Shown here: in pieces, positions 1 to 64,000 of the stretch
Layout: each line of letters opens with the position of its first letter
How positions within the stretch are numbered: the first letter of the stretch is position 1
NCBI GenBank assembly: GCA_029565675.1
Contig: JAKQNP010000004.1
Location: 1-64,000 of the forward strand
Direction: 5' to 3'
From: a bacterium
GTDB taxonomy: Bacteria; Zhuqueibacterota; Zhuqueibacteria; Residuimicrobiales; Oceaniaggregativiventaceae
DNA length: 64,000 nt
Made by a program: the position numbers and the translations under genes
The notes under the pieces: generated by a model
The model's input: the letters and a program-made list of their open reading frames with translations, nothing else
What the model was told of the DNA's origin: nothing
The model's database searches: none

Positions 1-2156
1 ACCAGTTCGCCGTTGGTGCGCCGGCCGTCCCAGGCGAGCCGATAATCGCCGCCTGGTGCAGCAGCGCGATCAAAGAGCGTTCGAACTTCGCGGCCCAACA
101 AATCGACGATCTTCAAAACGGTTCGCGCATCGCCGTTTTGCGCCAGAGAAAATCGAAAAACAACCTCTGCATTGAAGGGGTTTGGATAGGCAGGATAGAG
201 GGCAAATTGACGCGGAACGGCAGGTGCCGGCGGTTTATCGGATATGCCGGTGGACGACTCGTGCAGCCATTCGATGCTGTTTTGCAAAACCTCTTGTTTC
301 CTGGCGAATCCCGTCACCTGATCGTTGATGCCTTCCAAACCAAAACCATAAAAAACCACCCGGCTGTCCGGGACATCGCTGATCGCCTGTTCAACCCGCA
401 CCGCCGCCGCATCGCCGCGGGTGGTGTCGTAAACCACAAAAACCGTGGCAATGCTGTCGGGCAGCAGGATATCGCACGAGTTCTGATTCCAGGCGCTGTT
501 GCCGCCGGTCAGGGCGAGCAGCGGCATCGTTCGGCCAAGCGGATCGCCGGCCAAACCGTGCAAAATCGGATCCTGAATATTGCGCGCCCACCCGACATGC
601 AAAATTTCCGCCAAAAAGGGGTGGTCCCGTTCCTGCAGACTTGCCGCGATATTTTGCCCGCTGAGCAACAAACTGCCGCCGCGCTGCAGATGCGAGCGCA
701 GGCTGTCGAGCTCGAGATCTGCTAGAATTTCCTCTTTCCGATCACCCGTGAACCAGACAATCGTGCGATCGGAAAATCGCGGCATCACCTGATCCGCCGC
801 ACCGCGTTCTTTTTTATCCCAGTGCACATAGGTGCGGCCGATTTTGCTCAGAGCGTCGGTATAAAAGAATTCATAACGACTGCTGCCATCGTCGTCGACC
901 AGCAGCACTTCAGCGGTTTCCATTTCGATATCGATGGTGGTCTCACGGTCGGACTGGATCACGATCTCTTGCGCAATATCGGTTACCGGATAAGGGATCT
1001 GTGGCAGCACTCGCAGGCGATCATAGCGGGTGGTGGCCGGATGGGTCGTCGGCAGGTCTTCGAAGCGGTAGATCCCGTTGGTGTCAGTCGTTGTGGTGCG
1101 GAAAAGCTCATCGCCGATAAAAAGTTCGACTTGTGCCAGAACCGCACCACCGGTTTGGCGGTCGCGAACCGCACCCTGCAGAATGCTGAGCGGCAAGGGC
1201 TGCATCACAAAATCGACGGCAATCCTTTCCTGATCGGTAAAATGAACCAGGGTGGTTTCAGAAGGCGCGTAACCAAACAGAGAGAGAGAAACGGCGAACA
1301 GGCTGTCCACCACCGGCGCTTCATAACCGCCGTTGAATTTGCTCCTGACCACAGACACAGCGATGGTGTCTTTGGGAGTGACGGTGTCATGCAAATAAAT
1401 CGGTGCATGGGAAATGGCGGCGCCGGTGGTGCCGTCCATCACCAGGCCTTCGATCGTCCATTTCGGATAGATCTGTGTCAACCCGGCCACGTCATCGGGC
1501 TGCAGAACGCGTTTGCGGCTGTTGGGGGCAACTGCATAATACATCACCGCATTGCGCACCACCGGTCCGCAGCCGGAATTGGCTGAGCTGATATCCCTCT
1601 TGCCGCCGCAATGATCGAGCCCGAGATGGTGGCCGAATTCGTGCAGCGCCACGGTTTCGATGTCAAAGGCGTTTTGACCGCCATCAACGGTCCACTGGTA
1701 GTCGCGCGCGTTGAAAACCATATCGGAATCAAAAGAGCGATAACCCAGAGCATCGAAGCGAGTCAGGGTACGTGAAAACGCCAAAACCGTGGTGCCGACG
1801 GTAAAATTTTCTCCCCGCACATCGAAAACGACAATATTGATCTCATCGTTGCCGGAAGTGTTCTGCGCTGTGGTGCCGGCAAAGGAAAAGGAGAAATAAG
1901 CCGAAGGAACGTCTGTCCACGTCTGCATTGCCCGTTTGACCGCATCGATGGTCAAATCTCCGGGAGCCTGTGCAGAACCGGTTTGATTGATGGTAATCGG
2001 CACCGGCAGAGTTGAGGGGTGCCACCAACGCACCAGCCCATCGCAGCAGCGCGTCTGGCCATCGAGCCAGCCGGTATAGCGAATGATACAAAACGACCAG
2101 CTGGTGCCGGCAGAGATCAATACAAGAACAAGCAAAATAACAGTTTTTATTTTCAT
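1..2156 (-). CDS. Matrixin-like zinc metalloprotease with T9SS-type C-terminal domain (3' end cut by window)
   Basis: Secreted zinc endopeptidase, translated by hand because the frame runs off the left edge. An N-terminal signal peptide (about residues 1-20) is followed by a catalytic domain with HEFGHHLGLDH at residues 172-182 and a following Met-turn (AVMYY), the HExxHxxGxxH signature of metzincins. Two carboxypeptidase-regulatory-like beta domains follow, then a segment beginning VLLVDDDGS that resembles one in the lipoprotein at 7827-9557. The last visible residues (YPAYPNPFNAEVVFRFSL, then LAWDGRRTNGE) are the start of a FlgD-like/T9SS type A sorting domain, so the protein is probably exported by T9SS and anchored or released at the surface. 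The ATG at 2154-2156 overlaps the stop of the upstream gene as ATGA, which indicates translational coupling. Confidence 0.85.
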   Translation of the reverse strand, partial: MKIKTVILLVLVLISAGTSWSFCIIRYTGWLDGQTRCCDGLVRWWHPSTLPVPITINQTGSAQAPGDLTIDAVKRAMQTWTDVPSAYFSFSFAGTTAQNTSGNDEINIVVFDVRGENFTVGTTVLAFSRTLTRFDALGYRSFDSDMVFNARDYQWTVDGGQNAFDIETVALHEFGHHLGLDHCGGKRDISSANSGCGPVVRNAVMYYAVAPNSRKRVLQPDDVAGLTQIYPKWTIEGLVMDGTTGAAISHAPIYLHDTVTPKDTIAVSVVRSKFNGGYEAPVVDSLFAVSLSLFGYAPSETTLVHFTDQERIAVDFVMQPLPLSILQGAVRDRQTGGAVLAQVELFIGDELFRTTTTDTNGIYRFEDLPTTHPATTRYDRLRVLPQIPYPVTDIAQEIVIQSDRETTIDIEMETAEVLLVDDDGSSRYEFFYTDALSKIGRTYVHWDKKERGAADQVMPRFSDRTIVWFTGDRKEEILADLELDSLRSHLQRGGSLLLSGQNIAASLQERDHPFLAEILHVGWARNIQDPILHGLAGDPLGRTMPLLALTGGNSAWNQNSCDILLPDSIATVFVVYDTTRGDAAAVRVEQAISDVPDSRVVFYGFGLEGINDQVTGFARKQEVLQNSIEWLHESSTGISDKPPAPAVPRQFALYPAYPNPFNAEVVFRFSLAQNGDARTVLKIVDLLGREVRTLFDRAAAPGGDYRLAWDGRRTNGEL

Positions 2157-2647
2157 TTGAGATATTCCGCAACCATTTTCATAAAAGCGTTCAGCGGCTG
2201 GGGTTTGATTCCTGTACCGCTCACCATGCTGTTTTGCTCATCGGCTGCAACACGAAATATACCCTGCGCCCAATCGATCAAGCCATAATACTCGCTGTCC
2301 GGGTAGGGACCAAGGAAGACCACCACCCGTTGCCCGATTTCAAACCGCGGCATGCCGTGCACCTGCGATTCGATGTCGCCTACCCGGCCACCGAGATGGC
2401 GCATCTGAATCTGGGCTCGGCCGGTCGTATTTTTCACTGCCTGCTCGATTTCCAGGGTGGTAAAAGTATAGATCTCCCTTCCCTGCTCATCCCAGGCGCA
2501 GTATTGGTCGACCACCTGACCGGCAGCGATCAATGCGGCACGGTGCGCGACCTGCTCAAGGTTGACCTGCTCTTGCACACCCGCAGCGGCAACCAAGGGC
2601 TGCGCCAACAGAACAGCAAACAAAAGGAACAGCAATTCGACTCTCAT
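2153..2647 (-). CDS. Small secreted protein coupled to the metalloprotease
   Basis: 164-residue protein with a clear Sec signal peptide (hydrophobic to about residue 20, then AAAG). I do not recognise the family. The mature part is rich in beta-prone segments and contains RVVVFLGPYPDSEYYGL, which resembles small secreted proteins found next to matrixin-type proteases, but I cannot assign a fold. The ATG at 2647 is chosen over the in-frame TTG at 2650; AAGGG lies upstream. Its stop overlaps the protease start as ATGA, so the two are almost certainly made together. It could be an inhibitor, chaperone or pro-domain-like partner; that is inference only. Confidence 0.7.
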   Translation of the reverse strand: MRVELLFLLFAVLLAQPLVAAAGVQEQVNLEQVAHRAALIAAGQVVDQYCAWDEQGREIYTFTTLEIEQAVKNTTGRAQIQMRHLGGRVGDIESQVHGMPRFEIGQRVVVFLGPYPDSEYYGLIDWAQGIFRVAADEQNSMVSGTGIKPQPLNAFMKMVAEYLK

Positions 2648-2882
2648 CAAGCGTTTTCCCTTAAAAATCTACTCTTTTCCTTTCACCAAACGATGACCAC
2701 GTGATGGTGTTCCCGAAGGGGATCTCGCCTATGTAAATCTGTGAACAGCAAATCCGGATTATCCAATTTACACAGAAACAATCAGTGATGTTCCGTCTGA
2801 CGACTGGATATCATTGAAATAATAAAAGGTAAATTAAGAATAAATTTAAAGATCATCCAGTACTTTTTTTAAAGCTACAAGG

Positions 2883-2948
2883 CAGATTCGGCGTTAATCG
2901 AATAAAATAACATTCAATCGCCTGTTCTTCAAGCGGTTGCGAAAAGGG
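2883..2948 (+). repeat. Partial dispersed palindromic element (copy A, left part only)
   Basis: Begins CAGATTCGGCGTTAATCGAA and ends GCGGTTGCGAAAAGGG. It matches copy B base for base at most positions at a 78-bp offset, but lacks the right-end hairpin, so it is a truncated or tandemly duplicated left half. Confidence 0.75.
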
Positions 2949-2960
2949 CACTTCCACCCC

Positions 2961-3097
2961 CAGATTCGGTGTTAACCGAATCAAAAAACATTCAATCGCT
3001 TATTCTTGATGCGGTTGCGAAAAGGTCGCTTTTCACTCAACGCGCATTGCCACCAGATTGATTTTCTTTAAGATCCGGTGCTGCGCACCGAATCCGG
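2961..3097 (+). repeat. Dispersed palindromic (MITE-like) element, copy B
   Basis: Left end contains the perfect hairpin GATTCGGT-GTTA-ACCGAATC (2963-2982). Right end GATCCGGTGCTGCGCACCGAATCCGG (split here: GATCCGGTGC, TGC, GCACCGAATCCGG) ends at 3097. Read on the minus strand the right end starts CCGGATTCGGTGC, an inverted copy of the left terminus CAGATTCGGTG. Length 137 bp, close to copy C (134 bp). Confidence 0.75.
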
Positions 3098-3291
3098 GTT
3101 CACCCTTTGTGTATGGCTATTGACAACTGTTGAATAGATGGTTAACACGAAGGAAATGCACAACATCCGGCAATGGTGGAAGATGATGTATCTCTGCCGG
3201 AGAAGGAAAAAGCGATGCGAGTCCGGTGATCCTCAAGAGCGGCAACTGATTACAAGCCTGTCAACCGTCTATGCCTCTCCAGAGGACGGAG

Positions 3292-3329
3292 AAAAAAAAG
3301 AGAGGGAATTCGATGAATTCCCTCTCTTT
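3292..3329 (-). terminator. Intrinsic terminator of the first BNR-type gene
   Basis: Perfect 15-bp arms AAAGAGAGGGAATTC (3297-3311) and GAATTCCCTCTCTTT (3315-3329) with a 3-nt loop. On the minus strand the stem is followed by a run of eight T, 22 bp after the stop codon at 3351. Confidence 0.9.
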
Positions 3330-3350
3330 GCGAACTATAGACAAAGGCAC

Positions 3351-5150
3351 TTATTTCATCAGCGTCATCTTGCGGGTCAGTGTGGTGTTGCCCGCTTCGA
3401 GGCGATAGAAATAGAGGCCGCTGGACAGCGACGAGGCATTCCAGGTCGCTTCATGCGTACCGGCATTCAGATAGCCGTCAGCCAGCACGGCGACTCTTTC
3501 GCCCAGCATGTTGTAAACGGTCAATTTGACCAGGCTGTTCTTCTCCAGCGAGAAGCGGATAGCGGTGCTGGGGTTGAAAGGGTTCGGATAGTTCTGTTCC
3601 AGCTGATAAGAAGCCGGCACCGAGGAGACTTGTTTGACTGAGCTCGGCCCGGTATAGGGCTCGGTCGAAGGAATGTCGGCTTTCAGCACCAAATAATCCT
3701 GCAGGCCCAGCGGGGTTTCGCCCTGCAGAGCCGAGCCGGCAGCGGTGGAGGTTTGGTAAAGTATATTGAGTTTGCCCGCCTCGTTCCAGTTGGACAGGAA
3801 AGAATAGCGGTCGTCTATATCGCTGCTGTTGGTCAGATTGACCGGTTCACCCCACTGCAGACCGTCGTCAGCGGAAGCGACTGCCCAGATTTCACCGTAG
3901 GCGATATTGGACACCGGATCGAGAGTGGTTGAATCGCCGGTGAAACCGGTAAAAGTCATGATCAGGGTGCCGTTTTCGTCTACACCGAGCTTGGGCCAGT
4001 CGATCGCCAGGTGATTGCCACCAAAATCACCGCTGCCGATATCGCCGGCGAAATGGATCGAATCCCACTGCACAGCGACTGTGGGTTCACCATTGTTGAC
4101 GCTTTCCGCCCAGTGCATCAGGCGCAGGCTGTCATAAAAGTAACTGATGGATGGATTGTCGCCATGTTCGGTATCATCGACCATGGTCCAGGCGACATGC
4201 AGTTCTTCGCCGACGTACACGGCGCTGAAACCGACCCAAAACGCTGGCAGAGTTTCCATAGTGGTGTCATTGGGGAAACTGGTGATAATATAAGGCTCGC
4301 CAAAGGTCATGCCGCCATCAGTGGAGGTCATGGCCACGATATTGTTGTCACCCCACTGATCGTATTTACCGGCGTCCTGGCCGTTGATCAAGAGCGTCGT
4401 GACTTTGCCGCCGGCGCTGCGCACGGTTACCGGGGTGGTCTCGTTGTCGACCAAGGGGAACAGCGGCTGAACCTCACCAAAACCGCCGGTGGTGGGATTG
4501 ACCCAATTCCAGAAGGCAGTGGTGGCATCGGCATTGTTGTAGCCGGTAAAGAAAATGCGATCATCAGCCGGGGCAACCACTTGCGGCCAGATTGCCTGGG
4601 TTGCGGGTCGCGGTGCAATGAATTCTGTAAAAATGCCAAAACCGGCCAGAGCATCGACAAACACTGAAATCCCATTGGCAAACCCGGCGGGAGCCGTGTG
4701 GGATGAGATCACTGCACTGCCGCTGGGAGTGTAATCCATCGACGGAAAACCAGCGCGACGGGGTTCGGCCTTGCCGATGTAGGTCCAGCTTGCGCCGTAA
4801 TCATCGGAAAACGAATAGTAGGATCCGCGAGTATCTCCGAGGCCGGCACCGGATTCATCGGTGGCGCCCATATAAATGGCATGCGCCAAACCATCGGGTT
4901 GAATCTGCAACATCTTCTGGTCGCCGCCGTTTGCCTGCCAGTCAAAACGAGTGGTGGTTGGATCACCGACAATCGACACGCCGGGCGATTGCGAAACCTT
5001 GCTGATTTTGTTCAAATCGACCTGCGGCAGCGTGCTCTTGGCTTCATCAACAACCACTACCGGTGTTGCATGATGCATTTTAACCTTTGCGGCAAATGCA
5101 GCGCTGCTGAAAAGGAAACCAACCAACAACAACAGAGTAACTCTTTTCAT
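3351..5150 (-). CDS. BNR/sialidase-like propeller protein with T9SS sorting domain (paralogue 1)
   Basis: 599 residues: signal peptide (1-20, ending AAFAA), a central region with Asp-box-like motifs typical of sialidase-fold beta propellers (SDDYGASWTY, TSTDGGMTFGE, SADDGLQWGE), and a C-terminal T9SS type A domain (QLEQNYPNPFNPSTAIRF to LTRKMTLMK). Sialidase catalytic Arg/Tyr residues were not identified, so enzymatic activity is not claimed; a surface binding or structural role is as likely. The start has GGAGGAAAAATC upstream of ATG. It is the downstream member of a tandem pair with 5821-7614 and shares almost the whole last 116 residues (three differences), while the rest is clearly more diverged. 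It has its own long leader and strong terminator, suggesting independent expression. Confidence 0.85.
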   Translation of the reverse strand: MKRVTLLLLVGFLFSSAAFAAKVKMHHATPVVVVDEAKSTLPQVDLNKISKVSQSPGVSIVGDPTTTRFDWQANGGDQKMLQIQPDGLAHAIYMGATDESGAGLGDTRGSYYSFSDDYGASWTYIGKAEPRRAGFPSMDYTPSGSAVISSHTAPAGFANGISVFVDALAGFGIFTEFIAPRPATQAIWPQVVAPADDRIFFTGYNNADATTAFWNWVNPTTGGFGEVQPLFPLVDNETTPVTVRSAGGKVTTLLINGQDAGKYDQWGDNNIVAMTSTDGGMTFGEPYIITSFPNDTTMETLPAFWVGFSAVYVGEELHVAWTMVDDTEHGDNPSISYFYDSLRLMHWAESVNNGEPTVAVQWDSIHFAGDIGSGDFGGNHLAIDWPKLGVDENGTLIMTFTGFTGDSTTLDPVSNIAYGEIWAVASADDGLQWGEPVNLTNSSDIDDRYSFLSNWNEAGKLNILYQTSTAAGSALQGETPLGLQDYLVLKADIPSTEPYTGPSSVKQVSSVPASYQLEQNYPNPFNPSTAIRFSLEKNSLVKLTVYNMLGERVAVLADGYLNAGTHEATWNASSLSSGLYFYRLEAGNTTLTRKMTLMK

Positions 5151-5761
5151 GATTTTTCCTCCGAGTTCGGTGTAACAAGATGCAGAGATGGTTTTGTGTA
5201 AAGATCTGCAAAGAGTTGCTAAAGAGATTGCATTGAATTTACTTCAGGCGCGACAGCTGCTCCTGCAGTACCTTTTTCTTTTTACGCGTTTTGCTCCCTT
5301 GATGTTGGTTTTCACCTCCCTTCATCATCTAAAATCACGCTGCAGCCTTTCTTTTTAAGATTTCTGTTTTTTGGAGTATTGCAACTCACCTCTTGCTCGA
5401 CATTCGGTTGATCGCATTTAATTTATTAATCAAATCGGCACAGTCGTGTCTCTTTTGATGAAAGAACACGAGCAGTATTGGCAAATTTCCTAATAAAGTA
5501 CTGATAAAAATGGAGATCGGCAAACATTTTTTATTTTTAAAATGGTAAATGGTTTCGGTACCCTTTACGCAGAGCCAAATATCTTGTCTCTGCCTCCTAG
5601 AAAACGATGTAAACCATAAAGTTCTAAAGGGTACCAACTCAGCTGCAGTATGCCTCTGTGATGGAGAGTGCGACCTCTGATTTCAATTCATCTCCCCGCC
5701 GTTTTCTTCCGAGCTGACAACCACAGCGCTCCTGTGCAACAACTATAGACCAATCTTTGGG
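5151..5761. other. Long leader/intergenic region between the two BNR-type paralogues
   Basis: About 610 bp with no supported gene; an 83-codon minus-strand frame at 5386-5637 is rich in Phe, Lys and Arg and lacks a ribosome site. The region contains an 11-bp inverted repeat, GGTACCCTTTA (5557-5567) and TAAAGGGTACC (5625-5635), and probably the promoter of the gene at 3351-5150. Confidence 0.5.
5557..5635. repeat. Inverted repeat with 11-bp arms
   Basis: GGTACCCTTTA at 5557-5567 pairs with TAAAGGGTACC at 5625-5635 across 57 bp, upstream of the minus-strand gene at 3351-5150. It could be a leader structure or an operator pair; the sequence does not decide. Confidence 0.5.
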
Positions 5762-5799
5762 AAAAAAAAAGAGAGGGGAAAAAGAGCATCCCCTCTCTT
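5762..5799 (-). terminator. Intrinsic terminator of the second BNR-type gene
   Basis: Arms AAGAGAGGGG (5769-5778) and CCCCTCTCTT (5790-5799), 11-nt loop, with nine T on the minus strand after the stem. It closely resembles the terminator of the paralogue at 3292-3329, so the duplicated unit included its terminator. Confidence 0.88.
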
Positions 5800-5820
5800 C
5801 CGCTTGTATTTTGTCACATT

Positions 5821-7614
5821 TTATTTCATCAGCGTCATCTTGCGGGTCAGCGTGGTGTTGCCCGCTTCGAGGCGATAGAAATAGAGGCCGCTGGACAGCG
5901 ATGCGGCGTTCCAGGTCGCTTCATGCGTGCCGGCATTCAGATAGCCATCGGCCAGCACGGCGACTCTTTCGCCCAGCATGTTGTAGACGGTCAGTTTGAC
6001 CAGGCTGTTCTTCTCCAGCGAGAAACGGATGGCGGTGCTGGGGTTGAACGGGTTCGGATAGTTCTGTTCCAGCTGATAGGACGCCGGCACCGAAGAGACT
6101 TGTTTGACTGAATTCGGCCCGATATAGGGCTCGGTCGACGGAATGTCGGCTTTCAGCACCAGATAATCCTGTTCACCCGCACCACCTTCACCCTGGAGGG
6201 CAGAACCGGCGATAGTGGAAGTCTGGTACATAACCGTCAATTTGCCGGCTTCGTTCCAATTGGACAGATAGGGATAGCGATCGTCGATATCGATGCTGTT
6301 GGTCAGATTGACCGGTTCGCCCCACTGCAGTCCGTTGTCGGCAGAGGCAGCGGCCCATATTTCAGCATAAGCATAATTGCTGGCGGGATCGAGATCGGTC
6401 GAATCGCCGACAAAACCGGTAAAGGTAAGAATGATAATACCGTTTTCATCCACTCCGATCTTGGGCCAGTCGATATTGATATGGTTGGAACCCTGGTCAC
6501 CTGAGCCTAGATTACCGGCGAAATGGAGTGAATCCCAGCGAACGGCGACCGTGGGTTCGCCATCGTTGACACTCTCCGCCCAATGCATAAGGCAAAGAGT
6601 GTCAAAATAGAAGGAAATCCCATCTTCGGTAGGTGCGATATCCTCAACCTGGGTCCATGTCACGTGCAGCTCTTCGCCGACATAAACCGCAGAGATTCCG
6701 AGCCACAAGCTGGGCATCGATTCCAGAGAAGTATCGGCGGGCAAACTGGTGATCATGTAGGGTTCACCAAAAGTACGGCCAAAATCTGTTGAAGTCATAG
6801 CGATGATGTTGTTTTCACCCCACTGGCCCAGCTTGGCGATATCCAGACCCTGAATCAACAAGGTCGTCACTTTGCCGCCTTCGCTGCGCACCGTGCAGCC
6901 GCGGATCTCGTTATCGACCCCAGGAAACATATCCTGGGGCGTACCGAAAGCGCCGGTATTGGGATTGCACCAGTTCCACATATTCCAAACACCATCGGCA
7001 TCTTCGAAGCCCGTATAATAAACATAGTCGTCGGTTGGGGAAACAACCATGGGCCAGGTGAATTCTCTGCCGCTGCGCGGATGAGTGAATTCGGTAAAAA
7101 TCCCAAAACCCGCCAGGGCATCGACAAAAATAGACGGACCAAGTATTGACCCGGCAGGCGCGCTGTGCGATGCAACCACAGCGCTGCCCATGCTGTTGGC
7201 GTCTAAACTGTGGTAACCGGATCGACGCGGTTCGACACGGCCGATATAGGTCCACGTGGCACCATAATCATCCGAATAAGAATAATAGGAGCCGCGCTGG
7301 GCGCTGGTTCCGGCGCCGGAAGGATCCGCATCACCCATGTAGGCGACATGTCCTGAGCCATCGGGAAAAATCATCAGATGCTTCTCGTCGCCACCGTTGG
7401 ATTGCCAGTCGTAATAAATGGTTGTCGGATCACCGACGATCGACACTCCGGGCGATTGTGAAATTTTTTGCATCTGCATGAAACCGGGTTGTGGTTCAGC
7501 GTTTTTGCCTTCCTGCAAGATCACGGCTTTTTTGTGTTGAATGTTGCTTTTAGCACCGAACGCTGCTCCGGCAAACAAAAAGCAGACCAGCAACAGTAAC
7601 GTAACTTTTTTCAT
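5821..7614 (-). CDS. BNR/sialidase-like propeller protein with T9SS sorting domain (paralogue 2)
   Basis: 597 residues with the same plan as the neighbour at 3351-5150: signal peptide (1-20), Asp-box-like motifs (SDDYGATWTY, TSTDFGRTFGE, SADNGLQWGE) and a C-terminal sorting domain ending LTRKMTLMK. The first 480 residues are similar to paralogue 1 throughout but differ at many positions, whereas the last 116 differ at only three. The shared block SQSPGVSIVGDPTT near residue 55 suggests a common functional N-terminal segment. The ATG is preceded by GGAGGATGAGTT. Probably a T9SS-exported surface or secreted protein; ligand unknown. Confidence 0.85.
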   Translation of the reverse strand: MKKVTLLLLVCFLFAGAAFGAKSNIQHKKAVILQEGKNAEPQPGFMQMQKISQSPGVSIVGDPTTIYYDWQSNGGDEKHLMIFPDGSGHVAYMGDADPSGAGTSAQRGSYYSYSDDYGATWTYIGRVEPRRSGYHSLDANSMGSAVVASHSAPAGSILGPSIFVDALAGFGIFTEFTHPRSGREFTWPMVVSPTDDYVYYTGFEDADGVWNMWNWCNPNTGAFGTPQDMFPGVDNEIRGCTVRSEGGKVTTLLIQGLDIAKLGQWGENNIIAMTSTDFGRTFGEPYMITSLPADTSLESMPSLWLGISAVYVGEELHVTWTQVEDIAPTEDGISFYFDTLCLMHWAESVNDGEPTVAVRWDSLHFAGNLGSGDQGSNHINIDWPKIGVDENGIIILTFTGFVGDSTDLDPASNYAYAEIWAAASADNGLQWGEPVNLTNSIDIDDRYPYLSNWNEAGKLTVMYQTSTIAGSALQGEGGAGEQDYLVLKADIPSTEPYIGPNSVKQVSSVPASYQLEQNYPNPFNPSTAIRFSLEKNSLVKLTVYNMLGERVAVLADGYLNAGTHEATWNAASLSSGLYFYRLEAGNTTLTRKMTLMK

Positions 7615-7771
7615 AACTCATCCTCCAGCTGATTGATTCAATGCCTCAGATCGCGTCCCAGTCGGTCAGCGGTGATCGGTGCATAGCTCAATTTTCACCC
7701 ATTTTGCATGCGAGGCGCGGTCGTTGCCTGATCAAGGGTTAGATTGATGCCCGCGTTTGCTACCTTAAGCC

Positions 7772-7806
7772 GATTCTGCGAGCCGGGCAAGCCAGCTCGC
7801 AGAATC
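7772..7806. terminator. Strong hairpin downstream of the lipoprotein gene
   Basis: Perfect 12-bp arms GATTCTGCGAGC (7772-7783) and GCTCGCAGAATC (7795-7806) with an 11-nt loop, 20 bp past the stop at 7827. There is no T run on either side, so it may be a Rho-independent-like stop without tail or an mRNA 3' stabiliser rather than a classical terminator. Confidence 0.55.
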
Positions 7807-7826
7807 AGAGGTCGGGTTAAATCGAA

Positions 7827-9557
7827 TTAAAGAACGCCAAAATCGGTAAAAACCTGGCGCGCCGCTTCGATGGCTTCAGAGTTGGTCATAAAATAGAATG
7901 GAAAGCCCATGACCACGGCCTTGTGTTTGGGGCCGATATACTTCGCGGCGACCGGGTGATCCTGAAAATCGGCATTGCCGCCGGCAGAGATAAAGTTATA
8001 GATCACCTCAACGCCATCGACATCCGGCCTTACGGTCAGCAGATCGATGGGGCTCAATTTGTTGCCGAAAGCCGGCGAAAAATTCTTGGCCGCGTCGACA
8101 TTGATGGTCGGATATCCGGCCACACCGGTTGCACCGGTAAAATCAAAGGGCGTAGCCGGTGTCTGGCGGGTTGTGGCGATCTTGAAATAATCCCAGACAA
8201 AGGCAGCATTGGTGGGAGCGCCGCCAGCTTCGGGATTGAAGCTGGCAGGTGTGGAAGAGGCCAAACCGTTAAGCGTCTTCCAACCGCTGATCCAGAGATT
8301 GCCGCCCAGCCTCATATACTCACTCAAGGAACGGGTTCGGGCCTGCAGAGTGGTGGCAAAACTTTCATCCGACTGCCAGATCACCGTGCGATAGCTGCCC
8401 AGGCCTTTTCCTGGTGTAGGCGGCATGCCTTCTGCCTTGTTGTCATAAAGATAGAATGGCAAGCCGAGAGCGGTCAAAACATCGGAATAGAACTGGTCGA
8501 CTGCCGCATTCTTGGCGTAGCGGCCGTCGCTCTCATCGACCACCATCACGCCCTGATCAAACGTGGGATGCACCAGATTGAAATTAAAGACCACCGGATC
8601 GCTCTCGATGCCGCCGGTATCCTTGACGCGCAGCGTAAAGGTGTGTTGCCCGGCAGCCAGGTTGGCAAACAGGGTGTCCTGGATCGCCAGCCACGGGGTT
8701 TCGGGCTGATCATCGATCTTGAATTTTGCGGCCTGATAATGGCCGTAATACGCCGATGCATTGACTTGCCAGTTAAAACGGACATTGTTGGAATCGCCGG
8801 CAAAATAAAAAGCGCTGTTGTCTTCATAAAAAGCCAGCGAATTGATCGTTTTGTTCAGCACAGCGATCGGTTTCACATCCGCAGAGACGACAAAACTGAA
8901 AGAGGCCGGGGTTTCGTCAACCGCCATACCGGCGTCGCGCGCCTGGGCATAGAACGTATGCGCACCCAGCGGCAGCGGATTGGCTTCGAGAAATTCGACT
9001 GCATCGTTCGTCGACCAGTTGGACCAGGTGCCGTTCTCATCGAGTTTCCACCGATAGGAGAATTCCGGACCATTGTCCGGATCGACGGCGCTGAGATAGA
9101 ATTTCTGCGCTTTGCCGAAAGTAGAGCCTTGCGGCGGATTGTCGTCCAGGGTAATTTCAGTTTCAGGAACGATGTTCTGGGCTGTAAACGCGACCGACGC
9201 CGGGGTGGGATCGATGGCGCCGTCGTCGTCAACCGACGCCGCAATGATCGAGTGCTGTTCGTCTTTATTGGCGGCGGAGAAGCGGAAAGTGGAATCGGTC
9301 TTGCTGGTTAGAAAAGTTGTGCCGTCAACCGTGACCTCATATTTGACCACATAACCGTCTGTATCGCTGCCAAGCCAGCTGATCGGCATGTAATAAGAGT
9401 TTGAGGCATCCAATCGCGGTGCAGCGACGAGTCTGGTGTCAGGCGGCTGATTGGCAGCACTCGGTGAATCGGCCGGCTCAAAAATATCGCAGCCGATCCA
9501 GGCTGTCACCATGCCGACAAGGGCGATCAGCAGCAAGGTTTGCAAAAGTTTATTCAT
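7827..9557 (-). CDS. Lipoprotein with fibronectin/Ig-like repeats and an amidotransferase-like segment
   Basis: 576 residues from the ATG at 9557, chosen because GGAGGAA sits 3 bp upstream (9561-9567). The signal peptide ends at a Cys at residue 23 (AWIGC), an imperfect lipobox, so lipidation is probable rather than sure. About residues 40-240 hold two or three beta-sandwich repeats (PISWLGSDTDGYVVKYE, ASVDDDGAIDPTPASVAF). From about residue 345, GVMVVDESDGRYAKN and VIWQSDESFATT resemble the GATase-like domain seen in other FCB surface proteins; SEYMRLGGNLWISGWKTL fits its helix-strand core. Last gene of the TonB receptor cluster, 76 bp after the PorV-like gene. Function unknown; a surface-exposed accessory of the receptor is an inference. 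Confidence 0.75.
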   Translation of the reverse strand: MNKLLQTLLLIALVGMVTAWIGCDIFEPADSPSAANQPPDTRLVAAPRLDASNSYYMPISWLGSDTDGYVVKYEVTVDGTTFLTSKTDSTFRFSAANKDEQHSIIAASVDDDGAIDPTPASVAFTAQNIVPETEITLDDNPPQGSTFGKAQKFYLSAVDPDNGPEFSYRWKLDENGTWSNWSTNDAVEFLEANPLPLGAHTFYAQARDAGMAVDETPASFSFVVSADVKPIAVLNKTINSLAFYEDNSAFYFAGDSNNVRFNWQVNASAYYGHYQAAKFKIDDQPETPWLAIQDTLFANLAAGQHTFTLRVKDTGGIESDPVVFNFNLVHPTFDQGVMVVDESDGRYAKNAAVDQFYSDVLTALGLPFYLYDNKAEGMPPTPGKGLGSYRTVIWQSDESFATTLQARTRSLSEYMRLGGNLWISGWKTLNGLASSTPASFNPEAGGAPTNAAFVWDYFKIATTRQTPATPFDFTGATGVAGYPTINVDAAKNFSPAFGNKLSPIDLLTVRPDVDGVEVIYNFISAGGNADFQDHPVAAKYIGPKHKAVVMGFPFYFMTNSEAIEAARQVFTDFGVL

Positions 9558-9633
9558 TACTTCCTCCAAAAGTCTCAACAAGCCAGTCAGTTTTCAATGT
9601 GCGCTGGATTGCGATTCGATCGCCTGTCAGCGC

Positions 9634-10659
9634 CTAGAATTGAATTCCCAGCGAAAAGCGGTGCGGGGAGTTCATCAACGAGCTCGTATCGGTCAAATCG
9701 CCCAATCCGGCATAGGCATAATCGAATTTGATGCCGTAGCCGGCGACATCCTGCATAAAACCGAGACCGGCGGTAAAGGTTTCGGTATCATAGTTAAAGT
9801 TGTAGCCGCCGCGAATGGCGATCATGTTTTGGAACCAGAACTCGGTTCCGAGGTTGACGCGTTCGGCCACGTCGCTCGGGTGCTCGAACTGCAAGCCGAG
9901 ATTGCCGCGGATGCCTTCGCCCATGGACAAGCCGGTCAGCGTCTCAAGGTCGCCGAAAACGCCCACGCGGAAAGTCATCGGCAGCAGGTGTTTATCCATC
10001 TCCAAAACTTCGGGTTCTCCGGATGCCTGGCCGCTGACGGTGCGCCAATCTGCATATTCCCCGTCAAACGCCTGATCGGGGCCGAAATTGGCGATGACCA
10101 TAGCCATTTTCATGCCGCGAAAACCGGTTTGGTAATGCAAACCGGCGTCAAAAGCGATACCGGAAGCGGTATAGCTGTACAATTTTTCTTGAATATACTT
10201 GGCCGACACACCGAAAGAAAAAAGCGTCGACAGCTGGCGTGCATAGGAGACCTGCAGCAACAAATCCGATGCGGTAAACAACTCGCCGGTGCCCTGCGGC
10301 ATTTCGGCGGTGCGCACAATCATGTCGTCCATGTGCAGCGCAGCCAACGACACTCCAAAGGTGCCGATCCCGGCAAAGGGATAGGCCGCTCCGATGATGT
10401 CGTAATTGACTTCAGCCGGCATGTTGATATGGGTCAACAAGAGCTCCGGCCGAGTCATCAATCCCAGCCCGGCGGGATTCCAATAGATCGACGCCGCATC
10501 CTGGCTGCCGGCGACAAAGGCATTGCCCATGCCGATGCCGCGCACGCCCACATTCATTTTTAACACTTGAAACATCGTTGTCCCGACCCGCTCGATGGCA
10601 AAAGAAAGAGCCGGAATCAGCAAGACAACGATAATCAGTGAAGCAACCGATCGCCTCAT
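9634..10659 (-). CDS. PorV/PorQ-family outer membrane beta-barrel protein
   Basis: 341 residues from the ATG at 10659, which has GGAGG nearby; the longer in-frame extension to 10770 is rejected. A signal peptide (1-20, LSFA) is followed by VGVRGIGMGNAFVAGSQDAASIYWNPAGLG, shortened here to the key features: GMGNAF, a DAAS turn and NPAGL, the hallmark of the PorV/FadL-like family. The rest is alternating amphipathic strands and the protein ends in Phe (RFSLGIQF), as outer membrane barrels do. PorV carries T9SS cargo from the translocon to the attachment machinery; whether this paralogue does so or acts as a dedicated partner of the Asp-rich cargo upstream is not shown by sequence. Confidence 0.8.
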   Translation of the reverse strand: MRRSVASLIIVVLLIPALSFAIERVGTTMFQVLKMNVGVRGIGMGNAFVAGSQDAASIYWNPAGLGLMTRPELLLTHINMPAEVNYDIIGAAYPFAGIGTFGVSLAALHMDDMIVRTAEMPQGTGELFTASDLLLQVSYARQLSTLFSFGVSAKYIQEKLYSYTASGIAFDAGLHYQTGFRGMKMAMVIANFGPDQAFDGEYADWRTVSGQASGEPEVLEMDKHLLPMTFRVGVFGDLETLTGLSMGEGIRGNLGLQFEHPSDVAERVNLGTEFWFQNMIAIRGGYNFNYDTETFTAGLGFMQDVAGYGIKFDYAYAGLGDLTDTSSLMNSPHRFSLGIQF

Positions 10660-10774
10660 TTTATATCCTCCTAAGCTCAACTCGCTAAAAGTGCAATCAG
10701 AAGTGTCGATCCGCTGAGAGACGGCGCGGGATTTGCCCGGCTGCCATCTCCTTGCGATCGCATTCTGCACCGGC

Positions 10775-12934
10775 CTACTTGATCACCACAAACTTGTCGA
10801 TTTTTTCTTCGCCGTCGGCCTCAACCCGGAAGAAATAAACACCCGGGGCGATTTCCTGGTTGTTGCGCGTTTTCAGATCCCACGGCTGGAAACTGGTGCC
10901 GTCGTTGTGGTGCAATGTTTGCACATGATCGCCGGCCAGAGTAAAAATGTCGATGGTGCACTCGCCGGGCAGATTGCGAAACTCGATATCTTTCGGAAAG
11001 ATTCGTCCGCCGGTCAGCGGGTTGATGCGGCTGACGATTTCCAATCTCGAGCTGCCAACATAAGGATTCGGAACGACGCAAACGTTGTCAACCGTGCTCT
11101 GTACAGCAACCGCCGGAACAACGTTTTTCAGCACTTCTGTGCCGCGCGAGCTTTCGAGCACACCGACACCGCCGCTGGCGCGATCGGCTTCCGGATGGTT
11201 GATGCCGTCGCCGTTGTTGCCGTTGTCATAGGCGGTTACCACATATTTGAGCGGGAAACCGTTCGGTACACCGGAATCGATGTATTCATAGTGCCCGTCG
11301 TTGTTCTTGCTCGGCATACCGAGATCATAGCCGATGCCGTTGACGAGATCGAACTCTGCTACCAGAATAAAATTGACACCATCTTCCGTGCGCCAGATGC
11401 GGTAGCCTTCAAAATCCAGTTCCTTGGAAATCGGATCGACCGACGCCTCGGCGTTGTCTTGCCAGGTGAGATGGACCGCACCGTTTTCCGGAAAGGCGGT
11501 GAATTTGGGTGAATCGGGGGCGCTGGGGCCGCGAAAGTCGGCCTGAAACATCGCTTTCGCCTGCCGCGAATTGGTGACGATGGTTTCGATATCAAAACCG
11601 TTGATCACCGCGCAGGTAACCGGCAGGGTTTCTTTCGGCGCCAGATCGCCCAGCGGACCGAAAGCGAGCAAAAAGCGCCAGTCCCCGACTTCTGATTCGG
11701 TGACGTCAGGATCGCGCTCACCGCTGGACATCATCAAATATTTGTCGCGGTTGGTATCGGGATCGCCGCCCGAGATGCGCTCGAAATTCTTATAAGTTGT
11801 GGTGATTTCAGGCATCGGCGTCTGCAGCACCCGCACACCGAACCACTTGGAAGCGAGCAAACCAGCGTCGCCGTCCGGATCACCGCCAATGGCGGTTTCC
11901 AGAGAATCGATATAAAAGGTCATGTCGTCTTCAGAACCTTCGCGTCCCTGCGAGATATGCACAACGTCGAAGTCGAAAAACAGACCGAGATAAACTTCGT
12001 TGAGCGTTTCGTTGCCGATATTGGTGATATTGAAATCAAAGATCAAAAAGTCATCGGCATAGCTTTCCGCCCATTGATAGGAATGCTGAACAACACGAAG
12101 ACCCAGGGGGGTAAAGCCGTCGCTGTCAGGCGAGTTGATGCAGTCGGCGCAAGTGTCGACATAGGCGGTGATGAATTCCTGACCGGCACGGCCGATGCCG
12201 TCCTCGTCTTCCAAACCGTCGCCGTCATCGTCGAGCGATCCAGGGACCAGATCTCCGTCCAGATCGGGGTCATCGCCGTCGATCAAGCCGTCAAAGTCGT
12301 TGTCGATAAAATCGGCGGAAATATCGCCAGCCGGATCTTCATCGATGCGGGGCTCGGGATCATAATCGAAAATACCGTCGCCGTTGGCGTCGGCGCTGGG
12401 GCCATCCCAATCGACGCTCGGCAGGCCGTTGCCGTCGAGGTCGTCGGCCAGGGTCCAATCACCGTCGTCATCCTTTTCTTTCGGACGTGTTTCCTTGTCG
12501 GTGGCGAACCAATCCATGACCGGTCCGAATTCGTTGGTGCCGTTATCGCCATCGGTAACGGTGGTGACAATGGGCGTGCCGCCCTTTATCGCTCCCACCC
12601 AAAGACCGCCGGAGAAAAGAAATTCGGTGCCGCTGCCGCCCGGATACTCCAGGTTCGGATAAAAGCCGGCGCGTTCATCCGGATTGGCAAATTCGCCGTA
12701 ATTGGCCAGGTTCAGCCACTGCAAGCCCTTGACTTGTTGGCGGAATGAATTGGCGAATATTTTTTCCAGTTTGGCGCTTTTTTCTTGCAATGCGCTGGCG
12801 CTGTTCTCCTTTTGCCGGGCAATCGATGCGGTCGGCACCATCAAAGCCAATCCGACGATGAACAAGACCGCCACTGCCGCAGCTCGAGGCCAAAAAATCG
12901 CTGCTGTTTGGCGTTTGTTTTTAAAGTCTATCAT
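10775..12934 (-). CDS. Asp-rich surface protein with calcium-binding-type repeats and secretion C-terminal domain
   Basis: 719 residues from the ATG at 12934 (GGAG upstream; an earlier in-frame start at 12982 lies before this site and is rejected). An N-terminal hydrophobic segment (about 12-38) is a signal peptide. Residues about 155-248 are crowded with DxDxDG-type loops (SADANGDGIFD, DNDFDGLIDGDDPD, SLDDDGDGLEDEDG), like thrombospondin type 3 repeats that bind calcium. A fibronectin-like domain (VHLTWQDNA) lies near residue 490. The C-terminus (VVPNPYVGSSRLE to KIDKFVVIK) is a FlgD/T9SS-like beta domain. It sits between the TonB receptor and the PorV-like gene; the receptor carries the same kind of Asp-rich insert, so the two may interact. 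Ligand unknown. Confidence 0.78.
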   Translation of the reverse strand: MIDFKNKRQTAAIFWPRAAAVAVLFIVGLALMVPTASIARQKENSASALQEKSAKLEKIFANSFRQQVKGLQWLNLANYGEFANPDERAGFYPNLEYPGGSGTEFLFSGGLWVGAIKGGTPIVTTVTDGDNGTNEFGPVMDWFATDKETRPKEKDDDGDWTLADDLDGNGLPSVDWDGPSADANGDGIFDYDPEPRIDEDPAGDISADFIDNDFDGLIDGDDPDLDGDLVPGSLDDDGDGLEDEDGIGRAGQEFITAYVDTCADCINSPDSDGFTPLGLRVVQHSYQWAESYADDFLIFDFNITNIGNETLNEVYLGLFFDFDVVHISQGREGSEDDMTFYIDSLETAIGGDPDGDAGLLASKWFGVRVLQTPMPEITTTYKNFERISGGDPDTNRDKYLMMSSGERDPDVTESEVGDWRFLLAFGPLGDLAPKETLPVTCAVINGFDIETIVTNSRQAKAMFQADFRGPSAPDSPKFTAFPENGAVHLTWQDNAEASVDPISKELDFEGYRIWRTEDGVNFILVAEFDLVNGIGYDLGMPSKNNDGHYEYIDSGVPNGFPLKYVVTAYDNGNNGDGINHPEADRASGGVGVLESSRGTEVLKNVVPAVAVQSTVDNVCVVPNPYVGSSRLEIVSRINPLTGGRIFPKDIEFRNLPGECTIDIFTLAGDHVQTLHHNDGTSFQPWDLKTRNNQEIAPGVYFFRVEADGEEKIDKFVVIK

Positions 12935-13082
12935 TCCATTCTCCTTTGAAGAAGAGGATTCAATCCGGAACAGGCGATCCATCCTGTTCGCTCAGTCAAG
13001 TAATCAGACAAGAGGCGAAAAGCCATCGCCGCTGTTCGCGGCGACGGCGAAATTCGATTCTCTCTTGAGCGGTTGCATCGCT

Positions 13083-16000
13083 CTAGAATTCCAGCGAGAA
13101 ACCGAGGCGTAAACGGCGGCCGACTTCCCAGGCAAATGGGCTCGGGTATGAATTGGCAAAACCGCCATAGTTCGCCACCCGGCTGGCCGGAGTGCCGTTG
13201 CTGTAGCCGATCCGGTTGCGATAGGCATCAATAACGCCGCCTTCGTCATAGCCGATTACATTTTGGCGATCAAAAAGATTGTAGACCTCGAGGATCAAAC
13301 CCAGGCGAGTGCCATAGGCGGTGAAAAACTTGCGCATGCGCACATCGGTGGTGCGCACCCACGGCGTGCGCAGCGAGTTGATCTTGGTCATGATCAAGGT
13401 ACCGGAGGCTGTTTCCGGCGTATAGGGCAAACCGCTCGCCTCGGTATGCAGAATGTTCAGGTTCCAGTTCTCCAGGGGATAGACATTGCCGAGCCGTGGT
13501 CCCTGGTTTTCGAGAAAATGCAAGTCCACATTGACGGTGATCGCATGGCGCTGATCCCAGTCAGCCGGATATTCCTTGCCGGGCAGGTCCGCAAACGCAT
13601 CTTCCAGTCCATAGGTGTCGCGCGAGTCGGAATGGCTGGTGGTGGCCACCTGATAGGTGTAGCTGGCTTCGCCCGACAGGAACTGGCCGCTGCGCTGGTT
13701 GAGCAACAGCTCGATGCCGCGCACCGTGCCATAGGTGTCGTTGAGATAGGTGCGGAAGACATTGCCTTTGACGTCCTCGACCTTGCCGATCTGCATCAAA
13801 TTGTCGATATCCTTGAAGAACCCGGAAAATGACATCATGGTGTTCAGACCGAAAGAGTGGCGAACGCCGACTTCATAGGAGATGGTTTTTTCCGGTTCCA
13901 GACCGGGATTGCCGACGATCGAGTTGGCGCTGTCGATGCGCTGGTTGGCCTGGTTGTAAACATTGTCCAATGCCGGCATCTGGAAAAAGTGGCCGTAGAA
14001 AAAGTGAAAGACATCGTGGTCGGTCACCGGGAAGGAGAAACCCAGACGCGGCAGCAAGCTCCAGCGTTTTTCCGGGATGCGGGTCAGCCCGGCCTTGGTC
14101 AGCTGATAACCGGGAACCAGCGGATCGGTCACCTTTTCGTCTGCGACCTGGCTGCCGGGGTCAAAATATTCGAGGCGCAGACCGGCGTTGACGATGGCGC
14201 TCTTGAATTCCATCTTGTCCTGCACGTAGAAAGCGGCCGAGTTGGGAAAAACATCATATTGATTGGAGAACAAGCCGCGGCCGTTGTAGGGATTCAGGTA
14301 CTGGCGCAGATGGCTGTAGAGCCGCATGTGGTTCCACTCCAGGCCGCCCTTGAGCTGGTGGTTGGTGTTCAGCTGGCTGGTGATATCGAACTTGCCGATA
14401 TATTTGGTCGTTTTGTAGTTCCAGAACAGCTGCGAATAGGATTGGTAGATATATCCTCGAAACGGGTGGTACTGACCTTCAAAGTACATCGATTCGCCGG
14501 TGGGGTTGTTGTAATCCCACAGGCCGTTGTTGTTCCAGTCGGTAAAAGCTTCGCCGGCATCGTACTTGCCATTGGCATTGGCATCGGTATACGATTCGGA
14601 CGGCGTGCCAAAGGACCAGTTGGGTTCGATCATCTTGGTGATATCCGGCACCACGATGTCGGAACTGCCGCTTTGGGCGATCTGTTGATCGCGCAGGGTG
14701 CTCAGGCGTGTTCTTTCGGCCTGGGCTGCATCATAGGCAGTGACCCAATCTTCCAGTTGGTCGATGGTGGTGTATTCCCCCGGTTTTATGCCGCGGGCCG
14801 GCATGATCGGGTAATTGAAATCGTTATAGCTGAAACGCAGCTCATAAAAAGTTTTCTCGCTCAAGGTGTGCGTCCAGTTCAGGCTCAACTGACGGTTGTC
14901 GCGATCGTAACGGCGAGCGATATCGAAGCCGTTCTGATCGAAAGGCATGGTGATGTCCTCATCGATCTTGCCGTCGCCGTCGTCATCGATGCCGTTAAAG
15001 GCTTCTTCATCGGTTTTGCCGTCGCCGTCGCCGTCAAGGCCCCAGGAAAATTCCCAACCGGAAAGCGCATTAATCTTGGCGCGGTCGACAAACACCGCGT
15101 CGTATTCGTCGATGACGCCGTCGCCGTCGTCGTCGATGCCGTTAAAAATTTCTTCATCGACGCGGCCGTCGCCGTCATTGTCAATCCCGTCGCTGATACC
15201 CAAAGCCTGTCCTTCGGAAACCACATCCATCAAGCTGGTATAATAGTTGGGCCATGAATGGGTCAGCTGAACAGAGTTGGAAGAGCGATAGCCGAAGGCC
15301 AGTTTGTGATTCGGCGTGATGTTGTAGGTCAACTTGAAATTGGTGGTGGCAGCGACATAATCGCGCCGGCCGCCAAGACCGAACCAGTCGTTGAAAACCG
15401 TGTTGCCGCGCAAACCCTCGGTGACGTTGTAACGGATGTCACCACGGCCGTCATTGGCCTGGGTATCGCCCTGCAAAAAGAAATTCATCGATCCCGGGAT
15501 CTTGAATCCCAGCATCGGAAACAGATAGGTGGTAATCGGCTCCGGACCGCTGATGCTGGTTTCGAGAAAATCCCAGTTTTCGGAATTTTCACCCAAGCCG
15601 CTGCCGCTCAAATCGTCGGTTTTATAGGAAACCTTGCCGCGGTAGCGATCGGCCGCTCCCTCGCGGGTGGTGAGGAGCACCACGCCGGACTGAGCGTTGC
15701 CGTATTCAGCGTTGAAACCGCCCGAGATCAGTTGCATTTCCGCCACAGCTTCACGGCCCACCTCGAGGGCGTAATTGCCGGTCTGCGGATCCTCGACGCT
15801 GATACCGTCGACCAGATACTGCACTTCGCCGGCGCGGCCGCCGCGGACGTGCAGATTGCGGCCAGAACCCTGGGTGCCGGGAGCGGTGGCGATAGCTCCG
15901 TAAACCGTCTGCACCGGTATCGCCTGGATCTGTTCCTGCGAGGCGATCTTGGTCGTGGCAGTCACGTCTTTCTGGATCAACGGCCGTTCGGCCACAATGG

Positions 16001-16358
16001 TTACGGTTTCACCCGCATCCAGGACCGTCGGAATCATTTTAAAATCGATTTCTGTGGTGAGGCCGATGGAAACGCGGACGTTTTCGATTTCCAGGCTTTT
16101 GTAGCCGATCATGGTGCCGACCAGCGTATACGTACCGGCCGGAACATTGATAACGAAAAAATTGCCATTGATGTCCGCCGACGCACCCAGAGTCGTGCCT
16201 TTGATCACCACATTGGCACCGGGCAATTCATCGCCCGTTTCCCTGTCTGTAATCAAACCGGAGATCTTACCCGTTACCTGGGCAAAATTCATCCCGGCAC
16301 CGAGCACGAGCAACAAGACCGTCATACCGATTATTCGGGTCATGCTCTTCAAGCGCAT
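13083..16358 (-). CDS. TonB-dependent receptor with N-terminal carboxypeptidase-like domain and Asp-rich insert
   Basis: 1091 residues. A signal peptide (1-26, ending NFAQ), a CarboxypepD_reg-like domain (about 28-110: GKISGLITDRETGDELPGA), a plug (about 125-240, with HVRGGRAGEVQYLVDG) and a 22-strand-type barrel ending in Phe (RLGFSLEF). This is the SusC/oar-like class that imports large substrates across the outer membrane with TonB energy. Residues about 390-470 interrupt the barrel with four DGDGDG-type loops (GIDNDGDGRVDEE, GIDDDGDGVIDE, LDGDGDGKTDEE, GIDDDGDGKIDED) and a further NANGKYDAGEAF motif lies near residue 600; such loops normally bind calcium. AGGAGG precedes the ATG. First gene of a four-gene unit; no SusD-like gene is visible. 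Confidence 0.88.
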   Translation of the reverse strand: MRLKSMTRIIGMTVLLLVLGAGMNFAQVTGKISGLITDRETGDELPGANVVIKGTTLGASADINGNFFVINVPAGTYTLVGTMIGYKSLEIENVRVSIGLTTEIDFKMIPTVLDAGETVTIVAERPLIQKDVTATTKIASQEQIQAIPVQTVYGAIATAPGTQGSGRNLHVRGGRAGEVQYLVDGISVEDPQTGNYALEVGREAVAEMQLISGGFNAEYGNAQSGVVLLTTREGAADRYRGKVSYKTDDLSGSGLGENSENWDFLETSISGPEPITTYLFPMLGFKIPGSMNFFLQGDTQANDGRGDIRYNVTEGLRGNTVFNDWFGLGGRRDYVAATTNFKLTYNITPNHKLAFGYRSSNSVQLTHSWPNYYTSLMDVVSEGQALGISDGIDNDGDGRVDEEIFNGIDDDGDGVIDEYDAVFVDRAKINALSGWEFSWGLDGDGDGKTDEEAFNGIDDDGDGKIDEDITMPFDQNGFDIARRYDRDNRQLSLNWTHTLSEKTFYELRFSYNDFNYPIMPARGIKPGEYTTIDQLEDWVTAYDAAQAERTRLSTLRDQQIAQSGSSDIVVPDITKMIEPNWSFGTPSESYTDANANGKYDAGEAFTDWNNNGLWDYNNPTGESMYFEGQYHPFRGYIYQSYSQLFWNYKTTKYIGKFDITSQLNTNHQLKGGLEWNHMRLYSHLRQYLNPYNGRGLFSNQYDVFPNSAAFYVQDKMEFKSAIVNAGLRLEYFDPGSQVADEKVTDPLVPGYQLTKAGLTRIPEKRWSLLPRLGFSFPVTDHDVFHFFYGHFFQMPALDNVYNQANQRIDSANSIVGNPGLEPEKTISYEVGVRHSFGLNTMMSFSGFFKDIDNLMQIGKVEDVKGNVFRTYLNDTYGTVRGIELLLNQRSGQFLSGEASYTYQVATTSHSDSRDTYGLEDAFADLPGKEYPADWDQRHAITVNVDLHFLENQGPRLGNVYPLENWNLNILHTEASGLPYTPETASGTLIMTKINSLRTPWVRTTDVRMRKFFTAYGTRLGLILEVYNLFDRQNVIGYDEGGVIDAYRNRIGYSNGTPASRVANYGGFANSYPSPFAWEVGRRLRLGFSLEF

Positions 16359-16477
16359 TTGAACCTCCTTGAAATAAACCCACCTACAATTATCCGAAAA
16401 TTATCGGACGTTGGTAAATCTAGTACAATCAATGGATTATTCTTAATAAATTCATCCACACATCAAGTGGGCTAAGT

Positions 16478-16539
16478 GTTCACAGAACAAAGATTCACGG
16501 CCAACACAGCCTTGAACCGAGGATTTGTTCACCGAACAA
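16478..16539. promoter_or_regulatory. Paired palindromic sites upstream of the TonB receptor
   Basis: TGTTCACAGAACA (16478-16490) and TGTTCACCGAACA (16527-16539) are two near-identical 13-bp palindromes with centres 49 bp apart; the second extends to TTTGTTCACCGAACAAA. They lie 120-180 bp upstream of the receptor start in a 290-bp gap. Repetition and symmetry fit binding sites for a dimeric regulator, with spacing near five helical turns. The regulator is not known. Confidence 0.5.
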
Positions 16540-16647
16540 AAAAGTGACAATTTTGTAATCAATTCGAAAGTAAAGATAATAAAGGTTTTTGTCAAGAAAA
16601 ATGGTAGTGCATTGAAACATTGTGTGTGGCGGTGCGTAGAACCTTAG

Positions 16648-17853
16648 TTAAAGCTCGAGCGTGATGCAATGGACTCCAGAGGAGCCGTTGCCGAGCAACA
16701 CGCCGCCGCGCACCGGGTAAACCGGTTTGTCGACCGCTGCTCCGATGGTCGCGGCGGCCAGTCGATCGAGCGAGTCGATGCCATAGACCGGCATCAATAC
16801 GCCTCCTTGCCAAACCAGGCTGTTGCTGTAGCAGAGCATGGGCAACTGCACTTGCGCCAGCCCGGGACGGCGCGGCCAATAAGGCACGCGGATGACGCGA
16901 TAGCCGCTGGCGCGCAAAGTCTGGGCGATGCGGTCATCCCAATCAATAGCCGGCGTCTGTTGCACCGTCCGGCGAAAGAGTTGCGCCTGGCGCAGCTCAG
17001 CCAACTTGTGCAACTTATCCCGCAACATCGGCCAGCGGATCAATTCCGGCCCGTCCGTCCGCCGCACTGCGCTCTGTTCGCCGATCCTCTCGATCCGCAC
17101 ATTGGCGGCCGCCTGAATATAGTCATTGATCCACCCATCCACCAAAACCGCAATCTGGCTGTCCGACAGCGCCAGCAAAGCAGCACGCGCCGACTCGTCA
17201 TCGCCGACCATCACCGTTTGCTCGTCCAACGGCATGACCACAAGGTCGAGGTGCATGCTCGAATCAGGCAGCTGCAAACGAATCATGCGATCTTCGATAT
17301 AGGGCGCCAGGGCTTGCGTGCCATGATGAGCCATGAGAATCGAGTTGTTGCCGGCCGGCAAAAGATTGGCGCCGATAAAATCGACATCGCTGCGCCGCAG
17401 CGCCAAACCATAATCCATCTGCAGGGAAAGAAAAATCGGCCGCAGCCCATGTTGATCGCGCCGACTGATCCACACAGAGCCATCCTCTTCCACCAACATC
17501 TGATCGCGCGGCCACGGTCCGAACGAAGAGGCATTCTGCAAAAACTGCAAACGCGGCCGGCCATCCGCACGAAAACCCAGCGAATCGCTGTTCAGGATCC
17601 GCACAAACGCCTCGAATTCCGCGCTTGCCGGCGCAAACTGACAGATCACCACGACATCCGTTTCCGGCAAGGCCCGCAAAATATCGACCAGGGAATAAAC
17701 GCTCATCTCAGCGGTGAACGTGTAGATCAACAAGAGCCGATCGACCGGCGCGTCGTAGGTGCGAACAAACGAAAGCTCCGGATGCGAACGCGGGGTAAAA
17801 CACGCAGAACCGACAAAGAACAAAATAACCGCCAGCACCCATCCGACTCGCAT
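16648..17853 (-). CDS. Agmatine/peptidylarginine deiminase-like (pentein) lipoprotein
   Basis: 401 residues from the ATG at 17853, chosen because it begins a lipoprotein signal peptide (MRVGWVLAVILFFVGSAC, Cys 18); an open frame continues to 18057. Penteins hydrolyse guanidino groups with a Cys/His/Asp set. The landmarks are present: WPRD (Asp 117), MHLDL (His 201, Asp 203), YSNS before the end, and a C-terminal GVHCIT with Cys 396, which matches the GGIHCIT motif of agmatine deiminase and peptidylarginine deiminase. The enzyme is therefore likely active, placed in the outer membrane or periplasm rather than the cytosol. Substrate (protein arginine, agmatine or other) cannot be told. Weak ribosome site, so the start is less certain than the fold. 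Confidence 0.7.
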   Translation of the reverse strand: MRVGWVLAVILFFVGSACFTPRSHPELSFVRTYDAPVDRLLLIYTFTAEMSVYSLVDILRALPETDVVVICQFAPASAEFEAFVRILNSDSLGFRADGRPRLQFLQNASSFGPWPRDQMLVEEDGSVWISRRDQHGLRPIFLSLQMDYGLALRRSDVDFIGANLLPAGNNSILMAHHGTQALAPYIEDRMIRLQLPDSSMHLDLVVMPLDEQTVMVGDDESARAALLALSDSQIAVLVDGWINDYIQAAANVRIERIGEQSAVRRTDGPELIRWPMLRDKLHKLAELRQAQLFRRTVQQTPAIDWDDRIAQTLRASGYRVIRVPYWPRRPGLAQVQLPMLCYSNSLVWQGGVLMPVYGIDSLDRLAAATIGAAVDKPVYPVRGGVLLGNGSSGVHCITLEL

Positions 17854-18029
17854 CGACGCTGCTGATCGGTGGAAAAATCGCCTGCTCCGTCCAGATCCGC
17901 CTGCCAAGAAAATATTCGGGAGCCCGAAATTCACCTCTCTCCTTTTGGCAACCTTTGCGGTGCCAGTCAAACTCATCCGCCGCACCCATCGAAGCAGAAA
18001 CTGGAGGTATCCGGAGCTTTTGAGTTTAT

Positions 18030-18057
18030 AATATAACATTATTATACAATTAATCAA
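18030..18057 (-). promoter_or_regulatory. Candidate sigma-70-type promoter of the deiminase-like gene
   Basis: On the minus strand TTGATT (18052-18057) and TATATT (18030-18035) are 16 bp apart inside a very AT-rich 80-bp tract. Transcription would begin near 18022, which fits starts downstream of it and argues against translation from 18057. Confidence 0.35.
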
Positions 18058-18171
18058 TATTATTTTAAGTTACTTTGTTAATTTAGCTAATTATATTATT
18101 TATCTCTGACCAGAACAATTCGGCCGACAGGGATCTTGCTCCAGCCGGTTGCTCCTGTCCGGGAACAGGTT

Positions 18172-18768
18172 TCAGGCGGCGGGTTCGCGCAGCAGAGCGA
18201 GCAAAATCTGCCACAGTTCGGCTTTGCCGAGGCCGGATTGCGCGGAAAATGCGAGGGTTTGGCGGATCGGAAAAGCAGATACTTCCTGCTGCAATTGCTT
18301 GAGGCGAACAGCCAACCGGTTGCCGGACAACTTGTCGGCTTTGGTGCCAACCACGACCACAGCGAGTTCTCGCTCGGTCAGCCAGTCGAGCAAATCGAGA
18401 TCGAGGGGACTGATCGGGTGGCGCAAGTCGACAAAGACAACCACCGCGAACAGGTGGTCGTTGTTCTGCAGATAACCTTCGATGAGGTTGAGCCAGGCAA
18501 TTTGCAGAGTTTTGGCGGTCTTGGCATAGCCATAACCCGGCAGGTCGACAAAAAACCAGCGGTTGTTGATGAGAAAAAAGTTGAGCAGGCGAGTCTTGCC
18601 GGGCGTGGAACTGGTCTGCGCGAGTTTTCGCCGGTTGAGCAAAGTGTTGATCGAACTCGATTTTCCGACATTCGATCGACCGGCAAATGCGATTTGTGGA
18701 TAGGGTTCAGTGGGCAGCTGCTTGAGGTCGGCCACACTGCGGACAAATTTGGCCTCGGTAATTTTCAT
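18172..18768 (-). CDS. engB: Ribosome-biogenesis GTPase EngB (YsxC)
   Basis: 198-residue TRAFAC GTPase needed for large-subunit assembly. Motifs in order: G1 GRSNVGKS (30-37), G2 region TSSTPGKT, G3 DLPGYGYAK, G4 TKADK and G5 SAQSG. Length is standard for EngB. It follows clpX after a 53-bp gap, the common clp-engB neighbourhood, and is probably the last gene of the tig-clpP-clpX-engB run. Confidence 0.95.
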   Translation of the reverse strand: MKITEAKFVRSVADLKQLPTEPYPQIAFAGRSNVGKSSSINTLLNRRKLAQTSSTPGKTRLLNFFLINNRWFFVDLPGYGYAKTAKTLQIAWLNLIEGYLQNNDHLFAVVVFVDLRHPISPLDLDLLDWLTERELAVVVVGTKADKLSGNRLAVRLKQLQQEVSAFPIRQTLAFSAQSGLGKAELWQILLALLREPAA

Positions 18769-18821
18769 GATGCGATGATTCCCTCAACAGGAGTCAAGGC
18801 GCAGACAGGAGAATGGGGTGT

Positions 18822-20093
18822 TCAGGCGGCATCCTCCTGCAATTTTTTGTCGCTTTGACCGCCAATAAAAGTGAAAATCGGTGCAGCTTTGCCCAAAACC
18901 GCTTTGCGGGTGATCTGGCATCTTTTGATGTTCTTTTGCGACGGCAGGTGGAACATGATGTCCAGCATGACGTTTTCCAGCGCCGACCGCAGGCCGCGGG
19001 CTCCGGTTCCCCGTTTCTGGGCGATGGCGATGACTTCCAGCAGGGCATCTTCATCAAAGGTCAATTCCACATCGTCCATGGCAAAAAGGGTCTGGTATTG
19101 TTTGATCAGCGCATTTTTCGGCTGCAACAGGATCTGCATCATCGCCTGGTCGCTGAGAGGATCGAGGGTGGCGAGAATGGGCAAGCGGCCGACCAATTCA
19201 GGAATCAGGCCGAACTTGAGCAAATCTTCAGGTTCGACGTGCTGCAGGATCTGGCCTTGCTGCGATTTGTTGTTCTGCAGATCGGCGCCAAAACCGAGCA
19301 ATTTTTTGCCGATACGATTGCTGATGATGGTTTCCAGGCCGTCGAAGGCACCGCCACAGATAAAAAGGATATTTTGTGTCTGGATATTGATAAAATCCAT
19401 TTCCGGGTGTTTGCGGCCGCCTTTGGGCGGCACTGAAGCGACTGTGCCTTCGAGTATTTTCAACAGAGCTTGTTGCACGCCTTCACCGGAAACATCGCGA
19501 GTGATCGAGGGATTGCCGCTTTTGCGGCTGATTTTGTCGAGTTCGTCGATATAGACAATCCCGCGTTCTGCCAGCGATACATTGTAGTCGGCAGCCTGCA
19601 ACAGCCGCACCAGGATATTCTCCACATCTTCGCCGACATAGCCGGCTTCGGTCAAAGCGGTGGCATCGGCGATGGTGAAGGGTACCTTGAGAAAATGCGC
19701 CAATGTCTGCGCCAACAGGGTTTTGCCCGTGCCGGTGGCGCCGATCATGAGCACATTGCTCTTGTCCAGCATCACATCGCCGGCATTTTTGCGGTTGTCG
19801 ATGCGCTTGTAATGGTTATAGACGGACACAGAGATCGCTTTTTTCGCCATCTCTTGACCGATGACATATTTATCCAGTTCGCTCTTGATCTCTTCCGGCG
19901 TCGGGATCTGGCCTTGAAGTTGAAAAGGCTTTTTGCTCTTTTCCCGAGCGATGACTTTTGCGGCTATGCTCACACATTCGTTGCAGATGCTGACGTCCGG
20001 ACCGGTGACAATGGTTTCAACCTGGTTCGAATTTTTCCCGCAAAATGAACAGACGACAACTCGCCGTCCGCTGCTGGGTCTGTCCTGATTCAT
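18822..20093 (-). CDS. clpX: ClpX, ATPase subunit of the ClpXP protease
   Basis: 423 residues, full length. The N-terminal zinc-binding domain shows CSFCGKN at 15-21 and CNEC near 37-40. The AAA+ module carries Walker A GATGTGKT, Walker [11 protein letters not shown], the pore loop GYVGED and sensor/arginine-finger regions ([11 protein letters not shown]). ClpX unfolds tagged proteins and feeds them to ClpP. The start is 14 bp after the clpP stop, with AGGA before the ATG, so clpP-clpX form one operon. Confidence 0.97.
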
Positions 20094-20107
20094 GACTTTT
20101 CCTGCTT

Positions 20108-20719
20108 TTATTTCCGACTCTTGCTCTTTTGCAGCTTATCCCGCCGGGACATGACTTCGTCGATAATGCCATAAGCTTTGGCATCTTCGGCGCTCATAAA
20201 AAAATTGCGCTCTGTGTCCTTGGCGATCTTGTCGATCGGTTGGCCGGTGTGGTTGGCCAATATTTCATTCAGCTTTTCGCGCAGTTTCAAGATCTCTTTG
20301 GCATGGATTTCGATATCGCTTGCCTGTCCTTGCGCGCCGCCCATCGGTTGATGGATCATCACGCGCGCATGCGGCAGAGCGGAACGCTTGCCTTTGGCGC
20401 CGGCGGCCAACAGAATCGCTCCCATGCTGGAAGCCTGGCCCATACAGATGGTCGCCACATCGGGCTGGATATATTGCATGGTGTCATAAATACCCAACCC
20501 GGCCGAAACATAGCCGCCAGGAGTGTTGATGTAGACATAGACATCCTTTTCAGGATCTTCGGCTTCCAGAAACAACAACTGGGCGATCACCAGACTTGCC
20601 ACAATATCATCGATTGCTGTTCCGATAAAAATAATCCTTTCTTTGAGCAATCGCGAAAAAATATCATATGCCCGCTCGCCGCGGCCGGTTTGTTCGATCA
20701 CCATGGGTACAAGTGCCAT
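20108..20719 (-). CDS. clpP: ClpP, proteolytic subunit of Clp protease
   Basis: 203 residues from the ATG at 20719, preferred over the frame start at 20752 because GAGGAAA precedes it and [11 protein letters not shown] is the usual ClpP N-terminus. Catalytic Ser in GQASSMGA, His in MIHQPMGG and Asp in [10 protein letters not shown] are all present. It forms the tetradecameric chamber used by ClpX. The gap upstream to tig holds copy C of the palindromic element. Confidence 0.97.
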
Positions 20720-20755
20720 AATTGCTTTTTCCTCAATATAAGTGTCGTGCATTCC

Positions 20756-20889
20756 CCGATCCGGTGTAACTGAATCGCAAACATTCTATCTCAACTTTTT
20801 AGAACAACGGCGAAAAGAACAATCGCTGCCCTTCGCGCACATCTTTCAAATCGATGCACTGCAAGATGCGGTGCCTAATCCGAATCCGG
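20756..20889 (+). repeat. Dispersed palindromic (MITE-like) element, copy C, between tig and clpP
   Basis: Left part CCGATCCGGTGTAACTGAAT to AACGGCGAAAAGAA aligns along its full length with copy B (ACATTC, CGGnnGCGAAAAG blocks), and the right end GATGCGGTGC then CCGAATCCGG closes it at 20889. Total 134 bp versus 137 in copy B. The last 15 bp overlap the coding end of tig. Confidence 0.7.
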
Positions 20890-22188
20890 CGCATTTTCTT
20901 CTTCTTTTTCCCGACGCCAGGGTTTTTTAACGGTCTTGATCTTGACCTGCTTGGTCAGCCAAGCAAACAGGGCATCATCTGCAAGCTGATCTTTCAGCGA
21001 CTCGAAACGATCTTTATTCCCTTCGATGGCGGTGGCGCGCTCCTGGGTGAGCGCTCCGGCCTCTGTGCGTTCCTGCAAATGGGCACGGGCTTGCTCATCC
21101 GTCACTTCGATCCCCGCCTTTTCCAACAAACGGCTGCGAATCAGAATCCATTTTAGCGTCCGCTCCGCACCTTCTCGCGATTTTTCCCGAACCTGCTTCT
21201 CGTCGGTTTTGCGATCGCGCTGCCTGGCTTCCTGGACAACGGTTTGCAGATAGCGCTCCAGCATCGTCGGCGGAATCTGCAGATCGTTGCGCGACAGGAG
21301 CGTCTCCATCATGGCCTCGCGAAAACCATATTCCGATTCTGAATCGGCGTTCTTTTTTAAATTCTCTTCGAGTTGTTTTTTTAATTCGCCGAGGTTTTTG
21401 TAATTGCCGAGGTCTTTGGCAAAATCATCGTCCACTTTGGGTATCTGACGCAGCTTGATCTCTTGCACCGAAAACTCGAGGTGGATATCTTTCGGTTGTT
21501 CAGCTTCGTTGATTTGACTGGTTTGCTTTTCAGGCGCGGGGATCGCGATGCGAATCCGACGAACATCGCCGGCGCGGACGCCCAGCAGTTGGGGAGTAAA
21601 TTCTTTATCCTCTTCATGCAGAAAAATAGTCTGCTTCTCGTATCGGCGGCCGATGATCGGCAAACCCGAACGATCCAGCTCTTGTATATCGCCAACGACA
21701 TGATGGCCGATTTGCGCCTCGCCTTCTACCGTATGGATCATGGCATTCTGCTGCTGCAAAGCGGCGAGAGTGTTTTCAACGTCCTTTTTATCGATGGAAT
21801 AAATGATCTTCTCGATCGCTGTGTCCTGCAAATCCTGAACGGCGAAAACGGGGCGGACATCGAAGGTCACCTGGAAAGTCAAACCTTCAGCATCATCGAA
21901 CCGCACGTTTTCGATCTCCGGCATGGAAATCGGTTCGTACTTGTCGTCTTTCAGTATTTCGCTGATCGCTTGTTGAAAATAGGGGCCATAGACCTGTTCT
22001 TCGATCTGTTTGCCGAACATCTTTTTGACCAGATGCAACGGCACCTTGCCCTTGCGAAAGCCCTCGAGTTTGATGCGCTTCGAATAAGAAGCATAAGACT
22101 CGGTCAATTTTGGACTCACTTCGTCCGCAGCCACTTGAGCCGTGACCACAGTGTGCCAATTTTCCTGTTTGGTGCTTTGATATTGCAA
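20875..22188 (-). CDS. tig: Trigger factor, ribosome-associated chaperone and prolyl isomerase
   Basis: 437 residues from the TTG at 22186-22188, chosen because AAGGGA lies 8 bp upstream and the protein then begins LQYQSTKQENWHTVV like other trigger factors; the open frame up to 22341 reads through the tRNA gene and is an artefact. The ribosome-docking GFRKGKVP signature is at about residues 44-51. The middle PPIase region (IGHHVVGDIQ to SVQEIKLRQIP) is poorly matched to the FKBP consensus, as in many divergent members, and the C-terminal helical arms follow. The last four residues (PDSD) and stop lie inside copy C of the palindromic element. Upstream of clpP as in many bacteria. Confidence 0.9.
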   Translation of the reverse strand: MQYQSTKQENWHTVVTAQVAADEVSPKLTESYASYSKRIKLEGFRKGKVPLHLVKKMFGKQIEEQVYGPYFQQAISEILKDDKYEPISMPEIENVRFDDAEGLTFQVTFDVRPVFAVQDLQDTAIEKIIYSIDKKDVENTLAALQQQNAMIHTVEGEAQIGHHVVGDIQELDRSGLPIIGRRYEKQTIFLHEEDKEFTPQLLGVRAGDVRRIRIAIPAPEKQTSQINEAEQPKDIHLEFSVQEIKLRQIPKVDDDFAKDLGNYKNLGELKKQLEENLKKNADSESEYGFREAMMETLLSRNDLQIPPTMLERYLQTVVQEARQRDRKTDEKQVREKSREGAERTLKWILIRSRLLEKAGIEVTDEQARAHLQERTEAGALTQERATAIEGNKDRFESLKDQLADDALFAWLTKQVKIKTVKKPWRREKEEENAPDSD

Positions 22189-22262
22189 ATCAGTATCCCT
22201 TCGTTTTTCTGCGACATGGGCATTGAAAAAGCCGTGGTGCAGCAAGCTTGCGGCTTTTGTCG

Positions 22263-22347
22263 TGTGCGAGAGGGGGGATTTGAACCCCCAAGTCCATAGG
22301 ACACTAGATCCTAAGTCTAGCGCGTCTGCCAGTTTCGCCACTCTCGC
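22263..22347 (-). tRNA. tRNA-Leu (anticodon UAG)
   Basis: 85 nt on the minus strand. Acceptor arms GCGAGAG (5') and CTCTCGC (3') pair fully, with discriminator A. The anticodon stem CTAGA/TCTAG encloses CTTAGGA, giving UAG. T arm GGGGG-TTCAAAT-CCCCC, and a long variable arm as expected for a class II tRNA. CCA is not encoded. Its translation MAKLADALDLGSSVL is the well-known false peptide of Leu tRNA genes. Confidence 0.95.
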
Positions 22348-22451
22348 TCATTGTTCCTCAACGCGGATTCTGCAGAGAAGACCACCGGCGCCACGATTCC
22401 AATTGCGTATTGTCATTAAAGATTAAAATATAGAAGATTTTTGTTGTAAAG

Positions 22452-23573
22452 TCAATTGCTTTTTGGCCGGGGTTGAAATCCAGAGGATGTTTTGCCGCCG
22501 GAACAGATCAGAGAGGTGTAGAGTGACTGCAGGTAAGGCAACAAACCTTCGACATCGAAACGCTTGACGCTTTGCAGACTGTATCTTCGCAGATCGGCGC
22601 GCAACCTGGCGTCGCCGAGCAGATGGAGCAGCGCTTCCTGCAACTGCCGTGCATCTTTGGGCGGGATCAGCAGAGCATCGTGGCGGTTTCGCAACAGCGC
22701 CACAAGTCCACCAACCGCCGAACAGATGACCGGTACGCCGCAAGCCATGGCTTCCGATACGATCATCGGAAATCCTTCGCTGTAGGAAGGCAACAACAAT
22801 GCTGTCGCATTTTGCAGCAATTCGAGTTTTTCATCGCCGTCGACCCAGGAACGGAAATCGATGTGCTGTCGCCAGGATTGATCGACTTGCTCCTTCCATC
22901 CTTCTGATTTTCCATCGCCGCAAAGGACAAAACGAAAATCGGGAAACGCTTGCAGCACCGCCGGAGCCGCGGTCAGAATTTCAGCGATGCCTTTCTGGGG
23001 GAAAAAAGCGCCGAGGAACAGCGCGTAGGGCGATTGCTTTTGCTGCGGTTTGCTGCCGGGGCGAAAACGGTGCAAATCGATGGGATTGGGCAGGTAACAG
23101 AGCCTCTTCCCTGGAAGCAAGTCAACAAAAAGCGGAATCATCTCCGGATTGGCAAAGCCGACCGCGTCAGCCAGGCGCAGAAAACGGCGGATCAGCCAGC
23201 GGACGGGGCGTCGTTGCGTCAGATAATCATCATAGAAATGGCTGGGGTGAACGTTGATGAGCAGGCGAATCCCGTGCAGATGACCGGTCAGAAGATAAGG
23301 AGTTTTGCGCCAAAAACTGGCGCCGGATGAGAGGTGAATGTGCAGCAAGGCAGGAGGTTGTTGGGAAAGCCGATGGGCAAAGCCGAGAAACTGTCGAACC
23401 GCAGACATCCAGCGCACCCATGAATTGCCCGGCAAACAGGTTGCAATCAGGGCAAAATCAGGGGCGCGAAACCAGCTGGCCTGGCGATAGGTGCGCAAAA
23501 CCGAAGCCACCCCGCCCCGCCGTTGATCGGACAAACCGATCATCCAGACACTTTTCTTGCTGCCGGGTTTCAT
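22452..23573 (-). CDS. Glycosyltransferase family 4 (group 1)
   Basis: 373 residues, GT-B fold. The N-terminal half carries RRGGVASVLRTY, an acceptor-side glycine-rich loop; the C-terminal half has ALFLGAFFPQKGI and the EGFPMIVSEAM motif (E-x7-E), which binds the nucleotide-sugar. It would add one sugar to the lipid-linked polysaccharide unit on the cytoplasmic face. The start overlaps the stop of 23570-26077 as ATGA. Last gene of the polysaccharide locus, next to tRNA-Leu. Sugar specificity cannot be told. Confidence 0.85.
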   Translation of the reverse strand: MKPGSKKSVWMIGLSDQRRGGVASVLRTYRQASWFRAPDFALIATCLPGNSWVRWMSAVRQFLGFAHRLSQQPPALLHIHLSSGASFWRKTPYLLTGHLHGIRLLINVHPSHFYDDYLTQRRPVRWLIRRFLRLADAVGFANPEMIPLFVDLLPGKRLCYLPNPIDLHRFRPGSKPQQKQSPYALFLGAFFPQKGIAEILTAAPAVLQAFPDFRFVLCGDGKSEGWKEQVDQSWRQHIDFRSWVDGDEKLELLQNATALLLPSYSEGFPMIVSEAMACGVPVICSAVGGLVALLRNRHDALLIPPKDARQLQEALLHLLGDARLRADLRRYSLQSVKRFDVEGLLPYLQSLYTSLICSGGKTSSGFQPRPKSN

Positions 23574-26077
23574 GGCACCTGTTCGATCTCCAGGCCAAGC
23601 GGCGCCGCCGGGGGAATGGTGTCGGAAGAATCGAGAGCCTGGACGGTAACGCCGTCAAATCTGACGCGATCGTTAAAAGATCCCAGTCCGAGCAAACCAG
23701 AGGCCGTCACCGGCCATGCCTCGAGCAACACCACTTCCTGATTGATCTGGACTTGCAGCAGATCAGGCTCTAGGACAAGTTCGATTCGATTCCATTCCGA
23801 CAGAGACAGATCGTTTGCGACCTTGCTGTTCTTGACGGTTTCACCTTCTCTGATGGCCACGGCTTGCACATCATAGGAATGTATCTGCACATAATCGTAA
23901 TTCAGGCTGTCCGAATAATTGAACAGCAGCGCATAATCGCAATAGGGATTGGTTGCAGGATTTTCGATGCTCTGTGCCTGGCAGCCGAAGCGGACCCGCA
24001 AGGGGAATGAAACTCCCGGGTCGAGCAAGGCATACTCTCCCAGCTGTTTTCCTGCCGGACTTTCATAGTTTTCTTCCGCCAGCAAAAGCGTACCGGCTTC
24101 TTCGACTGCCCAGCGCTCGGGATGATTCAAACGCCATGATTTCAGGTTGGAATCGGAAAAGGAATCGCTGAAATAGAGCTGCAGTTGCAGGGAAAGTGCC
24201 GAATCCAGGTGCAACGGATTTTTGCGCTTTGACTGATCGGTCAAACCATCGATTTGCAGCTGGTACACGATTCCAGGATCGAGCGGATCCAGCCACAGGT
24301 CAACGCTTTGACAAGCCTGGCCGACCTGAACGTCATAGAGTGTTCGGTAGGGCGACAGTCGATAGGCCTCATGCCGGGCAGCCGCAACACTATCGATCGC
24401 TTCGCTGAAACGCAAGCGCAATTGACCCGCATCGATGAACGAACAATCGACAATCGTTGGCGGCAGGGTGTCGCCAAGGGTAGAGACCGTCAAACGGGCG
24501 GGTTCGAGGCTCTGCAATCCGGCGTTGTCGACGCTGTAGAGCTCATAGCGATACTCCTGATCTTCGGTCAACTGGGTGTCTTGGTAGAGGGTCGAATAGA
24601 CGCGTGCGATCTCCTGACCATCGCGATAGAGGCGATAAAAATCCGCTGTACCATTGTCGGTTGCCGGATAAGGAGGACGCCAGGTCAGTTTGATGTCGTT
24701 AAATCCTTGTTCCGGACTGCGGAATTCCTGCGGCATGAGAGGAGGCGTGGTGTCAGCATCAGAGACGTCATCGCTGATGCGGAAAAAATACAAATCGGGT
24801 ATCGGGCTCAGAAATGCGCTGCGGAAGATGGCTGCCGTGCCCTGCCGGTTGACCACCATATCGGGTTGCCAGTATTTTTCAGGCTTTCCCGGCACAGGGC
24901 GAGTGCGGTGATGCAATACGCGATTCACGGTTTGTGACCCATCGGTCGCGATGCCGACGATCTCCCCCCATAAAGGCGCCCACGATTTTTCGGGATCATA
25001 CGAACGCCCATAAAAGGAAACATAAAGGGTTGTCGGATCTGTAACCGAGTTGCAGGCGCTCATCACCTGTGAGGCCCAGGGATTCATTTCCTTGAGCAGA
25101 CGAATGTAGCCATCGGACAAACGTACCGAGATCACATCGCCGGACCTGACTCCATAACGGGAATAAAACTCCGGCATATCAAATCCAGCGACCGTATACA
25201 TCACCTGATGGCCAAAAGCATCGACACCGACTTCCCAATGAATCAGGCCAGGATAGAGTTGGCGCTGAAAATTCCATTCCCGATCGTAGAGCTCGATGCC
25301 ATGCAAGCGGTCAAGAGCGGGTTCGGAATGCCAGGACACGATGACGAATTGACCGTCTGCAGATACAGCCGCATAATCGAGCAGAGACATCGTGCTGGAG
25401 TCAAAAGTGCTCGCCGGGTATTTGATATCATCGACCAGGTCATAGACAAAGAGTTCACGTCCGTCGCCGTCGAGGCACCAGTAGCGCCCGTCATCTGAAA
25501 TGTCTCCTTCACCGCCGGCCGGGCCGATCATGCTGTATTCAGAGAACCTGTGCAAAAGGGTATAGTTGGGGAAGTCGCGGACATCATAGAGCCGCATTTC
25601 ATTTCCCTCAAATTTATAGAAACAATAGCGCGGATCAAAGGTGATCGTGCGGTCATTCGCTCGATAGCGATCAGCCAAAGCCCAGCGCATCCACCAGGTC
25701 TGAAAGGTGCCGCTCTCCAGGCGCCGTATTTTTTCACCGGTGCGGCCGTCGTAGAGAAAACTGTAGATCTTCCGCTGGCCGTCGATGATGACGTCTTCGC
25801 TGGCCATAAAATAAGAACCATCGATATTGAAACAACAGAATTCAGAATTGGCAAAATAGCCACCCACTGCATCCTGTCCGGCAGTGGTGCAGTTGCTGAC
25901 CCGCGTGATGCGGGTGCCAAAAGCTGGGTCGATGTAACTGCCACCCACGCTCGCAGGGGGAGCAAAAGTTTTAAAGTCCGGCGGTATGATGATCGCCGTA
26001 CCTTCATTTTCCTGATACTGCGCGTTGCCGTGTCCGATAAGCACAAACACCAACAGCAGCCATCGCCATTTTTTCAC
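23570..26077 (-). CDS. Secreted multidomain protein (propeller, fibronectin-like and lectin/LamG-like) in the polysaccharide locus
   Basis: 835 residues from a GTG at 26077, chosen because GGAGGAGTG precedes it and a signal peptide (KKWRWLLLVFVLIGHGNAQ) follows; the longer frame from 26191 is rejected. Residues about 30-460 have repeated beta-blade motifs (SDDGRYWCLDGDG, SADGQFVIVSWHSE, GYIRLLKEMNPWASQV) of TolB/WD-like propellers. A fibronectin type III domain follows (DIKLTWRPPYPATDNGTADFY, about 480-560), then a second beta domain (LPPTIVDCSFID), and about 660-830 a jelly-roll like those of LamG/DUF1080-type sugar-binding modules (YFSDSFSDSNLKSW, SEWNRIELVLE). Coupled to neighbours on both sides by 4-bp overlaps (GTGA and ATGA). 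A role in handling or anchoring the polymer is inferred; no catalytic motif was seen. Confidence 0.75.
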   Translation of the reverse strand: MKKWRWLLLVFVLIGHGNAQYQENEGTAIIIPPDFKTFAPPASVGGSYIDPAFGTRITRVSNCTTAGQDAVGGYFANSEFCCFNIDGSYFMASEDVIIDGQRKIYSFLYDGRTGEKIRRLESGTFQTWWMRWALADRYRANDRTITFDPRYCFYKFEGNEMRLYDVRDFPNYTLLHRFSEYSMIGPAGGEGDISDDGRYWCLDGDGRELFVYDLVDDIKYPASTFDSSTMSLLDYAAVSADGQFVIVSWHSEPALDRLHGIELYDREWNFQRQLYPGLIHWEVGVDAFGHQVMYTVAGFDMPEFYSRYGVRSGDVISVRLSDGYIRLLKEMNPWASQVMSACNSVTDPTTLYVSFYGRSYDPEKSWAPLWGEIVGIATDGSQTVNRVLHHRTRPVPGKPEKYWQPDMVVNRQGTAAIFRSAFLSPIPDLYFFRISDDVSDADTTPPLMPQEFRSPEQGFNDIKLTWRPPYPATDNGTADFYRLYRDGQEIARVYSTLYQDTQLTEDQEYRYELYSVDNAGLQSLEPARLTVSTLGDTLPPTIVDCSFIDAGQLRLRFSEAIDSVAAARHEAYRLSPYRTLYDVQVGQACQSVDLWLDPLDPGIVYQLQIDGLTDQSKRKNPLHLDSALSLQLQLYFSDSFSDSNLKSWRLNHPERWAVEEAGTLLLAEENYESPAGKQLGEYALLDPGVSFPLRVRFGCQAQSIENPATNPYCDYALLFNYSDSLNYDYVQIHSYDVQAVAIREGETVKNSKVANDLSLSEWNRIELVLEPDLLQVQINQEVVLLEAWPVTASGLLGLGSFNDRVRFDGVTVQALDSSDTIPPAAPLGLEIEQVP

Positions 26078-28092
26078 GAAACACTCCTCCGATAACCAAA
26101 ATATTTGCCGATTTGTCGCTTGCCTGTCCGGACGATCTCGCAGCAAGAAAAGAAAAGGAAAAACGAATTGAGCAAAAGATAACGTTTCCACATCCGTTGG
26201 GGTTCCTGAATCAGCCTAAAGAACCATTCCAGTCCTGCACGCTGCATCCAGTGCGGAGCGCGACGCGTAAGCCCGCCCAAAATATCAAAGCTGCCCCCCA
26301 CTCCATGGATGACCGAAACGCGCAGGCGGGCTTTATATTTGCGCACCCATTTTTCCTTCATCGGCGAGCCCATGCCGATCAGCAGAATATCAGCTTTGGA
26401 TGCAGCTATTTCCGCAAGGGTCATTTCCAACTCTTCAGGGGAAGCAAAATAACCGCTGTGATAACCGGCGAGCGGCAGGTTTGGATAGCGCTGCCGCAGC
26501 TCTGCGACTGCAGATTCGATAACCGGCTCGCGCGCCCCAAGGAGATAAATCCGATGCTGCTTTTCTTCTGCCAGGGCGAACAATTGAAACATCAGATCGG
26601 TGCCGTTCAACCGCCCGGGCAGCGGTCTTCCCAAGAGGCGAGACAACCAGACAATCGGTATGCCGTCAGCACCGATCAGATCGGCATGGCGGATGATCAG
26701 GGCGAGTTCGCGATCCCAATGCGCCTTGACAATTTTGGCGGCATTGACCAGAACAATATGCACCGGCTTGATATTGGGTATACAACGATCGAACAGCTGC
26801 ACGCACTGATCGAGAGTGATTTTGGCGACCGGAAAACCGAACAAATCCGAGGTCGGGACCGCTTGGATCTTTTGCCAGGCATGGCCGTCGGTGGTTCGGC
26901 CTTTGGCGATCGTTGCAAGAGGAAAAGGTGAAAGTCGAGAAAACAAATCCTCAAAACGGTTGGCCATGCGCTGCTTGGAAAAAGTGTGCAAGGCAAATTC
27001 AGCGGCGTTCGCTCCGACCTGACGCGCGGTGGGCAAATCTGCCAAACGAGCGAGCAAACAGTCTGCCAAAGCAGCAGGATTGCCGGGCGGCACAAGAAAA
27101 CCGGTCTTTTCATGCTCGATCCAATCGCGCGTCCCACTGACATTTGTGGCAATGACGGGAATGCCGAGACTCATCGCTTCAATCACTGAGTTGGGACAGC
27201 CCTCGGCCTGGCGGGAAGTGAGAACTGCCAGATCCATTTGGATCAGATAGTCAACCACTCTGGGTTGCTGGCCGGCAAAGGTTACCGCCTCGGCGAGGTG
27301 CAATCGATGCGCCAGACTCTGCATCCGCGCCAGGCAAGGCCCATCGCCGAGCAAAACAAATCGCACATCCGGTCGCACCGCCAGAACTTTTTGCGCCGCG
27401 AACAGAAACGTCTCGTGGTCTTTTTGCCGCGTAAAGCGAGCGACCATACCGACAAGCGGCCGCTTTTCATTTCGGTTGGAGGGTGAATGCGTCGGCAACC
27501 CCAATTCGATTCCATTTTCGATCACCTGGATCTTGTTGTCCGACACACCGCGTTTTTGGCAAAATTCAAATCCGGATGGACTGTTGGTCACCACATGATC
27601 GACGTGCGGGAAAATCCGCGATTCTATCCAGTGATAGACGCGGCTGCCCATTGAGGAATAGACCGCTTCGGAATTCCGCTCAGCAAAGACGATCTGCCGG
27701 ACACCTTGCCATCGACCGATGAGGTAACCGAATAGACGGGCGCAGGCATTGATGGCATAAAGAATATCAAAGGATTCATGCGCCAAAAAGCGGTTCAATC
27801 GCAGAATAAACCGAGGGTCAAAAGAATGCTTTTTACCCAGATTGTGAATTTCTAAACCTTGCAGTCGAGCAAAATCCTCAGCCAAATCGTTTGGCCGGGA
27901 TTGCAGCACCAGCAGCGTGCAGCGAAACCGAGTGCGATCCATATTTTCCAATAAGGTGAGCAACTGCCTTTCAGCTCCCCCCAGACCGAGGGAAGGGAGC
28001 AGAAACGCTATGCTTGGTCGCGAGTCGTGGTTTCCGGACTGATGCAAAGGCTTCTGCATCGTCGGCAAAACAGTTTGAGTCATTTGAGTCAA
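26074..28092 (-). CDS. Fused glycosyltransferase: GT4 plus WecG/TagA/CpsF (GT26)
   Basis: 672 residues with two enzymes in one chain. About 25-385: GT4 domain with LGLGGAERQLL, VGMVARFTRQKDH and EGCPNSVIEAM (E-x7-E). About 425-625: WecG/TagA/CpsF domain with LVNAAKIVKA, HADLIGADGIPIVW, LNGTDLMFQL, AYLLGA-type core (IYLLGAREPVIE) and GMGSPMKEKW then VGGSFDILGG. GT26 enzymes move ManNAcA, ManNAc or glucose onto undecaprenyl-linked acceptors. The fusion would couple two successive steps. A hydrophobic, basic C-terminus (LLLNSFFLFFSCC) suggests membrane contact. TTG at 28092 has AAGGA 8 bp upstream; the ATG at 28083 is the alternative. Usual family members are separate proteins. Confidence 0.88.
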   Translation of the reverse strand: MTQMTQTVLPTMQKPLHQSGNHDSRPSIAFLLPSLGLGGAERQLLTLLENMDRTRFRCTLLVLQSRPNDLAEDFARLQGLEIHNLGKKHSFDPRFILRLNRFLAHESFDILYAINACARLFGYLIGRWQGVRQIVFAERNSEAVYSSMGSRVYHWIESRIFPHVDHVVTNSPSGFEFCQKRGVSDNKIQVIENGIELGLPTHSPSNRNEKRPLVGMVARFTRQKDHETFLFAAQKVLAVRPDVRFVLLGDGPCLARMQSLAHRLHLAEAVTFAGQQPRVVDYLIQMDLAVLTSRQAEGCPNSVIEAMSLGIPVIATNVSGTRDWIEHEKTGFLVPPGNPAALADCLLARLADLPTARQVGANAAEFALHTFSKQRMANRFEDLFSRLSPFPLATIAKGRTTDGHAWQKIQAVPTSDLFGFPVAKITLDQCVQLFDRCIPNIKPVHIVLVNAAKIVKAHWDRELALIIRHADLIGADGIPIVWLSRLLGRPLPGRLNGTDLMFQLFALAEEKQHRIYLLGAREPVIESAVAELRQRYPNLPLAGYHSGYFASPEELEMTLAEIAASKADILLIGMGSPMKEKWVRKYKARLRVSVIHGVGGSFDILGGLTRRAPHWMQRAGLEWFFRLIQEPQRMWKRYLLLNSFFLFFSCCEIVRTGKRQIGKYFGYRRSVS

Positions 28093-28519
28093 TTAGCAGA
28101 TCCTTGCTTTTTCTTAACGCAATGCTGAACCGTGTTAATTTTGCTCAACCAATTCGCTTTTCTGGCTCGATGCCATCTGCTTGCTTTTTGATCCGCTAGC
28201 CTTGCCGGCAACGCCAACTGCTGCTCCCACCCGCACAGCAGCGTTTGCAGCTGAACGACTGGTGGACCGGCTTGCGCGACTCATCAAAACCGGAAGATGG
28301 GGTGTGGCGCAAAATACACAATTCCGATATTCGAATTCGTATTCCGCTGCAAGGATTTCCAATTCCTTCACAAGGCAAACCAGAAATGGCTGATAAATCA
28401 GTTTGTTTATCTTGCAATTAACCTGTTCGGCATTTGCACCGATCGACACACGGCCGCTCAGAACAATAAACTTGCACAAAGTGTGCCAAATACAGGTTTG
28501 AACAATAGAAGATTCGCCC
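28093..28519. other. Intergenic gap inside the polysaccharide locus
   Basis: 427 bp without a supported gene, the only long break between glycosyltransferase genes here. A 167-codon minus-strand frame crosses it but starts inside the next gene and has no ribosome site. It holds a small palindrome GCACA-AAG-TGTGC at 28474-28486, and is the likely site of an internal promoter for the three downstream genes. Confidence 0.4.
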
Positions 28520-29707
28520 TCAGCCGGCGTATGGGCTTCTCCGGCGGATAAATTGCAATATTTGGTCGGCGCGATCGTTCCAGGTCGGCGGCAACACCAC
28601 GTTGTTGGAGCGCTGTTCGTTTTCGTCTGGTTCAGCAAGAGTGCGAATGGCCCGCGCCAAATCTTGTGGATCTCCTGCCTGAGCCCAGGCCAGATTGGCC
28701 ATCTCAGGCATGGCCTCGCGAAAGACCGGCAGATCCGATAAAACCACAGGCCGACCGCTCTGCAGATACTCGTACAATTTTAGCGGCGATGTAAAGGCAT
28801 TGTTGGGGTGATCGGAGTTGGGCAAAACCAACACATCGGCAGCACACTGGATATTCCAGATATCGCCAGTCGAAACCCAACCGAGAAAGCGCACATCCGC
28901 CGCACCGGCAACCCGCTTCTCGAGTTCGACAATTTCTGCCGGGTTGCCGCCAGCTATCACGACAGTGCTGACGGGCAAATCAGCAGCCGCCTGCACCAGA
29001 ACATCCACACCTTTCCCCGGCAACAGACTGCCGGTATAGACCACCCAATGGGTACGCGTTTCTGGCAGAGCCAAATGCCGGCGAGCCATTTCCACAGGGA
29101 TGACCTGACGTGGTGTCACCGCATCGGGAGCGACGCACAAACGATCCGACTCCAGGCCGTATCGATCGCCCAGATAGTCAGCGAGTGCCTTGGTGATGGT
29201 GATCACGCCGTCGCAGGAGCGCAAAACCGGGCCGAACCAGCGTTCCGGCCTGTGCACTCTGTTGTGGGCTTCAAAAAAAATGGCAAACCGCCGACGGGTG
29301 TGTTTTTTGATCTGCAAACCAGCCCAGGCCGCGTGTAAATTGCGGGTGTAGAGACAAAAAGGCAAATCGCTCTTTTGCTGCAGCAAATAGACAGCGGAAC
29401 CGATCACCTGTCCAAGCCCGCCGACGGCGGGGACGCGCCAACGCGATGGCTTGGCGGCTGTCGGCCGTTTGCTCCATGCCAGCAAACTGGGCATCGTCAC
29501 CACCGGGAAACGCTGCGCAACAGCATAGAAATCGAACAAATCATCGGTGCTGTTTTTGCGTGTATCGAAAAACAAAGGGCGCACCAATCGAATCCGGGCG
29601 CCGCAGGCGGCAAAAGCTTCGCACATCCGCATCTGTTGCATGCTGCATGCGGTAAACGCCGGGAATCGTTCATTTGTGAGATAGTGGATGTTCGTTACTT
29701 CACTCAC
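28520..29707 (-). CDS. Glycosyltransferase family 4 (group 1)
   Basis: 395 residues, GT-B fold. The N-terminal half has FPAFTACSMQQMRMCEAFA, an acceptor-type helix; the C-terminal half has VVYTGSLLPGKGVDVLV and the nucleotide-sugar-binding segment FTSPLKLYEYLQSGRPVVLSD, in which the usual E-x7-E is present as the K/E-rich variant typical of this subgroup. It starts at GTG 29707, with GGAG six bases upstream. The gene follows the flippase by 9 bp. Sugar specificity unknown. Confidence 0.82.
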   Translation of the reverse strand: MSEVTNIHYLTNERFPAFTACSMQQMRMCEAFAACGARIRLVRPLFFDTRKNSTDDLFDFYAVAQRFPVVTMPSLLAWSKRPTAAKPSRWRVPAVGGLGQVIGSAVYLLQQKSDLPFCLYTRNLHAAWAGLQIKKHTRRRFAIFFEAHNRVHRPERWFGPVLRSCDGVITITKALADYLGDRYGLESDRLCVAPDAVTPRQVIPVEMARRHLALPETRTHWVVYTGSLLPGKGVDVLVQAAADLPVSTVVIAGGNPAEIVELEKRVAGAADVRFLGWVSTGDIWNIQCAADVLVLPNSDHPNNAFTSPLKLYEYLQSGRPVVLSDLPVFREAMPEMANLAWAQAGDPQDLARAIRTLAEPDENEQRSNNVVLPPTWNDRADQILQFIRRRSPYAG

Positions 29708-29716
29708 CGATGCTCC

Positions 29717-30931
29717 TCATCGCCGCAACCAGGGTTTTTGTCGGCCACCGCCATAACCGATCAAAAAATAACCAACAGCGACGCGAATTGCCAGTTGGAC
29801 AGCCAGTGCATAACCGGCACCAATGACCCCCAATCCGCGCAACGCGAAATATAGGCCCGGTATATAAAAAAGCATAATGGTCAGGGTGATTGCCAGATAA
29901 ATAGCCAAACCTCTGTCGGTAAAACGGCCCATGATAAAACTGGAACTCAGTCCGTTGATCAGGCGCAGCAAGCCGGCAAGCGACAAAATTTGCAGCAAAA
30001 AAATGCCGCTGTCATATTTGCCGTCATACAACAGACGCATGATGGGTTGAGCGGCTGCGGCCACAGCGATCATCAAAAAAAAAGCCAGGACGATTATCTT
30101 GCGGCCATAGGCGTTCAATGAAACGTGCACCGAGCGACCGAATTCCGGCACCCAGACGATTTTCGCTGCATGGCTGATGATGCTGAAGATTTGCGCCGGC
30201 ACCGTTGTGGCAGAAAAAATCGCCAGGGTTTCATTGCCAAGCACCTTGGAAATCACCAAAGCATCCAATGAGACCAGGACATTGACCACCAAACCGATAC
30301 CCATGTAGATCAGGCCGGTTTTGTGCAATTCAGCAGGAACCGGATCTTTCCCGATCGGCATCGAACGGTGGGCAAGGTAGATATTGAAAAGTCCGGTGAC
30401 AAGCAAGGTCAACGTATAACCAATAATGGCGGTGTCGGCCCCCAGGCGTTTGGTTGCCCACAGGAACGCAACGACGAACAAAAAAAGGCCGCGAAATGCG
30501 CTGCTCATCAGGACAGCCGTACGGTAGCGCCGCATGGAACGAAACAGACTGGACAGCAGCAGTGTGGAGCAAGTGATCAAGATCGCGAGCAAAAGACAAA
30601 TCCACTGGTAGGGTTTTAGATCATAGATCAATCCGCTCACCACCACAGAAATCGCACCGATAACCGCAGAGGCAAAAAGAACTCTTCGCAAAAGCTGCGT
30701 CCATTGATAGCGGCCGGGATGGTCACGCGCAAAAAAAGTGGTAACCGCGATATCCTGGCCCCAGATCGCCAGCGTCGGCAAAAAGAGGATCAAACTGCGC
30801 ATCAGGCTGAACTCCCCGAAAGCTTGGGTGCTCAAGGAACGAGCCAGCCAGATTGAGACCAGAGACGCGAAGAACATCGACAAGCCGAGCAAGCCGGTCA
30901 CCCAGCCGATTTTCTGTGTGATGGTTTTCAT
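29717..30931 (-). CDS. Oligosaccharide flippase (Wzx-like, MOP superfamily)
   Basis: 404 residues with about twelve to fourteen hydrophobic helices and few charges within them. The N-terminus (VTGLLGLSMFFASLVSIWLARSLS, key features only: small residues and LAR) and the segment QAFGEFSLMRSL match the polysaccharide biosynthesis/flippase family. It would turn undecaprenyl-linked repeat units from the inner to the outer face of the cytoplasmic membrane. The start overlaps the O-antigen ligase-like gene by ATGA, so export and polymerisation or ligation proteins are made together. Confidence 0.85.
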   Translation of the reverse strand: MKTITQKIGWVTGLLGLSMFFASLVSIWLARSLSTQAFGEFSLMRSLILFLPTLAIWGQDIAVTTFFARDHPGRYQWTQLLRRVLFASAVIGAISVVVSGLIYDLKPYQWICLLLAILITCSTLLLSSLFRSMRRYRTAVLMSSAFRGLFLFVVAFLWATKRLGADTAIIGYTLTLLVTGLFNIYLAHRSMPIGKDPVPAELHKTGLIYMGIGLVVNVLVSLDALVISKVLGNETLAIFSATTVPAQIFSIISHAAKIVWVPEFGRSVHVSLNAYGRKIIVLAFFLMIAVAAAAQPIMRLLYDGKYDSGIFLLQILSLAGLLRLINGLSSSFIMGRFTDRGLAIYLAITLTIMLFYIPGLYFALRGLGVIGAGYALAVQLAIRVAVGYFLIGYGGGRQKPWLRR

Positions 30932-32382
30932 TTTTTATTCTGTCCGTTGATTGCCGGGGCCTCTGGTAGAACTGCCGTCAAAGCCAGGATGATATAAAAT
31001 AGCGGATAACCGCCAGGAGGATGTTTGTCGACGAATCCGTGCAACAAAAAAGCCAGAATGCCGGAGAGCAGGGAGATCGCGATGATCGATACAGCCATAT
31101 TCGGACTGTGCACGGAACGCCACAGGCAGCGAACCAGAGAAAAAATCAAGAACAGGAAAGCCGCCAGGCCGATCAGACCGGTTTCACCCGTAATCAAAAG
31201 GTACATATTGTGCACGGGGCGCCGGATGGTGGAAAACCGCATTCCAAGAATGGTATCGTTGTACTTGCGCATGACCGCCGCATAGTTGTTGATTCCGACA
31301 CCGCCGACCGGATTGTCCTGGATCAAATTAAAAGCGATCTGAAAGGTCGGTATTCGGCCCATGGCAGAGCCATGATCGTCACCAAAAATCCGGTTTTCCA
31401 GTTGCTCGGTAAATAAAAAACTCACAATCACCAGCACCACGGCAGAAAACAGAGCCAGCTGAAAGACCTGGCGGGATTGCATTCGATGGCATTTCACCGC
31501 GATGACCATAAAGAAGGTTAAGGCAACCAGAGTGGAAATCCAGCCTCCGCGCGAACCGGTCAAAATCATGGCGCTGCAGCCCAGTATGAAAGACACAAGA
31601 GCGGTATACCAGGCGATGCGGGTTCGCGCGAGCAAAACCAGACCCAGTGTCAACGGTAAAAGTATTTCCAGAAACCAGGCCAAACGATTGGGATGACCAA
31701 GTGTGCCGCCGACGCGCTGCAAAGAAGTAACCATCTCGCCTTCAATCTGCATCTCACCGAGAAAAGCCAATCCCAGCGTGTTCCCGGAAATGTACTGCAT
31801 CAAGGCGATAAGAGATTGACCTCCAAGGGCCAAAGCCAGAGCCCAACAGCAGAGTTCGAGGTCGCGTTGGTCCTGCAATTGATAGGCAACAACCCAGAAG
31901 AGAAGCATCACTTTTGCCATTTGCACCAGTTCGAGGGTTGCGAGGTCCAAACGCGGTGCCCATAACAAACTCAACAATGCGGCTTCGAAATAAAGGACAG
32001 CTGGAAATGCCAATGCGGTATAAAATTTGGCTGGTTTGACTGTTTTTTTAGCCGATTGAATGATCCCATACCCCAACATGAGCAGCACAAAAATGTCCCG
32101 CAGAGCGACGCCCATCGTCGAAGCACCGGCCTGTTCTTCAAAAAGATGGATAAAATTGACATCGATTTGAATCGGCAAAGTGAAACACAGAGAAAAAAGC
32201 AGAAAACGACGAACATTCCCCGAAATCAAAGCGACAAAGGGAAACGCAAGCGCCAGGCTTAAAAGAACCATCCACTGACCGGAGAAACGGGAAAAAAAAG
32301 CCAACAGCAAACCGAAAAACAGTGCAAACAGACCAATAACCGGAGTCTGCCAGGAAAGGAATTTCGACCTCGCTGTCAACAT
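30928..32382 (-). CDS. O-antigen ligase/polymerase-like membrane protein (Wzy/WaaL family)
   Basis: 484 residues from the ATG at 32382, which overlaps the upstream stop by 7 bp; the longer frame to 32481 is rejected. About eleven membrane helices. The family's periplasmic loop is recognisable from GTLGHPNRLAWFLEI through LTGSRGGW and GVGINNYA to RPVHNMYLLITGETGLIG, with the conserved Arg and His used for sugar transfer. It either polymerises repeat units or ligates the polymer; the two activities are not separable by sequence here. Confidence 0.87.
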   Translation of the reverse strand: MLTARSKFLSWQTPVIGLFALFFGLLLAFFSRFSGQWMVLLSLALAFPFVALISGNVRRFLLFSLCFTLPIQIDVNFIHLFEEQAGASTMGVALRDIFVLLMLGYGIIQSAKKTVKPAKFYTALAFPAVLYFEAALLSLLWAPRLDLATLELVQMAKVMLLFWVVAYQLQDQRDLELCCWALALALGGQSLIALMQYISGNTLGLAFLGEMQIEGEMVTSLQRVGGTLGHPNRLAWFLEILLPLTLGLVLLARTRIAWYTALVSFILGCSAMILTGSRGGWISTLVALTFFMVIAVKCHRMQSRQVFQLALFSAVVLVIVSFLFTEQLENRIFGDDHGSAMGRIPTFQIAFNLIQDNPVGGVGINNYAAVMRKYNDTILGMRFSTIRRPVHNMYLLITGETGLIGLAAFLFLIFSLVRCLWRSVHSPNMAVSIIAISLLSGILAFLLHGFVDKHPPGGYPLFYIILALTAVLPEAPAINGQNKK

Positions 32383-33665
32383 ACAGGTACCGAGCTCTTT
32401 TTTTCCGATCGACGCGACTTTTGCGTGACCAGCTGCCGCCAACACATCTGCATGCCGAGAGCGGTGAACACCAAAAGGCACGGTTCAACCGGAATGCGAT
32501 AGCGCACTTCAGCGGTGATCATCGAGTAACCGAGCGTCATAAAAGCCAACACTCCGAAAAATATCCAATGCGAGGAAGAGCGTATCGACCGGCTGAACCA
32601 GAAACCCACCAGAGAAAAGATAAAAATCGGCGCCATCACCAATGAACTGAGCAGCGGCACCAATGGCCACATACGTTCGCCGTTCAAGCTCATACGCGGA
32701 TCGGCTTGATGGGCGGATCGGCGATAGTCGTGATCGAGGGTATTCAAACGGTCGGGATAAAGCGCCCAGAAATGTCCCATCTCGCTTAGAGCATAGGTCA
32801 GGGTTTTGACAGGGTGTTTGATATAGCGGAGTGCAAGACGATCCAGGCGGTCTTCTTCGCTGCCATGGGGATTATGGTTTTTGTAATCTGTGGTGGATGG
32901 AAATCCGTTGATGACCTCGGTTTCACGGTTATCCAGGTCATTGAAATCGGGCAACACCGTGTTCGGCACAAATTGCACCCAGACGAAACGGCCATAGAGG
33001 CGATAGTTCCGCATGGTCCAGGGAGTAAGCACCAGGGCATAAGCGAGCAAGAACAGGGTAACCGCCGAGAATTTCCGTCCGGCTGTCTTTGGGATCACAG
33101 CCAAAGAGATGAGAAAGACCGGCAGGACAAAAATAGCCGCCGGTACGGCGAGTGCGGCGGTGGCCAACAGAACACCGCTCAACAGCGCCCGCGGCAACAG
33201 CGGTTTGACCATGATCAGCGCTGCAATGGCAGCAGTCAAAAGAAAGGTGAAGAGATTGGTCGGATAGATCAATCCACACAGCAAGATAAAATGCGGGTAG
33301 AGCGCCGACAAGGCCAGGGCCCAGCGGGCGGTTCTTTCGGCAAACATGTGGCGGGCAAGCACAAAGATCAATAGGCAAAGGAGAGTGCTGAGCAACGCAT
33401 CTGCAACGCGGGCGGCAGTGAAAGACGGACCCGTGATGGCGTAAACTCCGGCCAGCAAATAGGCGTACAACGGCGGTCGTTCATAGCGCGAAGTCAGGCC
33501 GCCTGTATCAAGAATTTGTTTTGCCCCTTGATCATAATGCCGGGCATCGCTGAAATAGTAGCGATCGCCGCTCAGAAGAGAGACAAACAGCAAACGCACG
33601 ATCAAAGCCACCAAAAGCCAACGGCGAACAGCTGGCAAGGAAACAATCGACACCATTCTTCTCAC
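32376..33665 (-). CDS. GT39/ArnT-like membrane glycosyltransferase (GT-C fold)
   Basis: 429 residues, about ten membrane helices. After the first helix comes SDARHYDQGAKQIL with the acidic residues that GT-C enzymes place on the first periplasmic loop, then RYERPPLYAYLLAGVYAITG, the PPLY motif of the dolichyl-phosphate mannosyltransferase/ArnT class. These enzymes use polyprenyl-phosphate sugars on the periplasmic side. GTG start at 33665 with GAGG 7 bp upstream. Three bp from the GT2 gene upstream. It may decorate the repeat unit after flipping. Confidence 0.8.
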   Translation of the reverse strand: MRRMVSIVSLPAVRRWLLVALIVRLLFVSLLSGDRYYFSDARHYDQGAKQILDTGGLTSRYERPPLYAYLLAGVYAITGPSFTAARVADALLSTLLCLLIFVLARHMFAERTARWALALSALYPHFILLCGLIYPTNLFTFLLTAAIAALIMVKPLLPRALLSGVLLATAALAVPAAIFVLPVFLISLAVIPKTAGRKFSAVTLFLLAYALVLTPWTMRNYRLYGRFVWVQFVPNTVLPDFNDLDNRETEVINGFPSTTDYKNHNPHGSEEDRLDRLALRYIKHPVKTLTYALSEMGHFWALYPDRLNTLDHDYRRSAHQADPRMSLNGERMWPLVPLLSSLVMAPIFIFSLVGFWFSRSIRSSSHWIFFGVLAFMTLGYSMITAEVRYRIPVEPCLLVFTALGMQMCWRQLVTQKSRRSEKKSSVPVC

Positions 33666-33668
33666 AAT

Positions 33669-34691
33669 CTAACCTCTTTTTAGCAAAGGCTGCAGAACAG
33701 CCCGCCATTCGCCCACGCCATACGCCAGATGAGTGATGACGAACAGCATAAAAACCAATGGCAAAAGCTGTAACCTTCGCCTTCGCAGCGTCAAAATGAA
33801 ACTGTACAGAGCTATCAGCAACAAATATCCAGCAAAAAAAATATAAAACGGATAGATGAAGCTAAATGGCACGCTCAACAACACGAGCACCAAAGCCATC
33901 GGCAAAAAAATCCAGTACTTGATCGCTCCGGGGTGGCGGATGGTGAATTGGATTCGCCCCTTGCCATAAAGGGTCATGTTGCGAATCCAGGTCTTTGGGG
34001 TCGCACGCATGCGATGGATCACCACACAACCGGCGATATAGATCAATCGATGGCCTTTTTGCACCAGCCGATAGCTGAGGTCGATATCTTCGCCGATGTT
34101 GCCACATTCGGTCAGAAAGCCGTCCAGTTCCTGTAAAACCTGACGTGAATAGAGCACATTGACTGTCGGCAAATGATCGACCTGACGATCGGCCGGATAC
34201 TGCCTTCCCTGTACAGAACCATGGCTGCCGAGAAACGAGTTTAAAAAAAGATGCAGGGCTTGGTAGAACCGGCTGCCATCTGCTGGGGTGCGGTTTCCGC
34301 CCCCCACAGCAGCCAGCAGTGGATCCTGGTGCCGATAGCGCAGGAAGCCGGCGATCAGGCAAGCGAGCCAATTGCGCGGCACAACACAATCCGCGTCGGT
34401 ATAGGCGACATATGGGTAGGCCGCCAAACGCCAGCCCATATTGCGGCTGATCGCGATGCTCCTGATCGGATTGGTGACCAAACGGATCCGCGGATGAGCG
34501 CTGGCAACTTCAGTGACAATTTCCCTGGTGCCATCCGTTGACTCATTATCCACCACAATGATTTCATAGAGCGGAGAGTCGCTGCTCTGGTCCAACAAGG
34601 CACCGAGACACTCGGCAATTTTCGTTCTTTCGTTAAAGCAGACCACCACCACCGAGACTGCAACAGGCGGCGAATCCTGGCTTTGACTCAT
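33669..34691 (-). CDS. Glycosyltransferase family 2 with C-terminal membrane helices
   Basis: 340 residues from the ATG at 34691 (AGGATA upstream). GT-A fold: VSVVVVCFNE near the start, EIIVVDNESTDGT, the metal-binding YTDADC (DxD region), and GNIGEDIDLSYRL (ED base motif). Residues about 260-340 form two or three membrane helices (FLPMALVLVLLSVPFSFIYPF), so it is anchored in the cytoplasmic membrane. It lies 10 bp from the carbamoyltransferase stop. A role in polymer assembly is likely. Confidence 0.86.
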   Translation of the reverse strand: MSQSQDSPPVAVSVVVVCFNERTKIAECLGALLDQSSDSPLYEIIVVDNESTDGTREIVTEVASAHPRIRLVTNPIRSIAISRNMGWRLAAYPYVAYTDADCVVPRNWLACLIAGFLRYRHQDPLLAAVGGGNRTPADGSRFYQALHLFLNSFLGSHGSVQGRQYPADRQVDHLPTVNVLYSRQVLQELDGFLTECGNIGEDIDLSYRLVQKGHRLIYIAGCVVIHRMRATPKTWIRNMTLYGKGRIQFTIRHPGAIKYWIFLPMALVLVLLSVPFSFIYPFYIFFAGYLLLIALYSFILTLRRRRLQLLPLVFMLFVITHLAYGVGEWRAVLQPLLKRG

Positions 34692-34701
34692 CGGCTCTAT
34701 C

Positions 34702-36441
34702 CTAACGACCGTTTCTTTTGCGCACCAAATACCCGCCGATAGCCAGCTCGTGCACACACCCCCAGAGCAAATGTTCAATCGCCTCGGACGGCGTTTCGAC
34801 GATCGGCAGCCCGTGCCGATTAAAGCTGGTGTTCAGAATCACCGGAACACCGGTGCGTTCATAAAATCGATGGATAACGCGATAATAGAGGCTATGCTCC
34901 TTGGGCACGCTGTGCACGCGGGCGGTGCGATCGACGTGGATCGCCGCCGGAATATGGCGAGCCTGATCCGGATAAACATCGAAAGCCAACGTCATAAACG
35001 GCGATGGGCAAAAATCTTTAAAAAAAGAGGAACCGTATTCTTCCAGACAGCTCGGTGCAAAAGGCATAAACCAATCGCGGTTTTTCATCTTGCTGTTGAT
35101 CATTTCCCGGGTTTCCGGTCGGCGGGGATCGGCCAGCACACTTCGGCGGCCGAGCGCCCTCGGCCCCCATTCAGCCCGGCCCTGGAACCAACCCACCACC
35201 TTGCCCTCGGTCAGTGCATCGCCCACCGCTTCCGGCAGCCGATCGCCGAGGTATTCATAGACGATATCGTCGGCGGTGCGCAATGCTGCAGCAATGTCGG
35301 CGTCGCTATAACTTTCGCCCAGATCGGCGTCGTTGAGCCGACCGGCAGCAGTCTCTCCGGTTTTTTGGTTGGTGACGAGAAGAGCGGCGCCGATGGCGGT
35401 GCCGCCGTCGCTGGCATGCGGATGCACAAACAGCTCATCGATATCAAAGTTCTCGCGGATCAGTTTGTTCAACTTGACGTTTAGAAAAGTCCCGCCTGCA
35501 ACCGCCAGGCGTTTGAAGGGATAGCGTTGGTGGATATGGCTGATCCAGCCGATGACAGTTTCCTCGAGCAGACGCTGAGCAGCGGCAGCGACATCGGCGC
35601 GTCCATAGCGTTTGATCAAGCGGCGGATCAGGCGGCCGGTACGGCTGGCCAGCAGCACTTCCTTCCGCGGAGTATAGATCATGTCGATCCAATAGGGATA
35701 GGCTTGCCATTGGCCATCGCGATGGGAAAATAGAATTTCCCGCAGTTCGGCTGTAGCTCGGCTCGGATCGCCATACGCCGCCAAACCCATGGTTTTGCCT
35801 TCACCATCGAGGAATTTCAAGCCCAGGCAAACGGTGACCGCCGAATACCAGAGCATGGTGGCGTGCAGCGGCAGTTCTTCGACAAGCTCCATCTTTTGAT
35901 TTTCGCAGCGATACACCTGCCCCGAAACGTTGCGTCCGTGGCCATTCGGGCCGAAGCCGTCGAGGCTGATGGTCATGCAGGAGTCAAAACCGCTGCAATA
36001 ATAGGCGCTGCTGGCATGGGAAAGGTGGTGATCGATGAAAATAATTTTTTCAAGCGGAACACCCAGCGATTTGAGACCACCCTTTTGCGTCTTGGGACGA
36101 TACATCTTGCGGAAATTGGGCAACAGATATTTGCCAAGGCCGAAGATGCCGCTCGGGGACAAGCTCAGAACAGAGCGGGGCAAATCCAGCCAGTGGCGTT
36201 TGAACAAATCGCTATAAAAAGCAGAGGGCGGATAGCCCACAGCAAAATAATCAACCTCATCGAGCTCAACGCCGCCAAAACGCAGCGCTGCCTGCAAGGC
36301 GTTTTTTGGAAAGGCGCGGTCATATTTGATGCGCGTGTAGCGTTCTTCAGAAGCAGCAAAGATCAGTTTGCCGTCTTTGACCAGAGCGACGCTGCTGTTG
36401 TAGTGGTTTCCAGAACAGTCATTGAAGCCAAGAACAATCAT
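34702..36441 (-). CDS. NodU/CmcH-family carbamoyltransferase
   Basis: 579 residues. The N-terminal half is a Kae1/ASKHA-like domain (GFNDCSGNHYNSSVAL, DHHLSHASSAYYCSGF with the metal-binding His pair, SLDGFGPNGHGR, DGEGKTMGLAAYGD); the C-terminal half is YrdC-like-associated (VVGWFQGRAEWGPRALGRRS, LNTSFNRHGLPIVETP). These enzymes carbamoylate sugar hydroxyls, as in nodulation factors and antibiotics. Located among glycosyltransferase genes, it probably decorates the polysaccharide with carbamoyl groups. AAGGATAACG precedes the ATG. All key motifs seem present. Confidence 0.93.
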   Translation of the reverse strand: MIVLGFNDCSGNHYNSSVALVKDGKLIFAASEERYTRIKYDRAFPKNALQAALRFGGVELDEVDYFAVGYPPSAFYSDLFKRHWLDLPRSVLSLSPSGIFGLGKYLLPNFRKMYRPKTQKGGLKSLGVPLEKIIFIDHHLSHASSAYYCSGFDSCMTISLDGFGPNGHGRNVSGQVYRCENQKMELVEELPLHATMLWYSAVTVCLGLKFLDGEGKTMGLAAYGDPSRATAELREILFSHRDGQWQAYPYWIDMIYTPRKEVLLASRTGRLIRRLIKRYGRADVAAAAQRLLEETVIGWISHIHQRYPFKRLAVAGGTFLNVKLNKLIRENFDIDELFVHPHASDGGTAIGAALLVTNQKTGETAAGRLNDADLGESYSDADIAAALRTADDIVYEYLGDRLPEAVGDALTEGKVVGWFQGRAEWGPRALGRRSVLADPRRPETREMINSKMKNRDWFMPFAPSCLEEYGSSFFKDFCPSPFMTLAFDVYPDQARHIPAAIHVDRTARVHSVPKEHSLYYRVIHRFYERTGVPVILNTSFNRHGLPIVETPSEAIEHLLWGCVHELAIGGYLVRKRNGR

Positions 36442-36471
36442 CGTTATCCTTTCCAGTGGCGCAAACCATCT

Positions 36472-37635
36472 TCAATTGTTCGGCAGTCGGCGGTCGATTC
36501 CGAGCATGCTGAGATAGAAGGAAGAAAAAATCGTCTGCAGACCGAGCAAAATCATCGTCGAGGCGACGAGGACCAGGCGTATCTCGAACATGGATCCAGG
36601 CTCGATTCGGATCCAACGAAAGGCAATTGAGAGGCTGATCGCTGCGCCGATGAGCAAAAAGACGATACCGGCGAGCAAACCGCGTTCGAGATTGAACAGA
36701 CCAAAAGCGCGATGCAACCCGGAAGTTAAAGGGCGAAATTCATGCGTCACCGCATAGATGCGGGCAAAGATTCCCAATAGAATGACTTGATAACCCATCA
36801 GGGTGCTGAGACTGCTGAAAATCAGAATGTTCAAGCTCTGGTGAAGGCCCAAAACGCGAACCGGACCAAAAAATCCGCCGAACAACACCAAAACACCAAA
36901 GATAGAGAGGAAGGCTCCGGGGATAAAAAAGAGCCAAGTCGGACTGTGCAGCAACATAAAGCGCAGATGGCGCCAGCCATCGCGAAAGGAGCGCAAGTGG
37001 GGTGGGCGCTTGCGCCCATCGCGATGCAATGTGATGGGTATTTCACAAGTTTTCAGTCCGAGTTGTGCCGATTTGATCACCATTTCAGAAGCAAATTCCA
37101 TGCCTGTCGTCTGCAGATGCATGCGTTCATAAGCCTCGCGGGTAAAGGAACGCATCCCGCAATGTGCATCAGAGACCGGGCTGTGAAACATGAGATTGAG
37201 CAGTCCGCTGAGCAGTGGATTGCCGATATAGCGATGGTGCCAGGGCATCGCCCCTTTTTCGATGTTGCCGAGAAAGCGGTTTCCCATGACAAACTCGATT
37301 CCCTGTTGCAGCGGTTCGACAAAACGCGGCAAATCAAGCAGGTCATAGGAATCGTCGGAATCGGCGATCACGATAAACCGGCCGCGGCTGGCTGCAATAC
37401 CGGCACGATAGGCGCTGCCATAGCCTTTGCGGGATTCGACCACAACGCGTGCGCCAAGTGACTCGGCGATCTTTTGTGAACCGTCCGTCGACCCGTTATC
37501 CGCGACGACCACCTCGCCAGAGATATTCATCTTGCGCAGCGCCTCGAAAGCCTTGCGCACACAGATGCCGATTGTCTCTTTTTCATTGAGGCAGGGCATC
37601 ACCACAGATACTTGCTTTTCCATCGCATCGTTCAT
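36472..37635 (-). CDS. Polyprenyl-phosphate glycosyltransferase-like GT2
   Basis: 387 residues. N-terminal GT-A domain with SVVMPCLNEKETIG, VVADNGSTDGSQKI, YGSAYRAGI and the DSDD acid cluster, followed by SDAHCGMRSFTREAYERM, typical of the DPM1/GtrB class that loads sugar onto undecaprenyl phosphate. Residues about 230-385 add four membrane helices, as in GtrB-type proteins. The GT39-like enzyme downstream would need such a donor, so the two may form a pair. The gap to the carbamoyltransferase is 30 bp. Confidence 0.88.
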   Translation of the reverse strand: MNDAMEKQVSVVMPCLNEKETIGICVRKAFEALRKMNISGEVVVADNGSTDGSQKIAESLGARVVVESRKGYGSAYRAGIAASRGRFIVIADSDDSYDLLDLPRFVEPLQQGIEFVMGNRFLGNIEKGAMPWHHRYIGNPLLSGLLNLMFHSPVSDAHCGMRSFTREAYERMHLQTTGMEFASEMVIKSAQLGLKTCEIPITLHRDGRKRPPHLRSFRDGWRHLRFMLLHSPTWLFFIPGAFLSIFGVLVLFGGFFGPVRVLGLHQSLNILIFSSLSTLMGYQVILLGIFARIYAVTHEFRPLTSGLHRAFGLFNLERGLLAGIVFLLIGAAISLSIAFRWIRIEPGSMFEIRLVLVASTMILLGLQTIFSSFYLSMLGIDRRLPNN

Positions 37636-37774
37636 GACATTTGGCCTACCTGGTCTTGCGAAAAGGCTGTAATCGCATCAGGCATTGCAATCGATCTGTG
37701 CGCCATACGCCCGATCATTCATCAGCGACAGACAGAAACAGACAGAACGTCCTGATTCTCCGCCAGACAGGAAA

Positions 37775-40081
37775 TCAAGTGGATTCTTTTCGTTTGTCTG
37801 TATAGTAAGTATAATAGTAATTGTAATCGCCATAGAGATTTTTTTCATGGACATTGTTCAGAATGGCGCCGACCAGTCGGGTGTTGACCCTCTCGAGTAA
37901 ATTCTTGGTTTTGATAACGATCTCTTTGTCGTTGAGCCCGGATTGAATGACCAGAGCGACGCCCTCCATCGCCGGCGCCATGATGGCAGCGTCAGCGACT
38001 GCGATCACCGGCGGTGAATCCACCAACACAAAATCGTAGCGCGCGGAAACGAATTCGAGCAAATCGCGCATGGAATCGCCCGCCAGCAATTCAGCAGGAT
38101 TGGCAGGCAGATCGCCGGCGGTTAAAATGGACAGTCGGGGCAAGCCGGTTTCGCGAATTGCCTCGGACAACGCCAGATCAAAGGAAGCGGCCTGGTCGAT
38201 CAAACGGTGGGAACGCTGCACCACGGCGACCGCTCCATCGTCGTTGGCTCCGTTCGAATTGTTTTGCGCTCGGTTTTCGTCCCAGCTGGACCGATTGAAA
38301 GCGGAGAGCAGATTGGCCAGGCCTGGGGTTACAGAAAGACCGAAAAAGCGGTGTTGCGTCGGCTTGCGCAAATCGGCATCAATGAGAAGTGTTTTCACCC
38401 CCATCTGAGCGGTGATCGCCGCAAGATTGGCTACGGTTGTCGATTTGCCTTCCCTGGGCCCAGAGCTGGTCAACATCAGTGTTTTCAGCCGTTTTTCAGC
38501 CGAATAAAACTGCAGATTGGTGCGCAAGGTGCGATAAGCTTCGGTGGCAGGCAAAGAAGGCTGATCATGGGCGATCAAGCGGCGCGAATGAGAATGAGAT
38601 TGTTGATATTCACCGACTTGCCGCGTGGAAAGGCTGCGATGGTAATGGATGCGCGGAATCGCGCCAATCACATTCAGTCCGATCTTTTGCTCCACTTCCT
38701 CAGCGGTCTTGAGAGAAGTATCGATCGAATCGACAAAAAAAGCCAGGCCGATACCGATCGTCAATCCCAGAATCAAACCGAGAGCGAGGTTGAGGCGTTT
38801 GCGAGGCCAAACCGGTGAGGTCGGCAATTCAGCGACGTCGATCACCCGGATCGTCGGCAAACGCTGGGCTTCCGTGATACGCGCTTCTTCACGCCGCTCG
38901 GCCAACAGGTTGTAGATGTTGTTGGAAAGATCGCGTTCCCGCGTCAAGCGTGCCAATTCATACTCTTTGCCGGGCAGCCGATTCAGTTCGTGTGAATAGT
39001 CATCGAGCGCACTGGCCAACGATCGCTCCTGGGTGCGCAAGGTTTCCAGTTCGAGTTCGAGGTTGACCGTTTCCTCATAAAGTCCTGCAATTTCACTCAG
39101 AGGATCGATGACATTTTCCCGTTCCGCCAGTTTGCGCGTTTGTTCAGCCAGGCGGTTGCGAATGCTGTTCAATTCGGCGCGCATCTGCACCATCTTGGGG
39201 TTATCTTCCGGCACTCCCAACAATTGTTGGCGAATATAGTCGTTTTGCAGTTGTGTCCAGTTGTTCTTCAACTGCTTGATCATGGGCTCGGAAAAATCGG
39301 ACATGGAAGGGCCCAGTTGCAACCGCTTCTGTTCCAGCATTTCTCGCACCACTTTCAAGCGCTGTTCCGTCTTGGCGCGGTCCGCCTTGGCGATCTGATA
39401 GCTGCCGTCGATCTGGGATACCCGCAGCAAAAGTTTTTCCACTTCCTGGTCGAGCGAAGTGACCCGGTTGGCCTCTTTATAGCGCCGCAAAGCCGTTTCA
39501 CTTTTTTCCAGCTGCTCTTTGTAGATGCGGCGCTGCTCCTCGATAAAACCGCGGACGCCGCTGACTTCTTCCTGCCGCAGGCGCAGATTGCGCTCTTGCA
39601 AGACCTCGGTCAAGGTATTGGCCACGGTCATCGCGGCAAAGGCATCATGAAACGAAACGCTGATCTGGATGACCTGTGACTCGGCAACCGGATTGGCCTG
39701 GATATTTTTACGTACTTGCGCGGCATAAAACGCTTGCTTATCCAGTTGCTCGGCAACCGGGGGGGTGGCGATTTTGGCCAACGCCCGGTCCGATAGACGA
39801 TCGACCACTTCCAAAGCAACGGCTCGACTTGTGATCTCCTGAATGGAGTTGAGAAGCATCTCTTTGCCGACGAACTCGCGGGTCGCCGAATCGGTAATAT
39901 TTTGCGGTGGCGATTCGTAGATCAAAGTCGTATGTGCTTCATAGACCGGTTCAGCAAAACTGTTATAGAGAAGAATGGGCACAATTACCGCAATTAACGC
40001 CACCAACACGATCCACATTCTGCGCAAGAGCAGGCGCAAAAGTACAGGTGTACCGGATTCTTCTCGATTCTCTTCCGTCAT
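37775..40081 (-). CDS. Polysaccharide chain-length regulator fused to BY-kinase (Wzc-like)
   Basis: 768 residues. The N-terminal membrane helix (MWIVLVALIAVIVPILL) and Wzz domain are followed by a long coiled coil (about 170-400), the second helix (LNLALGLILGLTIGIGLAFF) and a cytoplasmic bacterial tyrosine kinase with Walker A PREGKSTT, Walker A' LLIDADLRKP and Walker B DFVLVDSPP. The C-terminus carries a tyrosine cluster (LYGDYNYYYTYYTDK), the autophosphorylation tail. Such proteins set polymer length and drive export with the SLBB/Wza-type outer membrane protein. GAAGGATAAAA precedes the ATG. The kinase is single-chain, as in proteobacteria. Confidence 0.95.
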   Translation of the reverse strand: MTEENREESGTPVLLRLLLRRMWIVLVALIAVIVPILLYNSFAEPVYEAHTTLIYESPPQNITDSATREFVGKEMLLNSIQEITSRAVALEVVDRLSDRALAKIATPPVAEQLDKQAFYAAQVRKNIQANPVAESQVIQISVSFHDAFAAMTVANTLTEVLQERNLRLRQEEVSGVRGFIEEQRRIYKEQLEKSETALRRYKEANRVTSLDQEVEKLLLRVSQIDGSYQIAKADRAKTEQRLKVVREMLEQKRLQLGPSMSDFSEPMIKQLKNNWTQLQNDYIRQQLLGVPEDNPKMVQMRAELNSIRNRLAEQTRKLAERENVIDPLSEIAGLYEETVNLELELETLRTQERSLASALDDYSHELNRLPGKEYELARLTRERDLSNNIYNLLAERREEARITEAQRLPTIRVIDVAELPTSPVWPRKRLNLALGLILGLTIGIGLAFFVDSIDTSLKTAEEVEQKIGLNVIGAIPRIHYHRSLSTRQVGEYQQSHSHSRRLIAHDQPSLPATEAYRTLRTNLQFYSAEKRLKTLMLTSSGPREGKSTTVANLAAITAQMGVKTLLIDADLRKPTQHRFFGLSVTPGLANLLSAFNRSSWDENRAQNNSNGANDDGAVAVVQRSHRLIDQAASFDLALSEAIRETGLPRLSILTAGDLPANPAELLAGDSMRDLLEFVSARYDFVLVDSPPVIAVADAAIMAPAMEGVALVIQSGLNDKEIVIKTKNLLERVNTRLVGAILNNVHEKNLYGDYNYYYTYYTDKRKEST

Positions 40082-40107
40082 TTTTATCCTTCCCCAATCG
40101 TGCTTTT

Positions 40108-40689
40108 TTAGTCGTTGTTGACGGCGCGCAAATAATAAACATAAACGCTGGCTATGACTGCCACCTCATGGGCAACCCGGACCAGTTCCCGCCAGAGATA
40201 CCAATTGTTCTTTGGCACAAACACGACATCACCGGGATGTAGCTCAAGAGGCGTCTGGGCATCCTTTTTGTTTTCTAGATAGCGTTCGAGATCGTAAATC
40301 GACACCCGCTCTGAAAAACGCGATGCGAGCAAATCATCCAAACGCTCGCCGGTGATGCGGCCGGCTTGAGCTTCCTCGACCAATTTTTTCAAACCCTCAG
40401 CGTTGAGGTTCCATCCTTCGGTCTCACGGGTCAATTGAATGCGCGACAGGTCGGCATTTGACGTCGGACCCTCTGCCTTGGAAATCAGTTCGAGCAAATC
40501 GGTGTCATAGGTTACCCGATATTCGCCCGGCCGTCTGACTTCACCCCAGATGTGCACGATCATTTCGACTTTGGTTTCATCACCCAACAGATAGCCACTC
40601 GATTCGGGCTTTTCCTGAGCCTGCAGTCCAGCAACCGGCCAAGAACAGAGCACGGCCAAAAAAAAGAACACGATCAGCAATCGATGCAC
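40108..40689 (-). CDS. Short SLBB-domain polysaccharide export protein
   Basis: 193 residues from the GTG at 40689 (GGGAGG upstream). Signal peptide (VHRLLIVFFFLAVLCSWPVAG), then a single SLBB domain (VHIWGEVRRPGEYRVTYDTDLLELISKAEG), a variable linker, HPGDVVFVPKNNW and a C-terminal hydrophobic helix (REVAVIASVYVYY region). The usual Wza-type poly-export domain that starts such proteins is missing, so this is not a complete export pore by itself. Located 27 bp from the BY-kinase. Whether another gene elsewhere supplies the pore is unknown. Confidence 0.8.
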   Translation of the reverse strand: MHRLLIVFFFLAVLCSWPVAGLQAQEKPESSGYLLGDETKVEMIVHIWGEVRRPGEYRVTYDTDLLELISKAEGPTSNADLSRIQLTRETEGWNLNAEGLKKLVEEAQAGRITGERLDDLLASRFSERVSIYDLERYLENKKDAQTPLELHPGDVVFVPKNNWYLWRELVRVAHEVAVIASVYVYYLRAVNND

Positions 40690-40791
40690 ACTACCTCCCT
40701 TGTCAGAAGAGCGCAATTAGGCGGGTGGATGGATGGCCGCAGATGGCTTTTGCCCAAGTTGTTCGAATGAGCTTGGCCGGAGTCGGCCGGT

Positions 40792-42153
40792 CTACTTTTC
40801 CACCTCCTGGTCGGCCGTTCTTTTGGCCAAATGCTCCAATCGATGGTATTTTTTTAATTTGTTGTACAGCGTTCCACGGCTGATGCCAAGAGTTTCGGCC
40901 GTACGGCTGATGTTGCCGCCTGTGTCCTGTAATACGTGGCTGATCAACCTCTCTTCGACATCATCGAGAGCAAAATTCTGCAAGCGCAATTCGTTTGCCG
41001 AACGGGCATTTGGATTGAGAATCGGATCGACCAACACACTTTCTGCGCTCAAGGTGTCTCCTGACGACAGGATCACCGCCCTTTCGATGGTTGAACGGAG
41101 TTCGCTGACGTCGCCCGGCCATGGATAGCGAAGCAGTTTTTCCAAAGCGCCGGGATCCATCGCGGAAATCGATTTGTTGAAACGCCGGGCGAAGCGGTAC
41201 ATAAAATAAGAGGTCAAACCCGGCAAATCATCACGTCTTTCGGCCAGGGCGGGAAAAGAGACAACCGATGATCCAATTCTGTTCAACAGCTCTTCCGACA
41301 GCTGCGCAGAATCAGGCGACTGACAGCTGGAAAAGAGCAGGCGAAAACCCGAAGCAGCGCCGTTTTGCTGGATGCGCTGTTGCTCGTCGAAATAATCGAT
41401 GAGTTGGTGCTGCAATGCCGGACACAGCCGTTCGACCTGGCGAAAAAAGAGGGTGCCTCGCTGAGGTGCATCTTGCGGCGACTGCTTGGATGAACGAGAA
41501 AAAGGCTGGTGTAAAAAAGTCAATTCGTTCTTCTGCAAAGTTTCGCAGTCGTATTCGATAAATGGCTGAAAACGACGCGGACTGAGAAAGTGCGCAATTC
41601 TGGCATAATTTTCTTTCATGCTGCCCGGAGCACCGACAAAAACCAGGGGCGAATCGGTGCGCGCCAAAAGCGCCAAACGCTGATGGCGCTCCCGCATGAC
41701 CGGCGAAACCACCGGCAAAACCGCAACCACCCGTTCCCTTTCCCAACCATTCCTGCGCGCCTGCACCATTTGCTGATAAAAATCGACGCGCCAGACTTGC
41801 AGCAGCGTCAAAAAGACCTCATCGACGTCAAAAGGTGCCAGGATATAATCCGTTCCACCACGTTTGATCAGCTCGACCGCCAACCCCAGATCCGCTTGCG
41901 GCAGCAAGCCGATGATAGGCTGACTGCCGTTGGAAATCAGAGCATCGACTGCCTGCAGATGGCTCTGGGCATCACTCCGCAAATCCGCAATAACCGCATC
42001 CAATCGGTCGACGGAGTGGTATAACAATTCCCCCTCTTTGCGGTTTGTTGCCGGCATTGCCTGCACTTGCCGCTCATGCAAATAGCTGCAGCACGATAGA
42101 AGCCATTCCTTATTTGATGAGAGCAGCAGGACGACTGAAGATCGCGCAGCCAT
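40792..42153 (-). CDS. Degenerate NtrC-like regulator with Fis-type DNA-binding domain
   Basis: 453 residues. A receiver-like domain (about 5-120) keeps an Asp at 57 (VIADLRS) but has Ala where the conserved Lys should be (YILAPFD). A AAA+ region (about 165-375) has lost key residues: Walker A reads VGAPGSMKEN instead of GESGTGKE, Walker B reads GTLFFRQVERL instead of GTLFLDEI, and no GAFTGA loop is present. The C-terminal Fis helix-turn-helix (VLQDTGGNISRTAETLGISRGTLYNKLKKY, key features NISRTAE and GISRGTL) is intact. It cannot hydrolyse ATP in the usual way or contact sigma-54 by GAFTGA, so it probably acts as a plain DNA-binding regulator. First gene of the polysaccharide locus. Confidence 0.85.
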   Translation of the reverse strand: MAARSSVVLLLSSNKEWLLSCCSYLHERQVQAMPATNRKEGELLYHSVDRLDAVIADLRSDAQSHLQAVDALISNGSQPIIGLLPQADLGLAVELIKRGGTDYILAPFDVDEVFLTLLQVWRVDFYQQMVQARRNGWERERVVAVLPVVSPVMRERHQRLALLARTDSPLVFVGAPGSMKENYARIAHFLSPRRFQPFIEYDCETLQKNELTFLHQPFSRSSKQSPQDAPQRGTLFFRQVERLCPALQHQLIDYFDEQQRIQQNGAASGFRLLFSSCQSPDSAQLSEELLNRIGSSVVSFPALAERRDDLPGLTSYFMYRFARRFNKSISAMDPGALEKLLRYPWPGDVSELRSTIERAVILSSGDTLSAESVLVDPILNPNARSANELRLQNFALDDVEERLISHVLQDTGGNISRTAETLGISRGTLYNKLKKYHRLEHLAKRTADQEVEK

Positions 42154-42535
42154 TTCTGCACTCCTGCACTTGACAAAAAGTCCATCAACATCCAGTCGAT
42201 GGAAGAGAAACCGTTTTCCGCATTTCGCGAGTGATCAGCGATTCATCCCAGTGAGCTGTTGAATGGCGGTAAGCCTAGCAGATGATGCAAATTTCATTCC
42301 GCGCCCCAAATGACGAACGCCTTCCAAACAACAAAAGCAGCAACCAGCCCCCTATCTTCCGGAATTTGATATCTTATAAAACATTAAATTACAACTTCTT
42401 GCCCACCACTCTCCTTGCGCGAGACTTTGGGCTGACGGTGTCGGTAAAAAAAGCTTGCCAGCGAGGAGCATTATTTTCACCCGCTGATATCGGCCAGAAA
42501 TTTCCACCGTTCAGTATTGAGACATTTGTTTCAAA
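42154..42535. other. Gap between the regulator and the UMF1-type transporter
   Basis: 382 bp without a supported gene. A plus-strand 85-codon frame (42282-42539) lacks a ribosome site and has no recognisable product. The tract probably holds the promoter of the regulator and polysaccharide locus; no convincing promoter pair or strong hairpin was identified by eye. Confidence 0.4.
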
Positions 42536-43894
42536 TTAAAACACTTGAGCGTCGGAAGCGGCCTGCTGTTGGCGGTGCAGATCCGGTACCCGGCACAACA
42601 ACAGCAAGCCCACAGACATCAGCCCGGCCAGTACCGCAAGAGCGCTTTTATACTGCACTGCCACTGAAAAACTGTTCAGGGCGATGGTTACGCCGCCCCA
42701 GATCAAAGGGCCGATGATGGCCGCCGCCTTGCCGGTGAGCGCATACAGGCCGAAAAACTCGCCGAGCATTTCTCCTGGCACCAATGTCACCAACAGCGGC
42801 CTGGCAGATGTCCAGGTCGCCCCCATCAGCGCGCCGATGACACCGCCCATCATCCAGTAGACGATCGCCGAGGAATTGGCGATAACCACACCCAGTGCGC
42901 AGATCCACAGCGCAATGACAGACACCAGAGTTTTTTTCGGGCCATAGTGATCGGTCAACACACCGCACAGCGCCGAACCGATAACCGCTGCGGGGATAAC
43001 CAGAAAAAAAAAGGTGTTGGTTTGACTCAGCGTGAAACCCATCACCTTCTGGGTAAAGACGCCCATGAAGATGATCACCGTCTCGATGCTGTCCTCGTAA
43101 AAAAACTTGGCGACAAGAAAGCGCAACAACCCTGGATATTTTTGGGTATCGCGCAGGCTTGTCCAGACGCGGCGATAGGATTTTCTCAGGTTCCATGACC
43201 GTTTGCCCGCCGCAGGCAAAGGGGGTTCAGAGACAAAAATAAAAATCGGTACTGCAAAAACGATAAAAAGCAATGCCGTCGGCAAAAATGAAGCAGCCGG
43301 GCCGCCGCCTTCGAGCGACGCGATTTTCCTGCCCAGGAAGGTGCCGTCGACAAACACCCGCGCCACCAGCAAGCCGATGGCCGAGCCAAAATAACCCACA
43401 GCGACGCCATATCCCGAAACTCGGCCCATTGTCCGCGGGGTGCTGACGGATGGTAAAAGAGCGTTGTAAAAAACCAGCCCGCCCTGATAAGCATAATTGG
43501 CGGCGATATAGGTCATCACGATCAACCATCCCATGATCGCCGCGCTGCGGATCGGGTGAGCGGAAAGTGCGACCCATTTTATCAACACCAAATCCCAGCC
43601 GCCCAACAATGCCGTGCCGCCTATACAAAGAATCGTAAAGATCAGCAGCGAAACAAGCTTTTTGCCTTTGCAATCGGACAACTCTCCAAGAACGGGCAGG
43701 GTAATGGCCACCAGACCCATGGAAATCGAATTGGCCAGCGAAAGCATCAGATCCGGCTGTCCCAGATGAATGAGGAGCCAGGTGCCGAAATAAAGGGACA
43801 CGACATTCATCGAATAGGCTGTATTGGCCAGATCGTAAAGAACCCAGGAGACTGTCGAGATCAGGCGGGGCTTGGTGTTATCAACGGCGCACAC
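42536..43894 (-). CDS. UMF1-family MFS transporter
   Basis: 452 residues from a GTG at 43894, chosen for AAGGA eight bases upstream; the alternative TTG at 43912 overlaps the upstream stop. About twelve membrane helices. The signature STVSWVLYDLANTAYSMNVVSLYF, given as its key parts WVLYDLANTAY and VVSLYF, identifies the UMF1/Atg22-like branch of the major facilitator superfamily. Substrate unknown; amino acid efflux is known for the fungal relative. Follows the roadblock-MglA genes with no gap. Confidence 0.88.
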   Translation of the reverse strand: MCAVDNTKPRLISTVSWVLYDLANTAYSMNVVSLYFGTWLLIHLGQPDLMLSLANSISMGLVAITLPVLGELSDCKGKKLVSLLIFTILCIGGTALLGGWDLVLIKWVALSAHPIRSAAIMGWLIVMTYIAANYAYQGGLVFYNALLPSVSTPRTMGRVSGYGVAVGYFGSAIGLLVARVFVDGTFLGRKIASLEGGGPAASFLPTALLFIVFAVPIFIFVSEPPLPAAGKRSWNLRKSYRRVWTSLRDTQKYPGLLRFLVAKFFYEDSIETVIIFMGVFTQKVMGFTLSQTNTFFFLVIPAAVIGSALCGVLTDHYGPKKTLVSVIALWICALGVVIANSSAIVYWMMGGVIGALMGATWTSARPLLVTLVPGEMLGEFFGLYALTGKAAAIIGPLIWGGVTIALNSFSVAVQYKSALAVLAGLMSVGLLLLCRVPDLHRQQQAASDAQVF

Positions 43895-43908
43895 AATGGA
43901 AATCCTTT

Positions 43909-44331
43909 TCAAGCGCCAGAAGCGGATTCAAAAGTTTCCAATTTTGCCAGCCGCTGAATGAACACACTCGTCAAACTGCGATAGGATCTTCTTGGCGGCA
44001 CGATGGCGACCAGCACCGACATTTGCTGCAAAAAAGGAATAAAGCGAAAAACAATTCTTTTGCCGTAATCGTCCTCCATGAGGATTTCTTTCAACTGGTT
44101 CAAACCGGCAAAAGAGCGAACGGCTTTTTTCAGCCGGTTCATCAGCAGAGCGAATTCGGTACAGCGTTGCTCAGGCAAAAGGTTGCGGTGATCATATTGA
44201 GCCAATACCAGGCCGTCCTCGGTAAAGAAATAGGCGGCTTCATAACTGCCGCTGCGCACAATATCACCGAGCGCATCTTCCAAATGAATCTGAACGGCAA
44301 GGGTTGTTGCTTTTCCATTTGTGCTTGTCAT
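43909..44331 (-). CDS. Second roadblock/LC7-like small protein
   Basis: 140 residues from the ATG at 44331, 15 bp after the mglA stop. The pattern (helix, then AAYFFTEDGLVLAQY, then LKKAVRSFAG, and a beta strand MSVLVAIVPP) resembles a roadblock/LC7 fold, but sequence similarity to the typical MglB is weak. Such proteins bind small GTPases of the MglA class as activators or effectors. Position next to mglA supports the assignment. Function inferred. Confidence 0.55.
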   Translation of the reverse strand: MTSTNGKATTLAVQIHLEDALGDIVRSGSYEAAYFFTEDGLVLAQYDHRNLLPEQRCTEFALLMNRLKKAVRSFAGLNQLKEILMEDDYGKRIVFRFIPFLQQMSVLVAIVPPRRSYRSLTSVFIQRLAKLETFESASGA

Positions 44332-44345
44332 CTGCCCAATTCGCC

Positions 44346-44924
44346 TTATAAAGTGGCCTTCTGCACTGCCATTTGAATGGCACATTTGAGCGTTTCAAAT
44401 ACACCAATGCCCTTGGTGGCGACGGCTTCATAAAAAGGTGTATGGAGAAAATTGAGCTTGCGTTCAAGGACTTCAATCGATTCGGCTTGCGGCAAATCGC
44501 GTTTGTTGTATTGCATCACCCAGGGGAAACGAGCCAAAGTTTTCCGCAGTCTGATCAACTTGATCTCCAGATCCATCAGACTGGTCAGATTGTCGTCCAT
44601 GCGCATCGGTTGAGAATCGGCAACAAAGACCACAGCATCAGCACCTCGCAGGACAATTTGTCGGCTCCAACCGTATTGCGGTTGCCCGGGTATCGTGTAG
44701 AGGTGGAATCGCGGTTTACGCCCTTTGATGCGCCCCAATTCCATCTCGAGGAAATCGAAATAAAGCGTTCGCTCTTCGCTGGTCTTCAGGCTGATCAAAT
44801 CGCTGCGGATCTGCGGATCAAGATTTTTATAGATCACCTCCAGGTTGGTGGTTTTTCCGCTCAAACCGGGTCCGAAATAGACGATTTTGAAGATCACTTC
44901 GCGCTTGAACGCATCAACATGCAT
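44346..44924 (-). CDS. mglA: MglA-like Ras-superfamily GTPase
   Basis: 192 residues. P-loop GPGLSGKTTN (18-27), as in Myxococcus MglA, a TIPGQPQYGWSRQ switch II region, VVFVADSQ and the G4 motif QYNKRDLP. MglA sets cell polarity, motility and secretion-site positioning in bacteria. The gene lies 6 bp after the mglB-like roadblock gene and is followed by a second roadblock-like gene, so the regulator and GTPase are coexpressed. Whether it controls gliding, pili or surface polymer placement here is not shown. Confidence 0.93.
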   Translation of the reverse strand: MHVDAFKREVIFKIVYFGPGLSGKTTNLEVIYKNLDPQIRSDLISLKTSEERTLYFDFLEMELGRIKGRKPRFHLYTIPGQPQYGWSRQIVLRGADAVVFVADSQPMRMDDNLTSLMDLEIKLIRLRKTLARFPWVMQYNKRDLPQAESIEVLERKLNFLHTPFYEAVATKGIGVFETLKCAIQMAVQKATL

Positions 44925-44930
44925 ATCTGT

Positions 44931-45449
44931 TCACGAACGATTAAGGCCAAACGTGCGGTCGAGTTCCTTGTCGAGAAGATCGCGGAATTCGAGATCGAGC
45001 AATTGGGTGGCTTGATCGCTTTTGCGCCGCAGGTCGTTTAGCAGCTCGTTCAAACGATCCGTGGTCTGCCGGGTCAGAAGGCGAATGATCCCCAGCGGCA
45101 CACTCTTGTCGAACAAGACGATCATCAGATAGTTATCGCCGATATTCGAAAGATAGAGGTTGCGATGAGCGCCTTCATGATAGATAAATCGAAACCGCTG
45201 TTCTTCACCCAACCAGCGCGCCATTTCGAGAGTGGCGGAAAAACTGCCGGCCGCCAAAGCCGTCAGAGAAGATATTTGGACTCCCCGGCTGTCGCCGCCA
45301 TAAGCAATGGGATACCCGTTGACATCGGCAAAAATACACATGGATGCGCGCGACCGCAGCAAAAAATCGCGGATAAGCAAACGGATTTTCTGAAAGCTCG
45401 CTTCGGAAAAAACCACTCGCTTGCCGTTATGCCGTTGCTGGATATCCAT
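44931..45449 (-). CDS. mglB: Roadblock/LC7-domain protein (MglB-like GTPase activator)
   Basis: 172 residues. The roadblock fold is visible as SMCIFADVNGYPIAYGG, SSLTALAAGSFSATLEMARWLG and NYLMIVLFDKSVPLGIIRLL. The C-terminal helix (about 125-172) is longer than usual and strongly charged. MglB dimers stimulate GTP hydrolysis by MglA and define poles. First gene of the mglB-mglA-roadblock-UMF1 run. Confidence 0.88.
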   Translation of the reverse strand: MDIQQRHNGKRVVFSEASFQKIRLLIRDFLLRSRASMCIFADVNGYPIAYGGDSRGVQISSLTALAAGSFSATLEMARWLGEEQRFRFIYHEGAHRNLYLSNIGDNYLMIVLFDKSVPLGIIRLLTRQTTDRLNELLNDLRRKSDQATQLLDLEFRDLLDKELDRTFGLNRS

Positions 45450-45495
45450 ATGCCGAATCCTCTAAAAAGTTGATGAGGTCAACAGGTGCTTTAAA

Positions 45496-46221
45496 CTAAT
45501 GGCCGTAAGCGATTCGCTCGATCAGATAAACAGGCAGTGGCAATCGCCGCATTTTTTCTTGCACCGCGCGCACATCATAAGCCACCCGACAGAGCTCGAA
45601 TAGCCACTTTTTCGGCTGCCAGATGCCAAATGCCGCCTGCGGATTGCCGTCGCGCGGCTGCCCAACACTGCCGACGTTGATAATATAACGCGCTTCCCTA
45701 TCCATTTGCATCGGCCACTGCGACGATCGGCTCAGCCGATTCCCATCCCAACGAAATGAGACAGGAACATGCGAATGGCCAATAAAACAAACCTGTTCAT
45801 CGAAATGGCGGAACTGCAGAAAAGCTTGTGAAACAGCAAGAATGTAATCCCATGCCAAAGGCTCATAGGGGCAGGCATGCACGCACAGACTGCCTTCAAC
45901 CTGACAAACCGGCGGCAGCCCGCGCAAAAATTCTTTCGCGTCCTGCGACAACTCCTCTGCGGTCCATGTCAGCGCCTGACGGGCATGGTCGTTGAAATCG
46001 GCCAAATCCAGCAATCCAATCGCTGCACGGTCGTGATTGCCCTGTACCACCCAATCAGCTCGTTCTTGAACCATTACGACACAAGCATTTGGATCCGGGC
46101 CATAGCCCACAATATCGCCCAAACAGATCACGCGATCACAACCGCGTCGAGCGATTGACTGCAAAACCGCTGTTAACGCTTCCAAATTTGCGTGAATGTC
46201 TGAAAGGATGGCGATCTTCAT
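45496..46221 (-). CDS. Metallophosphoesterase (YfcE/MJ0936-like)
   Basis: 241 residues of a calcineurin-like phosphoesterase. All metal-binding blocks are present in order: LSDIHANLEAL (Asp and His), CLGDIVGYGPDP, VVQGNHDRAA and CFIGHSHVP. Likely hydrolyses phosphodiesters or phosphomonoesters; substrate unknown. It is 46 bp upstream of mglB and probably cotranscribed. Confidence 0.88.
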   Translation of the reverse strand: MKIAILSDIHANLEALTAVLQSIARRGCDRVICLGDIVGYGPDPNACVVMVQERADWVVQGNHDRAAIGLLDLADFNDHARQALTWTAEELSQDAKEFLRGLPPVCQVEGSLCVHACPYEPLAWDYILAVSQAFLQFRHFDEQVCFIGHSHVPVSFRWDGNRLSRSSQWPMQMDREARYIINVGSVGQPRDGNPQAAFGIWQPKKWLFELCRVAYDVRAVQEKMRRLPLPVYLIERIAYGH

Positions 46222-46597
46222 CCTGGCGACAGGTCTTTCTGTTTTACCGCTCGAGACTCAGGGATGGTCACGATAAGGACGATAGATTTATTCAATATAC
46301 CATTTGACATCAAGCAAAGCAAGTACAAATTTGCCGGCAGCACACCGCCAGTGATCGTTCTAGTAATATGATAAATTTATACTTAAAAGCAGTTCAGTCC
46401 GCCGGTATTGACGCTGGACAGCCTTTCACCAACCAGTCGCCGCCATCAGGGCGAACAACCCTGGCAAAGAAAAAGGCTTCTGAAAACAGAAGCCCCTTAT
46501 CGCTCATCATTGCCGCGAGCGCACCCCCAAATGATAATTTTGCGCATTTTTATCTTGTTTTTTCGTATAATATTGCGTATTATTCGTCAATAGATCG
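46222..46597. other. Intergenic gap between porD and the phosphoesterase gene
   Basis: 376 bp without a supported gene. It contains the terminator of porD and a very AT-rich block near 46540-46590. The tract facing the phosphoesterase (46222-46470) probably holds its promoter; no clear pair was seen. Confidence 0.4.
46470..46494 (-). terminator. Intrinsic terminator of porD
   Basis: Minus strand: GGCTTCTG-TTTT-CAGAAGCC with a five-T tail (46470-46474 as A on the plus strand). Perfect 8-bp arms, about 100 bp past the porD stop at 46598. Confidence 0.75.
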
Positions 46598-47464
46598 TCA
46601 TTTTTCCAGAACTTCTCGGTATGCCACTTCGTGTTCAGGATCGAGAACCAGCAGGGTTCGCAGGGGAGTCTTGTCCTGAGCACGGCGGAAGATTTCCAGC
46701 ATTTCCATGTAATGAGCGCTGATGAATTTCTTGGCATATTCATTGTTCGGATCATCAGTGAGTATTTTGTCCAGCATTTGAACAGCGGTTGCGCAATGCT
46801 CGCGCGCTTTGGCATTGTCCTGTTGGACAAAAGAGATGCCATAGTAGTAATAATCGACCATTTCCCGGTATGGGCGATGTCGATCTGCCAGAAACGACTC
46901 CACCAACTCCACCCGGCGATCCCAACCCTCGATATAGCGTCCCATACCGAATTTCGCCTGTTCAGCGATATTTTTTGCCCGTTCAAAATAGGGTGTGCCG
47001 CCCAGAGTCGACCATTTGTCAAATTCGCCGCCGAGGATCAAATAGATATAGAAATCGATCAGGCTGGTAAAAGAATCTTGCGCCGCATTGTCGTGCGTAA
47101 GTGTTGCGCCCGTCTGGTGTGCGAAGCGCCAGCGCTTGTCGTAATACTGAATATCGTAATTGTTGTGAATGAGGATGTTGCCGGAATAGCGCTCTTCCGC
47201 ACCTGAGGTCATGTCCTGAAGAACCAAATTGATGGTCACCGGGATTGTGGTAGTCCATGGATCGTCGGTCCAATTGTAGCTGTTGATATAATGCTGCACC
47301 TTTTCCGCAAAATTTTGCAGTTTATTTTGTTTTTCCAGAGGCAAGGTGCGCAAATCGGTTTCCACGATCGCTTCGATCCGCTGTGCCCAACAGGTCGCAG
47401 GCGCGATGGCGGCCATTCCCCCGCCCCAGATCAACACCAGCAGTATTCTTGTCATTGCGCGCAT
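46598..47464 (-). CDS. porD: PorD-like type IX secretion protein (DUF4835 family)
   Basis: 288 residues from the ATG at 47464, chosen because GAGGAGTACATC precedes it; the frame reaching 47752 is antisense to the neighbour and rejected. A signal peptide (RILLVLIWGGGMAAIAPATCWAQ) is followed by two diagnostic blocks: FTSLIDFYIYLILGGEFDKW and then LGGTPYFERAKNIAEQA, which are the DUF4835/PorD hallmark. PorD is an outer-membrane-associated T9SS protein of unsettled role. This is the only clear T9SS machine component here; the cargo genes elsewhere fit it. It diverges from the PorV-like gene with only 43 bp between starts. Confidence 0.82.
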   Translation of the reverse strand: MRAMTRILLVLIWGGGMAAIAPATCWAQRIEAIVETDLRTLPLEKQNKLQNFAEKVQHYINSYNWTDDPWTTTIPVTINLVLQDMTSGAEERYSGNILIHNNYDIQYYDKRWRFAHQTGATLTHDNAAQDSFTSLIDFYIYLILGGEFDKWSTLGGTPYFERAKNIAEQAKFGMGRYIEGWDRRVELVESFLADRHRPYREMVDYYYYGISFVQQDNAKAREHCATAVQMLDKILTDDPNNEYAKKFISAHYMEMLEIFRRAQDKTPLRTLLVLDPEHEVAYREVLEK

Positions 47465-47507
47465 GATGTACTCCTCGATTCCATTTAAAGCTGAGGTTTG
47501 GTCCAAT

Positions 47508-48377
47508 ATGCTGTTTTTGCACAAGAGAATCAAGCAAATCTTGCGAGCCGGCGAGGCAACCTGGGGCTTTTGCTTGCTCTGTTTTTTGTCAACCAAATGC
47601 CCGGCTGCATTCGAGCCCCATTCAAGCTCGGCCCGTGCTTTGGCTATGGCGTCAGCCTGCTGCGCCGTGAGCGCCGAACCCACCCAGGCGATCATCAATC
47701 CTGCCGCCATTGGCGGGGCAAAAGGAATACGTCTGAGTGTTTCAACGGTCAAGCCTTATGGCCTGGCAGATCTGCAAACCCAAACTGCTGCACTGGTCTT
47801 TTCACGTTCGCTCTGGTCCTGTGCCGGCGTCTGGCAGCAATTTGGCGCCTCTCTGTACCGCGAAGAAATGGTGGCTCTAACCATGGCCCGCTCCATGGGT
47901 GGCAAGACAGCGGTCGGAATAACCCTGCGCCATGCCGGCTTGCAGATTTCACGCTACGGCCGCTCGCAAGCGCTGATGGTGGATTGTGGTCTTTGGACGC
48001 GTCCCTACCCGGCCATGGCTTGCGGTTTTTCGGTCAGCAATCTCAACGAGGCTAAAATCGGCAGATGCCGCGAGCCATTGCCAAAAATTTTCCGTTGGGG
48101 CGTCGCCCTCTCCCCTTTGCCCGCTGTACAAATCACCATCGACGTCAGCAAAGACATCCACTATCCGATTGATTTTTCTCTGGGTGTTGAACTCTTGCTC
48201 CAATCCATTCTCTGTTTGCGCGCCGGGACTGGCAGTGAACCTGGCCGATTTGCTGCCGGCATGAGCTGTAGAATTTCCGCAGTGCGCTTCGATTATGCAG
48301 TCGAATTCAATGCCGAGTTGGGCGCCACTCACCAAATCGGTGTGGTGGTGTGGCCCGGGAAAAGCAGCGAGCCGTGA
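47508..48377 (+). CDS. PorV/PorQ-like outer membrane protein
   Basis: 289 residues from the ATG at 47508 (GAGG upstream). The signal peptide is followed by SSARALAMASACCAVSAEPTQAIINPAAIGG, in short the A-x-A-x-A-x-C repeat before NPAAIG, which is the PorV/PorQ N-terminal pattern. The rest alternates as amphipathic strands. It is short for the family, so the barrel may have fewer strands. The promoter region is squeezed into 43 bp shared with porD, or lies within the coding sequences. Confidence 0.65.
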   Translation: MLFLHKRIKQILRAGEATWGFCLLCFLSTKCPAAFEPHSSSARALAMASACCAVSAEPTQAIINPAAIGGAKGIRLSVSTVKPYGLADLQTQTAALVFSRSLWSCAGVWQQFGASLYREEMVALTMARSMGGKTAVGITLRHAGLQISRYGRSQALMVDCGLWTRPYPAMACGFSVSNLNEAKIGRCREPLPKIFRWGVALSPLPAVQITIDVSKDIHYPIDFSLGVELLLQSILCLRAGTGSEPGRFAAGMSCRISAVRFDYAVEFNAELGATHQIGVVVWPGKSSEP

Positions 48378-48401
48378 GCCGCTTTGAGGGAGTCAAAGCA
48401 A

Positions 48402-50324
48402 ATGTCCAGCCATTTCCTTCTTTCCATAACCACCAGCTCTTTGCTAAGCCTATTCCTCTGTCTGGCGCAGGCGCAGGAAGCCGCCTGGAGCGAGCAACTG
48501 GAAGCTGCACCGCCGGATGAAGAGGGAGCGGATTGGGGAGAATACCTTGAAAGCCTAACAGATGCTCCTCTCGATCTGAACCATGCGACCTTGCCGCAAT
48601 TCCAACAACTGTTCAACGACTCTCTGCTCGCCAAACGGATCTGGGAATACTGCCAAGCCAACAGACCGCTGAATGGATGGGATGCTCTGGTCAATGCCGG
48701 TCTGCTCTCGGCAAAACAAGTTGCCCACTTGATGCCGTCGCCGCCCCGCAATCCTGCTGTTCAGCTCCGCATCAGCGGCCGGCATCGTTTTCTCTGGAAA
48801 ACGCCGCTGGCGCGCGCCTTTGTTCAGGGCGACTATGCCGGCAACCCCGCCGCACTTGTCAATCGCCTGACCCTGAACAAATGGCCCGTCTGGCGCGCTG
48901 CCTTGTTGATCGAAAAGGATGCCGGCGAGCGATCAATTGCCGACTTTTCCTGCGGATATCTGCAACTGCGCCGATCCAGCTGCACTCTGACACTTGGCCA
49001 TTACCTGGTCGAAAGCGGTCAGGGATTGTTCTCCTGGGGACCTTACCGCTTGCCGCTCGGTTCTGCCCTGGCTGAAGGTTTATACTCGAGCGGCCGGGGG
49101 ATCGTTCCCTTTGCCGGTTCATCTGAAACAGCTGGCTTGCGCGGTATGGCCGTCAGTCTTGCACACCAGGGTTGGCAAGGCCATTTCTACTGCAGCAATC
49201 GCCTCCTCGACGCCACATTGAGCGAAGGAATCGCGACCTCTCTGGCGCAAAGCGGATTGCATCGCAGCGAGAGCGAGATCAAGAAACGCCGTGTGTTGCG
49301 GCAAAAGGTGGCGGGTATGGGGCATCATTTGCAGACCGGCCCGCTGGGCATCGGTTTTTATGCTTTAACCGCCGCCTATTCCGTACCGATCGGCACCGAT
49401 CTGGCAGATGATCATGTCACTCTTTTCGGCGGTACGATCGATTGGCAAAAATCCGGTTGGCATGTTTTTAGCGAAGTGGTCTGCCGTCGGCTATCATCAG
49501 CCGCCTGGACCGCCGGAATCATCCGTTCCTGCGGAACGGGTCATCTGATTTGGCTCATCCGCGATTATCCCGACGATTTCTCCAATCCCTTTGGCAACGC
49601 AATTTTTTCTCGCAGGAATCTGAACAATGAAAAGGGGAACTATTTGGGCTGGCATTGGCGTCCATGCCCCGGAATTTTGTTGACGGTTTACGGCGACTGT
49701 TATCGCATACCCGCGCCCAGTTCTCTCGGGCCCATGCCGTTTTCGGGCACTAAAACAGGTTGTCAATTGGCCTTGTCGCCTTTGCGCCGGTTCAACATCC
49801 ATTTCCGGTTCGAACAGCACAGCGATGCAGAAGAGCAAAAGAGTTCTGATCGCTGGGGCAACGCAGTGACCTACATGGCGGAGCGCTGGCGCCGCCGCGC
49901 ACAGATCAATCTGCAGCAACGCCACTCTCGGGAACTGCAAACGCAAACCCGCATCGAATGGCGACAGCTGAGCTATCGCGGCATCTCCAGCGCTAAATCC
50001 GGCCTGATGTTCGTCCAACAAATCGATTGGCAGATTAAAAAGGCGCAATTCAAAGTCAAGTGGACGGCGTTTGATGCCGTTGACAGCGGCATTGGTTTTT
50101 GTTCGGTTCAATCGGGTATTCCAGGCACCCTGTCGTTCATCCAGCTCAGCGGCCGCGGCCACCTCGAAAGCGCAACCCTGCGCATCAAATTCGATCACCT
50201 GAACGGGGCTCTTCAAGTAGCCCATCTTGCATACGACGATCGAACGGTCATCGGTACAGGCGATGATCAGATTGCCGGCAACCATCGATATACTGTGACG
50301 CTGCAGATCGACTGGCAGCGCTGA
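48402..50324 (+). CDS. Helix-hairpin-helix protein with predicted outer membrane barrel
   Basis: 640 residues from the ATG at 48402. A signal peptide (SSHFLLSITTSSLLSLFLCLAQAQ) is followed by a helix-hairpin-helix motif pair (about 45-110: APLDLNHATLPQFQQLFNDSL, NGWDALVNAGLLSAKQVAHLM), like ComEA's DNA-binding HhH. From about 120 to the end the protein is beta-rich with alternating aromatic residues, consistent with an outer membrane barrel. I could not name the family. It follows the PorV-like gene by 24 bp. DNA uptake or a T9SS-linked role would be guesses. Confidence 0.6.
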   Translation: MSSHFLLSITTSSLLSLFLCLAQAQEAAWSEQLEAAPPDEEGADWGEYLESLTDAPLDLNHATLPQFQQLFNDSLLAKRIWEYCQANRPLNGWDALVNAGLLSAKQVAHLMPSPPRNPAVQLRISGRHRFLWKTPLARAFVQGDYAGNPAALVNRLTLNKWPVWRAALLIEKDAGERSIADFSCGYLQLRRSSCTLTLGHYLVESGQGLFSWGPYRLPLGSALAEGLYSSGRGIVPFAGSSETAGLRGMAVSLAHQGWQGHFYCSNRLLDATLSEGIATSLAQSGLHRSESEIKKRRVLRQKVAGMGHHLQTGPLGIGFYALTAAYSVPIGTDLADDHVTLFGGTIDWQKSGWHVFSEVVCRRLSSAAWTAGIIRSCGTGHLIWLIRDYPDDFSNPFGNAIFSRRNLNNEKGNYLGWHWRPCPGILLTVYGDCYRIPAPSSLGPMPFSGTKTGCQLALSPLRRFNIHFRFEQHSDAEEQKSSDRWGNAVTYMAERWRRRAQINLQQRHSRELQTQTRIEWRQLSYRGISSAKSGLMFVQQIDWQIKKAQFKVKWTAFDAVDSGIGFCSVQSGIPGTLSFIQLSGRGHLESATLRIKFDHLNGALQVAHLAYDDRTVIGTGDDQIAGNHRYTVTLQIDWQR

Positions 50325-50446
50325 GCAAACCGATGCCAATTTTCTCTATTGACCTTTTGCCAAGAATTGGTTAAATTTACTTTCAAATCCAGGCCAACGA
50401 GCGGAAAACAGCCTTACGATTCCGACCGATTGGACATCGCGGCGAG

Positions 50447-51106
50447 GTGGGTGACCGAGTGAATCATCTCGCAGAGCGCATCACCTGTATGGTTTGGCAT
50501 CCAATACGCTGTCTGGTGCAGACGAGGCAACAAAGCATGCAAATCCAGAGCTTGCGCGCATTGACGATAGAAGCATCCCTAAAGCTGCACTATTGGCGCC
50601 AACAGAGACAACAGCATAAACAAAACATCCCAATCTGCGATCAGTTGATCAAAGCAACCTCTGTTCTGATCTGCCTTCCGCCTGAGAAAATTGGTGTCGA
50701 AACAGTGATGAATTCGGTGCATGGTCTCCGCCAGATTTTTCCCAACGCACAGATCGCGCTTCTCAACAGTTCCAAATATTCGCTTGCAGACTATATCATC
50801 AATGATTTTTCGATCATCGAGCTCGACGAATCGCATATCACAAAGTGGGGATCGCTGGATAAATCATCTCAGGCGCTGCTGTTCAAGCATCCATTCGATA
50901 TCGTCATCGATCTAAGCAAAGCATTCCATTATCTCAATACCCTCGTAGCATGCTCCAGTCGCGCCAAGTTAAGAATCGGCTTCGGTCATCCAAAACGGAA
51001 TGATTATTACAATTTTGTCATTCGCTTGAGGCCGAATCAAAACTGGAAGCGCAGCTTGGCAACCCTCTATCGTTATCTCTCGCTTGGGGCACCCGTATAC
51101 GCCTGA
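50447..51106 (+). CDS. GT9/heptosyltransferase-like N-terminal half protein
   Basis: 219 residues if started at GTG 50447; a later GTG at 50459 or ATG at 50489 is also possible. SVLICLPPEKIGVETVMNSVHGLRQIFPNAQIALL resembles the first Rossmann domain of GT9 enzymes (LP.K.GD ... ALRxxFPxAxIxxL). FDIVIDLSKAFHYLNTL and RIGFGHPKRNDYYNFVI continue the same fold. The C-terminal donor-binding domain of GT9 is absent, so this is either a small family of its own or a truncated enzyme. It ends cleanly, so no frameshift is evident. Confidence 0.5.
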   Translation: MGDRVNHLAERITCMVWHPIRCLVQTRQQSMQIQSLRALTIEASLKLHYWRQQRQQHKQNIPICDQLIKATSVLICLPPEKIGVETVMNSVHGLRQIFPNAQIALLNSSKYSLADYIINDFSIIELDESHITKWGSLDKSSQALLFKHPFDIVIDLSKAFHYLNTLVACSSRAKLRIGFGHPKRNDYYNFVIRLRPNQNWKRSLATLYRYLSLGAPVYA

Positions 51107-51360
51107 GCCATCGCGTACGTTTGGACGCACCCGGCAGCTTTCCCAGCGATTCTTCGTCCAGGATTCGGAGATTCGCACCGAATCTTGGCTCGTCATTTAT
51201 TTTCTCTAAAAGACCATTTTTTTATTTTAAGCACCTCCATGTCTGGCAGCCGCGGAAGCAAAGTTTTTCTGTTCTTTTCGGGTATGATATTTGCATCCAT
51301 ACTCGTTCAAGTCGCTTCCAAATTCCTTGATCTGATCGTTCATCAACCTTGAGGCAAAAA
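51107..51360. other. Gap upstream of the diguanylate cyclase with a palindromic remnant
   Basis: 254 bp without a supported gene. It contains GATTCGG and CCGAATC arms around 51162-51184, a likely remnant of the dispersed element, and AT-rich tracts near 51190-51230. Confidence 0.45.
51162..51184 (+). repeat. Partial palindromic element remnant (copy E)
   Basis: GATTCGG-AGATTCGCA-CCGAATC forms a 7-bp palindrome and reads as a short version of the element's ends. No further similarity was seen around it. Confidence 0.4.
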
Positions 51361-52473
51361 GTGGCTGATTCTGTCATAACCGATGTGGATGGCGAAACCG
51401 AGCTCCAGTCCCTGCGTTATCGCTGTGCTGATTTGGTCGCGGCAAACCGTGAATTGCACAAACAACAACAAGAATTGCAATGGCTGCTGCAGATCAATCG
51501 ATGCCTCAGCAACACTTTGGATAAAAATGAAACCATCGATTCGCTAAAAGAGTTTTTCTTCACCAATTTCGCCTGGGCGGAATTTTCCCTGCTGCTCAAA
51601 AGCCAGTTGGGTGAAAAATTGCGCATCGCGGCAACTTTTGGCAGCGGACTCAAAACCGGCAAACAGCTCACCCTGAACCACTCAGACCCCTTATTCAACC
51701 ACATCATCGCCCATAATCAACCCCTTTATATCAGAGATCTGCAGACTGTGGATCCTTTGCCGCGCTTTACGCAATTGCAATCGGGCTCGCTGCTCTGTTT
51801 GCCCCTCTCGGTCGCTGAAGACCAGATGATCGGTTTTGTCGCATTCGGCAAAGAGACGCGGGAGAATTTTTCCCTCGACGAAATCGAGCGGCTGCGCCTC
51901 CTCTGTGGCCATGTCGCCATTGTTCTGCACAAGACGATGCTATACCAAAACACCAAAGATCTCGCCTATACCGACGAGTTAACGGCAATCTTTAATCGCC
52001 GCTATTTCAATCAGTGTTATGAACGAGAAATCGGCCGTGCCAAACGCTATCAGCGAGCGCTGTCGGTGCTGATGATCGATATCGATCACTTTAAAAAATT
52101 AAACGACACCCAGGGCCATCTGCATGGAGACCGGGTGCTCAAGCAAATGGCACAACTGTTCGATGACAATATCCGCAAAGCGGATATTCTTTCCCGCTAC
52201 GGCGGCGAGGAATTTGTCATTCTCTTGCCGGAAATCCGGGCAAAAGAAGCGGTCACGGTGGCAGAAAAATTGCGCAAGCGCGTCAAAAGCCAAAATTTTA
52301 ACAAAGGAACCGGGCCCGCCGGAGGGGTGACAATATCTATCGGTGTTGCCGCTTTTCCGGAAAATGGCGTCATGGCAGAAGAAGTGTTGCACAAAGCGGA
52401 CTTGGCCCTCTATGCAGCCAAACAGGGGGGACGAAATCGAGTGGTTGTTGCCAACAGCTTGACGAACGATTAA
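51361..52473 (+). CDS. GAF-GGDEF diguanylate cyclase
   Basis: 370 residues from a GTG at 51361 (GAGG six bases upstream). N-terminal coiled coil (about 10-40), a GAF-like sensory domain (about 45-195) and a GGDEF domain (about 205-365). Active-site motif is SRYGGEEFV and the inhibitory I-site RKAD lies five residues before it, so feedback by cyclic di-GMP is expected. Substrate-contact residues (DIDHFKKLND, NRRYFNQ) are intact. It makes the second messenger that commonly controls exopolysaccharide production; a link to the glycan locus is an inference. Its stop overlaps that of the convergent lipase by four bases. Confidence 0.93.
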   Translation: MADSVITDVDGETELQSLRYRCADLVAANRELHKQQQELQWLLQINRCLSNTLDKNETIDSLKEFFFTNFAWAEFSLLLKSQLGEKLRIAATFGSGLKTGKQLTLNHSDPLFNHIIAHNQPLYIRDLQTVDPLPRFTQLQSGSLLCLPLSVAEDQMIGFVAFGKETRENFSLDEIERLRLLCGHVAIVLHKTMLYQNTKDLAYTDELTAIFNRRYFNQCYEREIGRAKRYQRALSVLMIDIDHFKKLNDTQGHLHGDRVLKQMAQLFDDNIRKADILSRYGGEEFVILLPEIRAKEAVTVAEKLRKRVKSQNFNKGTGPAGGVTISIGVAAFPENGVMAEEVLHKADLALYAAKQGGRNRVVVANSLTND

Positions 52474-53363
52474 CCAAAACAAAGCCAGCCAGAACCCGCG
52501 CGTTTGATCTCCTTCAGATGTTGCCGAGCGGCGATTTCGCCCGCATGGATGAGAAAATCGATCTGCTCAAAATCAGTCCAGTGCACTTGACCAATCGATG
52601 GTTGAATCAATATATCGGCCTCAGCGATAAGGTCATCGTGGTGGCAACGAGCGGTGATCTTATGCGAGCGCAACACCACCTCGATAATGTTGTCCATGTC
52701 CAATTGGGGGAAAAGCGGTTGCGAAACATCCACCGCAACTACCGGGTGCTTTTTCCACAACCGCCGCGCAGCGCGGACAGGCACAACCGAAGTTGCAGCC
52801 CCATCGATCAAAAAATAGCTGTTGACCTCAAGCGGCGGAATAAAACCAGGCAGGGATGAACTCGCAGCCACAGCCTGGCGTATCGAGCCGCTCTGCAACA
52901 CCACCTCGTTGCCGCCGATCAAGTCGCTGGCCACTGCTGCAAAGGGAATCGCGGTATGGTGAATCTCCTCATCCATGAGCAAAAATTCCAGCGGTTCTGC
53001 CAACCGATCCAGGGAAAATAGCGACCGTTTGTGCGCCGCAATATTGACGGCCACACTGTCGCGTATATTTTTGGCCACCTGGTCCAGCCAGGTCTCGGAA
53101 AACTTGCGTTTGCTCGCCAGATGCAGACCGCTCGACTTGAAGATCGGGCTTTGCAGCAATGCATAGACTTTCTCTTGCACCTTGCGATAGTCTGGAACCT
53201 GGGCATACATTGCCCCAACGATCGATCCCATGCTGGTGCCGATGATCGCTTGAATTGGGATCCGTTCCTCTTCCAGCAGTTTCAGCACACCTATGTGTGA
53301 CAATCCTCTTGCGCCACCGCCACCAAGCGCCAGTACGATCGGTTTTCTTTTAAGCCATGTCAT
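52470..53363 (-). CDS. Patatin-like phospholipase (RssA-like)
   Basis: 297 residues from the ATG at 53363. Oxyanion loop GGGGARGLSHIGVLK, nucleophile GTSMGS (GxSxG), and IDGAAT with the catalytic Asp (DGA). An acyl hydrolase on phospholipids is expected; cytoplasmic, since no signal peptide is visible. Convergent overlap with the cyclase gene. The ribosome site is weak. Confidence 0.9.
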   Translation of the reverse strand: MTWLKRKPIVLALGGGGARGLSHIGVLKLLEEERIPIQAIIGTSMGSIVGAMYAQVPDYRKVQEKVYALLQSPIFKSSGLHLASKRKFSETWLDQVAKNIRDSVAVNIAAHKRSLFSLDRLAEPLEFLLMDEEIHHTAIPFAAVASDLIGGNEVVLQSGSIRQAVAASSSLPGFIPPLEVNSYFLIDGAATSVVPVRAARRLWKKHPVVAVDVSQPLFPQLDMDNIIEVVLRSHKITARCHHDDLIAEADILIQPSIGQVHWTDFEQIDFLIHAGEIAARQHLKEIKRAGSGWLCFG

Positions 53364-53615
53364 CGCGATTTCTTCAGTCCACAATTGAGTTTTCTATAGA
53401 GTCCTTGCAGTGTCAAAATACAGAACACCGATTGATTCGATCAAATTCATGTTCGACCGGAATTGCACAAGATCCCGGCACTTGCTTTGCCATTCCGGTT
53501 GCATACAGAGCGAGCGGTCCCCATCACGCAAACCATGCAGTCGGCCAGATTGCGGTGCTGACCATTTTTTCTCTACCCTATCGTACCGCTCGCTCCGGCA
53601 GAATCGGTTCGCCGT

Positions 53616-55340
53616 TTATCGCACCACGGTGAGCGGGAAAATGCGCAAACGCCCTGCTCCTTCAACACGACAGAAATAGGTGCCGCTTTGTACGCAATTG
53701 CCGCCGGCATCCCGGCCGTCCCAATAAACCTGCAACGACCGCGCAGAGGCATGCGAGCCGTCCCACAGGCGGATGATTTTTTGTCCGAGCAAATTATAAA
53801 TTTCGATCCGCAACGATTGCGCCAACGCGTTGCGCACCTGGATTCGCATGATTTGGCGGCCGCTGACAAACGGATTGGGATAACCGCTGATCTGCCAGTC
53901 ATCCGGTACCGCCGGATCAGGCAAAGGACAGCCGTTTGTCCACGATCTGGCCAGGTCGATCGCTGCATCGATTTGCACGATGCCGCAGCCATATCGGTTG
54001 TCTGGGTTGGCATTCTGCGTCGCAGTTTCCATGAGCGCCTGCCTGACCTGCATCGGCTCCAGTTCGGGCACTTCGGCAAGCAACAGAGCAGCGGCCCCGG
54101 CTGCCATGGGAGCCGCAAATGAAGTTCCGGAGCCAGAGGTATAGGCTGTGCTGAGGCCTTCAGGCCCCGGGACTTGCGCACAAATATTTCCCACCCCCAT
54201 CGCCGTCACTTCCGGCTTGAGGCGGCCGTCGAAGGTCGGCCCATAGGAGCTGAACGAGGCAATCGCGCCGCGACGATCAACCGCGCCAACGGCGATTACA
54301 CTATCCGCATCGGCAGGGGCAGAGATGTAACGCCAATCGCTCATTCCTTCGTTGCCGGCCGCTGTCACCACCACCAGTCCTTTCTTGACTGCCACGTCGA
54401 CAGCCGTGCTGATCGGTGCGGTATCGCCGTCCATGTCCTCATAGGTATACCAGTCGAGATAACTCAAACTCGAGGTAACAATATCGACACCGAGACTGTC
54501 GGCCCATTCGAGCGCGGCGATATAATAGTCCTCCTCCACCGCGGTTTCACTGCTCACATCTTCGGTTTTGGCCAACGCGATAGAGGCGCCATAGGCAGGG
54601 CCGATGAGCGATCCCGGAGCATGCCCCGCCAGAACCGATAGCACCTTTGTGCCGTGGCTGATCTGCGCATTCAAATCCTGCAGCGAATCCAGATCCACAT
54701 TGGAATCCCGGTTGATAAAGTCATAAGCAGCCACCACATTCAAGTGGTCGAGACACTCGTGATTGAGCCGAAAACCGGTGTCAAAAACCGCGATCAACAC
54801 CCCGTCGCCATTGTTGCCGCGTTCGTGCACGCTGGGGACCTGAATCAAGGCGTTCTGATCGAAGGAAAGGCCATAATCCATGGATGATGCTGATTTTCGC
54901 ACACCCGGTGCATCCTCTTGCCGAATCTCCGGGTCACGCGAACGATCGCGCTTTCCGACCGGTTGTACCCGGACGATAAAACCGAGGTTGCTGACAACAG
55001 CCAGCTGTTCCGGCGAGAGTCGGGCACTCACGGCATTGAGCCAGCGCGACGGCCACTCGATCACACACCCAAGTCGCTGCAATTCTTCGATATAGCCGGC
55101 ATAGACCGGAAGATCAGTTTCATCTGCTGTTCGTGGTGGCGGCATGAGTTTTTTATGGCGAAAACGCGCGCGCGGCTGCAATGCGGATTGAGCCTTGAGT
55201 AGATTGGCTTGTTGCAGCTCGTGCGGCCCTTTATCGGCGAAAAACAGCCAATATTTGCCAGGGTTTTGCGCCTGGCTGTCGATGGTCAGGCAGATCAGCA
55301 CGAGGGGGAGCAGCCGTTTGCTTAGGGATGGCAAATTCAT
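53616..55340 (-). CDS. Subtilisin-like serine protease with T9SS-like C-terminal domain
   Basis: 574 residues. A signal peptide (1-25) and an N-terminal prodomain precede an S8 catalytic domain with GVLIAVFDTGF (Asp), NAQISHGTKVLSVLAG (His) and YTSGSGTSFAAPMAAGAAALL (Ser). The C-terminal part (GYPNPFVSGRQIMRIQV, LRIEIYNLLGQKI, and TYFCRVEGAG near the end) is the FlgD-like/T9SS sorting domain. Prodomain motif VIEWPSRWLNAVSARLS fits inhibitor I9-type folding. Likely a secreted protease. It lies upstream of the cyclophilin gene on the same strand in the reading order cyclophilin then protease. Confidence 0.92.
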   Translation of the reverse strand: MNLPSLSKRLLPLVLICLTIDSQAQNPGKYWLFFADKGPHELQQANLLKAQSALQPRARFRHKKLMPPPRTADETDLPVYAGYIEELQRLGCVIEWPSRWLNAVSARLSPEQLAVVSNLGFIVRVQPVGKRDRSRDPEIRQEDAPGVRKSASSMDYGLSFDQNALIQVPSVHERGNNGDGVLIAVFDTGFRLNHECLDHLNVVAAYDFINRDSNVDLDSLQDLNAQISHGTKVLSVLAGHAPGSLIGPAYGASIALAKTEDVSSETAVEEDYYIAALEWADSLGVDIVTSSLSYLDWYTYEDMDGDTAPISTAVDVAVKKGLVVVTAAGNEGMSDWRYISAPADADSVIAVGAVDRRGAIASFSSYGPTFDGRLKPEVTAMGVGNICAQVPGPEGLSTAYTSGSGTSFAAPMAAGAAALLLAEVPELEPMQVRQALMETATQNANPDNRYGCGIVQIDAAIDLARSWTNGCPLPDPAVPDDWQISGYPNPFVSGRQIMRIQVRNALAQSLRIEIYNLLGQKIIRLWDGSHASARSLQVYWDGRDAGGNCVQSGTYFCRVEGAGRLRIFPLTVVR

Positions 55341-55376
55341 ATTTTTAATTCTCTTTGCATTCTATCGCGCTTTTTG

Positions 55377-56048
55377 TTAGCGCATTTTCATGATTGCGCT
55401 TTCAATGCGAATGGTTTCAGTCGGTTTGGATTTTTCGCTCCCATAGTTGGGATTGTCGACTGTTGGGATCTGTTCCATCTTGGCCAGAACATCCTCGCCT
55501 TCGATCACCCGGGCGAACACCGTATACAGGCCGTCCAGGTGCCGGCTCTTTTCCCGCGAAAAACAAATAAAAAACTGGCTGCCGGCGCTGTTTGGATCCT
55601 GAGTGCGGGCCATGGAGACGATGCCGCGATCATGCGGGATATCATTGAATTCGGCCATCAAGCGATAACCCGGACCGGGGCCTTTGCCGTCGTTTTGCGG
55701 ATCTTCATCGCGGGTCAGGATATCACCTCCCTGGATCATGAAACCGGGAACCAGACGGTGAAACGTGGTGCACTCCAAATAGCCTGCGTTGATCAGTCGC
55801 TTGAACGCTGAAGTGTGTTGCGGCGCCTTTTCAGGAAAAAATTCCAAAACCAGAGTGCCAAAATTGGTCTGCAGCTCGGCCACCTCGTTTTCAGCAACCG
55901 GCTCAAGAGGCATGGCTTTAACCGTTTCGATCAGCGCCTGAATTTCTTCAATCGTCATCGCCAGACAATCCGATTTCTGCTCGCTCGGTTTTTTGTTGCA
56001 GGAAGCAACCAGGGTCATCAGCAGTGCCGCGATCAAAATCTTGCGCAT
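55377..56048 (-). CDS. Cyclophilin-type peptidylprolyl isomerase lipoprotein
   Basis: 223 residues. A lipoprotein signal (LLMTLVASC, Cys 17) precedes a cyclophilin domain with FGTLVLEFFPEKAPQH, FHRLVPGFMIQGGD, MARTQDPNSAGSQFFI and LDGLYTVFARVIEG. Active-site FHRxxPxFMIQGGD is intact. It would catalyse proline isomerisation of exported proteins in the periplasm. AAGGAG seven bases before the ATG. Transcribed before the protease gene, with a 36-bp gap, so it may help protease folding. Confidence 0.92.
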   Translation of the reverse strand: MRKILIAALLMTLVASCNKKPSEQKSDCLAMTIEEIQALIETVKAMPLEPVAENEVAELQTNFGTLVLEFFPEKAPQHTSAFKRLINAGYLECTTFHRLVPGFMIQGGDILTRDEDPQNDGKGPGPGYRLMAEFNDIPHDRGIVSMARTQDPNSAGSQFFICFSREKSRHLDGLYTVFARVIEGEDVLAKMEQIPTVDNPNYGSEKSKPTETIRIESAIMKMR

Positions 56049-56181
56049 ACACCTTCTCCTTGTGCAATTGATTCGTTTGATGCAATTTTACGAAAACCAG
56101 CGACAAGACACAAGTTGTATTTGCCGCTGTGCAGCTGCTGCTTTTTCGTTGCAAATTCTGCAGAAAAATCCTATTATCATC

Positions 56182-56295
56182 CAGATTCGGTGTTAAACGA
56201 ATCACAACCCAAGCCAATTTTTCCTTTAATCAGGTGTGGAAAATCCATTCTGGCATTTGCCCCAATCCGGATTCAGTGCTTCGCATTGGATCCGG
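56182..56295 (+). repeat. Dispersed palindromic (MITE-like) element, copy D
   Basis: Left end CAGATTCGGTGTTAAACGAA (56182-56201) matches copy B with one base changed in the first twenty; right end hairpin CCGGATTCAGTGC-TTC-GCATTGGATCCGG (56267-56295) has 11 of 13 pairs in its arms. The middle is shorter and less similar. It lies between the divergently read cyclophilin and priA genes. Confidence 0.65.
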
Positions 56296-56358
56296 ATGTC
56301 GGTTTCCCGCGCTTTGGCCTGGTGGATCACAATTCCTTTTCTTATCCGCGATAGGCAA

Positions 56359-58860
56359 ATGAAAAAGCAAACCGCCCACAACCAATTCGCCCAAGTGGTT
56401 TTTCCCATTCCGATAAATCATGCCTATACTTATCTGATCCCGCCGCACCTTGAAGCCGACGTTCAGGCCGGGGTTCGCGTTCTCGCCCCGTTCGGACCGC
56501 GCAAGACCACGGGTTTTGTCATCGAAGTGACAGACATCGCTCAGCAGGACATCGATCTCAAATCGATCGAAGAGGTGCTCGATCCAATCCCTCTCTTCTC
56601 ACCTCCTGTCCTGCAATTGGCAAAATGGATTGCGGATTATTACCTCTGCGGTTGGGGTGAAGCGCTCAAGGCCGCCTTGCCTGCCGGCATCCATGTGCAG
56701 TCGGAAAAAACAGTCCGCCTTGTTCACCCACAGCCGCAGGAACTGGCGCAGCAGCTCGAGCGCCGTGCTCCGCGGCAAGCGGCGATCATCCGTTTGCTCG
56801 CCGCCAACAATCCCCTGCCCTTGCGAAGATTGCGAACCGAGATAGAGGGCGCCGCTGTCGATTCCAGCCTGCGGGCGCTGCAGGAGCAGGGACATATTCA
56901 TATCGAATTGATCTTGCCGCGGGCGAAAGTTGCACAAAAATGGATCGAAAAATGCCGGCTGTCGCCATCTTTGCAAGACGACGCGCTGGCCGCGGCGATC
57001 GAAAATCTCGCCAAGCAGGCGCCCCGGCAAGCCGAATGCCTGCAGTATGTTTCTCGCTTTCAAACAGAGGAATGGACGCGGAGCGAGCTGGCCCGTCAGA
57101 GCGGCTGCACCCTGGCAGCGATTCAGGGTCTGATGGAAAAAGGCTGTCTGGTGGCGCAAAAACACCATGTCGTGCGCAGCTATTACGACGATGAGGAACC
57201 GCAAGTTCCGGCAAAACTGATCTTGAACGATGAACAGGTAAACGCCCTGCAGGAAATCCGGCAAACCCTGGACAAAAACGAGTTTCAAACCATCCTGCTG
57301 CACGGAGTCACCGGCAGCGGCAAGACTCAAGTTTATATCGAAGCGATCGCCCACGCCTTGCAACAGGGCAAATCAGCAATCGTTCTGGTTCCAGAGATCG
57401 CTTTGACCCCACAAACCGTCAGGCGATTTACCAGCCATTTTCATGAGCAGGTGGCAGTGTTTCATTCCCGTATGTCGCCTGGCGAGCGCTACGACTCCTG
57501 GCGCGCAACCTGGGAAGGGCGACATCGCATCGTCATCGGGCCTCGTTCAGCCATTTTTGCCCCACTCAAACAAGTGGGCCTGATCGTGGTCGATGAAGAA
57601 CACGATTCTTCCTACAAACAGCACGATTTGACCCCGCGCTACAATGCCCGCGATGTGGCGATTGTCCGGGCGCATTTGCATCAAGCGGTGGCAGTTCTGG
57701 GTTCAGCCACGCCATCGGTTGAGAGCTATTTCAACACAACCGTGGGCAAATATGTGCGCCTGCACATGCCGAACCGCATCGACAATATCCCGATGCCCAG
57801 GGTGACAATCGTCGATCTCAGCAAAGAGCCCAAGATCATCGGCAGGCAAGACCCCCTTGTTTTCAGCCGAGTCCTGCGGCAAAAAATGGATGAAAAGTTG
57901 GCTGCCGGCGAACAAATTATCTTGCTGCAAAACCGCCGTGGCTTTGCCACGGTTTTGAAATGCAAATCATGCGGCTATTCCGCTCGATGTCTGAATTGTG
58001 ATATCACCCTCACCTATCACCTGACCCACAATCAACTGCGCTGTCACTATTGCGGCTTTAGCCAGCGCGCTCCATCGCATTGTCCCGACTGCCAGAGCGA
58101 AGACATCTTTTTGCGCGGCATTGGCACGCAACGGGTGGAAGAAGAGATCGAAAAACTGTTTCCCGGAGTGCAAGCGATCCGCATGGATCTGGACACCACC
58201 AAAGGCCGGCGATCGCACGATCGGATTCTCAAGGAATTCGGGTCAGGTAAATATTCGATTCTGCTCGGCACCCAGATGGTGGCCAAAGGTCTGGATTTTC
58301 CCAATGTCAGTCTGGTGGGCGTCATCTCCGCTGACACCGAACTGCTGTTTCCCGATTTTCGCGCCGGCGAGCGCACCTTCCAGCTGTTGACCCAGGTGGC
58401 TGGACGCGCCGGACGAAAAACCAAGACCGGCGAGGTGATTATCCAAACCTATTCGCCAGATCACTACAGCCTGCGGTTTGCGCGCGAACACGACTTTGAA
58501 GGTTTTTTCCGCACCGAAATCGCCGATCGCCGCACTCTGGGCTATCCGCCTTTCGGCCGCATGCTTCAGATCCACTTTTACGGACCTGAAGCGGCGACGG
58601 TGCAAGCTGCGGCTGAACTCTTTCGCCGCTATTTGCCAGACTCGTCCATTTACACCATCCGCGGTCCATCCTCCTCTCCTCTGGCCAAAATTCAAGGGAA
58701 TTATCGCTGGCAAATTTTGTTATTGAGTTTAAAAGTTCAGGACAGCGGCGGGCAAGCGATGAAAAACGCCGTGCAGGAAGCCCTGAACCAATACAAACAC
58801 CACCATCGCAACGCTTCTGTCCGCCTGACAATCGATGTGGATCCAATTTCTATCCTTTGA
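56359..58860 (+). CDS. priA: Primosomal protein N' (replication restart helicase PriA)
   Basis: 833 residues from the ATG at 56359 (AGG upstream); the longer frame from 56236 reads through the repeat element and is rejected. DNA-binding N-terminus (FAQVVFPIPINHAYTY), Walker A GVTGSGKTQVY, DEEH box, zinc-binding Cys pairs CKSCGYSARCLNC and CHYCGF/CPDC, and helicase motifs V and VI (GTQMVAKGLDFPNV, QVAGRAGR). PriA reloads the replisome at stalled forks. Full length. Followed by the pyruvate dehydrogenase genes on the same strand after 111 bp. Confidence 0.96.
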   Translation: MKKQTAHNQFAQVVFPIPINHAYTYLIPPHLEADVQAGVRVLAPFGPRKTTGFVIEVTDIAQQDIDLKSIEEVLDPIPLFSPPVLQLAKWIADYYLCGWGEALKAALPAGIHVQSEKTVRLVHPQPQELAQQLERRAPRQAAIIRLLAANNPLPLRRLRTEIEGAAVDSSLRALQEQGHIHIELILPRAKVAQKWIEKCRLSPSLQDDALAAAIENLAKQAPRQAECLQYVSRFQTEEWTRSELARQSGCTLAAIQGLMEKGCLVAQKHHVVRSYYDDEEPQVPAKLILNDEQVNALQEIRQTLDKNEFQTILLHGVTGSGKTQVYIEAIAHALQQGKSAIVLVPEIALTPQTVRRFTSHFHEQVAVFHSRMSPGERYDSWRATWEGRHRIVIGPRSAIFAPLKQVGLIVVDEEHDSSYKQHDLTPRYNARDVAIVRAHLHQAVAVLGSATPSVESYFNTTVGKYVRLHMPNRIDNIPMPRVTIVDLSKEPKIIGRQDPLVFSRVLRQKMDEKLAAGEQIILLQNRRGFATVLKCKSCGYSARCLNCDITLTYHLTHNQLRCHYCGFSQRAPSHCPDCQSEDIFLRGIGTQRVEEEIEKLFPGVQAIRMDLDTTKGRRSHDRILKEFGSGKYSILLGTQMVAKGLDFPNVSLVGVISADTELLFPDFRAGERTFQLLTQVAGRAGRKTKTGEVIIQTYSPDHYSLRFAREHDFEGFFRTEIADRRTLGYPPFGRMLQIHFYGPEAATVQAAAELFRRYLPDSSIYTIRGPSSSPLAKIQGNYRWQILLLSLKVQDSGGQAMKNAVQEALNQYKHHHRNASVRLTIDVDPISIL

Positions 58861-58971
58861 AGGCGTCATCTGTTTTGGATCGCCGATCTCGGATACTGTC
58901 GAAAGCAAAGAACCCCGATCTCCATCGAAAATGGATCGGCGGTTGTTTAAACCAAACCATAAGGAACTCAT

Positions 58972-59946
58972 ATGGCGAAGGCAAAACTGGATAAAGAAAA
59001 ACTGCTGTGGATGTATCGCATGATGCTGTTGATCCGCCGATTCGAAGAGCGGACCGCACAGATGTACGGTATGCAAAAAATCGGCGGCTTTTGCCATCTG
59101 TACATCGGCCAGGAAGCTGTGGGTGTTGGCACTGTGGCGGCGATGAAGAAAGGCGACTATCTCATTTCCGCCTATCGCGATCACGGCCACATTCTGGCAA
59201 TGGGTACAGATCCCAAACCGGTCATGGCTGAATTGTTCGGCAAGGCTACCGGAGTATCCAAAGGCAAAGGCGGCTCGATGCACCTCTTTGACAACGAAAA
59301 AGGCTATATGGGCGGTCACGGCATCGTCGGCGGCCAGATTCCCCTGGCTACAGGAATGGCTTTTGCCATCCGCTATAAAAAAAGCAACCAGGTGGTGGTG
59401 TGCTCTTTCGGAGAAGGTGCAGTACATCAGGGTGCCTTCCATGAATCGCTCAATCTGGCCAAGCTGTGGAATCTGCCGGTCGTGTACCTCATCGAGAACA
59501 ACCGATACGGAATGGGTACACCCCTGGAAAGGGCTTCAGCAGTATGGGATCTATCGCAAAAGGCGTGCTCTTACGACATGGCGCGTGCAACCGTCGATGG
59601 CATGGATGTTTTGCAGGTCAATGAAGCGATGAAGGAAGCGATCGAACGGGCTCGTCAGGAAAACCAGCCCACTTTGATCGAAGCGCGCACCTATCGATTC
59701 CGCGGCCATTCGATGTCCGATCCCGTGCACTCCCATTACCGCACCAAAGAAGAGGTCGAGGAACAAAAAGAGCGCGACCCAATTTCCAGCTTTCAAGCCT
59801 ATTTGCTCGATAAAAAGATCTTGACCAAAAAGATGGCCGATACCATCGAAGATGAAATCAAAAAAGAGGTCATGGACGCGGTCAAATTTGCCGAGGAGAG
59901 TCCATTGCCGTCGCTGGAATCGCGGTTTTCTGATGTCTATGCTTGA
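58972..59946 (+). CDS. pdhA: Pyruvate dehydrogenase E1 component, alpha subunit
   Basis: 324 residues of the thiamine-diphosphate-binding alpha chain. HLYIGQEAVGVG near the start, GGSMHLF, GHGIVGGQIPLATG, and the ThDP/Mg motif GEGAVHQGAFHESLNLA then LIENNRYGMGT; the phosphorylation-loop region RGHSMSDP matches family. Together with E1 beta it decarboxylates pyruvate and reductively acylates E2. Start has AAGGAACTCAT before the ATG. First of three pdh genes; the alpha2beta2 arrangement is that of Gram-positive and FCB bacteria. Confidence 0.95.
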   Translation: MAKAKLDKEKLLWMYRMMLLIRRFEERTAQMYGMQKIGGFCHLYIGQEAVGVGTVAAMKKGDYLISAYRDHGHILAMGTDPKPVMAELFGKATGVSKGKGGSMHLFDNEKGYMGGHGIVGGQIPLATGMAFAIRYKKSNQVVVCSFGEGAVHQGAFHESLNLAKLWNLPVVYLIENNRYGMGTPLERASAVWDLSQKACSYDMARATVDGMDVLQVNEAMKEAIERARQENQPTLIEARTYRFRGHSMSDPVHSHYRTKEEVEEQKERDPISSFQAYLLDKKILTKKMADTIEDEIKKEVMDAVKFAEESPLPSLESRFSDVYA

Positions 59947-60020
59947 GGGATGATCTGTTTAAGCTGGTCAAATCATTCGCTCGTTTGCTGAACTGCATCT
60001 GTTAAAAGGAAAATAGAAAT

Positions 60021-60998
60021 ATGGCAGAAATCACTTTTCGCGAAGCGCTCAACCAGGCCATGGCTGAAGAGATGCAACGCGATGAAAACGTCTACTTGAT
60101 GGGTGAAGAAGTCGGTTATTATAACGGCGCGTATAAAGTCAGTCAGGGGTTGATGGAAAAATTTGGCGCTTCACGCGTCATCGACACCCCAATCGCTGAA
60201 CTGGGCTTTGCCGGGGTCGGTATCGGTTCGGCCATGGTCGGTCTGCGGCCGATCATCGAGATGATGACTTTTAACTTTTCCATTCTGGCCCTGGATCAAA
60301 TTATCAACAATGCCGCCAAATTGCGCTACATGTCCGGAGGACAATTCAAAATTCCCATTGTCTTTCGCGGACCCGGAGGCTCGGCTCACATGCTCGCCGC
60401 CCAACATTCCCAATGCCTGGATCCCTGGTTCTGCAATGTGCCGGGACTGATCGTCATGACGCCGAGCACTCCCTATGACGGCAAGGGGATGCTTAAAACC
60501 GCGATCCGCGACGACAATCCGGTCATCTTTATCGAAAGCGAATCGATGTACGGGTTCAAAGGCGAGGTCCCGGAAGAAGAATACCTGATTCCGATCGGTG
60601 TCGGCGACATCAAACGCGGCGGCAGCGATATCACTTTGGTGGCCTGGAACAAGATGGTTCATGTGGCGATGGAAGCGGCAGCAATTCTGGAAAAAGAGGA
60701 CATCGAGGCCGAAGTGATTGATCCACGCACCCTCAAACCGCTCGACGAACAGATGATCGTCACTTCGGTGGAAAAAACCAACCGCTGTGTCGTCATCGAG
60801 GAAGGCTGGCCCTATGCCGGCGTGGGAGCGGAGATTGCCGCGCGCATCAGCGCGTTGGCGTTCGATTCGCTCGATGCGCCGATTCTCCGCGTCAGCAGTG
60901 AAGATCTGCCGATGCCCTATGCCCATAATCTGGAAAAAGAGGTACTGCCCAGCGTTGATAAAGTCGTGCGAGCGGCTAAAAAAGTCCTATACATTTAA
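60021..60998 (+). CDS. pdhB: Pyruvate dehydrogenase E1 component, beta subunit
   Basis: 325 residues. Motifs: VYLMGEEVGYYNGAYKVSQGL with the catalytic Glu, DTPIAELGFAGVGIGSAM, HSQCLDPWFCNVPGL, and the C-terminal transketolase fold (VIDPRTLKPLDEQ, PYAHNLEKEVLP). Pairs with E1 alpha to form the active site. AAAAGGAAA before the ATG; 74 bp after pdhA. Confidence 0.96.
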   Translation: MAEITFREALNQAMAEEMQRDENVYLMGEEVGYYNGAYKVSQGLMEKFGASRVIDTPIAELGFAGVGIGSAMVGLRPIIEMMTFNFSILALDQIINNAAKLRYMSGGQFKIPIVFRGPGGSAHMLAAQHSQCLDPWFCNVPGLIVMTPSTPYDGKGMLKTAIRDDNPVIFIESESMYGFKGEVPEEEYLIPIGVGDIKRGGSDITLVAWNKMVHVAMEAAAILEKEDIEAEVIDPRTLKPLDEQMIVTSVEKTNRCVVIEEGWPYAGVGAEIAARISALAFDSLDAPILRVSSEDLPMPYAHNLEKEVLPSVDKVVRAAKKVLYI

Positions 60999-61014
60999 TC
61001 GGCGAGGTTCATTT

Positions 61015-62280
61015 ATGGCCATACAAGTCACAATGCCCAAACTCAGCGATACCATGGAAATGGGTTTGATCAGCAAGTGGTTGAAAAAAGAGGGCGATGC
61101 CATCGATGCCGGTGAGGTGATCGCCGAAGCCGAAAGCGACAAATCGACCATGGAACTGGAGGCGTTCGACAGCGGCATTCTGCGCAAAATTCTTGTCCCT
61201 GACGGCGGCAAAGTGGCGGTGGGAGGTGTAATCGCCATCATCGCAGCGGCGGATGAAGACATCTCTGAACTCTTGCAGCAAAAACCGAAAAATCAAACCG
61301 CCAAATCGACGGAACCACCCCCTTCACAAACAGAAGAAAAATCCAAACCTTCGGCCGTCCCCGTTCCGGCACCCGAACCGGCACCCAGGAGCAGCGATTT
61401 TGCCGATGATGAATTGCTGACCACCGGATCGGTGCGGATCAAAGCCTCACCTCTGGCGCGAAAAATGGCACAGGATGAAAAACTCGATCTGCACAAGATC
61501 AACGGCACCGGCACCGGCGGCCGAATTATCCGCCGCGATATCCTTTCCTATCAGGAAAAATCGGCTGGCACGGAATCCCCTGCAGGGCAACCTGGAGCTG
61601 AGCCACAGGAGATCCGCTTGAACACCATGCGCGAGACAATTACCAAGAGAATGGTCTTGAGCAAAACCACAATCCCCCATTTTTACGTCACCATGGAATT
61701 TGATATGGACCCGCTAATCGAATTCCGCAAAATGCTCAATGCGTCACAGGTCGCGTTGCGGGTAAGCTATAATGACCTGCTGATCAAGGCGTGTGCGTTG
61801 GCGCTGAAGAGCCAGCCGGCCGTCAATGCCTCGTTTGCCAACAACATGATCATCCGCCATCGGCGCATCGATATCGGGGTCGCGGTTGCGGTTGAGGACG
61901 GTTTGATCACGCCGGTGGTGCGCAACGCCGACGGCAAAAGCATCGGCCAAATCAACGGTGAAATGCGCGAAATGGCCGAACGAGCCAAAGAACGCAAACT
62001 GACGCCAACAGAATATACCAATGCCACCTTTACCATCAGCAACCTCGGAATGTATGACGTGGACAGCTTTACCGCCATCATCAACCCGCCGGAAGCAGCG
62101 ATCCTCGCTGTCGGCGGCATCAAAACCGTTCCGGTTGTGGTCGACGGCCAGATCAAGGTCGGGAACCGCATGAAAGTCACTCTTGCCTGTGACCACCGCG
62201 CCATCGACGGCGCCACAGCGGCGCTCTTTTTGCGCGAATTGAAAAAATTGATCGAAAATCCCTTCACCCTGGTGCTGTAG
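61015..62280 (+). CDS. pdhC: Pyruvate dehydrogenase E2 (dihydrolipoamide acetyltransferase)
   Basis: 421 residues from the ATG at 61015 (GAGG upstream); the longer frame from 60787 overlaps pdhB and is rejected. One lipoyl domain (1-75) with the lipoylated Lys in ESDKSTMELE, a Pro/Ala/Glu linker, a peripheral-subunit-binding domain (ASPLARKMAQ, INGTGTGGRIIRRDI) and the catalytic domain ending in ACDHRAIDGATAALFL, where His is the active-site base. It transfers acetyl groups to coenzyme A. E3 (lpd) is not in the window. Followed by a bidirectional terminator. Confidence 0.96.
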   Translation: MAIQVTMPKLSDTMEMGLISKWLKKEGDAIDAGEVIAEAESDKSTMELEAFDSGILRKILVPDGGKVAVGGVIAIIAAADEDISELLQQKPKNQTAKSTEPPPSQTEEKSKPSAVPVPAPEPAPRSSDFADDELLTTGSVRIKASPLARKMAQDEKLDLHKINGTGTGGRIIRRDILSYQEKSAGTESPAGQPGAEPQEIRLNTMRETITKRMVLSKTTIPHFYVTMEFDMDPLIEFRKMLNASQVALRVSYNDLLIKACALALKSQPAVNASFANNMIIRHRRIDIGVAVAVEDGLITPVVRNADGKSIGQINGEMREMAERAKERKLTPTEYTNATFTISNLGMYDVDSFTAIINPPEAAILAVGGIKTVPVVVDGQIKVGNRMKVTLACDHRAIDGATAALFLRELKKLIENPFTLVL

Positions 62281-62443
62281 CCTTACACGGTGACCCTGTG
62301 ACCAAGGGCTGAGACGTCGGGATTAAACCTGGCGCCTCCGCCAAATAGATCTTCGATTTCACCGCTCTGTCTCTCTGTGCCGGCTTTTCATGCTGTTGGC
62401 CGGATCGTGTCGCGCTAGGTGGTGTGTGACTTTTCGCATACAC

Positions 62444-62481
62444 AAAAAAAAAGCCCCGGTTTTATCCGGGGCTTTTTTTTG
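62444..62481. terminator. Bidirectional intrinsic terminator
   Basis: A GCCCCGG/CCGGGGC stem (62453-62459 and 62466-62472) with an A run on one side and a T run on the other. It ends pdhC transcription on the plus strand and the gene at 62491 on the minus strand. Confidence 0.92.
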
Positions 62482-62490
62482 TTTTCGCTG

Positions 62491-64000
62491 TTATTTCAAC
62501 AGCACCATTTTCTTGGTCAGCGTAAAGTCGCTGGCCAGGATGCGATAATAATAGAGTCCGGAGCCCACCGGTATGCCCTTCGCATCTCGTGCGTCCCATA
62601 CAACCGCATGATAACCGGCATCGCGATAGTCGTCAACCAGCACGCGGACCAACTGGCCGTTCAGGTTAAAGACCTCCAGTTTAACCTCACCCGCATCTGG
62701 CAATTGGAAACGGATTGAGGTAATCGGATTGAAGGGATTCGGATAGTTCTGCGAGAGCTCGTAGGTCTCGGGCAATGGAATCTCCGCCACGACCGGCCCA
62801 TGCAAGGTCTTTTGGCCGCTGACGCTGATATCCTGCAATTTGTAATAGAATCGAACACCGCCGAGAGCCTGCTTGTCGACATACACATAGCGGCGTTCGG
62901 AAGACGAAGGAATCTGCTCGCTGTTGATCTGTTCATAGACTCCATCTTCGCTCAAACCGCGCAGAATATTGAAGCCGAGGTTGCCCACTTCGCTGGCGGT
63001 TTCCCAGACAATGCGAGCGCCATCATACGCAGTGGCTGTACAGGAGAAACTCGACAATTCGACAGAGGTGATGCCGATCAACCACTCATTCTCGACTTGC
63101 GCGTTCTCACTGTCGTAAACCACGACTCGGATGGTGTGCAAGCCCATGTTGTAGTAACGGGTATCGAAGACAAAAGAGGAACCGAACTCGGCTACCTGGC
63201 TGTTGTTGACATACCACTTGAAATAGATCGAGCCGCCGTCCGGGTCATGCGCATCAACCTGGAAAGTCACGGATTGCCCCCATTTGATATCTGCACCGCT
63301 CGGCGTCTGGGTAAAGCTGTCGATGATCGGCGGCCGAGAAGCGTTGGTGATGACAATCTTGACTGTGTCGATGGCTTTGCCGCCCGGGGCATCAGTCACC
63401 ACAAAGGATGGATAATAGGTTTGGCCGCCTTGCTCATAGGTGGGCGTCCAGGCAAACAAGCCACCCGACTGGTTGGCATTGGCGGTGAATTGCGCCCCTT
63501 CAGGCAAGTTGCGGGCGGTCACATAGATTTGATCGCCGTTGTCATCTTTTCCCTGCACCAGGAAGGAGACGAGCTCATTCTCATTGCCCTCGATCATCTC
63601 TGGCAAATTCACAAAATAAGGCCAGGGTTGCAGATCGCCGGTGGCATTGAAGTACAACGGCACGGTCACACCCGGGAAATTGGCGGTGACGATGATCTTG
63701 TTCTGGATGGCCTCCTGTCCGAGTTGCCACCACGCCTTGGCCAAACCGTTTTGATCCGAGGCAATCGGAGAGTCGGGATAGATATGCCCACCGCCCTGCA
63801 GAATGGTAAAGTAAACCAGACCGTTGGGCGCGGGATTGCCATATTGATCCTTGACCAAAACGACCACCGGATCGAGCAATTTATGGCCGACTTGCATTTT
63901 TTGATTGTCACCACTGTAGATATCCATGGTATAAGGCACATCAGCGGTTCCATAAAGATCAAAAATCACAGAGGCAGGGGTCAGATTTGGCGAAGAGGCG
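62491..64000 (-). CDS. T9SS cargo protein with Ig/PKD-like domains (5' end cut by window)
   Basis: The open frame continues past the right edge, so the true N-terminus is missing; about 503 residues are visible. The domains in order are an invasin/Big_1-type Ig module (VVLVKDQYGNPAPNGLVYF), a putative Ig-like cadherin segment (GNENELVSFLVQGKDDNGD), a PKD-like module (SVTFQVDAHDPDGGSIYFKWYV) and a C-terminal T9SS type A domain (YELSQNYPNPFNPITSIRF to TKKMVLLK). Surface adhesin or structural protein is the likely role; ligand unknown. Confidence 0.82.
   Translation of the reverse strand, partial: ASSPNLTPASVIFDLYGTADVPYTMDIYSGDNQKMQVGHKLLDPVVVLVKDQYGNPAPNGLVYFTILQGGGHIYPDSPIASDQNGLAKAWWQLGQEAIQNKIIVTANFPGVTVPLYFNATGDLQPWPYFVNLPEMIEGNENELVSFLVQGKDDNGDQIYVTARNLPEGAQFTANANQSGGLFAWTPTYEQGGQTYYPSFVVTDAPGGKAIDTVKIVITNASRPPIIDSFTQTPSGADIKWGQSVTFQVDAHDPDGGSIYFKWYVNNSQVAEFGSSFVFDTRYYNMGLHTIRVVVYDSENAQVENEWLIGITSVELSSFSCTATAYDGARIVWETASEVGNLGFNILRGLSEDGVYEQINSEQIPSSSERRYVYVDKQALGGVRFYYKLQDISVSGQKTLHGPVVAEIPLPETYELSQNYPNPFNPITSIRFQLPDAGEVKLEVFNLNGQLVRVLVDDYRDAGYHAVVWDARDAKGIPVGSGLYYYRILASDFTLTKKMVLLK

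Follow-up and report, generated by a model that had tools for sequence, protein, structure and literature searches.

A probable MITE family with palindromic ends and 5-bp target-site duplications in KSB1 bacteria

Copies in the window

The window (the whole 64,000-nucleotide stretch of DNA analysed here) belongs to a KSB1 genome, G000, of 4.43 Mb in 64 contigs. It contains three long copies of a palindrome-ended repeat. Copy A (2959..3098, + strand) is a complete 140-bp element with a left hairpin at 2963-2982 and a right hairpin at 3072-3094. Copy B (20754..20890, + strand; 137 bp) lies between tig, the trigger-factor gene, and clpP. It is bordered by the target-site duplication (TSD) GCATT, with an exact match between the left (20749..20753, + strand) and the right flank (20891..20895, + strand). 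Copy C (56180..56296, + strand; 117 bp) has an internal deletion, and its neighbours are a cyclophilin gene and priA; its flanks show no exact TSD. An earlier note on this DNA had listed these three copies in one orientation. All three are present, and their positions were correct, except that the true ends are situated about 2 bp further out on the left and about 1 bp further out on the right. The inventory was incomplete, as it overlooked a solo 31-bp hairpin (51158..51188, no strand assigned), the flanks of which, TTCGT and CTCGT, agree at 4/5 bases. The left hairpin, allowing up to 3 mismatches, occurs at 3 sites in the window, compared with 0.02 expected from shuffles.

Copy A is complete but does not stand alone: it splits an older copy into a left part (2883..2958, + strand), which shows 86% identity to the left part of A, and a right part, of which the start is recognisable (3099..3120, + strand) and the remainder decayed. 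With A excised, the older copy aligns to the intact copies L110 and L079 with an excess of exactly 5 bases. Copy A is inserted into an older copy of its own family.

The genes flanking copy B were assigned as trigger factor and ClpP by Pfam. The trigger-factor frame enters copy B and stops at an internal TAG (...EEENAPDSD*); at window positions 20875-20895, the end of copy B gives trigger factor its last codons and its stop. When the flanks were joined computationally, leaving out copy B and one GCATT, the frame ended in ...EEENARHLY* at a different stop, just before clpP. The restored stop overlaps the likely ribosome-binding region of clpP. The ending ...NARHLY* would represent the ancestral end of trigger factor, as read from an empty site that is reconstructed and not an observed one.

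At the opposite end of tig, a minus-strand tRNA gene (22265-22347) overlaps the 5' end of the longest ORF that encodes trigger factor (starting with GTG at 22341); the true tig start is therefore probably downstream. The Pfam Trigger_N match starts at residue 53.

Family unit, genomic placement and distribution

The family unit is 140 bp long and reads CCCAGATTCGGTG...CACCGAATCCGGG, these two sequences being its terminal inverted repeats. The left terminal sequence can be written as CCC[A/G]GATTCGGTG, and the right end is CACCGAATCCGGG. One half of each end is the terminal inverted repeat, while the other half is a local inverted copy of that repeat, which turns the end into a palindrome or hairpin. 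Few ORFs were predicted across the elements, most of them short, and the unit carries no gene.

BLASTN with copy A on G000 gave 155 candidates. Among the matches listed, at least 40 were near-full copies, and at least five copies other than A shared at least 98% identity with it (at least six at 98-100%, A included). Genome-wide searches of G000 for the end patterns returned 90 left and 78 right sites, compared with 0 for the backwards patterns used as a control. An iterated nucleotide HMM, applied to ~0.55 Mb of stretches around detected ends, collected 134 non-overlapping members, 72 of which were near full length. Their lengths were tight (139-141 bp in 63/72). Further copies had been expected genome-wide; many were found, and the similarity extends across the full 140 bp and not just the palindromes. 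Of the 66 copies that could be compared with a neighbour, 30 share at least 95% identity with some other copy, so part of the family has probably spread recently.

The elements are mostly intergenic, as the earlier note had it. Their mean coding coverage, calculated from a simple greedy ORF set, was 16%, versus 86% when intervals of equal length were placed at random within those loci. The genes flanking the copies occur in co-directional, convergent and divergent arrangements.

Relatives were also found in other KSB1 genomes, where the earlier note had proposed looking for them. The exact 18-bp end CCCRGATTCGGTGTTAAC was searched across 63 genomes of the class and turned up in G000 and in two more distant KSB1 MAGs, G015 and G008. 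The sister species of G000, G001, carries variants of CCCRGATTCGGTGTTAAC and both 140-bp subfamilies, and its 140-bp copies have TSDs. G015 and G008, which belong to another family of the order, harbour 86-bp elements whose ends match those of the family and are flanked by 5-bp TSDs, whereas the interiors are unrelated; of the 17 TSD-flanked hits in these two genomes, 14 measure exactly 86 bp. About 20 exact left ends were counted in G015, the assembly of which is 70% complete. A GTDB contig scan with the G-form of the end hit only the KSB1 MAG Zod_Metabat.930 (= G015), MAG UBA2214 (= G008) and a single Nocardia contig, the latter within chance expectation. An IMG/VR scan for the 18-bp end gave no match.

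With the solo hairpins, the family comprises three length classes of 140, 86 and 31 bp. Helical phasing was considered for their spacing and dropped, the spacing not being integral. One contig of G015 stops exactly at a family element end (L293, G015:C26:8685), and the contig names bear k87, so the 86-bp repeats may be fragmenting this assembly.

Target sites and solo hairpins

TSDs, which the earlier note had suggested looking for, were detected just outside the CCC...GGG termini. An exact 5-bp TSD at a constant offset is present in 29/72 full copies. Flank composition predicts ~0.25 exact matches, and shuffling the right flanks among the copies gave a maximum of 3 over all offsets. At least 4/5 positions agree in 39/72 copies; the exact TSD is absent in 43/72, and 33 of those are below 4/5 too. 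The 5-mers so duplicated are rich in A and T (24% GC); T occupies position 1 in 23/29 and A position 5 in 17/29, and the preferred target looks like T-N-N-N-A.

At L036, one copy is nested within another, and the 284-bp composite retains its own TSD, TGATA. In addition, two tandem pairs with a spacing of 5-6 bp (L130:2499-2784 and L047:7328-7500) have the look of sharing a duplication (ATGCCA and TTATA, respectively), suggesting insertion beside an existing copy. Two syntenic sites were compared between G000 and G001, and neither provided a clean orthologous empty site. At the first, the element is absent from G001 and the sequence has diverged too far to place the junction exactly; at the second, a solo hairpin is found close by in G001. 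Where G001 is syntenic to a G000 copy at L271 ~7803-7907 (G001:C167), it holds a different small palindrome, GGTGTCCGGCAACCGGACACC, and no family element.

The solo form is a 31-bp palindrome, CCC[A/G]GATTCGGTG-N5-CACCGAATC[C/T]GGG, composed of two 13-bp ends and a 5-bp loop. Exact 5-bp TSDs were found at 5 of ~19 solo sites (L056, TATCA; L058, TATAA; L090, TTCGA; L101, TGAAA; L163, AGTCA), versus ~0.07 expected from the estimated per-site chance. G001 has three solos, 0/3 with an exact TSD.

We favour, with some reserve, the explanation that the solos are in-situ deletions of the 140-bp element, produced by slippage from a direct-repeat arm of the left hairpin to that of the right one. The TSD would survive such a deletion. 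Solo L083 shows the predicted mixed ends, and at a roughly syntenic site a full copy in G000 is matched by a solo ~13 bp off in G001. The base composition at position 4 is less easily accommodated: G was found in 7/10 solos, but in 10/69 full copies (A in 59/69; Fisher p ~0.0005), where orientation and type of the solos were assigned manually and the full copies were those with A or G at this position. The type-2 subfamily, however, carries G at base 4 and may have given rise to the solos. A deletion origin is also disfavoured by the perfect palindromes that several solos form. It is possible, if doubtful, that the 31-bp palindrome itself is mobile and inserts with a 5-bp duplication. If so, it would be among the smallest transposable DNA elements known, and the transposase would have to act on one hairpin alone or on a pair of overlapping ends.

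Mobilisation, hairpin maintenance and significance

Fixed-length TSDs together with defined ends are a hallmark of DDE transposases. We consider it very likely that the elements constitute a non-autonomous DNA transposon (MITE) of KSB1, presumably moved by a DDE transposase with 5-bp staggered cuts. The multiple copies, the full-length similarity, the TSDs in 29/72 copies and the relatives in other KSB1 genomes uphold the MITE reading put forward in the earlier note. Lacking any gene of its own, the element depends on an enzyme supplied in trans. In the proposed mechanism, the DDE transposase would bind the terminal palindromes and cut at the CCC/GGG ends, and the cut ends would be joined to a target cleaved with a 5-bp stagger. 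An integron attC reading was dropped because the copies are dispersed and have TSDs.

The search for the partner covered three transposase families (DDE_Tnp_1, IS1380 and Y1) and the stretches around known ends in draft assemblies, from which multi-copy IS elements are often missing. The stretches retrieved from the four carrier genomes yielded no autonomous element with family ends. Inverted ends with matching 5-bp flanks, searched up to 4.5-7 kb apart, delimited MITEs only, and none of the DDE_Tnp_1, IS1380 and Y1 transposase loci that were found was flanked by family ends. A DDE_Tnp_1 gene beside a copy in contig C4 of G000 was rejected as the partner; it belongs to an IS5-like element with unrelated ends, TGAAACTTCTGAAAAATTG. 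This IS5-like element is full (L047:4579-5592, transposase of ~337 aa, TGAAACTTCTGAAAAATTG-like ends) and lies in a MITE-rich 13-kb stretch.

A weak lead points to a transposase of the IS1380 family (DDE_Tnp_1_4) as the mobilising enzyme, an assignment that we regard as tentative. ISEcp1 makes a 5-bp AT-rich TSD, as the family does. IS1380 genes are present in G000, G001 and G015. In contig C62 of G000, a decayed left end, CCCATATTCAGTGTTAAC (L175:1138, 16/18), lies ~210 bp from a broken IS1380 gene; this end is possibly a remnant of an autonomous element or a coincidence. A solo hairpin is also located near IS1380 remnants in G001:C49. The left end of ISEcp1, CCTAGATTCTACGT (PMC7864471), resembles the family sequence CCCAGATTCGGTGT, with agreement at 10/14 positions. 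However, no IS1380 copy bounded by family ends was found in the carrier genomes, G008 carries the MITE with no IS1380 match, and IS1380 is widespread among members of the class that lack the MITE.

The earlier note had offered a REP-type repeat as an alternative. The hairpins would then be REP sequences moved by RAYT (a Y1 tyrosine transposase), with the 140-bp unit as a REP pair and the 31-bp form as singlets. The family is extragenic and palindromic and occurs as pairs and singlets; Y1_Tnp matches were obtained, two in G000 and three in G001, and REP singlets have been proposed to arise via deletion within REPINs (PMC3116915). This reading did not hold up and is very improbable, because defined 5-bp TSDs border both full copies and solos, and no close family hairpin was found within ~1.5 kb of the Y1 genes (two Y1 hits were at contig edges). 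To our knowledge, the description of REP/RAYT systems does not include TSDs. No family end at up to 1 mismatch occurs near the Y1 genes, with one 2-mismatch site at L172, and the 70% complete G015 assembly gave no Y1 match despite its exact left ends. The conserved GTAG/CGTC tag flanking REP palindromes (PMC3733652) is absent from the family consensus and flanks, as read by eye. The likeness to REPINs and REP singlets (PMC3116915, PMC3733652) lies in the extragenic hairpin pairs and solo hairpins; REPINs are attributed to RAYT transposases, whereas in the KSB1 family no linked RAYT was detected and the TSDs suggest a mechanism of the DDE type.

Pairing was assessed on an alignment of 75 full copies, in which both terminal hairpins are formed in 91.5% of cells. 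Hairpin pairs changed on both sides numbered 8, compared with 3.2 in shuffles; 0/500 shuffles reached 8, a figure that is not a probability, since related copies are not independent. Long-range pairing between the left and right ends showed no excess (2 covarying pairs versus 3.8 shuffled). In the type-2 subfamily, CCCGGATTCTGTGTCAACAGAATCC, which is common to G000 and G001, columns 10/19 changed from G-C to T-A. The compensatory changes within the hairpins, and the lack of an excess between left and right, indicate that the local end palindromes are preserved, whether as binding dyads for a protein or as hairpins. The built-in hairpin noted earlier at the left end (2963-2982 in copy A) is kept by such compensatory change. 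Intergenic placement, stable folds (z ~ -3.6 for copies A and C) and compensatory changes within the hairpins would suit conserved structured RNAs or cis-regulatory hairpins (terminators, mRNA stabilisers) that are not mobile DNA, but this is barely credible in view of the TSDs, the nesting, the near-identical copies at unrelated sites, the occurrence in co-directional, convergent and divergent gene settings alike and the lack of an Rfam match at the element. As mobile DNA, the elements may have a secondary role after insertion.

Bacterial MITEs, among them Correia/NEMIS, ERIC and RUP, have been reviewed (PMC2229807). They are likewise below 200 bp, non-coding and intergenic, with terminal inverted repeats, a TSD and stable hairpins, but most have TA termini, in contrast to the CCC/GGG ends, 5-bp TSD and palindromic terminal repeats of the KSB1 family. 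YPAL (RU-2) of Yersinia (PMC2229807) is also palindromic and intergenic, lacks a terminal TA and makes TSDs; it is 168 bp long, its inverted repeats are internal and its TSDs span 3-26 bp, whereas the KSB1 family has terminal inverted repeats and 5-bp TSDs. A literature search of partial coverage on KSB1 transposases and MITEs found nothing relevant. The small dispersed repeats of cyanobacteria, a different phylum, are similar by description: Elhai et al. (2008) reportedly described them as very small, hairpin-forming and apparently mobile. The earlier note knew of no named family with these sequences, and no named Rfam family matched the element. The MITE is a known kind of element; the KSB1 family is apparently undescribed.

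The family represents a high-copy and probably recent MITE spread in an uncultivated phylum, with exact ends, a 5-bp target rule and three length classes. It rises above the routine through this spread, the compensatory changes that preserve its double-hairpin ends and the 31-bp solos flanked by TSDs. Copy B is an example of a MITE giving a core chaperone a new C-terminus. The TSD-flanked solos make two questions testable, namely the minimum length of a transposon with terminal inverted repeats, and whether transposition or deletion gives rise to REP-like single hairpins.
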